Assembly (NCBI GenBank): GCA_964023275.1 | Contig: OZ029925.1 | Span: 12,201,684 to 12,265,683, forward strand | Length of the DNA: 64,000 nt | Origin: Norana najaformis | Lineage: Eukaryota > Annelida > Clitellata > Crassiclitellata > Hormogastridae | Direction: 5' to 3' | Shown here: one piece after another, positions 1 through 64,000 of the stretch | Layout: every line of letters begins with the position of its first letter | How positions within the stretch are numbered: the stretch's first letter is position 1 | Program-made: the position numbers and the translations under genes | Notes under the pieces: generated by a model | Database searches by the model: none | What the model saw: the letters and a program-made list of their open reading frames with translations, nothing else | Told to the model about the DNA's origin: nothing

Positions 1-480
1 GTACCTCTGAAAAGCATTGCCTATGCTGGCCTAAATGGTGTCAAAGTCATTCAGAACAATGAGTTCATCTGTACGAAAATTATGCCAAGATAATGTCAGG
101 TAGTCACCACTGGTAGGCTCTTACACACATGTAGAGGCCAAACAATAGAGTATGTATGTATGTACCTGGATATTTATATAGCACTGTTTTAATGTGCTTC
201 TTGCTGGCGAAAATGATACGAGCGTTTGCTAAGAACGACAAATCCATCTGTAGGTGAATGGAGTTTGAAAAGCTGGGTTTTCTCCATCAACAGCCTCTTG
301 CACACACTTTAAACCACAGATTTTTGACAGCCAACACAGTTGTATTTCACCACAGCATTCATTTGAACTTTATCTTACCTTTCTTTGCCTTTATGTTCCT
401 TATCTTAACATAGTTTACTGTACCTTACCCTTTCCTTTTCTTACCCTACTATAATATACCTTCACCTAATTTTACCTCAA
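1..480. other. Intron (left edge) of the CTTNBP2-like gene
   Basis: No coding exon is visible here. The DNA is AT-rich with a run of degenerate TTACC/CTTACC pentamers at about 376-475, a composition that recurs in the other introns of this gene. Because the first recognisable exon (1001) begins in mid-codon with two bases of a split codon, the gene must start further left and this stretch is most simply intron. Confidence 0.6.
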
Positions 481-862
481 AGTCCGACTCACACCTCAAC
501 GTGGTGAGGGGGTGAAAACAGCCAAGTAAGGGAATGCCTGCTGAGGCTATGCCATCAGTGGTGAAGGTCTTGGCCGAGGTACCACCTAGGGCGCTTTGCG
601 AGGTGGACAGGCTCAGCAGGAACCCTGAAACAGCTGGCTAACGTGGGCGGCAACGCTGCCTCTGGTGCCACAAGGATATCAGAGCCAGTCCCAAGCCTGG
701 AACTCATTTCATAGAGAAGTGCAAGGGTCGAACCGATGGGTGCAGATACTCCGTTCATAAAGGAAACAGACGAAGGAAATCCAATGCAATGACAATCATG
801 CATGCAGTGGACACCTACGGGCTTTTGGCCCATGGATCATGATGATGATGATGATGATGAAT
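481..862 (+). repeat. Putative retroposon 3' end with a TGATGA tail
   Basis: About 350 bp of GC-balanced, non-simple sequence ends in a perfect ATG/TGA trinucleotide run (about 838-860), after which the intron's TTACC-rich character resumes. A complex body followed by a short simple tail is the usual layout of a 5'-truncated non-LTR element or SINE inserted in the plus direction. The minus strand is open for 92 codons (555-833) but shows no recognisable domain, so I do not call it a gene. The family is not identified. Confidence 0.4.
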
Positions 863-1000
863 TTACCATGCCTTATCTTAACATACTTTACCTTAACATA
901 ATTTACATTACTCTACCATGTCTATCGAAATGTGTAGTTTTCCGTGAAATGGAGTTATAAAAATGTTTGATTACATTACATTGCATTGTTGCTTTTATAG

Positions 1001-3711
1001 CTGTCAACCATTCATTGACTTCTTGCCAATCAAGGGAAGTCTCCGCCTCTTCTGGCATTGTGCCAGATACTGTGCTGTCATCCATTCATGCAGCCATTCT
1101 TGCCATGGACCACGTCTCATTGGCTCGTCTTCTGACCACTCACAGACCAGACCTGAATGAGCCAATCAGCAGTGGTATCCTGCCGTTGCACTTAGCAACA
1201 GAAAGCGGTTGTGAAGGTCAGCATTTTTCCATTGTCAGTCTAAGCTATGCGGTCATTTTTGGTTGCTGTTCTAATCTAATTGAATTGATCCATGCGGCCA
1301 AATAATATTCTTACACCAACCTAACAAAGTTTAGTTTTCAAATGATCATTCCTATCTTGGGTAAACGTAACACTAATAGTAAAACAATAATTCTACCACT
1401 ACTTCTGTTGCTGCTACTACTATGACTACTACTAATAATAATCATAATAATACCTTCTGCCTGCCAAAACCAGATGAGACATAGCTGTTCCAGATGTCAT
1501 TGACAATCTCTGGACAAGGTTTCTTTTGTGTGAATTACACTGTGGGTAACAAATTATGCACCAGAGCCTCCTTATTACATGCCTGGTTAAAACATGGTTT
1601 CTGTTGTAACACAGCCAAAGACATCGATCCCAAATTTAGTTCAGATTTAGAAATGATCGCATTACAAGAATCTCAGGATAAAGTGGTTCTTGATATTTCA
1701 TTTAAAGAGAGCATTATGAGGAGGTTCCATTATAATGATGATTCTTTCTTACTTACCTTCATATTGTTACATTAGATTACATTGCTGCAAGTCAAATTTA
1801 CACTTTTTGTTACATTTACAGAATGCGTAAGAGTTCTGCTTGAACACGGTGCTGACCCAAGTGTCATTCGTAATGACCACAGCACTCCGCTACATGTCGC
1901 CTCCACAGAAGGACACTTACGGTAATCAAGGCGCTACACTGCAGGAATTATCTAACTGCACAAACTCTGCTACAATACAGATGCTAAACTCTGCTATACA
2001 GAATTAGACTATAATACAAGTGCTGACAACACTAAACTAAATATTCTGTAGTAGATTACATAAACGGAAGTACGCTGCTCAACACTGTCTTATATTATGC
2101 AGACTGTATTATTCTAGGCTGCATATATATAAACAGACTACGCTAGACTACATTAAACTACATTGTTGTGCTATGTTACAGTACACTAATTAAGACAACA
2201 CTAGATTAGACTACACTACACTGCATTAGACTACACGGCACTACTTCCTGTCGTTTCAGTTCCCTTTACTTCCTGCTCAAGTACATACTATTGATTACAC
2301 TACATTAGACTATGATTCATAAGGCTTCACTACTTTGGACTACACTTTGTTAGATTATACCACATTGGACTAAACTGCATTAGACTACACATGCTACATT
2401 GTACTACACTGCTGTCATTTCAGTTGCCTTCAGTTGCTGATTGAGTACGGTGGATGTATTTCGTCAACTGACCAATCAGGATGGACTCCATTGCACTGCG
2501 CGGCCAGCAATGGTCACTCCGAATGCTGTCGTGTCCTGCTTGACCATGGCGCCAGGATTGATGCTGTCACTAATGTCAGTGTAGATCTCAATCAATATAT
2601 CTATCAGTCAGAGAAATATGAGTTGATTGTTGTGTATCATTAGTGGATTGAATAGGGCAGAGTAGGATGGGGGATGGGATCAGAGGGTAAGGGGAGGTAG
2701 GAAAAGGTTAGGTAGAGTAACAAGGGAGAGAGATGATAAAGGAAGGGAGTAAAGGGTAGAGTGGCATTGGGAAGGGGAGACAAGAGGAGGAGGGTGAATA
2801 GAGGTAGGGGTAGAGTGAATGGAGGGAGAGTAAGGTACCATATGTTTAAGGAAAGGTATGATTGAGCAGGGCTGGGCAGTTTTTCTACCTGTGCTACCAG
2901 TTCTTATTATCCATCTACCCTCTCCATCCTTCCCTCCATCCACCCATTGCTCCATTTTATCTTGTAGGCCAACTGGACCCCTCTCCACAGCTGCATCCAC
3001 TCGGGACACAGTGCCTGCCTTGAGACGATCCTCAGCCACCAGAGATCAAACCCCAGCCACTACGGTGACCAGATTCTAGACACGCTCATCGAGGACGTTG
3101 TCAATATGGTCGATAAGGATGGCTGGACCATCGCCCACCTGGCGACCGTACGAGAATCCAAGGTAACAACCTGCAATCAGCCGCTCACCAATAAGAGCAA
3201 TGCATAACATGTATTTGTATAAATCTTTGCTTTTTGGAATCAATAAAAGTTTCAATCAGTCAATCAGGAATGGGCAGTTGCTTTGGGGAGGAAAATCGTG
3301 GACAGAGAAAATTAAGGCAATTAATGAGGGAGTTACTGAAATAAAGTCTCTAACCTCTTCCATGTGGAACATCTTGCAAGGTGGTTTGGCACAGTGTCCC
3401 TTCTGGGGAAATATTCTCTTGCTTTCGTTAGCTACATCTTTTTTGTTCTATGCATAAATATTTATTTATAATTATTTGCCAAATAACACCAGCTTTCACC
3501 ATTCCATACATACAGCCAGACCACCCACATATCTAAAGCTATTGTTATATGGATATTAAAATTGATTATATTGATTGGTTGGTTTGTCGGTAGGACTGTT
3601 TGGAGGTGCTCTCAAGACACATCCACCTGGATCTGGAACGAAGGGACAAGTGGAACCGTAGTGTACTAGACGTAGCTTCTGTCACCTGCAGACAGTTTCT
3701 CCAGGAAATCG
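1001..3711 (+). CDS. CTTNBP2-like: ankyrin-repeat exons 1-5
   Basis: Five exons (1001-1216, 1822-1921, 2424-2574, 2968-3162, 3594-3711) encode roughly visible residues 1-260. Ankyrin signatures are plain: SGILPLHLATESG, STPLHVASTEGH followed by a helix ending RCLQLLIEYG, SGWTPLHCAASNGH with VLLDHGA, NWTPLHSCIHSGH, and DGWTIAHLATVRESK. The last repeat continues into DCLEVLSRH and a DLERRDKWN stretch that resembles the ERRDKCN of vertebrate CTTNBP2. The exon edges fall within repeats rather than between them. Introns carry degenerate TAATC and TTACC repeats and a GA-rich tract at 2643-2870. Ankyrin domains bind partner proteins; the partner is not deducible here. Confidence 0.9.
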
Positions 3712-6700
3712 GTAATCTAATCTTATATAATCTAGTCTGATCTAGTAAGGGTGATCTAATTCAAATCCTGACTAATCTAATCTAATCTTCTGACCTAATG
3801 TATTCTGATCAAAGTGTAATTTATTCTGAAGTGACCCTCTTGCAGTGTACTGTAATATTGTTCTAATGTACTCTAAATCTGATCTGTTCTGTTCTGTTCA
3901 AACTGTAGACTGATCTGTTTTATTTTTTTATTATTTTATTTTATTTTATTTATTGCACTTATTATTATTATTATTATTATTATTAAATAAACCACCATGG
4001 GTTGCCTCACTTTAACCAGACACCTAATTAATTCTAATCTTTTCTGATCAATCCTAATCTACCTTATCTTACCTTATTACAGTTTCTTACCGTACCTCTC
4101 CTTAAACTTGTCAACCCTTTTCTTGGCATTTATATACAGCGTCTTTAAGAACCTTTCAAAACAACTACACCGATTTCTTCACTTTCATTCCAGGCTCACG
4201 ACAGGAAGTGGCCTGTGTAGTCTCTATTGAACTTGGGTCCCCAGCAGCCGTGGAGGCTAAGGCCAGTGCCAAGCGACCTGTGTCGAGTGGCTTCGACCAG
4301 TCACTGGTCACAGTTGGGTCGGTGGTTGTGTCGAAGGTCATGACCTGGATCGAACTTGAAGAGAAGCTTGGCTGCGTCTTCCTCAACCACACGAGCGAAA
4401 TGAGCATTGGACTGAGGACAAAGAAGACAAGTCGACTCGATCAAGACTCACCCGATGCACCGAACCCATTTACGCTCGGCATTTCGCTGAGCAGTGTAAA
4501 GTATTACACGATAGGTGAGTAGTTATGTTGCTCATTGTGTTGATATTCACATGGTTCATTATGTTGATCATTGCGCTACTAGTTACACTACTCATTACAC
4601 TACAAAAAAGTAAATATAAGAAAGTTAATAAATATGAGAAAGTAAGTAAGCATACAAAAGTAAACAAGCATGCATGATGCACCTATCACAGAAACCTGAA
4701 AACTGTTTTCTTTGCTAGGGCTGGGCTGGGAGTGCCTCTGAGTAGATATTTTGAAGGAAGTTATATAAATGCTCTGAATGAGTGAAGGTATGGATGAATG
4801 AAAAGACAAACAGATAGAAAAATGTTGTCTATTTCAGTGCTTCACATGGACAATTCCCTTGTGCCAGAACTAGACCAGCAGCTGCCGTTCCAGATGTTAT
4901 CTCTAGTATCCAGTAAATTTCTAAATCCCGAGGGATTGTATGTATCCAAGGTGATAAAATATAGAGAATTAGATGGGCAGCTGTTAATTTGTTGCAGGAC
5001 GCTACCATTGGTCACCAGGAACATCGACAGAGAAGACGCCTTTTGAAATGCTCTCCAGCTTCAGTACAAACATAATCAGCATTCGGCTCTTTGGTGAGTT
5101 ACTCAGGCTTTTATATTTATTTACAACTTAATATTATTGTTATTATTACTATTAGTATTATTATTATTACTACTTTTGTTGTTGTTATTTTAACCAGTGA
5201 AGGATTTTTGAAAAGTAGGTCATTGTCTAGAAATGTGGGGTACTTCCTCCTGAGGGTATTTATTGTTATTGTTATTTATTTATTCATTCATTTATTATTA
5301 TTATAATTTTTTTATTGTTCATTCATTTATTTATTTATTATTATTTACTTATTCTTCAATTTATTATTGTTTATTACTGTTTATTATTTACATATATATA
5401 TATATTATGTTATTTATTTATGTATTTATTCTTACATATTTGTGTTGTTTCAGGACTTGATGATGGTTGTCAGGAATCATTATCCTACGAGATGTTGATT
5501 CCAGTCTCTGTTCTACAGAATTACCTTCGACTGGTACCTCTGTCTTAATCTAATCTAATCATACCTAATCTGATATCTTCTGTTCTCAAATCAGTCTGAT
5601 CCTATCTTATCCACTCCTATCTAATCCAGTCCAGTGTAATCTACTCCAGTCTAATCAAGTTTTGTCTAGTCTGGTCTTTAATCAAGTCTTGTGTAGAATC
5701 TGAGCAATGAAAAGTGTCATCTTCTCAGAAGCAGCATCCAGATATTTATTTATTACACTTATTATGCATGCAAAATGTTAGCGAATCTGAATCAATAAGC
5801 TGCAAGACAAGTGTGCATGAACTGCTTGTCCAGGGTTGGTGCAGGAAGTCCACTCGTCAGACTAGAACCTGCAGTCGTTGGATTCAGACTCGGCTCACTA
5901 CTGAAAAGACCATCATGCTGCAATGATATGGGCAATTATTAGATGCTGTGCAATTTCAGAGTTGAACCAGTTATTAGAATGCGACATGCATTCGAGTACT
6001 AACTTGGCTTGCTCTGCTTAACTTCACTACATCTGCGGGAAATGTTTGAACAGATTCAACTAATGGGGTGCGTTTTATGGTTACAGATTGAGCAGTACCG
6101 ATCAGTGGTTTTCTACGGACCGAAAGGCACGGGAAAAACATTCCTCGTCAGGAAGCTGGCCAAGTGCATCCAGGTAACTGCTGTACAGGTGTATGGTAGG
6201 CTGAGTCATGAAACTGACGATTTATATAGCTTCTTTTCATGGCCTATGGGAAGTACTGCATCAGATAGGCAGTATACATGAATATATGCATGCATCTGAC
6301 AATGCAACATTGCACATATTCAATAGTTTGACTGTCTATGTGGGATGGCCTCCTATGGCCATCTACCTCTGGGTCTGATTGCATTTCTGTCTAGCGTTGC
6401 TGCACACACCTTTCATCAACTCTTAAAACTGTCCTCGTTTGCAGTCGTGCCACATTATGATTTGTTGTGGATTTTTCCAGATGCACGAAAGTCGTCAGGG
6501 AAATGCAAGCGAAGTTACATTTTTTACGCTGAGCGCCGTCTTCAGCCGGAAAGACCTTCTCAAATTGCTTCTTGACAAAGGTAAGTACTATGGGGCAGGC
6601 TAGTGGCAGTGGTTGTACCATAACAAGTGATTGCTTTGCATTACCTTACCTTTTCTTACCTTTCCTGTTTGGAACAACTTAATACATGTACTAAGAAATT

Positions 6701-9700
6701 AAAATCCTGACCCCTTGTGCGAAAGAATTTACATTACGTTAGATTCTGTTATGTCATTCTTGACTCTTTGATGCCATCCAAAGCTTTGAAATTCAGTGCC
6801 CAGTTATATGCATTCAGTCAGTTCTTAATGTCATTCAGGTTTAAGCTTAAGACTCATCTGTTTCAACTTGCATACCCACCGTAGCCTAACTTCTGGTTTC
6901 CCTGACACATCGGATTTTCCTTGGGCTTCTTCAGTGGATTACAATGTCTGACCATGGATTCAGCTGAAGTGACCATCAACTGAGAGTGTTGTACGTTATG
7001 ATAATGGCATTATAGAAGTCATCAGATTAGACTGCTACTGTTTACAAAGCTAGGTAGCCTAGCTGTTTTATCATTGTGTTATCATCGTCTTATCACTTAT
7101 CAATCACTGCTTTGTTTGTCTGTAGGATGTCTGATAAATTCGTCGAGTTCTCTTCCACCATCAAGTGCCACTCCCATTCTCATTCTTGACGACCTTGCAA
7201 AGATTTCTGTTGTCGATGTGTTCAAGGACATTCTACCAGCAATGGAAACGCGTGGACCGGCAAATCCAATTCTCATTCGACACGGTTCGATCAGCCGTTA
7301 ATCCTTTGCATTTAATCTGATCTAATCAATCTGATCGATCTGTCTGTCCAGCAGTCTAACCTGATGTGTCTGAGCGAATCGTGTTGATGCATCGTCTAGT
7401 ATTAAATCTAATCAAAGCTGGTCTGATTTTGCCTTGCCTTATCTTACCTCACCCTTGTTTTACCTGACCGTACATTAACTTTTATTACCTTACCTCATCC
7501 TGCAATACCTTACCTTACCATGCCCTGCCTTACCTTACCCTGTTTTACCTTACCGTGCCCTGCCTTAGTTTACCACATTTTACCTTGCCTTTCCTCACCC
7601 TGCCTTACCTTACCAGGCTTAATCTTATCTTGCCTCATCTGAATTTATTTTAGCTTACCTCTGTTTACCTTACCTTACTGTAACTCACTGATTCTGTGGT
7701 CTGTTTTTACCAGATGGAAGCCAGGAAACATTGTCGTGCTACATGAATCCCAACTGCTACATCATTGCTACTATGGACAGAGCCAGGTGGAATAGACCTG
7801 TTGTCTTGAGACCAGTTTATCACTCTTATCACCATTTTATCACTGTATTATTGCTTTTCACCTTTTCTTCACTGCCGTATCACCATTTTATCACTGTTTC
7901 ATCACTGTTTATGTAGAACTTATATCTGAAAATAATGCCTGATAAAGATATCTGATGATGATATGTGATGGTGTAACTAACAAGTGATGCCTGAAGATGT
8001 TATCTGTTAAGGATATATGATGATATATGATAAATAGTATCCAACAAATAATATCTTATAATAATATCTGACATATGATATCCAACAAATGATATCTGGC
8101 AATGATATCGTAGATCAACCGGGCTGGAACTCTCCATCCAGCAGAGGTTCAAGTGGGTCCATCTGAGATGTGACCAGGAGCCAATCAAGTATCTCCTCCA
8201 CCGCCATCTGCTTCGGCGCTTGGCACACAGCTACCGCGGTTGCATACCACTTCCAGACAACTCCATCTACAAGGTGGTTGGTCATCTGTGTATACATAAA
8301 CAATACAGTGCTATACAGCACAATGTTTTTTATCAGCTTATCTTGTTTTACTTGAGCTTATGGGATTTTACAGTTGTTTTTATCTGAACTTACCTTTTCC
8401 TGAACCTGGTTTACCTGAGTTTACCTGATTCTTCCACAGCTGACATTTGTTATGATTTGTTCTTGTGTGAAAAGGCAGTTGAGTGGGTCATCTGTGTTTG
8501 GCAACGCTTGAACGAAGGTCTCGCAAAACTTGGTCTTCTGGATCTTGTCTTCGGTCCTTGCTACTTCCTTGTCTGCCCCATCGAAGCGAACAAACCAAAG
8601 ACCATACTACGGTAAGCCATAGACTATTAAGCCAAAGACCATACTATGGTAAGGCGCAGACTTTACCTTACTGCTGTAAGCCACAGACCATACTACAGTA
8701 ATCTAATGACCATTGTATGAAAAGCCGAAACCATAGTATGGTAAGCCAAAGATAGTATTATAGTAAGAGAAAGACCTTACTACATTAGGCCAATGGCCAT
8801 AGCACAGTCAGTCAATCAATCAACCAAGAGGCATGTAATATACGAGTGATTGCCCTATCTTAGCTTACCTTACCTTCGTAACCTTTCCTTTTCTGCATTC
8901 CTTACTTTACCTTACCTTAGGATGATATCTTTATCTGGTTACCTGTATGAATTTTCCAGTTGGCTGAACATCCAGTGGAACCAGGTGATAGCGCCGACAA
9001 TCACCGAAGCAGTCATCCGTGGCTCAGGCAGTGATCTCGGGGGCGGAGGTCACCAGAAGGTGGCCAGCACTGCCCTCTATGTCCTCATGCAACGGGCAGT
9101 CGTCTCAGGCTGTCCACTGTCCGGTCTAGGTATGGAGAGCTCTTAAAAGGTTCTTGTAAGGAGTTATATAAATAATAAATACATACATACACAAAAGCAT
9201 AATACAGTCAGGGCATGTTTTGTATTGATGTGCTTGGGGCTTATGGAGCAGATAACACGTGTGTGAGGGTTGTGTGGATGTGTGCTTCTAGAGGTGATAT
9301 ACAAGTGCATGCTAGATACATAACTGAGGATGCAGAGTGAAATGGTACTTGAAGTTTAGTTTGATGATGTTTTTATATATGCATTTATACAGACATACAA
9401 GGGTTAGGGTTACCCCACAAACATGCATACAAGTACAGTGCGTAAACTAAGCCCATTTTGTAAGACATCTTATTACAACACGAAGTCTAATATAACATGG
9501 TCACGGATATGGATGCCAGATTTAGTTTAGCTTTAAAAAATGTCCTCATTATAACAGAAGCTCATTATAAGGCATTACTTAATGTCTTCTAAAGACAGCA
9601 TTGTAAGATTTGTAAGAAAGTTTCAATGTACAGTATATACTGTTTGTGCATACATACGTGCATACCTGTATGTGTGCAAGATAGCCATTGTTTTACCTAT

Positions 9701-11520
9701 CCTCTCAATTCAACTACTAGTTTTCAAACTTTTCTGTCATTTTTATCAGCAAAAATGCATTTGCATTACATATGTCAAAGTTTATGACCACTTCAGTTCA
9801 AGTGGAGTTGGACGGAGCTTGATGTGACTTTCCAGCTCACGGTGTTTCGAACCTCGGATGTACTGAACTGTTGACGATGGTCTACAGAACTTCAATATAA
9901 CAAAGTTTTGCTATATATACATATATTCAACTGACCTAACTTTACATGGCCTTGCAGGAAGTTACCTTAATTTACCTTGCTTTTCCTCACCTGACTGGAT
10001 CTTCACTTGGCATTTCTGGAAACTACGTTACATTTTACCTTTACCTGTGTGGTTTTTCCAGAGAAGGAGAGGTACTTTGCTGGTTTCCAGGGAAGCAACG
10101 AACTCGACATTAAAATCCGTAATGAGAAACGTGAACAAAAATCACTGACTGGAACGCCACCAGTGCCAGCAGATGGCACACTTCAGCGGTCCATGCGAAA
10201 CACCAACCAGGAGAGTTTCACAATCGAACGAACAGAAAATAGTGTCACTAGGTCAGAGTTATTTATTATTACATGTATTTCTCTATTTATTGTTTATTTT
10301 AATTTAGGTAAAAATATATGCAATCATTTATCATCTGTATCATTGTATGTATGTGTCTGTTGAGCTTTGCATACATACATGTACCCATGCATGTATGTAT
10401 TCGTATATGTATTTATATATGTATGTATATATATGTGTGTATGTACATATGTATGCATATACCTTAACGTACCTGCATATGTACTTATATACTTAGGTAT
10501 ATAAGGAAGGTATGTTAAGGTGCATCATATGTATGTATCAAGATGCTTGAATATAGTGCCTCTCAAAAGTGCTGCTTACATTACTTTACATTACCTTTCT
10601 TTAGTTTACCTAATCTATGCATTACCTTACCTTAAGATAGCACTCTGATATATTTCAGAAGTGTAGCTCCCGTGGCTGATGATGAAACAAGAACAACAAC
10701 GCTCCATAAGGCAGATCCCGATGGATCAATTAGACTGACGACAAAGGATCAGATCGGATCGTTCTCCAGCAGCAGTTTGTTTGCTGTTTCTGGCATTCCG
10801 GCGAGACCTCCAACCACCCAACCCCTATCGACCGACCTCAGCGCTTTGCCGCTCACCCGAATCTTGCCTGTCTCCGAACGTCGGTCGCCCCTAGCGGCCC
10901 CAAGATGGCCAGACGTTTCGATAGCATCGTACCCCGAATGCATTACGAGTTCTTCGTCGTTCCCCATTTCAAGCGAGACAACTCCCTCAACCGCACCTGC
11001 TTTGTTACTTCAGCGCACACCAGTCATAGTCACCCAACCCATTCGAGGCTTGACCCCAACTGCCGTCAGAACCTTCGGTGACGTGACAAGTCTTTCGAGA
11101 AGGAGTGTCGAACGGACAACAATGACGCCAGAGGGCAGTACTGTGGGTGTCGCGTCCCCACTGGAATTAGACCGAGTCCTTGCAGAGAACCAGTGGCGCC
11201 GGTCAGTCAGTCCTGGACCAGACATCTTCCACATCCGGGATATGAGGACGGAAGAGAATGCACGTCGGTCGGGAAGCCCCAGTCCTGACCTCCTGCAATC
11301 TCCCCGGTCGTGGCGGGGCGAATCGGTTCCCAGCGGACCACTGTTACAGCACCACCACCAGCGGAACCCAGTCCGGTTCCAGACAGCAACGCAGCATTCG
11401 ACGCTGACCCTTGGGTCAGAGGGAGGAATTGGTAGGAGGATTGACTTTCGGGTTGTGAATCCGACGAAGGTTTTGCCGATTGACGTTGCTTCAATGACAA
11501 TGAGAGACTCGCCGAAGTAA
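1001..11520 (+). CDS. CTTNBP2-like protein (cortactin-binding protein 2 homologue), 3' part of gene
   Basis: Seventeen exons join in frame to about 1,070 residues plus a TAA stop. Exons: 1001-1216, 1822-1921, 2424-2574, 2968-3162, 3594-3711, 4194-4514, 4998-5093, 5454-5533, 6087-6173, 6481-6580, 7126-7284, 7714-7786, 8114-8273, 8475-8611, 8960-9129, 10062-10251, 10659-11520. Every junction has AG/GT and phases agree throughout. Domain order is ankyrin repeats, ubiquitin-like region, P-loop NTPase, helical lid, disordered tail, the C-terminal layout of CTTNBP2 and, from the ubiquitin-like part on, of neuron navigators. Shared signatures with vertebrate CTTNBP2 include an IPxxxxQNYLRL block just before EQY, a VIAPxxxEA block, and a GCPL block. 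In vertebrates CTTNBP2 binds cortactin and STRIPAK components and acts at the actin cytoskeleton of dendritic spines; a similar scaffold role here is inference. The N-terminal coiled coil and start codon lie outside the window. NAV is excluded by the ankyrin repeats. Confidence 0.9.
1452..1565 (+). repeat. Dispersed repeat copy next to an AAT microsatellite
   Basis: The segment around CCAGATGAGACATAGCTG and TTCCAGATGTCATTGAC also occurs, diverged, at 27,085-27,190 and 41,660-41,770. All three copies sit beside AAT/ATT trinucleotide runs (here 1,380-1,452). The family is unknown to me; a short non-autonomous element with an AAT-type tail is the simplest reading. Confidence 0.55.
2643..2870. 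repeat. GA-rich purine tract in intron 3
   Basis: About 230 bp of the plus strand is over 80% purine, built from irregular GGGTAGAG, GGAGAGA and GGGGAGG units. It ends just before the pyrimidine-rich acceptor of the exon at 2968. The 119-codon minus-strand ORF across it is a composition artefact. Confidence 0.7.
3716..4060. repeat. Degenerate TAATC/TCTGATC repeats in intron 5
   Basis: Irregular tandem copies of TAATC and TCTGATC fill about 3,716-3,905, followed by a TTTTA/ATT tract (3,920-3,985). A second patch of the same repeat occupies 5,545-5,695 and a third 54,505-54,560. No gene is seen here beyond the flanking exons. Confidence 0.6.
4194..5093 (+). CDS. CTTNBP2-like: ubiquitin-like region, exons 6-7
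   Basis: Exons 4194-4514 and 4998-5093 encode about 140 residues linking the ankyrin block to the NTPase. Position and a few anchors (a core with TWIELEEKLGCVFLNH, then SLSSVKYYTIGRYHW, then SIRLFG leading to the next exon) correspond to the ubiquitin-like domain of the NAV/CTTNBP2 family, which precedes the P-loop domain. Similarity to vertebrate CTTNBP2 is weaker here than in the flanking exons, so the assignment depends mainly on domain order. Both exons end one base into a codon, with canonical gtgag donors at 4515 and 5094. Confidence 0.75.
5454..6173 (+). CDS. CTTNBP2-like: P-loop exons 8-9 with intact Walker A
   Basis: Exon 5454-5533 encodes LDDGCQESLSYEMLIPVS and VLQNYLRL, the conserved block preceding the NTPase. 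Exon 6087-6173 encodes EQYRSVVFYGPKGTGKT followed by FLVRKLAKCIQ. GPKGTGKT fits the Walker A consensus GxxGxGK[ST] exactly, with Lys and Thr placed to bind nucleotide phosphate and Mg2+. The intron between them (5534-6086) carries a SINE-like element. This is the most diagnostic part of the gene. Confidence 0.92.
5755..5925 (-). repeat. SINE-like element, copy 1 (intron 8)
   Basis: The segment CTTGTCCAGGGTTGG ... CACTCGTCAGACTAGAACC ... CAGTCGTTGGATTCAGAC aligns by eye with 18,090-18,170 and 22,360-22,440, sharing CTTGTCCAG, a C/GCTC box and GTTGGAT with similar spacing. The 18-kb copy carries tRNA-like A and B boxes on the minus strand, so this copy is read as a minus-strand tRNA-derived SINE. 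Its own B box is degraded. Confidence 0.5.
6481..7284 (+). CDS. CTTNBP2-like: Walker B exons 10-11
   Basis: Exon 6481-6580 encodes a helix ending DLLKLLLDKG. Exon 7126-7284 encodes CLINSSSSLPPSSATPILILDDL and onward to DILPAMETRG. ILILDDL is a proper Walker B (four hydrophobics then Asp-Asp), the pair expected to coordinate Mg2+ and polarise water in an ATPase. The intron between (6581-7125) holds a remnant of a non-LTR retrotransposon. The donor at 7285 reads gttcga, weaker than its neighbours, but is required for frame and is supported by the next exon joining as HDGSQE. Confidence 0.85.
6690..7060 (+). pseudogene. 3' end of a CR1/L2-type non-LTR retrotransposon
   Basis: Positions 6831-6884 encode SFRFKLKTHLFQLAYPP followed by a stop. 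SFKxxLKTHLFxxAY is the characteristic C-terminus of the reverse-transcriptase ORF in L2/CR1-group LINEs. Upstream bases (about 6,760-6,830) still resemble the preceding conserved stretch but are frame-broken. About 130 bp of 3' UTR follows, ending near GGCATTATAGAAGTCATC. The copy is 5'-truncated, lies in intron 10 and cannot encode an active enzyme. Confidence 0.65.
7310..7700. repeat. Degenerate CTTACC pentamer array in intron 11
   Basis: Nearly the whole interval consists of drifting CTTACC, TTACC and CCTGCC units, the densest of several such patches in this gene. It lies directly upstream of the pyrimidine-rich acceptor of the exon at 7714, so the repeats may merely extend the polypyrimidine tract. 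Confidence 0.7.
7714..9129 (+). CDS. CTTNBP2-like: sensor and lid exons 12-15
   Basis: Exons 7714-7786, 8114-8273, 8475-8611 and 8960-9129. The first encodes NPNCYIIATMDRA, a strand in the position of an AAA sensor 1. The next gives LELSIQQRFKWVHLRCDQEP, matching the QQxFRWVxLRWDxEP type of block in vertebrate CTTNBP2, then arginine-rich helices. Exon 14 reads AVEWVICVWQRLNEGLAKLG followed by FGPCYFLVCPI. Exon 15 gives WNQVIAPTITEAVIRGSGSD, then a helix ending AVVSGCPLSGL. Together this is the helical lid of the NAV/CTTNBP2 NTPase module. The acceptor before 8475 has a poor pyrimidine tract. Confidence 0.88.
9130..10061. other. Intron 15 of the CTTNBP2-like gene
   Basis: No exon is visible. 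A short GGGTTAGGGTTACCCC (about 9,401-9,416) contains two telomere-like units but is too short to be an interstitial telomere array. A box-B-like TTTCGAACCT occurs near 9,845 without a partner A box. Confidence 0.6.
10062..11520 (+). CDS. CTTNBP2-like: Ser/Pro-rich C-terminal tail, exons 16-17
   Basis: Exon 10062-10251 encodes a basic, polar stretch starting EKERYFAGFQGSNELDIKIR. The last exon, 10659-11520, encodes 287 residues rich in Ser, Pro, Thr and Arg with no predicted fold, ending MTMRDSPK and TAA. It contains a near-repeat, RRSVSPGPDIF and RRSGSPSPDLL, about 30 residues apart, of the kind often phosphorylated by proline-directed or basophilic kinases (inference). Tails of this family are poorly conserved, so the exon is accepted for its long open frame, matching phase and good acceptor. 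Confidence 0.85.
10370..10520. repeat. ATGT/ATAT microsatellite in intron 16
   Basis: Imperfect ATGTATGT and TATATATG units run through most of this interval, between the exon ending at 10251 and the terminal exon at 10659. No coding signal is seen. Confidence 0.7.
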
Positions 11521-14475
11521 ACACCATCACTTTCTAGCCACAGTGGCGTCTGTTATCCACAGCGGTATCTAGTTGAGATGTAAACGACATCTATTGGCAA
11601 CAGGTGTGTCGCCATTCCACCGAGTGGTCCAGTTAAACAGACCTCCAGTGTACGACATCTAGTGGCGGAAACGGTCACTTCGTTAGAAAGAAACAGTGAG
11701 TCTTAGTTGCGCATTCACAGATGGTGCTTTGAGTTGTGGAAGTTGGAGACGGGTGCTGATAGATATTTCCTGTCTGTTCTTTCTAATTTCTTCCAGTTTT
11801 GTCATCGTTCTTGATTGCCAAGGATTTTCGAGGCAGTTATCCTGAAGCAGATGCACAGACTTTATTAGTAATTGCTAGAAAGTTAATTGGCAATTGCTAA
11901 AATGTGGTAGGTAATTTTCTGCACCGAATATTTCTTACAGTGGCAATTTAGTGTCGCTGTTGTTGTGCTGCTGTATGAGAGCAACCTGGCAACAAGACAA
12001 GTGTTGTTTGTATGTCGTTTGGGTAAGGGTTGTGCCTCTTAAACTCATATCTGGGTTCAAATCTTAACATTTTCTAGCCAAGCTGTTGTTGTATATGACA
12101 ACATTGTCCAGTTGTTGGATTGCTTCTTAACATTGTCCCTATATTATGTTATGTTGCAATCTAGGACATCAAATTATATAAACCGTTGTAACGGTAATGA
12201 ATGTTAATCTTTTGTTGTCTGACAGGTTGTATTATGTTACATTTCAAGAGTAGGTAATTTTGGTCACATTTTGTGAGCATAGTGACTTTTAAGTAGAGTA
12301 CCTTCTTATAAATTTCACATTACATTACGATGTGACAGTACCTTACACAACCTTGAGTGCTGTTTGGGTTTATAGGTTGTGTTATGCAGTGGTCTAGCGG
12401 TTTTGGGAGTTGAATCGTATAGTTTTGGGTCAGTTTTGTGGTAATGGCAATGTTTATGCATATGTAACTCACTTCGGCAAGCTCTTAATCACGATGTTGT
12501 TGCCAGCTCTGTAACATTGATTGTGTGAGTTTGAATCTATCCTAAGATAATTTGCTGTGTAGCAAGTCTTTAACGCACAATGCGCTGTACCGTTGGCTGA
12601 TATTTCTAGTGTATCTGATTGAGGCATTAAATGACTTGATGAAGCTCAGTAAGTCACAGTCGTAGTTTGGTTGTAGTGTGGGGCTAAATGGTGAAGGTTG
12701 CAGCCCTCTCCCTCTGTGCTCAGTATTTGATTCCTTGTGCCAAATGAGCAGTTCATTTTCAAGCCCTGCAACCTTTAAATGAAGGGCATATTGAGGGGGC
12801 TAATCTGGCCATGCCACCCACTCCCATTTGATTTTGGGGACATGCAATTGAATTGGTCCAGTGATTAGAGCAAAGTGTCTACTAATCTTGCAAAGTTAAA
12901 CGAGCCATAAAATATCCTGGGAAAGAAAAAATGTGAGGAAATATCCTGGGAAAACTAAGTCAAAACTTCCTGATGCATAAAAGAATCATTATAGCGCTAC
13001 CTTGTATTTGATGTTGAGATCACGGGTAGTGTTTTAAGAAGATTCTAGCGTAGGTTGTGTTTTTACAATTACCTTTCCTTACCATGTCGTGAAAACAGGT
13101 TAAATTGCAGATTTTTGCATAGAGACTAACTGTATTGTTTAGTATGTTTTGAGAATATTCGTACATTGAGAAATTGAATTTCGATTGTGCCTTCTTGGTG
13201 AGCTCGTGTTTACAAAGAGTGACTGCTATAATCTGTTTGGAACAGACTTCTCTGGCTTGTTAGGTTGTTGATTTTACTCTGCATTTTGTAGACTTAGCTG
13301 TTGTATTCGGTTTGACTGCTTAAGTAAGCGGGTTTTGAAAGTGACATCTTGTCAACAAGCCATGTAACACATAAGCGAAGGTTTTTCGGTTGTTGGACAA
13401 CTGTTGTCGTGTTTGTACTGCAGCCCATAGATCTTTCAACTCCTGGACCATGCCTCTAAGGACTCATGTTGGCAGAGGCATGTAATAAATGATTGATTAC
13501 CTTACCTTACAGACAGGTTTAACTATAGTTGAACTGGTTCTTGTTGCTAAGCGGAGTCTGTCAAAGTTCAAAATAATCTTTTCGAGAAATTATCCAGAGC
13601 TAGTGAATTTTCAATGAACAAGTTGGACTAATTTATCAAAACCATAACCTGAAATCCAGCAGATTGAGAAAACCAGAAGACAGGCTACGGTGATAGAAAT
13701 GAGTCTTAAGATTTGACTTGAATGACACTTAAGTACCTTCAGAATGCACAGAACTGGGCAGTTAATTCCAGAGTTTCAAAACTGCCGCAGAGCACATCCA
13801 GCGCTGTCCTGTTTCGAGGCAGAACAACAAGCAAAGTATTTGTGCAGCCAGTCACTGCAATGTAGCCGACTTAATGTGATGCAATGGACACAGACATTTA
13901 TATGGTGCCAAATAACGGGAAATCCTCATCGCCACTCAAGACAGTTCAGTCGATTGAGTGATTGAGCTGTGAACTGATGTGTTCAATTTGGAAGTTTTTG
14001 TGGGGAGTTTTGTTGCCGTTAATATTTTTACCATACTACATATTTTGTAAATACTTTGGGAGCACAATTATAATTGATATTTATGTAAGATTACGCTGTA
14101 AATAGAAGTGTAACGTTTACACTTTACTAAGTGCCTTTGTTGGCCGTTGCACGTGCTGTGTCGTTGTCCGTGCCTTCAGTCATGTTGCACCGTTTGTTGT
14201 GCCGTGTTGTCTGTGATTCAGAGATTCTGAGTGTGATGGGAGTTGCTATTGTATTGGAGGAGGATTATGGCTGAAGATGAGGATGACTGATGGTGATGTG
14301 GGTGTTACAGATGACAATGAAGTGATGTTGATGATGAAATGACCATTCGTTTCAAGTGAACTTGTGAGCAAGCGGGTTAATGTGTAAAAGCTAGCAAGCG
14401 ATGATGATAGCAATGTGATGATGATGAAGAAAAAGATGATTATGTTGGGAAATAAAGTGCTGGCTTTGTACTTGA
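11521..14475 (+). other. Probable 3' UTR of the CTTNBP2-like gene
   Basis: After the TAA at 11518-11520 the sequence is unique and moderately AT-rich, contains almost no simple repeats and has no ORF with protein character. That contrasts with the introns and suggests transcribed UTR. The first reasonable poly(A) signal is AATAAA at 14451-14456, followed by a GT-rich stretch. Later AATAAA motifs (near 14,660, 15,402 and 15,605) could extend it. Vertebrate CTTNBP2 also has a long 3' UTR; the end here is inference. Confidence 0.45.
14451..14456 (+). terminator. Candidate poly(A) signal, CTTNBP2-like gene
   Basis: Canonical AATAAA within GGGAAATAAAGTGCTGG, with a GT-rich element (TTTGTACTTGAG, then GGTCAACTTTGTTT) 15-45 bases downstream. 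It is the first good candidate after the stop codon; RNA 3' ends would settle it. Confidence 0.4.
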
Positions 14476-16945
14476 GTATTCTGGTCAACTTTGTTTAATG
14501 ACACGTGTTTAATTACAAAGAGCTATTTGCAATCTCACCTGTGTCATCATATACTTGTGTAATCAAATCTGACATACCTGTGTTGTAACACCTGTGTAAT
14601 CGCACCTGTTCATGAGACACCTGGAGTAAATGTAAGATCGCCAATTGAGCAAGTTAGTTAATAAATAAATAAATGAGAACTGAATTTAATCTTTATTTGT
14701 TGAAATTGCTGACGAGTTTGAGTTTTGTTTGCTTGTTGTTTTGTCTACAGATGTCGCCTGTAGTGTTTCGTTAAATATTAGATGCATTTTCTTCTGTCAT
14801 TTTTATTATATTATTAATTAATTTTTCATTTTAATTAATACAATTATTTTAAAAATTTGTATTGTTACCATTAGTTGTTGCTCTTGCAGTTATTTTATTA
14901 TTACTGTACTACATATTTTTAACATTAGTGTTATTTTGTTAGTAGTAATTGATATAATTAAATTTTATTGTTCATTATTAATAATAATATCACAGTTATT
15001 AATAATAACTATTATAATTTTTTCTATTAATATTCTTATTATTCTTCCTATTACTATTCTTATTATTATTATTACTATTATTATTAACTGCATGTGTTAG
15101 CTTTATGTATGCATTATGGTTTTCTATGTTTTAGAAGTGTTCTGTGTTTGCGTAGGGTGCAAATTTGAATGTCGGCTGATCGAAATCTTGTATAACGTTT
15201 TAGAATTGACACTTGTTTTACAGCTTATGTCGTCACTTTCTTTATTTTTTTCGTCTGCAGGATTTTTTAGTCTATTTAATTTTTGGCTGTTTGCTGAATT
15301 TCTTTGTCATTTGCAAAATATATTCATCTGTATGCCAAATTTGGTGACGGATCAGTTTGATTGTTGTCATATACACAAATCTGTAAACTTCTTGTAATTT
15401 CCAATAAACTTAATTTTCCGTACTCTGTAATTTTCAGTCAAGTAATTTGCCATACTCTGTATTCTTCTGGCAAACTGTGATTTCATCATCATTTGTGTGA
15501 GGTTTGCTGGGTTCCTGTAATTTCAGTGAACCATTTATGATAAATATTTTATCATTTTGTAAGTGATCCTGTTATTTTTTGTTATGGTGTGTATGTAATT
15601 TAGTGAATAAATTTCCCCAAAAAAATGTATAAACTAATTTCAGTTCACTATAATTTTCAGGAAAATTCTTTAGACAGTTAAACTTTTGTAAGTTGAAGTA
15701 ACCTGTAAATGTTTTTCTGTTAAATGTAACTGGTATTTTTAGTAAACCCTAATTATATGCAAACTAAATTTTAGTAAGCTTTCTTGTAATTTTCAGTAAA
15801 CTGCCTAGGAATTTTTCGGGTAAATTCTTCAAAATTTAACTAGGCTTTCCTGTAATTTGTAATAAATACGTAATCGTCAGTATACTGTAATTTTCGCTGA
15901 ATTGTACTTTCCAATACACTAATTTGCCTTGTGCATTTTAGTTTCTACTATAAACTGATTCTCATTCAACTATAATTGCAATAAACGTTAATGTTATTTC
16001 CTGTAAAATATAATGTAAGTTTGCTAAACTTTAATGTGATTTTCAGTATCTCTAACATAGTTTTTAGAAAGCGATTATGACAATTTTCACAGCATAGCAG
16101 CTGACAGCACTGAATTAGAATTGGGAGACTTAGAACTGGTAGCGCATAAGAAATTAAAGTATAAAGGAACAAATTAAATTCTTCTGCTTATGATGGCCCA
16201 TATAATATTAAACATCAGATTTATCAATATTAAGTGAATTTGATTTTGTACACTGAGTGAAATTGTATGCAACATTTTGATAACATAACAAATTTCTTGC
16301 AAATTCCTCCTTTATGCAAATTTGTTAAGATTTTATGCCAAGTTAGTCCGCGCATTGTCTGAAAAAATTGCCTCAGAAATTTGCCTTTTTTCCGCAACTT
16401 ACCAATCGGAACTCTTCGAATTTTGACAAATTCACAGATTTATGCAAAATATGGTAGTTTTGCTAACAAACGGGATGTTATGCAAATCTTATATGTGACA
16501 TTATAACCGATTAATTGAGCGCTCGCCTTGAATGCCCTAAGTTGTAACGAGAAGCAATGCGGTTTGCCGTTCTGGTACTTGGAGCAAGTCTTTACCGCAT
16601 GGGAAGAATGTTGCACTATTCGTGTAGCGCTGGAAAGTACAGTTATATACTTCGGGTAGTTTGTTTACCGGTGGCCACTAACACTTAACAATATTGCGTC
16701 ATTATTTGCATCTGAATCTATATCACTGTTTACTTGCCACAAAGTCCAGCTAGAATTTTCTCACTGCAAGCCACAGTGACTGATAACTTGGTGACTTTGT
16801 TTTTCTGTTAAAAAAGAACTTACGAAGAAGCTTTCCTGCATGTGTACCTTACGAAACACTCTGTAAGGCGTTAAATAAATGTGTGGTTACATTACGTGAT
16901 TTGTTTTACTACATTATTATTGTAATTCTTTTTATCTGTTTAATG
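14476..16945. other. AT-rich intergenic DNA with degenerate repeats
   Basis: No gene seen. Irregular ATT/TAA runs occupy 14,780-15,090. Between about 15,400 and 16,050 a degenerate unit recurs, built on TGTAATTTTCAGTAAAC with about 30-60 bp between copies (for example near 15,427, 15,648 and 15,790). It could be a decayed minisatellite or a chance product of composition. Confidence 0.5.
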
Positions 16946-17645
16946 TCATGTCATGTCACGCCATCGTCGCTCCGCGACGGTTGACTACATGTACGGACTA
17001 TCCTCTCCCAACGCCATCTGTCGCGCGTAGCGCTCACCATCGTGCCCGACAGGCCAGTCCATGCCATGACATTGTCAATCCGACTTATTCTTGGTCTTCC
17101 ACGTCTTCTATTTCACTCGACGAGACCCAACATAACGCCAGCTTCAATAGAGTCCTGAGGGTGTCTCATTACGTGACCGAAGTAACGCAGCTTGCGCGCT
17201 TTAATATGTCCCAACAGTTCGCTTTTTGTTCCAGCCAGTTGATAGACTCGTTCTGTGGTCAGCTTTTTTGTCCATGAAATCCGCAGCAACTTTCTAAGAC
17301 ATCCGTTCTCAAACGCCTGGATACGCTTCTCTTCTTCTTTCTTCATCGTCCATGCCTCGCATCCGTACGTTGCCACTGGCCACACCAATGTCTTCATCAA
17401 CCGCAGTTTGGTCCTGGTGCTAATTGACTTGTTCCTCCACATCTTTGTCAATTTGACCATGACTGCCATACCCATTGCTAGCCTCGGCTTCACCTCTCCT
17501 GTGCACTCCGCTTCCTTGTTCACTCTGCTCCCCAGGTACACAAAAGAGTCCACCTGCTCTAGCCTTCCACCAATCACGCTGATCTCAAGCACTTGGTCTA
17601 TGTTCGCCATTACTTTCGTCTTTTTCGCATTGATCAACATGTTAT
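16946..17645 (-). pseudogene. 5'-truncated non-LTR retrotransposon, reverse transcriptase C-terminus
   Basis: On the minus strand an open frame of 175 codons (17640 to 17113) begins at NAKKTKVM, then VDSFVYLGSRVNKE, a stretch with KLRLMKTLVWPVATYGCEAW, and KLRYFGHVMR. This is the classic end of a LINE reverse transcriptase: thumb YLGS, xxYGxExW, and GHxxR. Reading continues after one frameshift near 17,110 as RRGRPRISRIDNVMAW, then a WRWERIVR block and a stop at about 16,950, matching the usual GRPR-W(I/M)D-W ending. The 5' cut-off just beyond 17,645 and short GACAT tail are typical of target-primed insertion. The element is inactive: no endonuclease, no catalytic FADD part, one frameshift. 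Confidence 0.85.
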
Positions 17646-17994
17646 ATTCATTTGTTTAATAATAGCCTTAAACGCGAAGTCCGTTTTATATAATTGGAAA
17701 AGACGACTTAAAACCGGCGCCATATTTCGAATAATAGAACATATGAGGTTACAGTTAACTGGGAGCAAGAGGAAATTTTTCCCAGAAGGGACGTTTTTTG
17801 TCGGACTAGCGCGGCGCAGATGTTAATGGTTAATAATATGTATTGTCTATAATGCTGAACGCCAGACTTTGTCCGCCGACCCCGGGGAATCTGTGAGGAG
17901 ATGACTCGCTTTGAATCTGGGGCCTAGTTTATCAAAGACACCGGCGTCGCGTGCGATCTGCTACACGTAAAACCCAGAAATAAACAAGTTGTAT

Positions 17995-18190
17995 CTGGGT
18001 CCTGGAAGTGGATCAGTGCATCTTACCGTTTACTTTCCAGCTCACTCGATCTACACCTTGGTGAAAGGGAAAAGAATTGAAACAATTTGTCCAGAGTCGC
18101 TACACAGATTCCGCTCAAGAGGCTCGAACCCACAATGGTTGGATTTCAGACCAAGCGCGCTGCCGTATAGGCCACAGTGCCGCGCAACCC
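17995..18190 (-). repeat. tRNA-derived SINE, copy 2 (best preserved head)
   Basis: On the minus strand 18,185-18,105 reads as a tRNA-like head: an A-box-like TGGCCTATACGG, a TTGG/CCAA anticodon-type stem and a B box GGTTCGAGCC. The body extends left through CTACACAGATTCCGC, TTGTCCAGAG and CTGGAAGTGGATCAGTGCAT, which resembles CTGGACATGGAGCAGTGCAT in the copy at 22.2 kb. Clover-leaf pairing is imperfect, so this is not a working tRNA gene. Confidence 0.6.
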
Positions 18191-18484
18191 TTAAGAAAAG
18201 ACACTACGTACATTTATTGAATGAAGTAATTAACGGTAATTAACGGTAATTTTAGCCTGATGTAAACTCCGCATTTTTTCAGCGCTGAAGAAAGCTCACA
18301 AACTCATTCACAGGCGTTTAATCAAAAACAAATTCGGTGAGACAGGCAGGGTCAGGTTCGGTTTTTAGTCCCGATTCAAAGCTCAGGTGGGTACGGTAGG
18401 TAGGTAGACAGGTAATTTGTGTGTAGCGTTGCGCTTCCGGAATTGTACGTGTTTAGCAACGACTACATTCGAGGCATTGTCAGT

Positions 18485-18627
18485 GAATTCATCATTTATT
18501 CAGCCATTCATTCTTTCTTCCTTCCTTCCTTTCAGTCAGCCATTTATTCATTCTTGCAGTCAGTCAGTCAATCTGTCTATCTGTCCGTCCGTCTGCCTGC
18601 CTTCCTGCCGGTATGTATTGGTTCCAT

Positions 18628-18726
<99 letters not shown>

Positions 18727-18770
18727 GCACACTCGCCTGCCTACCTGCCTTCCTGCCAGTCTATCCATGA
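18485..18770. repeat. TGTC (CTGT) tetranucleotide microsatellite
   Basis: Irregular CAGT/CTTC units lead into a perfect CTGT run at about 18,630-18,727, some 24 copies. The translation VCLSVCLSV in all frames is a microsatellite artefact, not protein. Confidence 0.95.
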
Positions 18771-19500
18771 GCCCTGTCTCTTTGTTTCAAAGTCTAACAG
18801 CGATGAATTTTCAAGATTTGCGCACTTGAGCCCCCATATACGAGAGACGCTTGGGTGATCTGCACGTGACGGTTGGGGTGTCTTGGGGCATTTCTTGGAC
18901 TGTATTCAGGGGTCGCGAGGTTCAAAAGTTTTAGCACGTCGATGCGTGAAAGGGGGGGCGGTTAAAAGCCGATCACTGACCCGTTGATAAACTACACTAA
19001 TAATACAGCGGCCTATTACGTAAACTGAGATGTTCTAAATTAAGAAAACATATAAATATATTTATCATCTCATATATACGGGGTACTGTGTATGTATTTA
19101 AACTACACGACATCAATAGCGGCTCCTGGATTGCTTGAATGGGGAGGCAAGAGCACTTCCAGAGGGGCGCCACATTCTGACAGTCCACCAGGCATGGGTC
19201 TGGTCTGAGGGGCACCGACATTATAACCAAGTTTGTAATATATATATACATATATATGTATATATACACATATATATGTATATATATGTATAGGCGAGAG
19301 CGAGCGAGATACACGATGAAGAGTAAGACAGACGGGTAGATAGAGAGAGAAACTTTAAAAATGGAAGGCCAGGCAAGGTAAATTCAAATAAGGTACGTTA
19401 AAATAAGGTATTTTAAAATAAGTTAAGTTTTAAAATAAGGTGTGTCGTAATAAGGTAAGATAAGGCAGTTGGAACAAGGTGAGGTAATGTAAGACAACCG
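18771..19500. other. Intergenic DNA upstream of hemerythrin
   Basis: No gene seen. It holds an ATATATGT microsatellite (19,228-19,290), a GAGA patch (19,295-19,350) and an AAGGTAAG/AATAAGGTA degenerate array (19,370-19,490), which is the reverse complement of the CTTACC repeats found elsewhere. Confidence 0.6.
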
Positions 19501-19812
19501 CCGATTCACGACACGCAATCGCAGTTTATTACTGGTCTAAATTCGACTGGGCAACGGTTAACATCAACCAGACTGGCAGTGGAATCTTACGTCTGCCGAA
19601 TTTCAGTTGGCCTCAGCCTGGATTGGGTATATTCTACGGAATAAACCGGTTGGAACATGGTCCTGTGTATTTTGTAGTTGTTAGTTGAACCTAATCTCCT
19701 CTAAAAACGGTGTTGTTTGACATGGTTGTTTTTCCAGGGTTTGGATGCGCTCGTGTCTTCACTTTGGAATCTGGTTTGCACGTGCGCGTAGGGTGTAAGT
19801 CAGAGAGAGTTC

Positions 19813-19845
19813 TATAAAAGGAGAGATCGATTGAAGGGCGGCTTC
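19813..19845 (+). promoter_or_regulatory. Hemerythrin core promoter: TATA box and likely start
   Basis: TATAAAAG at 19813-19820 is a strong TATA box. Transcription would begin about 25-30 bases downstream, near the CGACTC at 19,845, leaving a 5' leader of roughly 70 bases before the ATG at 19,916. The TATA box fits a highly and tissue-specifically expressed carrier protein (inference). Confidence 0.7.
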
Positions 19846-19915
19846 GACTCGGCCGAGTAGTTGCCAGACTCCAGAAGTTTTTCCTGTCGAGACTTGGAAG
19901 ACAACCGCCGTCGAT

Positions 19916-20427
19916 ATGACGACTGCCTACACGATTCCAGAGCCATTCATGTGGGACAAGACTTTCGAAGTCCTCGTGAGTTACTGACCCTTTCTTTTCA
20001 TTCTCTTTGTCTCTCTGCTACTGTTTCTGCCTCTGTCTTTTGTCTGTGTCCTTATCTGTCTTTGTCTACGTCTGCCTTTGTCTGTCTCACCTGTACGCTC
20101 CTCTGAGGGACACTGAAGGTTTAGTTTTGGCTCTAAACTAAGCGGATATGCCCAGGAAATGAAAATCTGTCACATATTCCACACTGGGACAAGATAGCTT
20201 TGCTTACGTATTCTCCATATCTGGAAACTCTTGACTTTATTTACTTGCTTACTTACTTGTTTGTTTACTTACTGACTTGTTTGTCTTGCATTTCGTAGTA
20301 CGAGAACTTGGATGAGCAGCACAAGACTTTGTTCCGATCCATCAAAGACATGTGCAACGACCCAAATGACAAGATGAGACTCGATGTCATGATCGCAGTC
20401 ATGATTGCTCACTTCCTCACCGAAGAG
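19916..20427 (+). CDS. Hemerythrin exons 1-2
   Basis: Exon 1 (19916-19975) encodes the N-terminal arm, 20 codons, and stops exactly at a codon boundary before gtgag. Exon 2 (20299-20427) encodes helices A and B: YENLDEQHKTLFRSIKDM, then VMIAHFLTEE. Three iron ligands lie here (His of EQHKT, His and Glu of HFLTE). Its donor, gtaag at 20428, is the first of nine near-identical copies. Intron 1 (19976-20298) is a pyrimidine-rich TCTGTCTC stretch with no other feature. Confidence 0.95.
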
Positions 20428-20849
20428 GTAAGAATTACCAGTTGCTCACTTCCTCACCGAAGAGGTAAGAATTACCAGTTGCTCACTTCCTCACTGAAGA
20501 GGTAAGAATTACCAGTTGCTCCCTTCCTCACCGAAGAGGTAAGAATTACCAGTTGCTCACTTCCTCACCAAAGAGGTAAGAATTACCAGTTGCTCACTTC
20601 CTCACTGAAGAGGTAAGAATTACCAGTTGCTCCCTTCCTCACCGAAGAGGTAAGAATTACCAGTTGCTCACTTCCTCACCAAAGAGGTAAGAATTACCAG
20701 TTGCTCACTTTCTCACCGAAGAGGTAAGAATTACCAGTTCATTGATAGATCAATTCATCGATCATTCATGTCTGTCCATCAGTCTATTCGTCCATCCATT
20801 CAACCACCTATAGCTCAAGCAATCAAGTAATCCAATCAGTCAGTCAGTC

Positions 20850-20881
<32 letters not shown>

Positions 20882-22788
20882 AGTCAGTCAGTCAGTAAGT
20901 CAGTTAGTAAGTTAGTTAGTAAATATATCAGTCTGTAAGTAAGTATGTCAGTCCGTCAGTCACAGTTAACTCCAACCACTCATCCATCCATCCATCCAAA
21001 TCAGAAATAACCGACGATTATGAGGAGCGAATCATGAGGACAAAAGCGACAACGGCTCTGATCATCATCGATAACTGCCGTTCGTTGTTGACTGTTGATA
21101 ATGATAAAGCTTGATGATGATTGTCGTTGTTTGACTATATAATGATGAAGCTTGATGATGATTGTCGTTGTTTGATTGTAGATAATGATGAAGCTTGATG
21201 ATTGTCGTTGTTTGACTGTTGATAATGATGAAGCTTGATGATGATTGTCGTTGTTTGATTGTAGATAATGATGAAGCTTGATGATTGTCGTTGTTTGACT
21301 GTTGATAATGATGAAGCTTGATGATGATTGTTGGTGTTTGACTGTAGATAATGATGAAGCTTGATGATGATTGTCGTTGTTTGACTGTAGCTAATGATGA
21401 AGCTTGATGATAATTGTCGTTGGTTGACTGTAGATAATGATGAAGCTTGATGATAATTGTCGTTGTTTGACTGTAGATAATGATGAAGCTTGATGATAAT
21501 TGTCGTTGTTTGACTGTTGATAATGATGAAGCTTGATGATGATTGTCGTTGTTTGACTATAGATAATGATGAAGCTTGATGATAATTGTCGTTGTTTGAC
21601 TGTAGATAATGATGAAGCTTGATGATAATTGTCGTTGTTTGACTGTTGATAATGATGAAGCTTGATGATGATTGTCGTTGTTTGACTGTTGATAATGATG
21701 AAGCTTGATGATGATTGTCGTTGTTTGACTGTAGCTAATGATGAAGCTTGATGATAATTGTCGTTGTTTGACTGTAGATAATGATGAAGCTTGATGATAA
21801 TTGTCGTTGTTTGACTGTTGATAATGATGAAGCTTTATGATGATTGTCGTTGTTTGACTGTAGATAATGATGAAGCTTGATGATGATTGTCGTTGTTTGA
21901 CTGTAGCTAATGATGAAGCGCGCCAACTACCCTGAGTACGCAAACCACAAGATGATGCACGATACCTTCATCGCAAAACTCAAAACTCTGAACTGCCCAA
22001 TCACAACCAACGACCTTCACTACTGCAAGGACTGGTCAGCATTCAAACGCAATCTCTAAAGTAACTAACTATAGTAAGGAATTTATATAGCGCTTTTTAA
22101 ACGGATGCGTAGAAAGGTGCAAAGATCTGCGACCTTCATAACTGATCAGGAGACTACGGTACCACTTTCTGTAAGTAAAAGCAAAACTCCCACGTCTCAC
22201 AGAGGGTCGTAGGGGAGGTGATCAGTTACTTTTCGTAGGCCATTGAGGCGGCAGTGAACAATCTTGAAGTTCTGGACATGGAGCAGTGCATCGCAGGACT
22301 TGCCATTTACTTACTCTGTTGCCAAAACCTAACTGATGGCCAAGAAAAGTGTGTGCAAGCAAGCAACTTGTCCAGGGCTCTTTACACAGAATCTGCTCGT
22401 CATGCTCGAAGTTTCAATCGTTGGATAACAAACCAGGCGTAATACCAAACAGACCATCGTACCACTTTCTGTAATGTAATGTGAATAGAAGATTTATTCA
22501 TCACTTATTATTATTTATCTACCTTGCCTTACCTTATCTTACATTACTTATTATTCTTTATCTACCTTACCTTTCGATGCCGTATACCTCAACTTACTTC
22601 ACCTCCTTCACCTTACTTTATGTTATCTTATCTTATCTCACCTTACCCTCATTTACCTAAGTTAAACCTAAGATACATTGCTTTACCTAACGTTACATTA
22701 CGTATGCGTTTTATCGCCTAGGCTTGTCAATCACATCAAGGGTACGGACCACAAGTACAAGGGCAAGCTGCACACCTACCCCATGTAA
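19916..22788 (+). CDS. Hemerythrin (di-iron oxygen carrier), complete four-exon gene
   Basis: Exons 19916-19975, 20299-20427, 21907-22034 and 22722-22788 join in frame to 127 residues and TAA. The start is the first ATG after the TATA box and gives the typical N-terminus MTTAYTIPEPFMWDKTF. Hemerythrin folds as a four-helix bundle holding two irons that bind O2. All ligands are visible: His in DEQHKTLF, His and Glu in AHFLTEE, two His in NHKMMHDTF, and His and Asp in LVNHIKGTD, followed by the family ending YKGKL. The usual length is about 118-120; this one is slightly longer at both ends (MTT start, HTYPM end). No signal peptide is present, so it should be cytosolic, in coelomic or muscle cells. 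The LTEELMM spacing matches annelid/sipunculan forms. Intron 2 is exceptional (see the arrays listed below). Confidence 0.96.
20405..20740 (+). repeat. 37-bp tandem array of the exon 2 / donor junction (9 copies)
   Basis: The last 23 bases of exon 2 plus the first 14 of intron 2 form a unit repeated nine times without spacers. GT donors fall at 20428, 20465, 20502, 20539, 20576, 20613, 20650, 20687 and 20724. Every copy keeps GTAAGAATTACCAG. Variants show a 111-bp higher-order period: copies 3-4-5 and 6-7-8 share the same differences (TGAAG, then CCCTT, then CCAAAG). Each copy also ends in AG, so each 23-base exon-like segment is flanked by AG and GT. Confidence 0.97.
20755..20975. repeat. 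CAGT tetranucleotide repeat in hemerythrin intron 2
   Basis: Perfect and near-perfect CAGT/GTCA runs at 20,834-20,900 grade into TTAG/GTAA units to about 20,945. They separate the donor array from the acceptor array. No coding signal. Confidence 0.9.
21085..21920 (+). repeat. ~43-bp tandem array of the acceptor / exon 3 junction (~20 copies)
   Basis: Units of about 40-46 bp run head to tail up to the true acceptor: TTGTCGTTGTTTGACTGTAG then [C/G]ATAATGATGAAGC-like sequence and TTGATGATGATTG. The last copy is the real intron 2 acceptor, with exon 3 starting at 21907. Two internal copies, with AG at 21390 and 21734, are identical to the true junction over GACTGTAGCTAATGATGAAG; others carry TAGATAATG or TTGATAATG. 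Copy number was counted by eye. Minus-strand ORFs full of SSSFII and SNNDN across it are artefacts. Confidence 0.95.
21907..22788 (+). CDS. Hemerythrin exons 3-4
   Basis: Exon 3 (21907-22034) encodes LMMKRANYPEYANHKMMH and onward to HYCKD plus two bases of a Trp codon; it carries the two His ligands of helix C. Exon 4 (22722-22788) completes the Trp and reads LVNHIKGTDHKYKGKLHTYPM and stop, supplying the last His and the bridging Asp of helix D. Intron 3 (22035-22721) holds a SINE with target-site duplication and a TTACC-type patch at 22,510-22,700. Confidence 0.95.
22159..22474 (-). repeat. SINE copy 3 with 16-bp target-site duplication
   Basis: An exact 16-bp direct repeat, GTACCACTTTCTGTAA, lies at 22159-22174 and 22459-22474 and flanks a 284-bp insert. 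The insert shares CTGGACATGGAGCAGTGCAT-like, CTTGTCCAGGGC, CACAGAATCTGCTC and CGTTGGAT blocks with copies at 18.1 kb and 5.8 kb. By comparison with the 18-kb copy its tRNA-like head lies at the right, so it is on the minus strand. Inserted in hemerythrin intron 3. The intact duplication suggests a fairly recent insertion. Confidence 0.7.
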
Positions 22789-24250
22789 AACGCCACCAGG
22801 AAGTGACGTAATTTCTAAAGAAGTAACCTTGGATGACGTAATCGATCGTCGATCCGTCAGCTTTCTGCCAGTTTTCACAGAACTGCATATTTATATATCA
22901 CCCGATATCAGATGCTTGTAAAATCCCTATTAGTCAGCCCTTAGATAAAATTAGAGCAGTTTGAATTTTTTAAAGCAAATTTTGCGATTTCTTATTTCTA
23001 CAGAGCTCATTAGTTCATATAATCTTAAAGCCGATTTCAAATCTTCTGTCAGATTTTATTTTTAAGTTCTCTTAACATAGTCTTTTCGTTGGTTTAAAAT
23101 TGTTATTAGTTGTATTTTAATCTAGAACTCTTAACCTAATCTTATCTCTGATTTCAAATTTCGGTGATTTTATCAAAGGCATTGGAGCTGCGACTTGAAA
23201 AAATTTGTAGCTGCTGCGATATTTCTGCTAATAAAGTCAAATTATCGCTGTCAAAATTTAAATCTTATTCATTTATGCAATGCAATACAAAAACAGTACA
23301 ACAGACAGACAGACAGGTAGACAGACAGAGACATAAATGTAGACATAGTGATAGGCTTCCATCACCGTTGATATCGATTCTACTTTGCCTTGCTTTACAA
23401 CTGACATACCGAAATGTTGTGAATGAATGGATGGAATTCCTAAGGAATTTCCTTCAATAGGAAAAATTGTTCAGTAGTTCTCATCGTTCTTTTAACTTTG
23501 AACGAAAATGATGACTTAACATCGCTAGATGAAGGTGATTTGCAGAATGTCTGAGCAAATGTTTGAATTTGATGATGGACTGTTGTACTATCCAGTGATT
23601 AACAACATCTTGTGTCTGTAGGATCGTTGCCTTACATGTAAAATATTTCTAATTTAATTATCCTAAAATGTAAATGTAGGCCTACACTTTTCTATAGCCA
23701 CCGTATGGCATCGATCCTGCTCATTTTTCAATGAACTCATCGTGTGCGATGATAGATCCTTCACCACCGCTGCTCGTTTTGAATGGGCGCCACGCCATTT
23801 GAGGTCCCCGTGTACGGCCCATGCTAGCCCGATATTCAAATCTCTGAAGTAAGCCACGGCCAATAAATACACAGTTCGTAGCAAGAAAGCGACACAAGGA
23901 GAGACAGGACTCACTGATATCGCAACCACTAATGTCTGCAAGATTTCGCACTAAGTTTCCCCAGACGACGGTCATCCCTGCAAGCCTCTGCCCCACTTTA
24001 AAGGCTACGGACGAAGAAACTGTAGCCTTTCATGAATAACCTAAGCAGATAATTCACTGAATACCAAGACACGATATTTATCGTCATCGCAAAGTATTTT
24101 AACGCAAATATCGGCAGAGACAACGATATCTACACAGTCACCATTGTGTAATACGTGTTGAAAACATGAATTAATGTTGGAGACATGACTGACAGCGGGA
24201 GAAACTCCTTCGGTTCTGTGCAACAAACGACCTGAAGCGAACGTTACTTG
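22789..24250. other. Hemerythrin 3' flank; no firm gene
   Basis: Unique, AT-rich DNA that may hold the hemerythrin 3' UTR: AATAAA occurs at 23230-23235 and 23872-23877. On the minus strand two overlapping frames of 91-92 codons lie at 23,663-23,996; they have no recognisable domain, no upstream promoter signal and no clear splice partners, so they are left uncalled. Confidence 0.45.
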
Positions 24251-24490
24251 CGCCACCTACCGAAACGCATGACGTCATAAAATAACGTGGAGTTGTGCGC
24301 CACCTACCGAAACGCATGACGTCATTAAATAACGTGGAGTTGTGCGCCACCTACCGAAACGCATGACGTCACTAAATAACGTGGAGTTGTGCGCCGCATA
24401 ACGAAACGCATGGCGTCACTAAATAACGTGGAGGTGTGCGCCGCATAACGAAACGCATGACGTCACTAAATAACGTGGAGTTGCTTAACA
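24250..24490. repeat. 47-bp minisatellite, five copies, each with a CRE-like site
   Basis: Units read GCGCCACCTACCGAAACGCA, then TGACGTCA, then an AAATAACGTGGAGTTGT block. The octamer starts at about 24,270, 24,317, 24,364 and 24,458; the fourth copy (about 24,411) has TGGCGTCA instead. TGACGTCA is the full CREB/ATF palindrome. The last two units share a GCCGCATAACG variant, so they duplicated together. Confidence 0.95.
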
Positions 24491-24568
24491 TGTACACGAT
24501 TTGCACAACTAAACTGCATGTTGTGGATTCAAATCACAAGTGTAATGCGATGCATTTCTATGTTGTTT

Positions 24569-24574
24569 AATAAA
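24569..24574 (+). terminator. Strong poly(A)-type signal
   Basis: AATAAA followed after four bases by a long GT-rich stretch (TGTGTTGTGTTTTGTGG), the textbook layout. It is 1.8 kb beyond the hemerythrin stop, so it could end a long hemerythrin 3' UTR or belong to nothing; no other plus-strand gene precedes it. Confidence 0.35.
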
Positions 24575-24719
24575 ATTATGTGTTGTGTTTTGTGGTCTTA
24601 TGCTATGCTTTGCTATGCTGCGTTGTGTTGTGGTGGGTGGGTTATTTAAGGTTCGGTTATGAGATGCCATGCAATATGTATCATTTAATGTAACTAAACA
24701 TTATATAGGAATGTTGTTG

Positions 24720-25560
24720 CCTTCTCTTAGTTGTCCATCTAGATGTCCGTCTGCATATTTTTGTCTATGTGTCCTTCAGTCTGTCTTCCTATTTCTACGT
24801 CGGTATGAATGCATCTTTTATGTCTGTTTGTCCGCTTTCATGCTTTCCTAATTGTGTGCCTGTCTATCAATCATCCTGTCTGTCTGCGTCTCTCTGTTTA
24901 CCCTTCTTTCCGTCCTTCTGTTTGCCCTTCTTTCCGTCCTTCTTTCCGTCCTTCTGTCTGTCCTTCTGAGCCGCCATTGTTGCCACACCCTGAGACGTGA
25001 TTGGTTTCGGTGGACAATTCCGCCGATATTCAACGACCCTTCGTGGGCGCTTGGAGACCCATAGCTCTCCCTCCCCTCACCCACCCACCCATACTTCTAC
25101 CCCAATCCTCCCCTCTACCCTCTTATCAGACTCGGAAGCGATGTAGAGGAATTTTGGCGCTCTGGTCGTTAAATATTGATTTGTTGCTATGGCAACGATT
25201 CGCTTTTGATAATATTCGTCTTTCCTGATCGACATACAGACAGACGGACAGACAGACGGACAGGCAGACGGACAGATAGACGGACAGATAGACGGACAGA
25301 TAGACGGACAGAAAAACAAACAGACAAACAGACAGTTAAAGAAACAGACAGACGGACAGATATGCAGAAAGAGACCCCAAGACAGATAAAGAGAGAGACA
25401 AAGAAACAGACAGGGAGACAGACAGACACAAGTGGAAAGATAGGGATACAGAAACAGACATTGGACATGTAGACCTACAAAACCGGGGACAGACAGACTG
25501 AGAGAAAGAGACAAGCAGACAGAAAGACACATACACGAGCGCATGGAGGCAAACTTACTC
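24720..25560. repeat. TGTC/CTTC and GACA microsatellites in opposite orientation
   Basis: TCTGTCTG/CTTCCGTC units (24,770-24,970) are followed by about 210 bp of non-simple sequence, then by GACAGACA/GACGGACA units on the same strand (25,215-25,540). The two arrays are roughly reverse complements of each other, so single-stranded DNA could pair across them. All long ORFs here (LSVCLSV and TDRRTDR types) are artefacts. Confidence 0.9.
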
Positions 25561-26110
25561 AATTCTAATTAAAACAGATGCGAGGTTCCTAACCCTCCCT
25601 GCCCTTAGGGACGGAGCCCCAATGTCATGACCCCTATTCTCCAGAGGGCCACTGTAACTGCTTGGATGCTCGCTAGGATGCGCCAGTGTCGCTCGAGAAA
25701 TTGTTCTCGGCGCGTCACGCAAATGCAGCGCGCTCTAGCGACGATTACCGACGACGTTCGGTTTTCGGTTAGGAGTCATCACGTGACGAATTCGCAACGA
25801 AAGACAAGGAAACAAGAGCTACGGACGGCGAACAAAAAAACCGGAAGTTCATGGTCGACTGCTGTTTGGACCTTTTTGGAATGAGGGTTCGAATCCCAGT
25901 GTGTGCGTAGCTAACCGCTCTTCGTCTCTCTTGATGTCCATTTCTGTCTGTCTGTCTGTCTATCTGTCTGTCTGTCTGTCTGTCTGTCTATGCATCCGCT
26001 TTTCGTTGCCTTGTTTAAACATAAAGAGAAACCAAGAGACGATCAACCAGACAAGTAGACAGACAGACAGACTGACACACAGACACACAGACAGACAGAC
26101 AGACAGCACC
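25561..26110. other. Short unique block, then paired TGTC and CAGA microsatellites
   Basis: 25,580-25,920 is unique and GC-balanced with a B-box-like GGTTCGAATCCC at about 25,886. A CTGT run (25,944-25,990) and a CAGA run (26,058-26,105) follow, again reverse complements of each other about 70 bp apart. No gene seen. Confidence 0.6.
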
Positions 26111-26780
26111 AGTATCTTATGACAAGCATAACAAGATGGTGATTAGCAACTGGTCCCTTCTGTCCTTTCCTTTTGTATTCTAAAATCATTCTGTATATTG
26201 TGCTTATCGCTGTTATATATTTTTTGGGATCAATAAAATAATGTTCATATTCATGTTGTTCAGTAACACTATACTGCAATCACTACACCACATTTTAACG
26301 CTAAATTACACTAAAATTACACTAACACTAAATTACACTGTGTTACAATATATTGCATTACACTGCATATCAATGCATTCTACAGCATTACATTACATTA
26401 CATCATACCGGATTCCTGACTGGTCAGTAATTCCTATTAACGAGCGAGCATTGAATCTTTCATCTCGTCAGAATTCGATGAGTTGGTTGATGTCATCGGT
26501 GGCCTTCGTAGGGACAGTGTCCTCATCCACTCCGAGGACGACACGTCAAGGGGCAGTGAATGTTTCACTCCCGCAGGAGCCTTCTTCTTCGATCGGGCGG
26601 GCGAGCGACTGTCTCCCGAGTGGTCACACTGTCAAAGGCATTATTATGATCATTATTGCTTTTGACTCGGCAATGGCTGTGCGTCTGTCGTATCGACGTA
26701 ACTGTGCGGACTCTTTGCAATCGATCGTCGTCTAATTTGCGCGCATGCGCTCTTAGGATTAATGTCTAGGAAAGCGTGAC
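26111..26780. other. Intergenic DNA with ACATTAC/ACACTAA repeats
   Basis: 26,260-26,410 is built of TTACACTAA and CATTACA units. 26,420-26,760 is unique; its overlapping ORFs (up to 164 codons when the repeat is included) show no domain. The island GATCGGGCGGGCGAGCGAC near 26,590 is GC-rich. Confidence 0.5.
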
Positions 26781-26854
26781 ATTAGTTTGGTATATACGAC
26801 GCTCTACACTAAAATATGCATTAACGAAATAGCAATACTAGTGATAATAACAAT

Positions 26855-26861
26855 ACTAGCC

Positions 26862-26909
<48 letters not shown>

Positions 26910-27030
26910 GCAACAACAATAATAATAATTATTATAATTATTATTATTATTATAATTATCATAACAATAATAAAATAATAATTATAATAATAATTATCAT
27001 TATTGTTGTTGTTATTATTATTATTATTAT

Positions 27031-27063
<33 letters not shown>

Positions 27064-27190
27064 CACCACCACTACTATAAGAATGACCTTCTCCATGACA
27101 GAACCGGATGAAATGTAGCCGATCCAGATGTCATTATAACTCACGGACAATTTCGTATCGTCTGAGGGATTACACTTATCTCGGGTAAAC
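26855..27190. repeat. AAT/ATT/ACT/ACC microsatellite with dispersed repeat copy
   Basis: AAT units (26,858-26,910), mixed AAT/ATT (26,918-27,000), ATT, then ACT and ACC units (27,005-27,076) grade into one another. The last part, 27,085-27,190, contains ACCGGATGAAATGTAGCCG, CCAGATGTCATT and CTGAGGGATTACACTTATC, related to the segments at 1,452 and 41,660. Confidence 0.8.
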
Positions 27191-27690
27191 TAGGCCTACT
27201 GTAGTGGTCGCGATCTTTGTTAACTTCGAGAACAGGTGTGACTCTTCCCCAGTTCTACACTCAGATCCATCTCAGAACAAGGTTCGATCCTTTATCGGCA
27301 ACAGTGGCTCTCTTTCGTGTTCTTTTAAAACTACTTTTACTTTTAAACTTTTAATCTTCACTACCATTCTGTATCTCGTAATTCTAGAACAACTACCGTC
27401 ATTAATCTGAGAACATGAGTCGTTCTCTTAGTTCCTGGTATGGGAGATTCATATATGACACCAGGTTGATCTGTGTGTGTGCTACTGGGTCTTGCTGACT
27501 GTAAAGGCGATTCCAGCTGGTAGGTCCAACATTGGTAAAGCTTCTGGACTGATCTTTGACTCGCCTGGGTGTCAGTTACTTCAAAATAACGCACAATAAC
27601 TTCAGAACCTAGACTATAATTATTTCAAAAACTAGACTACACTACAATGTCTTCAAAATTGGATCGCCAGTAAATAGACCACATTAGCTT
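27191..27690. other. Intergenic DNA, nothing firm
   Basis: A short SGSLSCSFKTTFTFKLL reading near 27,305-27,350 faintly resembles the C-terminal block of an L2-type LINE, but too few residues agree for a call. No host gene seen. Confidence 0.4.
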
Positions 27691-27699
27691 TGAAATGTT

Positions 27700-28130
27700 C
27701 CATTCCCACCGGCCACCGAGCGAAGGCGAGTGTGATGGACATAATCACCAGTTATTACTCATCAGCATTCCATAATTTTGTTTCCTTCCTCTAGGCATCC
27801 TGATTAGCGTCCCCGTCGGCAGACCGACCGACCGACCGACCGTGGGCAGCCCTGGCCAGTGGGGTCGGCCCTGCTGCCCCAGAGATCCTCTGCCCGGTTC
27901 TCCCGTCTGCAACAAGATTTCGTGAACAATGCCTCAATCCTAGAGACGGCCGATGCGGTAATAATTCGGGACGTGACGGCCTAACGAAATCGCGAGGAAG
28001 GGAAGGCCGCCTTAGAGAAGAATAGGGTGGGTAGGAAGGGTGGAGAGGGCAGGGGCCGCGAAGGGTGCCCGAGGCTTAATTATGGTGAGGTCCGCGGGGT
28101 AATTAAGGGACTTGGCGATGAGTTTGTATG
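27700..28130. other. GC-rich island 1
   Basis: GC-rich, repeat-free stretch with CCGACCGACCGACC, CCGTGGGCAGCCCTGG and TTAATTATGG/GGGTAATTAAGG motifs (28,075-28,110). A run of four GGG tracts at 28,025-28,047 could fold as a G-quadruplex. No ORF of protein character. Candidate regulatory or CpG-island DNA by composition only. Confidence 0.4.
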
Positions 28131-28194
28131 ACGGTCGAACTGAGGACAGAAGACGGATTTATTCCAGTTAACCAGGTTGATCTGTGTGTGTGCT

Positions 28195-28440
28195 ACTGGG
28201 TCTTGCTGACTGTATGTCTCCTTGTTTGTCTCACTCTGTCTGCTTGTCTGTCAATGTATGTATGTTTGTCTGTCGCTGTGCATCTGCCTGTAGATTCGAT
28301 GTCTTTGGCCTGTCCGTCTGGCTGTATATCTGCCTGTGTGCTTGTTCGTCTGTGTCTCTGTCCGTCTGTTTGTATGCGTCTATGTCTGTTTGTGACTCTC
28401 TTATTCTGTCTAAATCAGTTTGCCTATCTTTTGTCTTTTG
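28195..28440. repeat. TCTGTCTG-rich degenerate microsatellite
   Basis: Irregular CTGTCTG, TGTTTGTC and CCGTCTG units. The 140-codon ORF across it, rich in CLSVC, is an artefact. Confidence 0.85.
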
Positions 28441-28569
28441 ATGTCTCCGTCCGACATTTACATCGCGCCGATTTACGAATTCATTCCAAATATGACGGCG
28501 CTATAGAAGTTCCTAGCTCGCTAATGAGAGATTCGCTAAAGTTGCTATAGAAACATTCTGTCACAGTTG

Positions 28570-28840
28570 CAAGTCTACAACTAAATAACACTTACAGTTA
28601 CGATTACAATTACGACTTTGAATACGATTGCGATTACGATAACACTTATCATGAGAATTGCAATTACACAAGGTGAGGCACAGGAAGGTGCATTGCAATT
28701 GTTATTAAAATAGCAATTACGATTACAGATTACATAAGAATGAGACTCACATGAAGCAGGCGGGCAAACGCCGGGATTCAAACCCCAATACCAAGGACCG
28801 CCCGTCCGATCCTTCACCATCCGACCACCCCGACAAACAC
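28570..28840 (-). repeat. tRNA-derived SINE-like element with ATTACG tail
   Basis: On the minus strand 28,830-28,765 has an A-box-like TGGTCGGATGG and a B-box GGTTTGAATCCC in tRNA spacing. A body of about 80 bp follows, then GATTACGATTAC-type hexamers (28,590-28,650), which would be the 3' simple tail. It does not share the body of the three SINE copies at 5.8, 18.1 and 22.3 kb, so it is probably another family. Confidence 0.5.
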
Positions 28841-28849
28841 GTCTTAGAC

Positions 28850-29150
28850 TTGCTCATTACGATTTTAAGACTCATTAATTCCACATCGCATCAACTTCGG
28901 GGACATATCTCCAACGGTTCACGGAAACCTTCTCATCCACCCTCGATCTCCCCAATAGCTGCCCTTATTTCTCCGGCTCTTTCTCCGTTCCCCTAGGGGG
29001 AATTGGAACAGCCCGCGCTTTTCCCCGACGGTCTCAGCCAATTTCTGTAATCTGTAATTGGGAGCGACTGGCCGATTCCCCGGCGTACCGTAAATTTCGC
29101 GCCCAGAGTCCAGTTTTTGACATCGCGATTTCCTATGAATGTTATGGCCA
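28850..29150. other. GC-rich island 2
   Basis: Unique sequence with TTAATTCC, GGAATTGG, TGTAATTGGGAGC and a final GTACCGTAAATTTCGCGCC block. No ORF or repeat. Candidate conserved non-coding DNA by composition only. Confidence 0.35.
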
Positions 29151-29640
29151 TCGCACGGAATTATTAGTAACTTATTACAGTCGCATGAGTGGTTTGGTTA
29201 TCACTTGGAAAATTATTATTAACTTAGTACTATCGTATGATTTTTTATTTCTGTTATCATAAGAATGTTATAGTTGATTGCTATCGTGCGAATATTAGGA
29301 CACTTCTAATAGTACTATTGTCTTGTGAATATTGCTATTGTTATCTTATAAATTTACGTATCTGAGATTTGTATAGCGCCTTTTGTTCACCCCGCAGAGG
29401 GGATTCTCGCTTACCTAAAGGATCTAATAGATGTGTAAGAACGACATTACATTACTACTATTACAACAACAACAAAAACTACTACCACTACTACTACTGC
29501 TACTACCACTACTACTATTATTATTATTATTATTGCATTTGAATCGTTTGGATATTACCGTTATAACTGCACCACTTAACATTACATTACATTGCATTAC
29601 ATCGCATTACATTACATCATATTTCGATAGCGCACTATAC
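29151..29640. other. Intergenic DNA with ACT/ATT trinucleotides
   Basis: TTGTATAGCGCCTTTTGTTC (29,371-29,390) is one of several dispersed TATAGCGC-type motifs. CTACTAC/ATTATT runs lie at 29,455-29,535 and CATTACATT units at 29,580-29,625. No gene seen. Confidence 0.6.
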
Positions 29641-29654
29641 GTAATGAATATGAT

Positions 29655-29765
29655 TATGTTGGTCAATTAGAGCGTTGAACTGTGCGTGACGTGGTGCGTG
29701 ACGCGGGGTCGGATTGTCGACTGGCGTGACTTGGGTTCGAACCCTCGGCCGCCTCCTAATCTCTC
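29655..29765 (+). repeat. tRNA-like segment (degraded SINE head)
   Basis: A-box-like TGGTCAATTAGAG at 29,660 and B box GGGTTCGAACCC at 29,733-29,744. The B stem (CTTGGG.../CCCTCGG) is plausible, but the GTGCGTGACG repeat between the boxes destroys the anticodon arm, so no functional tRNA is expected. Confidence 0.4.
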
Positions 29766-29929
29766 GGCGCAGACGACCCTCCGTAATCCGATCAGACGAT
29801 TTATGGAAATTTTCCGGACAATCGAAATCCGGACAATCACATTGGGTACAGTAAGGACGTTTCTTCACGGCGTGGCAATGTTGTGGTACTACTGTACAAT
29901 ACTGCTCAATTACATACATGCATAAAGCA

Positions 29930-29944
29930 TACATGCATAAAACA

Positions 29945-29977
<33 letters not shown>

Positions 29978-30115
29978 TTCATACATACATTCACACATAC
30001 ATTCTTACATACATTCATACATACATACATACATTCATTCATACATACATACATACATACATACATACTTACATACATACATTCATACATACATACATAC
30101 ATTTCTAAGATACAT
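29930..30115. repeat. CATA tetranucleotide microsatellite
   Basis: CATACATA units with CATT interruptions over about 185 bp. IHTYIHTYIH and MYVCMYVC reading frames are artefacts. Confidence 0.97.
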
Positions 30116-30299
30116 AAATGTCGGTGGGACGATCGGAAGGTGAGGAAGAGGATTGGCCACCTGCAGAACTCATATGTTGAGTCTAAGGAAGTTAAGATGC
30201 TATCACTACGTCTGCATAATTGCCCCTCGGGTTAAGCTTAAGAGACTGATTACCCTTCTCCATAAGCCGGCATAAGGGTTTCATCGGTGCTGACTATAC

Positions 30300-30875
30300 G
30301 TCACATATTTATGTATGTGTTTGTGTGTATGAGTGTATGTATGTATTTATATATGTAATGTATGAGTGTATGCATGTACGTATGTATGTATATATATGTA
30401 ATGTATGTATGTATGTATGTATATATATATATTTAATGTATGTATGTATGCATGTAATGTATGTATGTATGTATGCATGCATGTATGAGTGTATGTATGT
30501 ATGTGTTTGTGTGTATGAGTGTATGTATGCATATATATATGTAATGTATGTATATATGAATGTATGTATGTATATATATATATGTAATGTATGTATGTGT
30601 GTAATGTATGTATGTATGTATGTATGTGTTTGTGTGTATGAGTGTATGTATGTATGTACGTATGTGTATGTATATGTAATGTATGAGTGTATGTATGTAT
30701 GTATGTAATGTATGTATGTATGTATGTATGCATGTATGAGTGTATGTATGTATGTGTTTGTGTATATGATTGTATGTTTGTATGTATATATATGTAATGT
30801 ATGTATGTATATATGTGTAATGTATGTTTGTATGTATGTATGTATTCATGTATGTATTCATGTATGCATGTATTC
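30300..30875. repeat. GTAT tetranucleotide microsatellite with higher-order pattern
   Basis: GTATGTAT units, interrupted by a recurring TGTGTTTGTGTGTATGAGTG block (about 30,315, 30,503 and 30,627) and by TATATATGTAATG. The recurrence of the same interruption shows growth by duplication of blocks of 120-190 bp. It is the reverse complement of the array at 29.93 kb, 190 bp away. Confidence 0.95.
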
Positions 30876-30879
30876 GCGG

Positions 30880-31625
30880 CTTTTCACTGCTGTCAGTGCC
30901 GGGCAAGGTCTTTGCAGGCCTCGTTTCTTGTCTGGAGTTAGACTGCAGCTGCCTCAGTTGAGACGGAGGGAGAGCAGACCGGCTTCCCTCCAGGGAGATC
31001 GACAATCGATCGCACATTCCCCCTGAACGGTCTTATCCAAACTAGACGAAAATTTAGACAACCACTGTGGATATCCAGATCTATTTCTACGCCAGGTGGA
31101 TAGGATCGTGGATGAGACGGTTGGACAGAGGCATCCAGGTGCATGTGTTGGGTGGAAGCGGATCGACGATCTAGACTGTGCTGATGATGTGCTGATGATG
31201 GTGTGCTGATGAGTGTGTGCTGATGATGTGTTGATGATATGCTGATGGTGTGCTGATGGTGTGCTGATGATGTGCTGATGATGTGGTCCTTCTCGCCGAA
31301 ATGCTGGAGATCCTCGTTCTGTTCTTGGAGATAATGGATCAAGAGGAACGGACTGGAAATCAACTGGTCCTAGGCAAAAATCCAGAGGATAGGGAACCCA
31401 TTCCCAACTGCTGATCAGGATATCGTGTTCAGCTGGTTCATGGGTTCTCCTACATCGGTTCCTATGTTGAGGCTGATGGTGGCAGTGGACCTGAGACTCG
31501 GAGCCGCGTGCCATTGTCCGAGGATGCATGAGCAACCTTCAACGAGGAACCTGGAATACCACCATCGGACTGAATTCCAAACTCCGGCCTTTCAAAGCAA
31601 ATGGGAAGTTCAGACGGCGTGAGAA
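30880..31625 (+). pseudogene. Non-LTR reverse transcriptase remnant with expanded catalytic motif
   Basis: Plus-strand frames, shifted several times, give in order a RFLSGVRLQL stretch, WIGSWMRRLDRGIQVHVL, DDLDCADDV, LLAEMLEILVLFLEI, and FSYIGSYVEADGGSGPE. These match the order of a LINE reverse transcriptase: SGVRQG block, VIDW block, catalytic [FY]ADD, the following helix, and the YLGS thumb strand. Stops and frameshifts make it dead. The ADD codons (GCTGATGATGTG, 31,180-31,191) are followed by about 90 bp of imperfect tandem copies of themselves. Confidence 0.65.
31180..31290 (+). repeat. GTGCTGATGAT minisatellite within the RT catalytic site
   Basis: Some nine imperfect copies of GTGCTGATGATG, with GATGGT and GATGAG variants, between the codons for LDC-ADDV and the resumption of RT-like sequence (LLAEML). 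Unit length drifts between 9 and 15. Confidence 0.85.
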
Positions 31626-31839
31626 AGGACAAGCCGCCCGACCTCATATGCCGAGGCTAAGAAAATGAAGTCGCTAGCACTTAGTTCCCATGACTGCCTC
31701 TCAGACAAGCTTTATGAACTGTTGCCAAGACAATGCACTGCATGTGTCCAGATAGTATGTAAATGCATACACATATTGTGTTTCTATTCGAATCTGAAAA
31801 TATTAAATATTAGTTCGAAGGGCAAATCCAGCAGAAGCC

Positions 31840-32290
31840 AGCCTCCTACGATGCCCCATCCGATGCGCTTTTCCCTTTTCCCAATCACACTCCCTCTCTC
31901 CATCCATCCCTTCGTCCGCTCAGCCGGCCGTCTCAAGACGTCATAATCTGCCCGACCCGGACTCAGGGACGCCCGTCCATCCGGGCGACCGCAGAGGCCC
32001 GTGTCCCGCCCCGACCGACCGACCGACGGGACAGGCCAGGCTCACCGAGGCGCGCCACCGCAACGCCATCTATAATTACATCGCCAGAATTAATGAAAGT
32101 CTAGCCCGGTCTGCCGGCAATTTCGCAGATTAAATGGCCAGCGCGGGAACCGTGCCCGACCGGGCGACGGGCGGGAGGCTGGCCAGCCCGGCCGGTCGCA
32201 GGGACCGCCGTCGGTTGTAAGGGCGACTCGGTAGCCCTTAATAGGACCCGACCCACGGGTCGTATGATTAATGGTAATATTTTGACGCGG
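31840..32290. other. GC-rich island 3
   Basis: Strongly GC-rich unique DNA with AT-rich cores set in it: TATAATTACATCG, AGAATTAATGAAAG, GCAGATTAAATGGCC, GTATGATTAATGG. Such homeodomain-type cores (TAATTA, ATTAAT, TGATTAAT) in an otherwise GC-rich block without an ORF fit a regulatory element. This is inference from composition. Confidence 0.4.
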
Positions 32291-32319
32291 CGTTATGCGA
32301 CTGGGGAGGGAGTGGTGAG

Positions 32320-32760
32320 AGTTTGCTCGCCCGGCGCGAGGAGGAGGAGGAGGAGAGGGTGCGGTAAGAGGGTAAGGAAGAGAAGGAAGAGAAGCAAGAG
32401 GGTGAACGTGAACTGGCCAGGAAGGGAAGTAAGGGGTGAGTGTGACCATGTGAGGAAGGAGAGGGAGAAGGTGGGGTAAGAGGGTAAGAAGAGGGAGAGG
32501 GTTGGGTAAGAGGGTAAGAAGAGGGAGAGGTTGGGGTAAGAGAGTAAGGAAGAGAAGGAAGAGGAGGAAGAGGGTGAACGTGAACTGGCGAGGAAAGGAA
32601 GTAAGGGGTGAGTTTGAGGATGTGAGGGAGAGGGTGAACGTGAACTGACGAAGAAGGGGTGAGTGTAAGGATGTGAGGGAGAAGAGGGAGAGTCGGTCTA
32701 AGGAGGGAGGGGTCGCTGCCGATGGCGCGATAGAAGGCGGAATTGCAGTGAGTATGGGGT
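32320..32760. repeat. GGGTAAGAGG purine-rich tandem repeats
   Basis: GA-rich DNA containing three copies of AGGGTGAACGTGAACTGGC (about 32,398, 32,570 and, as ...ACTGACG, 32,633) and two of GGTAAGAAGAGGGAGAGG. Long minus-strand ORFs rich in Pro and Ser are artefacts. Confidence 0.85.
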
Positions 32761-32784
32761 GACAAAATTTCTAGAATCTTCGGT

Positions 32785-32807
32785 GGGGTGGGGTGGGGTC
32801 AGTGGGG
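32785..32807 (+). other. G-quadruplex motif
   Basis: Four runs of four G separated by T, T and TCAGT. It satisfies the G4 rule with very short loops, so stable folding is likely. Confidence 0.7.
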
Positions 32808-32809
32808 TG

Positions 32810-33475
32810 CCTGACGAACGGGTTTAATTAACACTCTGCGGCCTGCTCAGAGGGCGCCAGTGACGTCAGATGATTTGAGATGCACGGGGGGAGAGGTCCA
32901 GAACCGGAAGTTGGACAGTTGGTGTGAAATAGACAACTGCGCATGACCGGAAGTTAGACTTGGTGGGCAATGGCGAAGAGCTCGCGAAAGGGGTTATATC
33001 ATCGATGACCCGATGACGCAATTTCTTCGGGGCGGACTGCATAATTAGGAGCACGCGCTGCTAGGGACGATTGCATTGAGTGTAATGCGAGTAGTTAAAA
33101 TCGACATGACTGGCAGTTTCAGTAAAGACAGTATAGCATGCCGATCCGTACCTGGATAATTTCTGGAGCGTTTTCAAAGGACTTTTCAAAGTATTAATAT
33201 TGCTATACTTTAATTTTTCAGACTGTAGATTATAAATAGACTCTAAAAATTAACTACCAGAAATTCTGTCAATTTACACAAATTTTAATTTAGCCTAAAA
33301 CTTTTTAGTTTCCTTTTTAAATTTTCAAAACTAATTATATGCTGTGCTAGACTTCTGAAAGATCTTTTCTGAACCTTTCAGAGTAATACTACACTTCAGT
33401 TTTCAGGCTGTAGATTCTACTCATAGCCATCTAAGGCTAACTGAAAAGCAAAACAAAAATCGAACTCTAAGCCCT
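32810..33475. other. Intergenic DNA; no gene seen
   Basis: 32,815-33,070 is GC-balanced and unique with a TTTAATTAAC core. 33,170-33,470 is AT-rich with two related stretches, CTTTTCAAAGTA...TTTTTCAGACTGTAGATT (33,180-33,235) and CTTTCAGAGTAA...GTTTTCAGGCTGTAGATT (33,375-33,418), a diverged ~190-bp tandem duplication. Confidence 0.5.
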
Positions 33476-33479
33476 ATTC

Positions 33480-33995
33480 TTACAGGACCAGGTGCGTTTT
33501 GGAGGGGTCCGCGCGATTGCCGGTTTCGGAGAGTCTGTGCCACCTTTCGCGGGCTGGGAACTGGCAGGGTAGGGTGGTTGCATAGGGAGGGGGTAGAGGA
33601 AGGGGTAGAGGGGGAGGGTAGAAACACTGGACACACAGATGATCGATAGTTCCAATTGTTTCTTTCGCCCGGTCAAGCCGTTAATGCCCGACCGCTCCGA
33701 CGACATTCCTCATCCGACGGCCGACTCAGGCGCCAAACAAATTTAATATCCAGTCGCCCCTCGCCGTTCCCCTTCCTCCCTCCGTCCCTCCCTTCCTCCT
33801 TCTTTGTCCACTCCCACCCGTCACGGTGCCATTTATTCTGGCGGCCAAACCGACCCCCGGATTCGCCGACCGCACGTAATGTGATTTGCCGCATTCGGCG
33901 AAATTACTTCCCGCAGGGGGGGCGGTGGGGGTTGAGCCCCCTCTCTCTCCCGCTCCCTCTCTCTGTCTCACTAGGGGAGCATGCGCACCCATGGT
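33480..33995. other. GC-rich island 4
   Basis: GC-rich with TTTAATATCCAG, CCATTTATTCTGG and GTAATGTGATTTGCCGC cores and a CCCTCCGTCCCTCC pyrimidine patch. The 133-codon plus-strand ORF has low-complexity Pro/Ser composition and no domain. Confidence 0.35.
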
Positions 33996-34019
33996 CACCC
34001 GGTGGTAAAGACCAGGCCT

Positions 34020-34500
34020 TGCCTACCTTAACCTCTACTCTAACTTTTCCTGTTTAACCCTATTCTACACTACCATATCGCACCCGAACCTACCATACCT
34101 ACTCTAGCATACCTTATGTCCCTACATTACCCTACCACTCTGCAGCACCATACCCTATCTTACCATATCATATCCTACCATACTCTACCCTACTCTATCC
34201 TACCCATGCCAAATCCTACCATGTTCTAGAATACATTAACCTATCATACCTTTCTCCTGTACCCTACAACCCCTACCATACCATACCATACCATACTCTA
34301 CCATCCCATGTCCTACCATACCCTACATAATTACCCTACTCCAAGTTACCCTACTGTAGGTTGCATAACCCTATCTACCATACCCTACCTAACCTACTCT
34401 AAACTTACTTACCCTTCCCTACCCTACCACTCTCTACCCCAACCAACCCACCCAACCCAACCATACAATACGCCACTTTAGGGAAATTTATTATATCCAC
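34020..34500. repeat. Degenerate TACCC/CCATA pentamer array
   Basis: Almost entirely built of CTACC, TACCCTA and CCATACC units, the cytosine-rich relative of the CTTACC arrays in the first gene's introns. Confidence 0.85.
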
Positions 34501-34554
34501 CATACCCTACCTTATCGGAAACCAGCAGAACGAGAATGAAGATTATGATTATTG

Positions 34555-34557
34555 TTA

Positions 34558-34655
<98 letters not shown>
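34555..34655. repeat. ATT trinucleotide microsatellite
   Basis: AAT units turn into an uninterrupted ATT run (about 34,570-34,652), some 27 copies. Confidence 0.97.
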
Positions 34656-34899
34656 ACCGAAACGTCAATTCGCCTGTAAGCGCTTAAAGGCGGGCGCCGA
34701 ATTTGTCTCCTCAGCGCTTGGGTCTTGGAGAAAAGAATGTTCGCCAGATGGCGGAGCGCCAGTTCCCATGAAGGCGCTATATAATGTCTGAATAGAAGAA
34801 GCTGCTTTGGAGAGATGGTGCGAGTTGCTCAGGTCAGCGCAGGGTCAGCGCAGGGTCAGCGCAGGGTCAGCAATGGGACCTAAAGCTGGCATTAACAGT

Positions 34900-35310
34900 A
34901 ATTATTTACACGTCCATTAAAACTAGCACTGCTATTAACACCAACACTAACACTGCCATTAACACTAATTCTAACACTGTCACTGACGCTAACATTGACA
35001 GTGCAAATAACGTTAACACTAACACTTCCATTAACACTAACGCCAAAACTACTATAAACTATAATGCCGATGTTGTCATTAACACTAGCGCTAACACTGC
35101 CAATGACTCTAACGATAACGTTGTAATTAACACTAACACTAACATTGCCATTAACATTAACACAACACTGCGATTGACACTAACACTAAAACCTGGCACA
35201 AACAGTGACCCTAACAAGTACGGTACTGTTGACAGTAACACCAATAGTAGCACTAACACTAACATTAACACTCATATTAACATTAATACAAATTACTAAT
35301 ACTAACATTA
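34900..35310. repeat. AACACT/AACATT hexamer array
   Basis: About 400 bp of drifting TAACACTAACATT units. Preceding it, GGGTCAGCGCA is repeated four times at 34,835-34,870. No gene. Confidence 0.85.
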
Positions 35311-35499
35311 ATACTAACAAACCATGAGTTTGTTCGATTGTCCACTTGTCCGTTTAATTGTCCTATTTCTTTTCCGTTTCTCCGTCTCATCGTCTTTCTG
35401 TCCGTTTCCTTGTCTATTTGTCTGCCTCCTTATCCGCTTGTCCACTTCCATTTGCCCATACCGGAAGTGGACACGGACCTTCAAACGTAAGACGACAAT

Positions 35500-35810
35500 A
35501 AATCGTTTATATCTACCCCGACACTGGTTCTCCGTTCGTCATCGGCCGCCGACGCTGTCTCCCTGTCCGAGGTATCGACGCGCCGTTGCTTCGTCTATGG
35601 ACGGAACCAGTAGCCGACGCCCAAGGTCGCCATAATGGGCCCCTAAGCGCCCATAGCCGACCTGCAGACCCAGCAATTTTCGGGACCCCACCCATTAGGT
35701 CGACCTTTAACCCCTTCTCCAGTCGCATATTATTCCGTCGACGGCATTTGTGGCCAGTCAGAGAAATAGGTTTATGCACCCCTAAATCTGGCGATTTGAC
35801 GTTTCGGTAA
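35500..35810. other. GC-rich island 5
   Basis: Unique GC-rich sequence without ORF of protein character, from CTACCCCGACACTGG to GACGTTTCGG. Bounded right by an ATAATA/ACTACT/GATGAT trinucleotide stretch (35,810-35,945). Confidence 0.35.
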
Positions 35811-36027
35811 CAATAACAATAATAATAATAATCATAATCATAATAATCATAACCATAATCATAATAGTAATACCACTACTACTACTACTGATGATGATGA
35901 TGATAATGATGATAGTGACATGACGACGACGACGATGATGATGAATAACTAAATATATAAATAAGTAAGTGAGACGAATAAATAGATACAGACATGTCGT
36001 TCGTTGTGGTCTTTTGGTGTAAGATCA

Positions 36028-36545
36028 TAATACACACATACATACACACAAACATACATACATACATGCATACATACATACATCCATAAATACATACATA
36101 CATACACACAAACATACATACATATATACATACATACATACATACACACACAAACATACATACATACATACACACATACATACATACATACATACAAACA
36201 TGCATACATACATACATGCATGCATACATACATACATACACACTTACATAAAAACATACATACATACACACATACATACATACATATATACATACATACA
36301 TACACACATACATACATACATACATACATACATACATACATACACACATACATACATACATACACACATACATACATACATACACACATGCATACATACA
36401 TACACACATACATACATACATACATACAAACATACTGTATATACATACATACATACATTCATACATACATACATACATACAAACACATACTGTACATACA
36501 TACATACAAACATACTGTACATACATACATACACACACATATAAT
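36028..36545. repeat. CATA tetranucleotide microsatellite, 500 bp
   Basis: CATACATA with regularly spaced CACACA and CAAACA interruptions, including repeated ATACTGTA(C/T)ATAC blocks near 36,435, 36,487 and 36,512. All six frames give HTYIHTYI/MYVCMYVC artefact ORFs up to 242 codons. Confidence 0.97.
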
Positions 36546-36599
36546 ACAGTCATTGCGTCTTTCTTTCCATCTGCGGCTGTCATCTGCTGTATTCGGGTC

Positions 36600-37185
36600 C
36601 CCTTGCTAATCAATCCCTATCCTCGCTCCCTATCCTCGCTCTCTGTCCTCGCTCCCTATTCCTCATACTCTTTTCATCCTCGTCATTGCTCATCCTCCTC
36701 GTTGTTCCTCCTGGATGTATACGCCTCATTCTCTATATTCCTCTTATGTATTTCTCTTTGTTCTTCCTCGTTTCTATTCCTCCTCTTCAGCTGTATTCTT
36801 CCTTACTAATCCTCATTTTCCTCCTCCTACTCCTAATCAATGTTCTTCTTCATCTGTGGCCTCTCTCCTCTGTTTTTCTCCTCTCCTATATTCATCCTTA
36901 TTCATCATCCAACTCTATTGTACATCCTCCTCTCCACTCCTCCTTAATTCTCCTCTTCTCTATTCTTCTTTATCTTCCCCGTCCTCCTCCTCCGTCTCCT
37001 CTTCAATCTTCCTCTTCTTTGTTCCTCCTGTATATTCCGACTCTTCTGTATACCTCCATATTGCTCCTCCTAGTACTGCTCTATGTTCCCCTCCTCAAAC
37101 TCCTCTTCCTCTTTCCTTTCCTCATCCTCAATTCTGCTCCTCCTGCCAGGTCCATCCCTTCCCTGCACCCGTCATCCAGCCTGGC
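36600..37185. repeat. TCCTC pyrimidine-rich tract
   Basis: About 590 bp with the plus strand roughly 80-90% pyrimidine, built on irregular CTCCTC, TTCCTC and ATTCTC units. ORFs rich in Leu and Ser are artefacts. Confidence 0.85.
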
Positions 37186-37189
37186 ACAC

Positions 37190-37455
37190 ATGCTCATACC
37201 GTCACGTAGCCATCAATAATATTTTCCGCGACCGATCTAATCACCGATTCGACGGCGTCTCCTGGGTATCGCCCTGGAGCCGGGGGCAGCCCGCGATCGA
37301 CTCCACGGCCGAGCGCCCGGGAGGGGAAGAGGTCTTGGCCGTCCGCCCCTAAGACGCCCATCCGCGTCGAACGGACCCACCGCCCGCGTGGCTTCCACGG
37401 ACCTGAGCTTATCCAAAACAAATGGGGTGGATTAACGAAGGCGACAAGTGAACCG
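37190..37455. other. GC-rich island 6 between two pyrimidine tracts
   Basis: Unique GC-rich block from CCATCAATAATATTTTCC to GGGGTGGATTAACGAAGG, breaking an otherwise continuous pyrimidine tract of 1.6 kb. Its survival as complex sequence between repeats suggests constraint, or insertion of repeats around it. Confidence 0.4.
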
Positions 37456-37459
37456 AGTG

Positions 37460-38265
37460 ACCAGTTTGTCTTCAGTTGATCCTCATCTTCATCCTCCTCT
37501 GCAATCCTCCCTCTCTTCATTCCTTCTCCGCCTCTGCAATTCTCCCTCTCTTCGTTCCTTCTCCGCTTCTGCAATCCTCTCTCTCCGTTCCTTCTCGCCT
37601 CTGCAATCCTCTCTCTCTTCGTTCCTTCTCCGCTTCTGCAATCCTCCCCCCTCTTCGTTATTCTTCCTCTTCCTGCTCTTTTTATTTCACCTCCTCTTAA
37701 ATCCTCCTCGTCTTTTTTCACTCTCTCTTTTTTTCAATCATCCTCTTTCTTTGCCTCCTCTTCAATCCTCTGCTGCCGCCTCACGTTCTTCCTCGACCTC
37801 CTCATCATTTCTTCCATTCCTCCTCTTCATATTTCCCGGACTCCTTTTCACTCTCCCTCCCATTCCTCATGATTACTCTTCTGTTCTATTTCAATCTTTC
37901 TTCTCGCCTACTTCAAACCTGATCCTCTTTAATCCTCCTCTTTTTACAGATATACACATACAAACAGACAGACACATACTTGCCAGTCTGCTTGTCCGTG
38001 TGTCTATGCCTCAGGCTATCGGAAAGTCTTCCTCCTCCTCTCTTATCTCTCTCCCTTCTTCGTTCATCATCCTCTTTGATCCTTCTCACTGTTCGTCATC
38101 ATTCCTCATGTTGTTCGATCCGCCTACTCATTTAATTCTCTTCCTCCTCTTAAATCCTCCTCTTCCTATTCCTTTTCTTCTTCCTTCTCCTCTTCCAGAC
38201 CCGTCAACCCTCCTCCTTCTTTCTTCAATTCTCCTTTCATTTCTCCTCCGACTCTTCAGGAATTT
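37460..38265. repeat. TCCTC pyrimidine-rich tract with 44-46 bp tandem units
   Basis: Begins with four tandem copies of a unit like CTCTCTTCGTTCCTTCTCCG + CTTCTGCAATCCTC (37,500-37,650), then degenerates into CCTCCT/TTCCTC DNA. The 284-codon ORF is low-complexity. Confidence 0.85.
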
Positions 38266-39560
38266 CTGTGCCCACGCATGCGCCGTCGAGCGACTTATAT
38301 AGCGCACTAATTTATCGACCGATCGAATTTTGCGACGGGGAGGTTGGAGGGACTGGTGGTTAGCACTAAGCAGCGATCATTTGGCGATGACTAATCGCCC
38401 GATATTAGACGCCGTGGTCAGTCCGATAGTGGTCAAGGAGTGACTGACCACCGGTCAGTCCTTGGTCACGACCGTTGGCTGATTGGCGGCACTCCTTTGA
38501 GGAATAGACCACTAGCGAACAATAACGTGGCCAGAACACACACACACATGTACATTGACAAATGCACGAACACCAACAAGCAAAGATGCAGACAGGCAGA
38601 CAGATACAGTTACGAACACAGAAACAAATACAAATACAGAAACATGAAATATTGAAGCTACATAAATTCTTTTGCGACATTAGATAAACGCGATCGATAT
38701 CGTAAAGACGAAATCTGCTAAAGCGATACTCGAACGCTAAGCGAAGGACACCAACATATTCTCTCGGTCTGTCCAACGATATCGTATGAAGATCAAAACC
38801 TGGTTGTCAGGAGATAAGAGAGAGAACATAGTGACATTAGCTATATATGAATTAAAAACCAAAAACAATTAATTTAACTCCGCCACTGACTTGTTTGGGG
38901 ATAGTGCCAGGCCCAAGTCTGGATAAACGAGGAGGGCGACGTCAACGGCTTTGATGCCATAAGATGTCGTTAAACTGAGGAACTACTACTACAATTAGTG
39001 CATGCTGCGGATGTTAAATAAACATGTCAAATTGAATATTAGCACAGAGAATTTTCCTCATTCTGCGGAGCTTATTCAATTCATGAAGGGCCATCTTCAC
39101 CTCCAGTAAAAATGCTGAAAGCTAATGCTGATCTTTCCAGACATCATTTCCAAGCGTCAGCACTCAGAGCGCCTGAATTATGCGCGACGTCGTCTATTTC
39201 AAATCCGGGTGTATTCGGGGCGACGCAGCTTACCCTGCAGACGAGCGTCATAACTCGGCTCGCGCCGATCCTGCGATATAATACACAATTTGTCTTCTGG
39301 TTCATCCTTTCTGACACTCGCGGGTATTAGACGAACCGGAAGGTGGGACTATGGCGCCACCTATCATCCGAATGACGAACTAATCGTTCAGGCGTGCATC
39401 GCGACGCGCATGCGCAGGCCAAGAAGCTCTAAATCAAAGGTATGTGTCGCTTCTGCGACGTGAAAAGATCACGTGACGTACGCCATTTTTCTAATTCTAG
39501 TTAAATTTTTGAAGAGGATGGGAACAATGGATAATCTGCGATTGAAAATTGTAATGACGA
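38266..39560. other. Intergenic DNA with a small hairpin
   Basis: No gene seen. Around 38,432-38,472 CAAGGA...CTGACC-ACC-GGTCAG TCCTTG forms an imperfect inverted repeat. 38,590-38,640 is ACAGA/ACAAATAC simple sequence. 39,300-39,480 is GC-balanced and unique, with ATGGCGCCACCTATCATCCG. Confidence 0.5.
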
Positions 39561-39564
39561 TAAA

Positions 39565-39690
39565 TAATTTAATACATACATACATACATACATACATACA
39601 GACAGACATACAGACATACAGACAGACAGACAGACACAGACAGACAGACTGACTGACTGACTGACTGACTGACTGATTGACTGACTGATC
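39565..39690. repeat. CATA, CAGA and CTGA compound microsatellite
   Basis: CATA (39,572-39,600), CAGA (39,600-39,645) and CTGA (39,647-39,685) tetranucleotides follow one another, each one base change from the next, showing stepwise mutation and expansion. Confidence 0.95.
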
Positions 39691-39883
39691 GTTATTATCA
39701 TGATAATAATTAATTATAAATTTGATTTTATTATAATGAAGACAAGCATGTTGATGATGATGATATTAATAATAATAATAATAATCTTGTTATTGTTATT
39801 ATCATTAGAAGTAGTAATATGATTATTATTATTATATTTAATATTAAAATAAAATAATATAAAATAAAATATAATGTTATTAC

Positions 39884-39995
<112 letters not shown>

Positions 39996-40009
39996 AACTG
40001 GGGCGCCTG

Positions 40010-41060
40010 GACAAAGATATGTTTCGAGGACCTGGGACCAGTTGTCAACATTAGCGTTGATAGTATCCAACGGATGCAGGCTACGCTGCCAGTGAGAGAT
40101 GGTGGACCTGGTATGAGACGAGTGGCGTCATTAGCTTCTTCTGCTACTTGGCATCAGTTGCTGCTACCCAGGCTCTTAACGTTCGCCATTCTTATTCGTT
40201 GCTCCGCCTATAGTGATGCTTATCTGGGAGAACTCATCACGGCCTACGGGGACACACTTCCAGCAAATGTAGATCCACTGCCGCTCAGAAAATCACTTTG
40301 GGATATGACGATGACTGAAAGAGACATACTGGAGGTTCCGGCAAGTATTGGAAACTCATCTGACCGATGCTAGTTACCCCAATTTAGTTCATTGGTCGAC
40401 TGCCCTTTACGTTTCTTCACGTGGTCTCTGGACAACGAGGTGGTACAAGTGGCAGTTGGCCTCAGATTGGATCGGGACCTTTGTGGTCTCCACCAAGGCC
40501 GCTGTCGTGACTTGGTTGACCGGGAGGGTCATCATGGCCTTGTTTGCATATTGGCGCCAGGACGTTCTCTTCGTCACCACGTCATCAGTGACATCATCTG
40601 GCGTGCATTGAAGAAAACCGATGGCCATAGCAATCAAAGAACCAGAAGGTTTGCTAAGTTCTGATAGCAAAATACTAGATGAGACCCGTATGATTCCTAT
40701 GGTGGCAGGTGGGAGGAAGGTATATATGCTTTGGACGCCAATCTTGTTCACACATCGTGCGTTGAACACACTGCGACGTCAGAAGGTGTCACGGTTGAAC
40801 AAGTTCACAAGTCTGCCAGGAACTCAGGGTTGACATCTATATCTCTTTGTTGCCAAGGCTTTAGAAACGCTTGACCCCATGAACTCTGCTGGGGCCGAAT
40901 TTGTGCAAATTTGTGCGGGATGTTGACCGCCGCATTTCTTCTATATCTGGTGAGACGTGAGAGACATTCCTTTTTCAACGCCTTTCTATTTAATACGGAT
41001 GCAATTGCTGTTGTGTGAAAGACAGCTTCCCGTGGCCTTTCTCGTGTAGGTAAGCCATTA
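40010..41060 (+). pseudogene. Retroelement RT-associated C-terminal region, decayed
   Basis: Frame-shifted plus-strand readings follow the order of the C-terminal region of a retrotransposon reverse-transcriptase protein widespread in marine invertebrates: QATLPVRDGGPGMRRVASLA, then VAVGLRLDRDLCGLHQGRCR, GHHGLVC, HHVISDIIWRALKK, IKEPEGLLSSD, MIPMVAGGRKVYMLW, and near the end LDPMNSAGAEFV, VDRRISSISGETRER and FFNAFLFNTDAIAVV. The family pattern, recalled rather than searched, is P-xR-GGLG, LRLG with Cys/His pairs and GxHGLxC, HxxLNDI, EPxGL, RPDG, and a final SxATGExRE. Two of the expected Cys are lost. Several stops; dead. Confidence 0.7.
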
Positions 41061-41434
41061 ATCATATAGCTCTAAGGTCGCCCTAAACTTAGGCTGTTGG
41101 CCTTAAAACGACGGATGGCGCCGCTTTGATCGAGCCTCGGCAATTACTGGACAGCGGGGAGCGGTTGAAAATAAATATACACTTAATTATTAAATAAACA
41201 AACACTTAATTAATTATTAAATAAACAAATCAGTAGTATATTCCAAACAAGATAAAGCTAACCAAAACACCTTAAATATTAGACTATAATACAACTCGAT
41301 ATTGCTGCAAGAAAATTATTATTATTTAAGAGAAGCTTTGTGGCCTGTCTGTCCACACAAGCCTTGATTTTCCAGATTCTAATTAACAGCTCCTAGCATC
41401 TTTTGTTCGCCAGGAATTACACTTACCTCGGGTA

Positions 41435-41481
41435 AAAATATAATAATAATAATATTAATAACACTAACAATAATAATAATA

Positions 41482-41543
<62 letters not shown>

Positions 41544-41620
41544 AACAATAATAATAATAATAATAGTAATAATAATAATATCAACAACAACAACAACAAC
41601 AATAATAATAATATGACGGC
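41435..41620. repeat. AAT trinucleotide microsatellite
   Basis: ATAATAATA interrupted by ACTAACA, AGT and CAACAAC units over about 180 bp, next to a TTACACTTACCTCGGGTAAA motif (41,416-41,436) shared with the dispersed repeat. Confidence 0.95.
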
Positions 41621-41654
41621 TCTCAATCATAATCCAACGTTTCAACTTCGTCCA

Positions 41655-41793
41655 TTTTCTTTCGCAGTACCTTCTCTCTGCCAGAGCCGGATGAGACGCA
41701 GCCGTTCCAGATGTCCATTATTGTCTTCGGACTAATCTTTTCACCACCTGAGGGATTATACCTATCTCAATAACAATAATAAATAATAATAAA

Positions 41794-41869
<76 letters not shown>

Positions 41870-41895
41870 AATTTCTACCTCGGGTAAAAAATGAT
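41655..41895. repeat. Dispersed repeat copy plus AAT/ATT inverted microsatellite
   Basis: 41,675-41,768 (GAGCCGGATGAGACGCAGCC, TTCCAGATGTCCATT, CTGAGGGATTATACCTATCTC) is the third copy of the repeat at 1,452 and 27,085. It is followed by AAT (41,770-41,818) switching directly into ATT (41,819-41,868), a near-perfect ~50-bp-arm palindrome, and then CTACCTCGGGTAAAAAATG again. Confidence 0.85.
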
Positions 41896-41979
41896 AATAA
41901 CAACAACAACAAGAAACAACACAATCAACTAAAAAGAAAGGAAAATCCGCAGTTTCCCCACAAATTTCCATATTCGTCG

Positions 41980-42610
41980 CTTCAAACCGGGGGCCGAATT
42001 CCCCTACAGATCCGTCTCCCTAAGTCCGAATCCGTTCGCACAACAGAACCGTTGTTATTCCACCAACTCCGCAATTACCAGCGGCGCACTAAATTGCAGT
42101 GCGTAATTATTTTCCCAGATTGCGCCGCGGTCGAGGGAAGGGACGGTATTAGGCGGGGGAGGAAGGAAGTCCTGCCCCGCCCGCCGAGTGTCCGTCTGCC
42201 GAGCCAGCTTCCCGCCCGCCCGCCTGACCAACCAGAGGAGGCCTACGCTGGCTCCCCACCTCGTAATAGCGCGAAATTATTTGCTTTCTTTCTGTCGCGC
42301 GCAATTATTTTCATTAGGTATAATTACCGCAGCACCGCGCGCAATTATCGCCGCGCCTAATGGCTCTGAAGACGCGCAGAATCGACACAAAGAACGCCCA
42401 ATTACAGCCCAATCTTTATCGGCCCCGCGAGCGAAATTCGGCGGAGCCCAACCGGTCAGTTGGGGGTTTTGTGCCTTCGGATGTCGCCGTACATTCGAAT
42501 AATTTCGGCGTTTATTAAAATAGTGACGCCAATGATTTTGATGCGAATTATTTCGGGCATTCGACTCATTGAGGCGAGGAACCCCGTTTTCATCAAGTCC
42601 CCAATGAGAC
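41980..42610. other. GC-rich island 7 with many AATTAT/AATTA cores
   Basis: The most striking of the islands. Over 600 bp of GC-rich, non-repetitive DNA contains at least ten homeodomain-like cores: GCAATTACC, GTAATTATTTTCCC, GAAATTATTTGC, GCAATTATTTTCATTAGG, TATAATTACC, GCAATTATCG, CCTAATGGC, CCAATTACAG, GAATAATTTCGG, GAATTATTTCGG. Overlapping ORFs exist in several frames but none shows a domain. Candidate enhancer; inference. Confidence 0.45.
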
Positions 42611-43240
42611 CGCAACAGGATGGGTTGCGGAATGGGACGGGATGGGTTACGAAGGGGTGGCGGGAAAGAAAAGGAGACGCGGTTTTCTTGTTGGGCCTTT
42701 GGAATGTTTATGACAGATCACACAGAAGGTGGACGTGCCCCGATAGCTCCCCAACGTCTTGTGCACATTCGCCGCAGTTATCGCAGTTTGTTGCCGACGA
42801 GAAAGTGGATAAGGAATGCAATACAGTGCGTTTGAACCCTACAGACCTATAAATACCTATACCTGAAGTTTCGGTGTGAGTAATAAGGATAGGTAGGCAT
42901 AGGGAATAGAAGTGGTCTGAGCAACAGAAAAGTAAAGGTAGATAGGGAAGGTTATGGAATGGTAGAGTGATAGGAATTACATGAAGCAACAGGGAAGCGT
43001 AGAGAAGAGTAGGAAGTAATAAAAAGTGGTACGAAGTGGTAGGGAAGGGTAGTGAGTAGAGGGTAGGGTAGGAAAGGTAAGACTGCTACCTAAGGGTAGG
43101 GAATGGTAGGGAGAGAAGGGAAGGGGTACATAGCGATAGGAAAGGTTAGGGAAGGTAAGAAGCGATGTGGAAGTGTAGGAAGTGATAAGCAATAGGGACC
43201 GGTATGAAATAGTAGGGAAAGGAAGGGCATCGTGCGATCT
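42611..43240. other. Intergenic DNA with GGTAGGG repeats
   Basis: 42,610-42,860 is unique. 42,870-43,240 is a degenerate GGTAGGG/GGAAGGG purine-rich array (reverse complement of the TACCC arrays). No gene. Confidence 0.6.
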
Positions 43241-43760
43241 AGCCTAGGGTCAGTACAGTAATGACGGCCGTCGGCGGTGTTGCCAATGGCAACGGTTGGC
43301 ACAAGGGTGCGCATTGCGTTATGAGGATTATGACCGGCGAACGCGCAAAGGGATAATCGCATCGGGCGGAATTAGTTATTGGTCTCAACGGACTGGATTT
43401 TTGAAATTACGATCGGCTGAATAGTTATTTAATCTTACATTCATATAGGGCAATCAGCAAATGGCGCTAAGTAATTCAAGGATTGCTCCCGTAAATTTGT
43501 ATTAGGAAAGCCAGTGCAACAAAAGAACTTTCATACCCAAGTATTTATATGCACACATACATGCACACATACAAACATGCATGCATACATACATACTCGC
43601 ATACGTGATTTCTATGAGTGTTGCTGCATCCGATGTGATTATCTTTTTGCCGGTAAGCATTGACCAGGCGCTCAGCTGGCGTCATCAGGACCTTGGCTTG
43701 TTGTAGCGCCGCTTTAATTAAGCCATGCTTTGGCATTGAGGAGTTGCTTACTATTAATTA
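43241..43760. other. Unique DNA with one curious short frame
   Basis: 43,250-43,400 is GC-balanced and unique. On the minus strand 43,736-43,640 reads MPKHGLIKAALQQAKVLM and onward to VNAYRQK, which has protein-like composition, but is short, has no splice donor at a sensible place and runs into a CATA microsatellite (43,545-43,600). Left uncalled. Confidence 0.4.
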
Positions 43761-43769
43761 TCTCATGTA

Positions 43770-43950
43770 GGCCGATGGATTGACGGATCGATGGATGGAT
43801 CGATGGATGGATCGATGCATCGATGCATCGATGGATCGATGCATTGATCGATGGATCGATGGATCGCTCGATGGATATAAGGGTGGATGGATGGATGGCT
43901 CGATGGCTAGATCGATCGATCGATCGATCGATCGATGTAAGCGTAGATAT
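43770..43950. repeat. GGAT/CGAT tetranucleotide array
   Basis: GATGGATGGATCGATG units ending in a perfect ATCG run (43,910-43,938). CGAT is self-complementary, so this array can form hairpins. Confidence 0.95.
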
Positions 43951-44340
43951 ACGGATGCATGCATGATTGGATGGGTGTTGGATAGATGATTAGTTGAAAG
44001 GGTGGATGAATGGATGTATGAATAGAAAGTGAATTCGTTCATTCATTCAGTTGTTCGTCTATTCATTAATTTAGACCATTTGTATAGCGCTTCCACATCA
44101 TATCCATTCACAAGCGCTACCATCTGTGTGATAGAGAACAGCCGGATGGACAGCAGAGACGAAGCAGGGATGGAAAGAAGAAACGAAGGATGGATGAATG
44201 GATGGATATTCCAAAAACAACAGCGGCAAGTCACGACAGACGGCAAAATAACACGATCTACCTCTTGTGTTTCACTGATTCTCACGGCTCTCCTAGTTTC
44301 CGCCTTTCATTTTCGGTTTATTTAGCGCTTATTGTTTCGC
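43951..44340. other. Intergenic DNA, dispersed TATAGCGC motif
   Basis: TTTGTATAGCGCTTCCACATC (44,079-44,099) and a downstream CACAAGCGCTACCATC resemble the motif at 22,087, 29,371, 45,278 and 60,849. No gene. Confidence 0.5.
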
Positions 44341-44344
44341 TTTT

Positions 44345-44790
44345 ATAATCATTTAGCACCGCTCGTGACAGCCAATGATCTCGGTCGAAGACGCGATGAC
44401 CATTTTGCCAACGCAGCGCAAGGATAGCAGCGCCTCTGCGCTCTCAAGTCCACGGTCAGAAGTCTCCCATATTGATGTTCTGCGTCGCTCGGGCCGCAGT
44501 CACCGTTCCCAATTAGGGCGGTCGTGTGGCGACATCGAAATGCAGAGCATAATATTACAGAATATCCATAAGACGATAAGAGACGCAAGGAAAATGGCGC
44601 AATTTAATAAATTGTCCTTCTGCGGTCGGTGTACATGCGTCTGTGTGAGGCCGTAATTGGGCTATTTTCGGTCAGCTAATTGGGCGAGATGGTCTCGTTG
44701 CATAGCGCATGCGAGCTAAGATGTCTGCTTGAGATTTGCTTCAATTCGACGAATTTCGCTCAAAAGCCTGCGAATAATAAGTTATTATGC
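44345..44790. other. GC-balanced island 8
   Basis: Unique, with GCCGTAATTGGGC, CAGCTAATTGGGCG and AATTTAATAAATTG cores. A 93-codon plus-strand frame (44,375-44,653) lacks any domain and is shadowed by a similar minus-strand frame, so it is not called. Confidence 0.35.
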
Positions 44791-45660
44791 ACGATTTTAC
44801 GCCGGGTCTGATTTTCCGAAGTGCAGTTTAGGTAAGTAACATAGCATGTCACTTTTTTGTCGTCTTTTCTGAGTTTTTTCCACCCGCGGTCGGGTGGTCG
44901 GGCAGCGCGTCGGTTGTGTGATGGGTGGAAATTATGTTAGTGTTTGTTTTAAATGCGCAGTTTAGATAAGATTTCTGTATGGGTAAAATTTTTAAAGGTT
45001 ATTCGTTTGTATCTGGGGATAAATTACGCAAAAATACGATTTCAGTGTAATTTGAAGTATCTAGTGTTCAACGGCATCTCATGGCTGCCAGAGCGTTCTC
45101 GTTGACTTAACCTTACCTAACATAAGTATCTTTCATTTGATTAGGAATTTCTTTCAATGCCTTTCAGAGGTTAGGTGGTAAGCTTTAACCCGTTTATTAG
45201 AAAGACCTTTGAAGGTATTGTACACTAACACCTTGTACACAAAATGACTCATGCACTTGATTTTATTTAATTACATTTATATAGCGCCTTTCACTGCTTT
45301 GAACAGTAGTCGGTTGGTGTAACAGGTTTCCTCTCCAGAAGTGCATGTTGGGTGTTAGCAGCAGATTGTTTTCACTTAGTGCTGCAATTTATGGCTATTG
45401 TCTGCAGACTTGATTTTAAAAGGTCAGTGAAGTAGTTGTTTTGTCTCAAAGTTTTTTGTGTGATGATGGTGAAAATAATTTTGAGACTACATTACATTAC
45501 AGTATGATTTCACGAGTCTATCACCAGTTGATGCAGGTTTGCTTTTATCAGTCTATCTGAGTGAGATTACTTTCACACAGAATGTTTCAGTTGATTTGTA
45601 GATAAGGAAAGGTTTTGTTTCGTGTTTTGGAGGCAGATGAAAGCAAACATCCAACGCAGC
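44791..45660. other. AT-rich intergenic DNA
   Basis: No gene seen. TTTATATAGCGCCTTTCACTG at 45,275-45,295 is another copy of the dispersed TATAGCGC motif, followed by about 100 bp that may belong to the same short element. Confidence 0.5.
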
Positions 45661-45664
45661 AGGG

Positions 45665-46440
45665 AAACGTTTTATAAATGTTTGGTTTTAGTTGGGAACG
45701 TTGCATTTTGCTTTACATTGTGAACGTCTAATTAACGTTGCATTAACGTTAGTAAGCTACCGGTTAGGTTTCGTTAATTAAATGTTAAATTTAATTAAAT
45801 GTCAATTTTAGTTCATGCTATAGACGACTCGTTTGCACATAGATCGGCGGTATTTTGGAACAGGTGATCATGGTAACGCCTAAATAGCAGCCTCGTTAAT
45901 GCAAAGATGATTTATTTAACCACCAATTCACAAAATACAACATTTGTGTGAGTAGGAATGGTTTAGTTATGCTCTTTTCTTCTGATACTAACCTTCTAGA
46001 CTGCATATCACCTAGAAGTCAAAATCACCTCGAGGTGGGGTTGACTCCAGCCCAGTTCCACCCCCAGGGTCAACCACATCACAACCCCTACTACTTTCAA
46101 CGCAAAGTGAACATACCGTTCCATCTCTACCCGAAGTGTTCGTTCTCTCCATGGAAGGGTTACGATTGGCCATAGCATAGAGTAATGTTGTACCATGCTA
46201 AAACGTTTTGTACAAACCATGCTAGAGCTTTTGTACAAACGTATTTATACCTTAAACTACTTGTAATCCCAAAGCAGCGTTACTGTTGTACCTTTCCTCT
46301 GAAACGTTGCATGTGAGCGTTTAAATCAACATTAAAACAACTGACAAAACAACGTTTAATAAACGTCTTGTACAAACATTAGATCAACTTGTCTGCAAAC
46401 CCTATTTCAACGTTACGTTAACGTTTTTATGTTGCCTCCT
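45665..46440. repeat. AACGTT-rich element, possible inverted-repeat transposon
   Basis: Both ends are dense in AACGTT/ACGTTT: left 45,668-45,770 (AAACGTTTTATAAATG, GGAACGTTGC, TTAACGTTGCATTAACGTTAG), right 46,200-46,432 (AAAACGTTTTGTAC, GAAACGTTGCATG, CAACGTTTAATAAACG, TTTCAACGTTACGTTAACG). The middle (45,790-46,190) is different. The arrangement suggests a non-autonomous DNA element or foldback repeat; the arms are too diverged for me to mark termini. Confidence 0.45.
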
Positions 46441-46980
46441 ACAGAAGGTAAAGGAAGGTAAAGAATGTAAAGATAGGTAAGACTGCCTCTCGAGTTGGGT
46501 GGAACAAAACTCTGCTCTTCTCCACTTCATAGGTGATGTAATATAAGGTGAGGTGATTCTGGATTTAATCTTCAAATGCATGATCCTGGGTCGGAAGATA
46601 TTTTGGTTGAAGCACAGACAGTAAAGCCATACAAAGGTGATATCAAATTCTTTTGACTTGCTAACTTTTGCCTAAGTTTTGCTTCTGACTGCTCACTGCC
46701 GATAAAGATGGATATCTCGGCGAGGATAAGACTGTAGAATCACTATTAATATTCCAGTCCTGGCTGGCTCTCACTCTAGGGAAGGCAGCGAGAGGCAACC
46801 CCTGTAATAATTCCCTACAGGGCGCTATTTGAAACCGCCGGAGCTGTCAACATGACGGATCGCCTAAAAAATAATCATCTCATAGAATGTAGTTGAGCTG
46901 AATAATTTGGGCTATTTATGCGCCACCTGGTGATTAGCAATGGCATTACCATAGCCTGCCATTCGTTTCAATCCCAAATC
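46441..46980. other. Intergenic DNA; no gene seen
   Basis: Starts with a short GGTAAAGAAGGTAAAG repeat (46,447-46,482). The rest is unique, including TTTATGCGCCACCTGGTG (46,916-46,933). Confidence 0.5.
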
Positions 46981-46984
46981 GAGA

Positions 46985-47495
46985 ATTGCACACGGTTCTG
47001 GAGAATTCTTGAAGAGGAAACCGAGTAGCCTGTTATTTTGTTGAATTCGTACAGAGTAGATTGTTATTCCAGAGAATTCTGTGAAGAGTAGCTGAGTACT
47101 CTAGAGAATTGTCTGCAGAGTACTATAACTCCTGGAAAATTCTTTTACAGTAGCTTATGGAGAATTTCGTGCAGGATACTTTATTAATCTGGGGAATTCT
47201 TTGCTGACGAGTTTGGTGATATTCCGGAGAATTCTTTGCTGAGTAGCTTGTTGTTCCAAAGAATTGTGTGCGGACTAATTTTTTATTTCTGGAGGATTTT
47301 TTGCAGAGCAGTTTGTCATTCTGGAAAATTCTCTGCAGAGTAGTTTGTTATTCTGGGCTATTCCTGCAATCCGCCATTCTGGGGAAGTTTTTACAAAATA
47401 GCTAAACGATGCAGAGATTTTATTGGAAAATGGCTCACTATTTTGGAAAATTCCTTCTAATATAATCGCTTATTCTGGAGAGTTCTTTTCAGATG
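46985..47495. repeat. Degenerate ~40-bp minisatellite built on GGAGAATTCTTTGCAGAGTA
   Basis: About twelve diverged copies: GGAGAATTCTT(G/T), a GCAGAGTAGCTTGTTATT block, then TCTGG or TCC. Recognisable starts lie near 47,000, 47,040, 47,072, 47,111, 47,137, 47,158, 47,190, 47,224, 47,262, 47,290 and 47,324. Confidence 0.75.
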
Positions 47496-47569
47496 TCCTT
47501 TGCGGATTCTAACTGTTAGGCAGTGCATTGCTTCAAATGAATGTGTAATTGAGAGGTTCAGAAAGCGCT

Positions 47570-47900
47570 ATATAAAGTTACCGGTCAACCCACTGCCTAC
47601 TTACTCATCGACCATGGAAGTTAGACATTTCAGAGTGCGCTGTTTGACAGCCTATGCATATATTTTTATACTGACGTCTAATTATGTTTTTCGTTTTTGA
47701 CATTTCGTGCATCTAATTAACCGCTATCATCAACGCTTCGCTGGTCGATTCTCACGCAATTAGACGCAATTAAGCGCTATTATATGGACCAGGCTTGTAA
47801 TGAAATCTGATGTTACAGGGGGTTATGAGAACGGGAGAAATCGCAATCATTTCCGACCTAATTGGGGTCTTCTGCCGTTTGACTCTCGCTAATAAATGTG
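47570..47900. other. Island 9 with TAATTA-type cores
   Basis: CATCTAATTAACCGC, CGCAATTAGACGCAATTAAGCGC, GACCTAATTGGGG and GCTAATAAATG in unique sequence. AAGCGCTATATAAAGTTACC (47,563-47,582) at its left edge is a dispersed motif. Confidence 0.4.
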
Positions 47901-47929
47901 TTGCTGAAACTGTATCGAGGGTACTCGGT

Positions 47930-48640
47930 TAGGAGGCAGGTTGCCGCAGAGCCTGCTAATGTGGCCATAGTAGTAATGACTAGTCTAAGCATGCAGACAA
48001 TAATGTTGCCATACTCTTGAAAGTAATTTCGGCAAACAGGAAACACAAACAGGGGAGAATAATGTGGTCAAACTATTGAAAGTAGACCTGGTGTATGTTA
48101 CCTGCAGACACTAATGTGACTGATGACTGCTTAATTACCAGACAATTGATGTCTGTGAGCATTCTGGCCACATGAGCATCTGCTTTAGCCAGACATTACT
48201 TCTAAAAGTTTGTGGTGATTGTGGATCACAATCAAACATTTCTGACTATCACAAAGGTCCACACGAGTGTCTGTGTGGAATTAATATGTTAATGGTAAAC
48301 GCACTTGTTTAGGCCTACCTGTCTCAGCAGAAACTCCTCAGAAGCGTAGGCCCTAAACACAAGTTTGAAGGATCCTTCGATTGTGGCATAATCACTACCA
48401 GTGATCAAACGACTTGACATCTTTTCATACCTTTCAGCTTGTTAAAAATGTGCATTAAAGTAATGCCGTTTGTGTTGCGCAGCCACATTATAGTGTATGC
48501 TGTTGGCAGACACTGAGATTGTAACTAAATAAACATTAATTGGGATTTGCTGAAATGTCCAAGTGGCAATGTTGATTCTGTTTAACTGCATTGTATTTAA
48601 GTATATTAACGAGACCAATGTTGTCGTTTAGTGACGTCTT
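47930..48640. repeat. Diverged repeat containing CAGACA-TAATGT motifs
   Basis: Recurring GCAGACA(A/C)TAATGTTGCC, GCAGACACTAATGTGAC, GACAATTGATGTCTG and CCAGACATTAC. Related motifs occur at 60,700-61,130 (AATGTCTGG, GACATTAATTGTC, CCAGACATTATTCTGG). A shared ancient element is likely. Confidence 0.4.
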
Positions 48641-48799
48641 GTGCTTTAGATCCTGGTGCCATGCTAATGTCTAGGTTCTACTTTCGTCAATGAAATAGAG
48701 ATTATTAAGCGGACAAAGAAGTTGGTTACTTTGCAATGTGTTTGGTAAGTTATAGCTGCTATTTAAACTTTAAAATGTTTCTAATAATTTTTTATGCTA

Positions 48800-49015
48800 A
48801 TATCTTAGCAGCCAGCCAGCCAGTCAGTCATTCAGTAAGTCAGTCAGTCATTCAGCCAGCCAGTCAATCAGTCATTCAGTCAGTCAGTCAGCCAGCCAGT
48901 CAGTCAGTCAACCAGTCACTCAGCCAATCAGTAAGTCAGTCAGTCAGTCATTCAGTCAGCCAGCCAACCAGTCAGTAAGTCAGTCAGCCAGCCAGCCAGC
49001 CAGTCAGTCAGTTAA
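48800..49015. repeat. CAGT/CAGC tetranucleotide array
   Basis: CAGTCAGTCAGCCAGCCAG units over about 210 bp. The SQSVSQP-type ORF is an artefact. Confidence 0.97.
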
Positions 49016-49074
49016 CTTGTGTGCGTCGTAGTACCCTTGAGATGTTTATGACTGATACTTCTTATTTTTCACAT

Positions 49075-49330
49075 GCCCACTAACCCCGTTCGCTCATCCT
49101 GTGGCACCACGCTTCGTGTTTACATAATTTCCCATTAAGCACGTCTCAGATTTCTAATATGCACCGTCGCAGAATCGGGACCTCGGTGTAGGGCCGGTCG
49201 GCGACCCTCGCGGCGCCCAGGAGGCTGTCCGTCGGAGCCCCGCCAGATGGACGGACCAACAGCGGTCGTCGGTCGTTAAGGAGACCTGGTCAGCGGTCAT
49301 CGTTTCGGTTGGCGCGGTTATCAGGGTTTA
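49075..49330. other. GC-rich island 10
   Basis: Unique, from TAACCCCGTTCGCTC to GGTTATCAGGG, with GTTTACATAATTTCCCATTAAGC inside. No ORF of protein character. Confidence 0.35.
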
Positions 49331-49389
49331 TTGTTATCGGCAGCCGTCGCTAATTCTGCTCTTCTTCCATTGATCGCCCACTACTCGAC

Positions 49390-49745
49390 TGAGTCCCTTC
49401 CCTCTCCCTCCTTCCTTCGGTTCGTCCTTCCGTCCGTCGGTCCTTCCTTCCTTCCCTCTTCGTCCGTCCCGCTATCCGTTCGTCTCTGTCGCCGTCCGTC
49501 CCGTATCCGTCCATCGCTGTCCTTCCTCCCCGTCCATCCTTCCGTTGCTGTATTCGTCCACCTCTCTCTCTCTCCGACGGTCCTTCGGTGTCTTGTCTGT
49601 CTTTCAGTTCATCAATCCTTCCTTCTCTCCGTTCAGTCGTCTGTCCACTCGTCCTTCCGTCCTTCCGTCCGTCCGCCCGCCCGTACGTCCGTCCGCCCGT
49701 CCGTCCGTCCGTTCGTCCGTCTGTCCGTGTGTCCGATCTCAGTCA
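49390..49745. repeat. CCGT/CCTT pyrimidine-rich tetranucleotide array
   Basis: CCTTCCTTCC and GTCCGTCCGTCC units with drift. The 175-178-codon ORFs spanning it are low-complexity Ser/Pro/Val artefacts. Confidence 0.9.
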
Positions 49746-50215
49746 GTATGTCCTCTCGTCGACCGCGTATATCGGTCTCTGCGTCCGTGTTTTCTTGGAC
49801 ATTTAGTAACCCAGGTTCTGACTTCACTCAGATTCAAGCAGGGAATGATTTTGGGGAAGATACATAAAGCTTCCGCTCATTGGTTCAGACTACTTGATAC
49901 TGAAGATACGTTTCGAAATACACTTAATTCTCCTGCTCATAGGTCTTCTTCTCCACTGCTCCTTGCGGATTACGATAACGGCGCTACAGAAGTTTCCAGA
50001 TTCGATTACATTAAACTTTGTCGTTGTGTGGAGTATGTGGCTCTGCGCTGCTGTACTGGTCTACCAGTCTAACTGGACCGAGAAGGAACTGCCACGTGGA
50101 GCGACCCGTTGCAACTGCTGGTATTTTATGGGAGGACCAACAGATAGGCCATTTTTATAGGTTATATAATAAATCTGTGTAACACACAACAGTTTGTAGT
50201 AAGTTTGTGGGTTCA
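49746..50215. other. Intergenic DNA with a GCGCTACAGAAG motif
   Basis: GATTACGATAACGGCGCTAC-AGAAGTTTCC (49,969-49,998) matches TATGACGGCGCTATAGAAGTTCC at 28,491-28,513 and similar motifs elsewhere, the likely 3' end of a truncated LINE. No host gene. Confidence 0.45.
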
Positions 50216-50221
50216 GCCATG

Positions 50222-50275
50222 CAGACAGACAGCCAGCCAGTCAGCCTGCCAGCCAGCCAGCTAGCCAGCCAGCTT
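50222..50275. repeat. CAGC/CAGT tetranucleotide microsatellite
   Basis: CAGACAGACAGCCAGCCAG-type units, short. Confidence 0.9.
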
Positions 50276-50590
50276 GAGGTACCTAGCTAGATATCTGGGT
50301 GACACCTTCGGGTATCTCACTTGTTATTAATAATATCTTGAGCTATAGAACAAGATGTCTGAAGGATATATAAGTAGGTATTGGGGGTTTATCTTCAGTT
50401 ATCTAGGCATTTGAAGGATACCATCGGATATTATTAGATATCCGAAGATATCTTAAGACAACCAGATATTTCGCTAGATATCTGAAGGCTGTCACGATAT
50501 AGCTCACGAAATACCTGAAGAATACCCAGATATCTAGTGAGATAACTAAAGGATTTCTATTGAGATATCCTTCACTGCTATTCATCATCA
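50276..50590. repeat. Degenerate repeat built on AGATATCTGAAGGATA
   Basis: GATATC/TATCT motifs with TGAAGGATA recur about ten times at 25-40 bp spacing (for example 50,287, 50,356, 50,410, 50,440, 50,478, 50,513 and 50,538). GATATC is palindromic, so both strands carry the unit. Confidence 0.65.
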
Positions 50591-51730
50591 GTTCATGCGA
50601 GGCCCAGAAAATGAAGTCTCTTGCACTTAATATCCGATAAAAGCAACCGATCTTATCCAATCTGGGTTTACATCTGGTACAGAACCTTTGTAGACGATGA
50701 TCTTGCAATGTGCATGATAACTTGCCGCAAGGCATCTGTGATCTTGAGAGGTAGAGAAGGGAGGAGTCAGTATTTTCCAGTGTGCTTGAGACGCTGGTTC
50801 CCGACGTACGATGCGAGGTGCGATGCTCGGATTAACCCGATGCTGAGGCGGAGATAATCTTTGGCGCGATAAGACTCAGTCATCTTTCACCAACGAGGAT
50901 CCGACTGGCAGCTGTTTGTTTTCCATGCACCGTTTTTGTGCAAAGTTTGTTTACATTCTGATCATCCGCTTCGGTAAATGTGTGTGTGTAATTATGTATG
51001 CTTGTATATAATACATGTACATATGTATTATGTATGTCTGTGTGTGTATATATATGCATGTATCTTGGCAATTATGTGGCGCCTTGCCGTCTTCAACAGT
51101 GGTGGTCACGGTAGTGGTTAGGTAAAAACGATGCCATTATGATCGACCTAGCGGTAAAGGGAATAAAGGAGGGGAATTAGGTAAACGAAAGTAAAACGTC
51201 ATGAAAAGGGGGTAAAAGGGGAGCAAATTGGGAAAAGAGCCAGGGCAAAAGGAGGTATATTGGCCGCGGAAGGGCGGATGGCTAAAAATTTGCCCACTTG
51301 AAACCGGTTCCAGTAGTCTCAAAGACTAAGAGTCCGAAGAAATTTTCGCTGCATGAATTAGGTTCAGTTTCACAAGTCTGGATCCAGTCAGCGTGACGAA
51401 TCACCTAAAAAATAACATAAAAGCACCTCGTCGAGAATTTTCGCCATACAACACCTGGACCAGGGTGAAATTTGACCCCTCCCTTTTCTCAACCTCAGAT
51501 GCACCAGCGAGATTACAGTACACGACATGATGCGCGTGTGGTCGACTGTTGAGGAATTCGAGACCTTATTGATGGGCTCCGAATATGATCGCATGGATTC
51601 GGATTTTTAGGAATGCGTAGACGTTACGTCGATCCAGCATTTGATATTGGCGTCATGCCAGTTCGATCGCATTAGATCAGGTAAGGTCAATGCTCAAGAT
51701 TGCGAAATCAGTATTCTACACGTCCACTGA
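50591..51730. other. Intergenic DNA; no gene seen
   Basis: 50,590-50,880 and 51,300-51,700 are unique. 50,980-51,060 is a TGTGTGTA/ATATATGC microsatellite. 51,150-51,260 has GGGGTAAAAGGGGAG-type purine units. ORFs present are all under 110 codons without recognisable domains. Confidence 0.5.
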
Positions 51731-51734
51731 TATA

Positions 51735-52200
51735 CATGCACATATTGACATACACACTGGTCTATATACATAATGTACATATGTACATAATTCACCTAGT
51801 ATGTACATAATAGTAGTAGTAGTAATGATGATGATGATGATGACGACGACGACGATGATGATGATAATAATAATAAAAATAATAAGGCAATTTATAGATA
51901 CATGTAGGCCTATACAGATTTTTTACATCTATGCAATACAAATAATGTATATATATATACAGGAAACATGCGTCACAGACATCTGTACATTGTATAATGG
52001 ATAGGAACCTATATGTACACATATACATGCATACATCTACGTACATGTACATACATATACATACATGCATACATTTTTACATATGTGCAATACAAATAAT
52101 GCATACATATACACGAAACGTCCATCACCTATATGTACACATATACATACATACGTGCATACGTACATACATTCACATACACATGCGAAAACACTACACC
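51735..52200. repeat. Compound microsatellites: ACAT, AGT, GAT, ATACA
   Basis: AGTAGT, ATGATG, ACGACG and AATAAT trinucleotides (51,808-51,882) and ACATATACATAC units (51,735-51,795 and 52,010-52,190). A block AATACAAATAATG...ACATATACA occurs at 51,935-51,960 and again at 52,089-52,115, showing a 150-bp duplication. Confidence 0.85.
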
Positions 52201-52499
52201 TAAACCTACACACTAGACTGAGGCATGCATTAGTCATGACCGTCATTAAAACTTAACCGCCACCATCGACCGCTAGGGTGCGCCTGGTTTTCTCCAGATC
52301 CAGTTCTCCTCTGCCACCGACGTCAAATTACAGGAAGCCAAGCCACGCACCCTGGTCTCTCTCCCGCCTCTCTCCCGCCTGCTTTCCAGCTTCCCTGCCC
52401 GCCACCGCCGCTGCGGTGGGTGCTTAGTCGGTGTTTGCGAAGCGCGCCTAATTAACGAACGCATCTTTTTCGCGTCAGAACTCCGCCTGTTTTCGAGTG

Positions 52500-52540
52500 T
52501 GTATGCGCATGCGCATGCGTCGGTGCGCATGCGTGAGCAT
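52500..52540. promoter_or_regulatory. Clustered GCGCATGC palindromes (NRF1-like sites)
   Basis: TGCGCATGCGCATGCG starting at 52,504 and GTGCGCATGCGTG at about 52,523. TGCGCATGCGCA is the NRF1 (erect wing) consensus. No gene start is visible beside them, so function is uncertain; a GC-alternating simple repeat is the alternative. Confidence 0.4.
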
Positions 52541-52589
52541 GTCTAATCTAATGACTTCTATGGCGCCGTTTTAATGCAACAGACAATGT

Positions 52590-52830
52590 GTGTGCTTACG
52601 TGTTCGTGTGTGTGTGTGTGTGTGCTTACGTGTTTGTGTGTGCTTATGTGTTTGTGTGTTCGTGTTTGTTTGTATGCTCATATGTATATGTATAGGTGTG
52701 AATGTACGTCTGTGTCTGCCTGTATGTTCCTGTACGTCTTTGTTTGTGTTATGTCTGCCTGCGTATGTTTGTGTCTACGTAAGCATCCGTCTTTATGTTT
52801 GTGCGCGTTTGTTCGAAAAGCTATATTCGT
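52590..52830. repeat. GTGTGT-rich degenerate microsatellite
   Basis: GTGTGTGT with GCTTACGTGTTT and TATGTTTGTGT interruptions. Cys/Val-rich ORFs are artefacts. Confidence 0.9.
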
Positions 52831-52849
52831 GACGTCTGCGAGAGCCGCT

Positions 52850-53120
52850 CGCAGTCCTATTGATTTTCCCGCTCCGATATTACACATCTAATTGGTGGCG
52901 CGGATCGCGGCCGTCCGTCCGGCCCCGCGGCCCCGGCGACGCCCGGTCGTCGGCGAGGAGCTCGGCCGCGCTTAACCTCCGGCCGTCGTTACCGGCCGAT
53001 GCCACGGTCTGCGCTGTCGCCCGCAACTTTCATCCACTCAACTATTTGTGATTGCTCGCCGACCGATGATTGTAATTATGGGCGAACATCGGCGCAATCC
53101 GGGGATTAGCAGGCGCCCCC
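52850..53120. other. GC-rich island 11
   Basis: Very GC-rich core (GGCCCCGCGGCCCCGGCGAC) between ACATCTAATTGGTGGCGC and TGATTGTAATTATGGGCG, with TATTTGTGATTGC. Flanking AT cores of TAATTG/TGATTG type in a GC-rich block again suggest a regulatory element. No ORF. Confidence 0.45.
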
Positions 53121-53139
53121 AGTCAATCGCACTGGATGC

Positions 53140-53430
53140 AGTGAGAAGGTAGGCGAGTGAGTGAGTGAGTGAAGGAGTGAAGGAGTGAATCAGTCAGTAA
53201 TGTAAGTAAGCAAGCGCCTAAGTAAGCGAGTATGTAAGAGAGTGACGAGGTTAGTAAGCGAAGTTAGTAATCGGTCAGGCAAGCTTTTAAGTTAGAAGTA
53301 AGCTACTAATTAATTGAGTAAGAATGTTAGCAAGTAGGTAATTTAGTAACCAAGCAGAAACCAGTTAAGTAAGTAAGAAAGGAAGGAGGCAGGTAAGTAA
53401 AGTTAGTAATCGAGCAGGCTAGCAGGTATT
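53140..53430. repeat. GAGT and GTAA degenerate tetranucleotide array
   Basis: GAGTGAGTGAGTGAAGGAGTG, then AAGTAAGCAAGCG and TTAGTAAG units with increasing drift to about 53,420. Confidence 0.8.
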
Positions 53431-55345
53431 TTGCAGTGTGATGGAGTATGAGGCATAAAGTGAAACAAGGTTTGAAAACAGTTACGAGAAACGTCAGTCA
53501 GCCAAGTTTAGAGGGGGCATATTTATGATGCGCCCTGGGTACGCCAATGCCTACGCACCCATTTTTGTATTTCTATTCAGATAGCAGCTTCAACGTATGT
53601 CTATATGTAGCCGCTCAGGTTGAATTCGGAGCATAAGATTCTGATTGAATGCTGTACTTCATGACAGTAGCAGAACCAGACGCTCACAAGGGGAGGCAGC
53701 AATTGGGGAGAGGCCGTACTTTTACCTTGCTATGGTTGTTAAGTAGAAAATGTCGTATTTTTCGAAGACCTTGTTTAGTTTGTAACTGTAAAGAAACTTG
53801 TAAAAAAATGACAATTTATGCGGCATAGCAGGTAGCATGTCAGTGACTAGAGTGCTTTACAAATTTCCCAAATGTTTAAGTTAACAGGCCTAGCACTGAC
53901 CGGTTGAACTGGGAGCCTATCCAATGGCTTGACCCCCAAACTCATGTAGGGGTCATGGCCGGATTGACCCCTTGATCCGCCTTTGCTTTGAATGGGTGCC
54001 TATACGTCATCAGTTCAAAGGTTAACAACATCGTACGGCATCAAAGGCCGTTGACGTCGATGTATCTTATGTAGCTTTCACTGTGTTCTTTGAAATCATT
54101 TTTATAGTTTTATATTTTCGGTACGTTTCCTGTGTGATATTTTTCAGTGTCATCGTCGTTTTATTTTGCAGTTTTCTGTTTTTATGTCTTCTTTGCAGTT
54201 TTTGTTCGTTTTGTCTTGCTGGAATTTTTCTCCTAATTCAGTTCTTGTAATTTTCTGTTCTTGCCTCAACGCTTCGTTGTACTCATTGTGTTCTTAACAG
54301 AATGAAGGTCCTGATGTTGGTTGCTTCCAGACCTGATCTTCTCTTTCACATTGTCTTCCATGCTGCAGAAATTGGTGCTGAATCTTACTCGAGGTAAATC
54401 TGGAAAAATTGTGTTGCTTTACTGAGTGAATTTATTGAATGTGCTGAGCAAAGCGAACCCCTTCTGTTGAACTTGCTTGCTATAACCAACGTCTTTGATT
54501 CTGACAGAACCTAATCCAATCTAATCTAATCTAATGTCAGTTGTTCTAATCTAATCTAATGACATTTGTTGCGCTGTTATCATAAAGCTCAAGGCATCAA
54601 TCAATCCATGGTCGCTTCAAGTGAAATCCTAGTCAAACACTGTAATCCGTTGGAGAAGCTCGGTCGAAACCTGATAGGTCGTAATCGTAAATTCGAAATT
54701 TCTAAAGCGCTGCTTAAAATCTAAACGCAGGGCACTAGCTTATTCACGAGCGCTGTGTCAAGTAAGTGGGGTTATCCAGAGATGCCATGTCAAGAGCCAA
54801 GTCCGGTTGTCAGAAGACCAGAGTGAGAAGGGGAAAGGAACTGTTAGGGTGGGTTGTATTCAACCTGAGAGAAATCGACAGGGAAACTAGAAGTTAGGCT
54901 ACAGTCTTTGTGAGGTTCTTAAAAGGCGCTTTATAAATATCCAGATACTTTCATACAGTCCGTAAGCAAATTAGAACAGTCATTTGTCTTAACTATCTTC
55001 ATCTTCCGTCAGAGGAACCGATTGTTTTGATCTAGGCCCAAGGAAACTTGATTGACGACGAACTATAACTGCAAACTGGTATGGTTCTTGCACCAGGTAT
55101 GATTTGAACTGCAAGGAAGTCTGGAAGGTTCTGCCCCAAAGCCAGTGTCGAGTTTACTAGTATTTCCGCCTGATAGAAAAGGTTTGATATGAACAGAATG
55201 GGGCATGCAATTCAAGCGACATACGATGCATTCTCCATAGATTCCTAGACTTGTTTTGAACCGAACTTTACCCTACTCGGTGCGATTTCGCTTTTACCGG
55301 TAGCGGGGCTAAAGGTTACCAGAGTCCCTGCGTCTCAAGACAATT
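53431..55345. other. Unique AT-balanced intergenic DNA, 1.9 kb
   Basis: The longest stretch in the right half without large repeats, yet no ORF over 60 codons and no recognisable exon. It includes TAATC repeats (54,505-54,560) and AAAGGCGCTTTATAAATATCC (54,920-54,940), a dispersed motif. A non-coding RNA cannot be excluded. Confidence 0.5.
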
Positions 55346-56240
55346 TCAGTACATACGCAGACACACAGACCAACTCAGAGATCGATATTGGCAGACACAT
55401 AGGCATAGGCAGAGACACAAAGGCATACTCTTAGTCATACACTTCGACAACGACATATAATACATATACAAGGACACACATTTATACCATGACATGTATA
55501 CATACGCGAAAACACGTGTACACACGGACACATACATAGAACCAGATATTCTGACAGTGAAGCACACACACACATACATACTCAAATACAGATAAATAAG
55601 CATATACAAAGACACACGAACACAGACACTCGGAAACATCCACATCCACACACAGAGAAAGACATACACACTTGTATACAAACACATCAAAACACACCAT
55701 GCGAACATACAGACGTACGGATAGACATACACGAACAGATACAAACATATATGCACAAAAACATGAACACTCGAAAACGGCCAATAACGCAAAAACTCGT
55801 GCTTACGAAAAGGTAAACACACGCATTCTTTTACACATACTTATACAAACACACACATACGCAAATACACACGTACGGACACTACTACAAACACAAGCAC
55901 AAACACACGTACAAACACAAAGAAACACGTACGCACACACGCAACCACAACACACGCACGCACACACAAAGACACGTACGCAGACGCAGACACACGTACG
56001 CACACACAAAGACACGTACGCACACAGACACACGCACACCCAGACATACGCACACGCACAGACACACGCACACACAGACACACACAAAGACACACGTACG
56101 CACACACACACGCACACACAAGGACACACGTACACACACACACAAAGACACTCGTACAAACACAACACACACGTACGCACGCACACATACACACACACAA
56201 GGACACACGTACGCACACAAACAAAGACACGGGCGTATGC
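55346..56240. repeat. ACAC-rich array with CACACGTACGCACACA units
   Basis: Irregular ACACATAC/GACACA units (55,350-55,850) grade into an array of CGTACGCACACACAAAGACA-like units (55,860-56,230), about 10-25 bp each. ORFs up to 204 codons (THTQTHTH or VCVCVRV) are artefacts. Confidence 0.92.
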
Positions 56241-56264
56241 AAAGACGTGCGCGGGCGCGAGCAA

Positions 56265-56420
56265 TTTCGCAGGTAGCGCCTATTAGACGTCTCGGCTTAA
56301 TTAAGAGCGCCGAGCGAGTCTGTTGGAATGAAATCCTGACTCGATTTTAGCTAATGAATATTTGATTTGGTCTGCCGTAAGGAGAGTGCCCGGTGCTGGA
56401 ATAATTGGGTTATTCCGCAA
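56265..56420. other. Island 12
   Basis: Unique: GCTTAATTAAGAGCGCC, TAGCTAATGAATATTTGATTTGG, GGAATAATTGGGTTATTCC (a palindromic TAATTG-type core). Sits directly beside the ACAC array. Candidate non-coding element by composition. Confidence 0.4.
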
Positions 56421-56725
56421 CGCTGGACAAATGGAAAGGATACATAATGCATCGGAAAGGCTTTTCCATCGCTGCCCGTATTTGGTGTGTGCTTAGCTCG
56501 TGGCCCCTGTCCAAGCATGGGATGATGGTCGGTCGTGTCGTGGCTCGATGGAGGTGGAGACCAGTGGAAGGTGTGGTTTACGAGGTTCTTGGGTTAAGTC
56601 TTGCAGTGGAAACTGTGCCACGGTTTACAAGTTCCTGCAATGTAAAGTGAGCAAGGTTCTGGCGATGGAAGCCTTGGTGTTAAAGGTTCTTGCAATGGAA
56701 ATTTACAAGGTTCTTGCAGGAGGAA
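56421..56725. other. Unique DNA with GGTTCTTGCAATGGAA repeats
   Basis: From 56,580 the unit GAGGTTCTTG..., GCAAGGTTCTGGCGATGGAA, AAGGTTCTTGCAATGGAA, AAGGTTCTTGCAGG recurs four to five times. The 81-87-codon ORFs contain only this repeat and unique DNA without domains. Confidence 0.55.
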
Positions 56726-57000
56726 TAGAAGAGATACAGGAGAAGGAAGAGAAGGAGGAATAGAAGGAAGAGGATGGATGGGAGAGAAATAAGGAGAAGG
56801 AAGATGGGAAGAGGAAGAGGGGGAGAATTCGAAGGAAGAGGAGGAATAGGAGAAAAATAGGAAAGGGAAGAGGACAAAGAAGAGAAGGAAAAAGAAGGCT
56901 GGAGCATTCTCTGAAGGAAGATAACGAGGAAGAGGAGGAAGACGAATAGGAGGAAGAGGAGGAAGGAGAAGTGGCGGTTTAATTGCAGAAAAATTCTGTT
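56726..57000. repeat. GGAAGAGGA purine tract A
   Basis: AGGAGGAAGAGAAGG units, over 95% purine on the plus strand for most of 56,740-56,975. Confidence 0.9.
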
Positions 57001-57172
57001 CTATTGGTCGTCGGATGCTTTTTGTTTGCTCTGTATATTGGCGCTATATCAATGTCGGTTTAATGTGCCTTGGCGGCCTGCATTGCCCTTCCGGCTTATC
57101 TGTCCGAATGTTTGGGGCGATCGGCTCTAATGAGGATGACATCTTAGATGGCTTTCCAGGGAAGGAGTCGCA
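57000..57172. other. Unique block between two purine tracts
   Basis: Starts ATTCTGTTCTATTGG, contains ATTGGCGCTATATCAATGTCGG and CTCTAATGAGGATGAC. It interrupts the purine tract exactly as island 6 interrupts the pyrimidine tract at 37.2 kb. Confidence 0.4.
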
Positions 57173-57755
57173 AAAATGGAAGGGGAGAGGAGAAGGAAGA
57201 AGAGGAATAGGGGAGAAAGGAGTACGGGGAGGAAGACGATGAAACGGAGGAGAAAAGGAAAGGACGAGGAGAAAGTGAAGAAAAAGAGGAATAGGAGAGG
57301 ATTACTGGAAGGGGAGGAGGAGGACTATAAGAGGAGAGGAGGAGGACTAGAAGAGATGTGGATAAACAGAAGAGAGGAGGATGAAGATAAGAAGAGTAGA
57401 AAGAGGAGGTCAAAGGTAAGGAAGAGAAAAAAGAGGATGAGGGAGAAGAGGTGTAGAAGAATAGGAGAGGAGGAAGCTGTGGATGAAGAGTAGAAAGATG
57501 ATAACTAGAAGGAGGAGGAAGAGGAGGAGGAGGAGCAATAGAAGGAGGGTGACATGGAGGAGGAAGAATGGGATGAAGAGGAGTAGAAGAAAGAGTAAGA
57601 GTAGAACGATGATAATGAGGAGGAGGAGGAAGAGGAGGAGTATTGGCAGGAGGAGTAAAAGGAGGATGGGGTGGAGGAGGAAGAATGGGCGAATGAAGGG
57701 GAGGAGTAGAAGGAGGTGGAAGAGTAGAAATACGAGGAGGTTGAGGATCTGTCTC
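57173..57755. repeat. GGAGGA purine tract B
   Basis: About 580 bp, plus strand roughly 90% purine. The 242-codon minus-strand ORF, rich in Pro and Ser, is an artefact of it. Confidence 0.9.
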
Positions 57756-57910
57756 TGTCTTATAATTCCTAATCAGTGTACAAGGACTACTTACCGGCGA
57801 GGGGGGAGGGGTGGCTGTTGGGGGTCTGCGCTGATTGTAAACAGTATCGCACCGAGGCATTTCGAATTTCAAAGCAGAGACTCTACTGGCTCACAGCCCG
57901 GCTCACTGGC

Positions 57911-57947
<37 letters not shown>

Positions 57948-58860
57948 GCCAGGCAGCCATGCAGGCAAACTGACTGATTGACTCATTGATTTACTGGAAA
58001 AAAAAGAAAGGCAGACAGACAGACAGACAAAAAATTAGCGAATGAATTTATCAATCGATCGATCTATCTGTCAATCAGGTATTGAATGAACCAATGAATG
58101 TATCAATGGTTGACTGACTGACCAACAGACTAGCAGAATGAATGAATGAATGAACGAATGAATGAATGAGTGAATTTGAGTCAACCCGACTCAAATTCAG
58201 GGCAACTCATTGGATTTCTGCATATATTATGAAGTTAACTACAGACGTCAAATCTAAAGACCGCAACAGACAAAAATAGCGGCTAAATTATAAAAGGGAG
58301 ACTGAGACAGTCTCAGACAGAGGCAATAGAACCAACACAGACAGACAGACAGATAGAGCCCGCCATCCAGTCAGGCATCTACAGGGGTGGTGGCACGATC
58401 GAGGTTGGGTACGAGACGAACACAAACGGAGAGACAGACGCCCAGGTAAGTAAGTAAACAGACAGGCAGACAGACAGACAGACAAACAGACAGAGTCACT
58501 GTATTAGCTGGGGGAGGGCGGTGATGGTGGTATAAGTTAAGGATTCGACGTCGTTTGCCCGGGGCCAGATCTCCAGTTCTGACCTGCCGACGTGAAATGA
58601 ACTCAGAGGATCTGGAAAGGAGGAAGGATGGAACCATTCCTCCTCCTCCTACTCTTCCTCCTCCTCCTCCTGCGCGAGGCAGGGCCGGCTGCTATCTGTC
58701 CGTCCGTCGGTCGGGGCTGAGCCGCGAGGGTCGGGGAGCTAGGGGGACGCCTGTAATTAAATCTTTAGTTGCAGACAGACATTACCCTCACCGATAATCA
58801 GTGGAATTGATAAAGATAGACCAGCGAACGCTAGCTAGAGACCGGCTAGGTAGAGCTGAC
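57756..58860. other. Intergenic DNA with short CAGA and GAAT microsatellites
   Basis: CAGA runs at 57,905-57,950, 58,010-58,030, 58,338-58,352 and 58,458-58,492; GAAT at 58,135-58,170, where TGAATTTGAGTC-AACCC-GACTCAAATTCA forms a short perfect hairpin (58,170-58,200). 58,500-58,800 is unique. No gene. Confidence 0.6.
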
Positions 58861-59150
58861 TGACGGTCTGTCGGTGTGTCTCTTTTGATGTCTCTGTCTT
58901 GTCTTATCTCCGTCTGCGTCTTTCTTTTTTCTTTCTTTTGTTTCTTTCTTTGTGTTTCTTTCTCTGTCTGTCTGTCTTTGCTTCACCTTGTCTGTCTGTT
59001 TATTTCATTCCTTTTCTGTCTTTCTCTATCTCTCTGTCTCTGCCTATCTCTCAGTCTCTCTCTGTATCGGCCTTGTTCTCCGTCTGTCTCTTTCTTTCTC
59101 TGGATGTCTGTTTCTGTCTCTGTCTCACTATCTGTCTCTGTCCCTCTCGA
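58861..59150. repeat. TCTGTCTC/TTTCTTTC pyrimidine microsatellite
   Basis: CTGTCT, TTTCTT and CTCTGT units. ORFs up to 301 codons begin in it and are low-complexity over this part. Confidence 0.9.
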
Positions 59151-59289
59151 AAGCAGCCCCGACTGGTCCTCTCTGTCTCTCGCTGTGAATGCGCACCTCT
59201 GTTTAATAGTAACGGGAAGCAAATACATAATGAACACAAAGATAATTGTGTTTCAAGATTTTTCTTCCATTATCTGCCCCTAGTGAAAT

Positions 59290-59480
59290 CCACCCTCTTT
59301 CATATGCTAAGGCTTCTTTTCATCCCTCCTATTCTTCCTCTTTCTCCTCCCTACTCATTTCTCCTTCCTCTTCCTCCTCCTCCACCCTACTTATTTCGCT
59401 TCCTTCTCCCCTCCGTTCCTTCTTCCTCCTCCTCCTCCTCTTTCCTCCTGCATCTTCGTCTTCCTCCTTCCTCCATCAGG
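59290..59480. repeat. CCTCCT/TTCCTC pyrimidine tract
   Basis: CTCCTCCTCCTCC and TTCCTCTTCC units, same type as at 36.6 and 61.7 kb. Confidence 0.9.
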
Positions 59481-60325
59481 TCAGTGCTCACCGCACGCAT
59501 GCGTATCGTTCGGCGAGTTCGCGTTCAAAAGCTATTAGTGAAGAAGTCCACAGTTCGTCAGCCGCATCTTGCGGCAAGGAATGTGTTTGGTATAATCGAG
59601 TTGGGAGGCAGCATTATCACATGCGCAGCCGATTGCTGCAATGGCTGGATTTACTCCGACCGACCTCGCCAGGCGCCGCCTTTAGGGCCAAGATCGAATC
59701 TGGTAAGACGCTCTGTTTGTCTGTTTGTTTATCTTTGTCTGTATGCGTGTTCTTATGTGTGTGCGTATGTCTGTGAGTGTCTGCGTGTTTGCTGTCGGAT
59801 GTAACGGAATGTAACGGAGCATTTGTGTAGCTCCTCTGTTGTTGGAGAGCAGTTAGGTGGCAGTGGTGTAGGTGGTGTAGGGGTGAGGTATAACTCATTC
59901 GGTGTTCGATAGCCATTCTCCGATGGAATTTTGGTATTGTATTGCTTTGTTAATGTATTGATGATAATGATGACGACGACGACAGCGATGATGGTTCCCC
60001 ATATTCTGCTCTTCTAGTCTACTCTTTTTCGTGTTTGTTTCACGATTTTAATGATAATTTTAAAACAGATTTTATGCGCTAATGTATAAATCTGTGATGA
60101 CGAATTATATTATTCATCTCATCAGTGTTTGCAGTAACCAGATTTTAAATGTGGTCACCTCGCAGGTAACTGACGTTTTCTTAGATTTTCAGTCGAGTAT
60201 CCGGAAACTTCCATAGCGCGTTTATAGTAATGTAAAGAATGTAAATGTACACGTTTTTCTACAGCGGTCGTGAAGGACCTCGCCCGATTAATTCACTGAA
60301 AAACGAAGGGGTTCGAGGCGATGCA
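59481..60325. other. Unique DNA; no firm gene
   Basis: 59,500-59,710 is GC-balanced with open frames in two phases, one giving CGKECVWYNRVGRQHYHMRS, but neither has a recognised domain or convincing splice sites, so it is uncalled. A GTGTGTGCG patch lies at 59,740-59,790 and GACGACGAC at 59,970. Confidence 0.4.
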
Positions 60326-60329
60326 CGTG

Positions 60330-60565
60330 GCATCGAAATTTCAATGAATCGAAATTTCATTGAATCGAAATTTCACTGAATAGAAATTTCATTGAATCAA
60401 AATTTCACTGAATCGAAATTTCATTGAATCGAAATTTCATTGAATCGAAATTTCATTTGAAACGAAATTTCTTTGAATCGAAATTTCATTTAAAACGAAA
60501 TTTCATTGAAACGAAATTTCATTAAATCGAAATTTCATTGAATCGAAATTTCATTGAATTGAAAT
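60330..60565. repeat. 15-17 bp minisatellite TTGAATCGAAATTTCA, ~14 copies
   Basis: Units of TTGAATCGAAATTTCA with AAACG, AATAG and AATTG variants. The inner GAAATTTC is an 8-bp palindrome, so the array carries one every 15-17 bp. Flanked left by a GATGCACGTGGCATC block and right by ATGACGGTCTTTTCC. Confidence 0.95.
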
Positions 60566-61165
60566 GACGGTCTTTTCCGACGAAGTGATAAAACGAATGA
60601 TAATAATACTTAACCTATGAACATCCGAGTGATTTGATCGTCACTGGTCACTAAGTATATCCATTAAAATTCCGTTGTCATTGCAAAATATGGCTAGCAT
60701 ATTGACAACCAACTGTTCCAAACGTTGTCTGACAATAACGGCACGTACTAATGTGGCCCGTCTTAAATGTAATGTCTGGAAACAGCAGGCACTAATGCTT
60801 ATACTCAAACATCAATTGTCTGGTTATATTTGTATATGTATTTGTCAATTTATACAGCGCCTGTCACAACACACTCCTCGGGAGGCTTTTAGCATGAGAG
60901 CACCGTGGAAATAGCTGAATTTTAGGGCAGCGAATTGCATCAGTCCTCAGAACCAATGTTTACACGTCATGTGATAAAGTGGAAATCAGTAGAGCACAAA
61001 GTACTGTGGCCTACACTCTTAAAACTAATGTCTAGAAGCCCCAGACACTGATATAGCCAGAACGTTATTAGACATTAATTGTCTTGCAATAAAGCACACT
61101 GATTGTAGCCAGACATTATTCTGGTCTTTTATGTTAATTATACAGAATTGTCTGGTATGAGGCTA
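60566..61165. repeat. Unique DNA with GACATTAATTGTC-type repeats
   Basis: AATGTCTGGAA, CATCAATTGTCTGG, AATGTCTAGAAGCCCCAGACA, GACATTAATTGTC and CCAGACATTATTCTGG recur; related to 47,930-48,640. TTTATACAGCGCCTGTCAC (60,849-60,867) is a dispersed TATAGCGC-type motif. No gene. Confidence 0.4.
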
Positions 61166-61169
61166 GGTT

Positions 61170-61188
61170 TGAACTACTGCTGCTGCTG

Positions 61189-61237
<49 letters not shown>

Positions 61238-61275
61238 GACTACTACTACTAATAATAATAATAATAATAACAACA
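61170..61275. repeat. CTA/ATA trinucleotide microsatellite
   Basis: CTG, then CTA for about 20 copies, then ATA and ACA units. Poly-Ser frame is an artefact. Confidence 0.97.
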
Positions 61276-61299
61276 ACAATAATTAATGTAGATATATAT

Positions 61300-61400
61300 A
61301 GTGAACATGTATGTATGTAAGTATGTAGGTATTGTATGCATGTCTGCATGCATGTATGTGTGTATCTATGTGTCTGTGTATCTGTTTATGTATGCGTGTA
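61300..61400. repeat. ATGT tetranucleotide microsatellite
   Basis: ATGTATGTAAGTATG, ATGCATGTCTGC and TGTGTATCTATG units; imperfect. Confidence 0.85.
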
Positions 61401-61544
61401 TACATCAGTACAGTCGGGAGAATCTCTATGTGGATATGTGGTTGTCTCGTCTGGTGGCAGATCGAGTGTTGTCCTCATTTGTTTCTGCGCCATCGTCGCA
61501 TAATGAGGATCTCGCCGGAGAGGAGAGGAGAGGAGAGGAGAGAG

Positions 61545-61660
61545 AGGGCGAATTAATGGATGACAGTATATCAAAGTGTAATTAGCCCCGTTAACTACCC
61601 TTTGCCAGCTAACAAGGCCTGTTCCCATAATTAGGAGAATCATTGCTAAGGGTTCCCCTC
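61545..61660. other. Island 13
   Basis: Compact unique block: GGCGAATTAATGGATGACAG, AGTGTAATTAGCCCCG, CATAATTAGGAGAATCATTG. Three TAATTA/AATTAG cores in 90 bp next to a GAGGAGAGG run (61,515-61,545). Candidate regulatory element by composition. Confidence 0.45.
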
Positions 61661-61689
61661 GACCATGCCCCTCGCTCAAGTCACCACCA

Positions 61690-62160
61690 GCATCCGACTT
61701 CTACCTCGGTGCTCCGTCCTCCATGTTCTCTTCCTCCTGATCAGCCTGCTTCTGTTCCTTCTCCTCTTCGTTTCCTCCGCATCCTCTTACTTCTCCTGAT
61801 CTTCGTTATAGTCCTTCTCACCCTCCTCTTGCTTATCCTCGTAATCCTCTTCCTTCTCATTCTCCTGCAAGTTATCTTCCTCATCCTAATCCTCTATTCT
61901 GCTCTTCATCCTTCTGCTCTTTGTCCTCTTTGATTCTTATCCTCTTAATCCTCTTCCTCATGCTTCTCCCTGTTAACCTCCTTCTCTCCCTGCTACTCTT
62001 TCGCCTTCTCCTCCTCTTCCTTTTTCTCCTATACACCGTATCCTCTACCTGGTCCGCTTCCTCCTCATCCTATTGTCCAACCTGCTCATCCTTTTCCTCC
62101 TACTCATTCCCCTTCTCCTTATCCTCATTCTTATTCTCCTTCTGCTGCTCCTCACCCATA
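61690..62160. repeat. CTTCTCCTCC pyrimidine tract
   Basis: About 450 bp, plus strand 80-90% pyrimidine, with ATCCTC and CTTCTC units. Leu-rich ORFs are artefacts. Confidence 0.9.
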
Positions 62161-62164
62161 ATGG

Positions 62165-62265
62165 CCATCGTCAACAACATCATCATCATCATCATCAACA
62201 TCATCATCAACATCATCATCGTCATCATCAACATCATCATCATCAACATCATCATCATCATTTGT
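62165..62265. repeat. ATC/CAT trinucleotide microsatellite
   Basis: CATCATCATCAACATC units over 100 bp. Confidence 0.95.
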
Positions 62266-62605
62266 TGTGTTTTGTTCTCCTTTGTGCTCTTTTCTCAAAA
62301 CTTTTATCATCATAATTTGGTTTAAGTTTCGTCGTTATTTATGCTTTTTATCTTAACTGAAATCGTATTTCTCATCCTTTTTCTAATTTAGTCTTACTTC
62401 TCATCATTCGCGTTACTGTTTTCCTGCTCATTATTTTATTAGAAGGATTAGGCGCCATGTCTCTTTTTCTGCCTTGGTTTGCCTGGTAATGCCCTCATCT
62501 GTGGCCCTCCTGACTACTGTAACTCGCTTCTTTTTTGGCAACTCAAAAGCTAACTTGATGAAGCTTCAAAGTGTCGAAAACAACTAGGCCACAGCCATTA
62601 CTAAA
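62266..62605. other. Intergenic DNA; no gene seen
   Basis: AT-rich unique sequence between two pyrimidine-rich repeats. Nothing recognisable. Confidence 0.5.
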
Positions 62606-62855
62606 CTCCAATTCCTGCTACTAATCCTACTGCTCTTCTTCCTTCTATTCCTCTTATTCCTTCTTCTAATAATCCTACTCCTCTTCCTTCTTCTATTCCT
62701 CCTATTCCTCCTACTAATCCTACTCCTCTTCCTCCTTCTATTCCTCCTATTCCTCCTGCTACTAATCCTACTCCTCTTCCTCCTTCTATTCCTCCTATTC
62801 CTCCTCCTACTAATCCTATTCCTTTTCCTCCTCCTATTCCTCCTAATCCTTCAAA
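62606..62855. repeat. 54-60 bp minisatellite of CCTACTCCTCTTCC units
   Basis: Four to five copies of ACTAATCCTACTCCTCTTCC followed by TCCTTCTATTCCTCCTATTCC. Starts near 62,619, 62,667, 62,714, 62,762 and 62,808. Minus-strand Gly-rich GGIGGIEGGRGVGL frame is its shadow. Confidence 0.9.
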
Positions 62856-62899
62856 ACTCCAAAGAATCAATTGTATGATGGTTCTACTGTTCAGCTAAC

Positions 62900-63290
62900 C
62901 TCACTATCTTCGTCTCATGCTGACTGCCAAGCCTTGTAACTCCTAGACCTGGTCCTCTGGCTGTCTCACTCTAACCCTACCAGGGACAAGAACAGCTCTT
63001 GATGGGCGTGTGTCTCTTCCATTGCTGCGTCCAGACTCTGGAACTCTTTCAGTAAACGTTCGCTCTGCAGAGTCTGTGTTGGCATTTAAGTCTCGTATAA
63101 AACCCATTTCTTCATGGACCCATTTCCTCAATAGTCTGTTTCTCTGTCTTCTCGAATTTCTCTCTTGTCTTTTGATGGGCTTTATCCTGGAATTTGGTTT
63201 GCCCTGTGACTGCCTAGCAGCGACTAACTGTTGATGCCCTGAGCATTATTACGGTGGCGCTACAGACGTTTTTGGATAAATATAATCGCG
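62900..63290 (+). pseudogene. 3' end of a CR1/L2-type non-LTR retrotransposon, second copy
   Basis: Plus-strand frame 62,990-63,105 reads RTALDGRVSLPLLRPDSGTL, then SVNVRSAESVLAFKSRIKP. This fits the LINE C-terminal pattern xxGxxLWNSLPxxxRxxxSLxxFKxxLKxxLF with the LWNSLP block mutated. After a frame break the 3' part ends near GAGCATTATTACGGTGGCGC-TACAGACG (63,241-63,269), like the end of the copy at 6.7-7.0 kb. Truncated and inactive. Confidence 0.6.
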
Positions 63291-63334
63291 CGTAATAATG
63301 CAGACTAATTATAATGATAACGATCATGATGATG

Positions 63335-63350
63335 ACTTTGACGTTGTTGT

Positions 63351-63390
<40 letters not shown>
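63335..63390. repeat. GAT trinucleotide microsatellite
   Basis: GATGATGAT run of about 17 units. The poly-Asp frame is an artefact. Confidence 0.97.
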
Positions 63391-64000
63391 AGATATTCTC
63401 TCTTAAAATGTTTGTTTCTTGTAAAATTCGGTGGCTTACTCACTCAGCTACTTGCTCCTCTGTTGAATCTTGCTCATTCCCTCACTCACTCGCTCGGCAA
63501 CACACTGAGTGAGTCACAGAATCAATCAGTCAATCAACAAATCAATCAATTAATCAATCAATTACTCTCAGCCTCACCGACAGAGACTCAGACAGAAACA
63601 CACTGGAACAAACAGAAACACTGGCAAATCCTCTTTCCAACTTTCCATTCCTCCCTTCCTCCTCATACCACCGATCAACCAGACACTCTGGACTAATTGC
63701 TGGCATTCATTTACTGCGTCAAGAACAAAACACCGGCATCCAAATTGAGCCGTCGAGACTTGGCTGAGGCAGGGAGTAGGACTCACGTGGACGTCTGGAC
63801 GTATTTCACTTGAACGCCGCACAACTCCAGACTACGAAACATGGTCACGGGCTTCTGTACAGAGTAGCAACTGCATGTACGTAAATGTGTCGGAGTTTTC
63901 AAGTTTATTCAATGACGAGTATACGTGACCGCTCTGACAAAACGAGTGTACACGTCTTAAGTTCTCTAACCGATCCATAAACTACGCTGCACCTAAACTC
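63391..64000. other. Right edge; no gene seen
   Basis: CACTCACTCGCTC and GAGTGAGTCAC (63,483-63,518) form a short imperfect inverted repeat; AATCAATCAATT repeats follow (63,518-63,562). 63,700-64,000 is unique and GC-balanced without ORF or exon signature. Confidence 0.5.

Follow-up and report, generated by a model that had tools for sequence, protein, structure and literature searches.

The nearest described relative of the gene structure presented here is the 31-bp VNTR of the human CBS gene, c.1444_1467+7(16_21), whose unit consists of the last exonic bases plus the donor site (24 + 7 bases by its name; PMC2630376). In the available text of that report it resembles one side of our locus, being a junction-spanning donor array, there of 16-21 copies with units that differ by substitutions; it departs from our locus in that only the donor end is repeated and in that polymorphism was shown in CBS, whereas the worm arrays are known from one assembly. 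The 38-bp VNTR in intron 6 of human TERT is likewise an intronic minisatellite of similar period that affects splicing, yet the passages describing it place it at a distance of over 1 kb from exon-intron junctions, none of which its unit spans (PMC3948165). Intron gain by tandem duplication also involves copies that carry splice signals (AG/GT in the classical model, the slash here and below marking the junction); there, as outlined in the accessible part of the source (PMC4974935), the intron is new, whereas intron 2 of hemerythrin is ancestral to its family. Earthworm metallothionein, also an annelid gene, contains large intronic minisatellite clusters; the available text locates them within intron 1 and mentions none at splice junctions (PMC12783039). 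Full-text literature on repeats at splice sites, a body of work that mostly leaves out subscription journals, yielded no acceptor-end and no both-ended case. The earlier note on this DNA knew of no described case with both ends amplified, which agrees with that literature, with the qualification that the donor-end type was already known from human CBS (PMC2630376); what appears to be new, relative to the literature covered, is a junction-spanning minisatellite at both ends of one intron.

The window, i.e., the whole 64-kb stretch of DNA analysed, belongs to a 608-Mb assembly made up of 17 contigs and contains on its + strand an intact four-exon hemerythrin gene, whose intron 2 carries the arrays:

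19916..19975, + strand, hemerythrin exon 1, coding part
20299..20427, + strand, hemerythrin exon 2, ending HFLTEE in phase 0
20405..20739, + strand, donor array (TRF: 37-bp unit, 9.1 copies, 95% matches, score 621)
20428..21906, + strand, intron 2, 1479 bases, of which 1264 (85%) are tandem repeats
20836..20962, + strand, (TCAG)n tract in mid-intron 2 (TRF)
21082..21919, + strand, acceptor array (TRF: period 43, 19.7 copies, 93% matches, score 1431)
21374..21416, + strand, acceptor unit 8, AG at 21390, with the same first 30 bases as the true junction unit
21718..21760, + strand, acceptor unit 16, AG at 21734, with the same first 30 bases as the true junction unit
21890..21919, + strand, last, partial acceptor unit, composed of 17 bases of intron 2 and the initial 13 of exon 3; AG at 21905-21906, probably the acceptor in use
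21907..22034, + strand, hemerythrin exon 3, starting LMMKRAN
22722..22788, + strand, hemerythrin exon 4 with stop

The joined exons form an open frame of 127 aa with a match to Pfam PF01814 (E 3.3e-10), and a protein search retrieved 16 relatives, the named ones being mostly annelid hemerythrins. The gene suggests an annelid-like animal as the source of the DNA. In an alignment of eight sequences, the closest relative of which is 75% identical to the window protein, the residues H28, H58, E62, H77, H81, H110 and D115, which we take to be the iron ligands of hemerythrin, are invariant; the gene has both the PF01814 domain and the conserved metal-ligand positions by which metazoan hemerythrins are recognised. 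The exon 2-exon 3 junction is fixed by homology, since the joint HFLTEE/LMMKRAN is ungapped in all eight aligned sequences and reads HFLTEE/IMMKRAN in the closest relative. Elsewhere in the window, a Pfam scan of 10 of its 280 ORFs found no family at E 0.001. Upstream of the gene, a perfect (TGTC)24.5 microsatellite occupies 18630-18727, about 1.1 kb before a TATAAAAG motif at 19813.

At both ends of intron 2 the repeated unit crosses the splice junction. The donor unit combines the last 23 bases of exon 2 with 14 intronic bases; GAG/GTAAGA is present in 9/9 units, so that all donor 9-mers are identical, and the unit varies at four positions, every one of them exonic. On the acceptor side, 19 units of 40-43 bases are followed by the 30-base final unit (13 exonic + 17 intronic bases). 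Each acceptor unit comprises a branch-point-like motif, a U/G-rich tract, the junction position and the start of exon 3. YTNAY serves as the motif rule for branch points, and in 19 of the 20 units a sequence of this form precedes the junction position by 23-26 bases (in unit 1 by 36); as a weak pyrimidine tract follows, nearly every AG-bearing unit resembles a complete 3' splice module. The AG at the junction position is kept in 12/20 units and lost in the other eight. Three identities, namely donor units 3-5 recurring as units 6-8, acceptor units 8 and 16 matching the junction unit, and the block 21335-21403 matching the junction block 21851-21919, which ends in exon 3, at 69/69 bases, show duplications that took in several units. 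Together with the (TCAG)n tract, the two arrays supply the 1264 repeat bases of the intron; at their TRF scores, both are taken to lie beyond chance. The earlier note had read the acceptor end, from the letters, as roughly 20 units of about 43 bp that run into exon 3, the last one supplying the acceptor and the first 13 exonic bases, with AGs at 21390, 21734 and 21906, two upstream units equal to the true junction over 20 bases and others mutated at the AG, and had described arrays at both ends of the intron. This description was borne out throughout, and the identity of the two upstream units extends to all 30 comparable bases.

Both units appear to be private to this locus. An assembly-wide search at up to 3 mismatches placed all nine matches of the donor unit inside the donor array and all 15 matches of the acceptor unit inside the acceptor array, and the reversed control patterns gave 0 in both cases. 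The possibility named in the earlier note as speaking against it, a satellite dispersed in the genome that merely adjoins exon 3, is therefore ruled out for copies of the acceptor unit at this mismatch limit. When the junction region was used as a DNA query, with a search tool that skips very common words, the array units, the query region and one exon paralogue were among the 19 matches. The left edge of that array as query gave 24 matches, 17 of them elsewhere (70-77% identity, six places); since all six places proved on inspection to be GAT- or ATC-type runs, the similarity is compositional. Tandem runs of the AGGTAAG type are common across the assembly (12002 triple matches vs 2657 for the reversed control), and as the places listed, the first on contig C1 only, are mostly simple repeats, this census says little on junctions.

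Seven hemerythrin loci were found in the assembly, with a common exon layout as far as located. The position of intron 2 is conserved on the donor side in 7/7 loci and on the acceptor side in the 6/6 located, and its length at the five other loci with both ends located is 369, 406, 409, 409 and 587 bases. Of 42 hemerythrin junctions 37 were located, and the two that arrays span are the ends of intron 2 in the window gene; the comparison with paralogues that the earlier note had proposed shows no array at the located ends of intron 2 at the other six loci. The place of the intron is common to the loci and the others show no array at its located ends, which indicates that intron 2 is old and its arrays later. 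The most informative paralogue, C13:11794, has a single donor copy and shares 81 of the last 90 bases of exon 2 with the window gene; its intron resembles the sequence after the last unit of the donor array, with moderate support (66 of 2000 shuffles reached the score), and the acceptor-side equivalent is missing from it, the acceptor stretch having been lost there.

A different paralogue, C13:7243, contains in its intron 2 a GAT-rich, imperfect two-copy repeat that aligns to the acceptor unit with a score of 40.5, which 0 of 300 block shuffles reached and which exceeds the maximum of 25.5 among 86 random stretches. An ancestral acceptor repeat common to both genes was nevertheless rejected and the similarity attributed to composition, as eight GAT- or ATC-rich stretches unrelated to hemerythrin exons score 41.5-59 against the same unit; common descent of the two sequences would still be conceivable.

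The locus is probably best explained by two independent, locus-private minisatellites that arose from junction-spanning duplications and are tolerated by virtue of exon definition. Each array would have been founded by a tandem duplication straddling a splice junction, of 37 bp at the donor and 43 bp at the acceptor, and would have grown by slippage or unequal exchange, one to several units at a time; multi-unit copying may have taken in the exon edge. The exon-side copy would be constrained by coding, while intron-side copies would be free to change. An independent origin of the two expansions on their junctions, as proposed in the earlier note, agrees with the different length and sequence of the two units, each of which contains a junction and coding bases, and with the single donor copy of the paralogue; the further step to a process directed at junctions does not follow, because at the array coverage of this genome (2.6% in the sample described below) two junction arrays need not mean a junction-specific mechanism.

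How such arrays could persist depends on the choice of splice sites. The nine donors and the 12 AGs at the junction position make 108 pairs, 36 of them in frame by length; leaving other GT and AG dinucleotides within the units outside the count, the frame is open in one pair, the first donor with the last acceptor, and each of the 19 single changes from it (8 donors, 11 acceptors) leads to a stop soon after exon 2. In a published database of alternative sites, where the sites are nearly equal in strength, intron definition is described as preferring the closest sites across the intron and exon definition the closest across the exon (PMC9225289, in the part available). Applied to intron 2, the exon-definition rule selects the outermost, productive pair and the intron-definition rule the innermost, unproductive one. 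Pairing of sites across the exon would favour the first donor and the last acceptor, and each added unit, by lengthening the intron, may reinforce exon definition. For acceptors this effect is presumably weaker: according to the same partial source, plain long-intron 3' sites keep their upstream preference under exon definition, though in weakened form (PMC9225289), so that the choice of the final AG among 12 is incompletely explained, and the acceptor end remains harder than the donor end to account for by exon definition. The locus amounts to a natural experiment in splice-site choice, in which nine identical donors stand against 12 near-identical acceptors and the protein shows which pair is needed; full-length cDNAs would tell the mode of recognition, innermost pairs pointing to intron definition and outermost pairs to exon definition. 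Spliced aligners can give false junctions between repeats, as the accessible text of one report describes (PMC10632439), which makes a split-read test of the internal acceptors risky. The locus also shows how a junction-crossing duplication can hide from selection and grow.

That the arrays fell on these junctions by chance overlap, in a minisatellite-rich genome where some introns become double-ended without a junction-specific cause, appears possible, if not the account we would favour; it overlaps the account by junction-spanning duplication and differs from it only in whether junctions are favoured. Arrays (period at least 20, at least 5 copies, at least 80% matches) cover 2471 of 95000 sampled non-N bases, or 2.6%, and at a threshold of at least 90% matches 1880 bases (2.0%). 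The sample, which is small and clumped, consists of ten 10-kb stretches (95000 of 100000 bases non-N), at 10 of 20 positions hand-picked from the first of four random lists before the stretches were analysed. In the rest of the window, arrays cover a smaller share, 843/64000 bases or about 1.3%. At the sample rate, 0.96 of the 37 hemerythrin junctions would be array-covered, and at least two would be with P 0.25. Against chance stands the coincidence of both ends in one intron, for which 18 introns give an expectation of 0.012 cases (both ends were located in 17 introns). A genome with 100,000 introns, a number that is an assumption, could contain tens of double-ended introns if arrays ignore exons, and at 0.5% coverage the expectation falls to 2.5. 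With minisatellites at 2.6% coverage, double-ended introns are possible by chance and the claim is tempered accordingly: the case is striking, yet it need not imply a junction-specific mechanism. Another stretch of the genome (L059) contains two clean minisatellites of 41 and 48 bp with 13-14 copies, at 356-904 and 2219-2887, within about 2.5 kb; reading by eye recognised no gene there.

It is unlikely that the arrays are functional, in the sense that competition among splice sites determines how much of the hemerythrin mRNA is productive, with copy number as the dial and wrong choices degraded. Under such a length-variable dial, nine identical donors would face 12 near-identical 3' splice modules with only the outermost pair productive, unit number would set hemerythrin output, and the locus would read out exon versus intron definition in an annelid. 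The uniform donor 9-mers, the AG retained at the junction in 12 acceptor units, the branch-point-like motif 23-26 bases ahead of it in 19/20 units and the lack of an open frame in 107/108 pairs fit this view, as does the precedent of the human TERT 38-bp intronic VNTR, which in the available text alters splicing (PMC3948165). They are offset by the loss of AG from 8/20 acceptor units, by the other six loci, at which the located ends of intron 2 carry no array, and by RNA structure without a sign of selection. For the acceptor array folded as a whole, z was -12.4 relative to 20 shuffles, and for the donor array it was +1.14 relative to 100; under a fairer null, in which a unit was shuffled and then repeated four times (300 shuffles), the four types of unit examined gave z from -1.6 to +0.2. 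Hairpins in the RNA that would mask the decoy sites were thus rejected as a candidate, the signal losing significance once the null includes the repeats. The predicted probability of being unpaired, for the AG alone, is 0.236 at the true acceptor, second of 19 listed units behind the decoy at 21734 (0.458); over four bases the true acceptor ranks third, and among the nine donors the first is third in predicted openness. Most units are predicted to be less open than the true acceptor, which is nevertheless not distinctive.

An assembly error by which a short repeat was inflated is highly improbable, and nothing was found in its favour: the variation among units is structured, with variant units, units of 40 bases and blocks of several units, and neither array would be long for a long read. 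The Rogers model, in which an intron is created when an exon segment containing AGGT is duplicated in tandem, recalls the AG/GT of the donor units and is described with cases in the accessible part of PMC4974935, yet it can hardly apply to an intron whose position is common to seven loci (donor side 7/7), six of them without an array at the located ends.

Further observations concern the hemerythrin paralogues. In the C13:7243 gene, the donor of intron 3, a further located junction, is adjoined by a GTCAGT-type array: the intron starts exactly with 265 bp of GTCAGT/CAGGCAGTCAGT repeats, the first bases of which are the donor itself (L046 3091-3355, C13 about 7244090). The same gene has a GC donor, GAG/GCAAGG, at intron 2 (L046 2593). 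The region at C13:11794452 (L047 4459-6063) contains the hemerythrin copy in which exon 3 is without its first part; the bases that follow exon 3 there (by eye, SAFKRNL-stop) are common to the window gene from 22035 on. Two very similar copies, C4:8731824 and C4:8988442 (L003 and L005), lie about 257 kb apart, and at the end of their intron 2 a near-repeat extends across the acceptor, with CTGATGATGCAG before the junction and GCGATGATGAAG after it.
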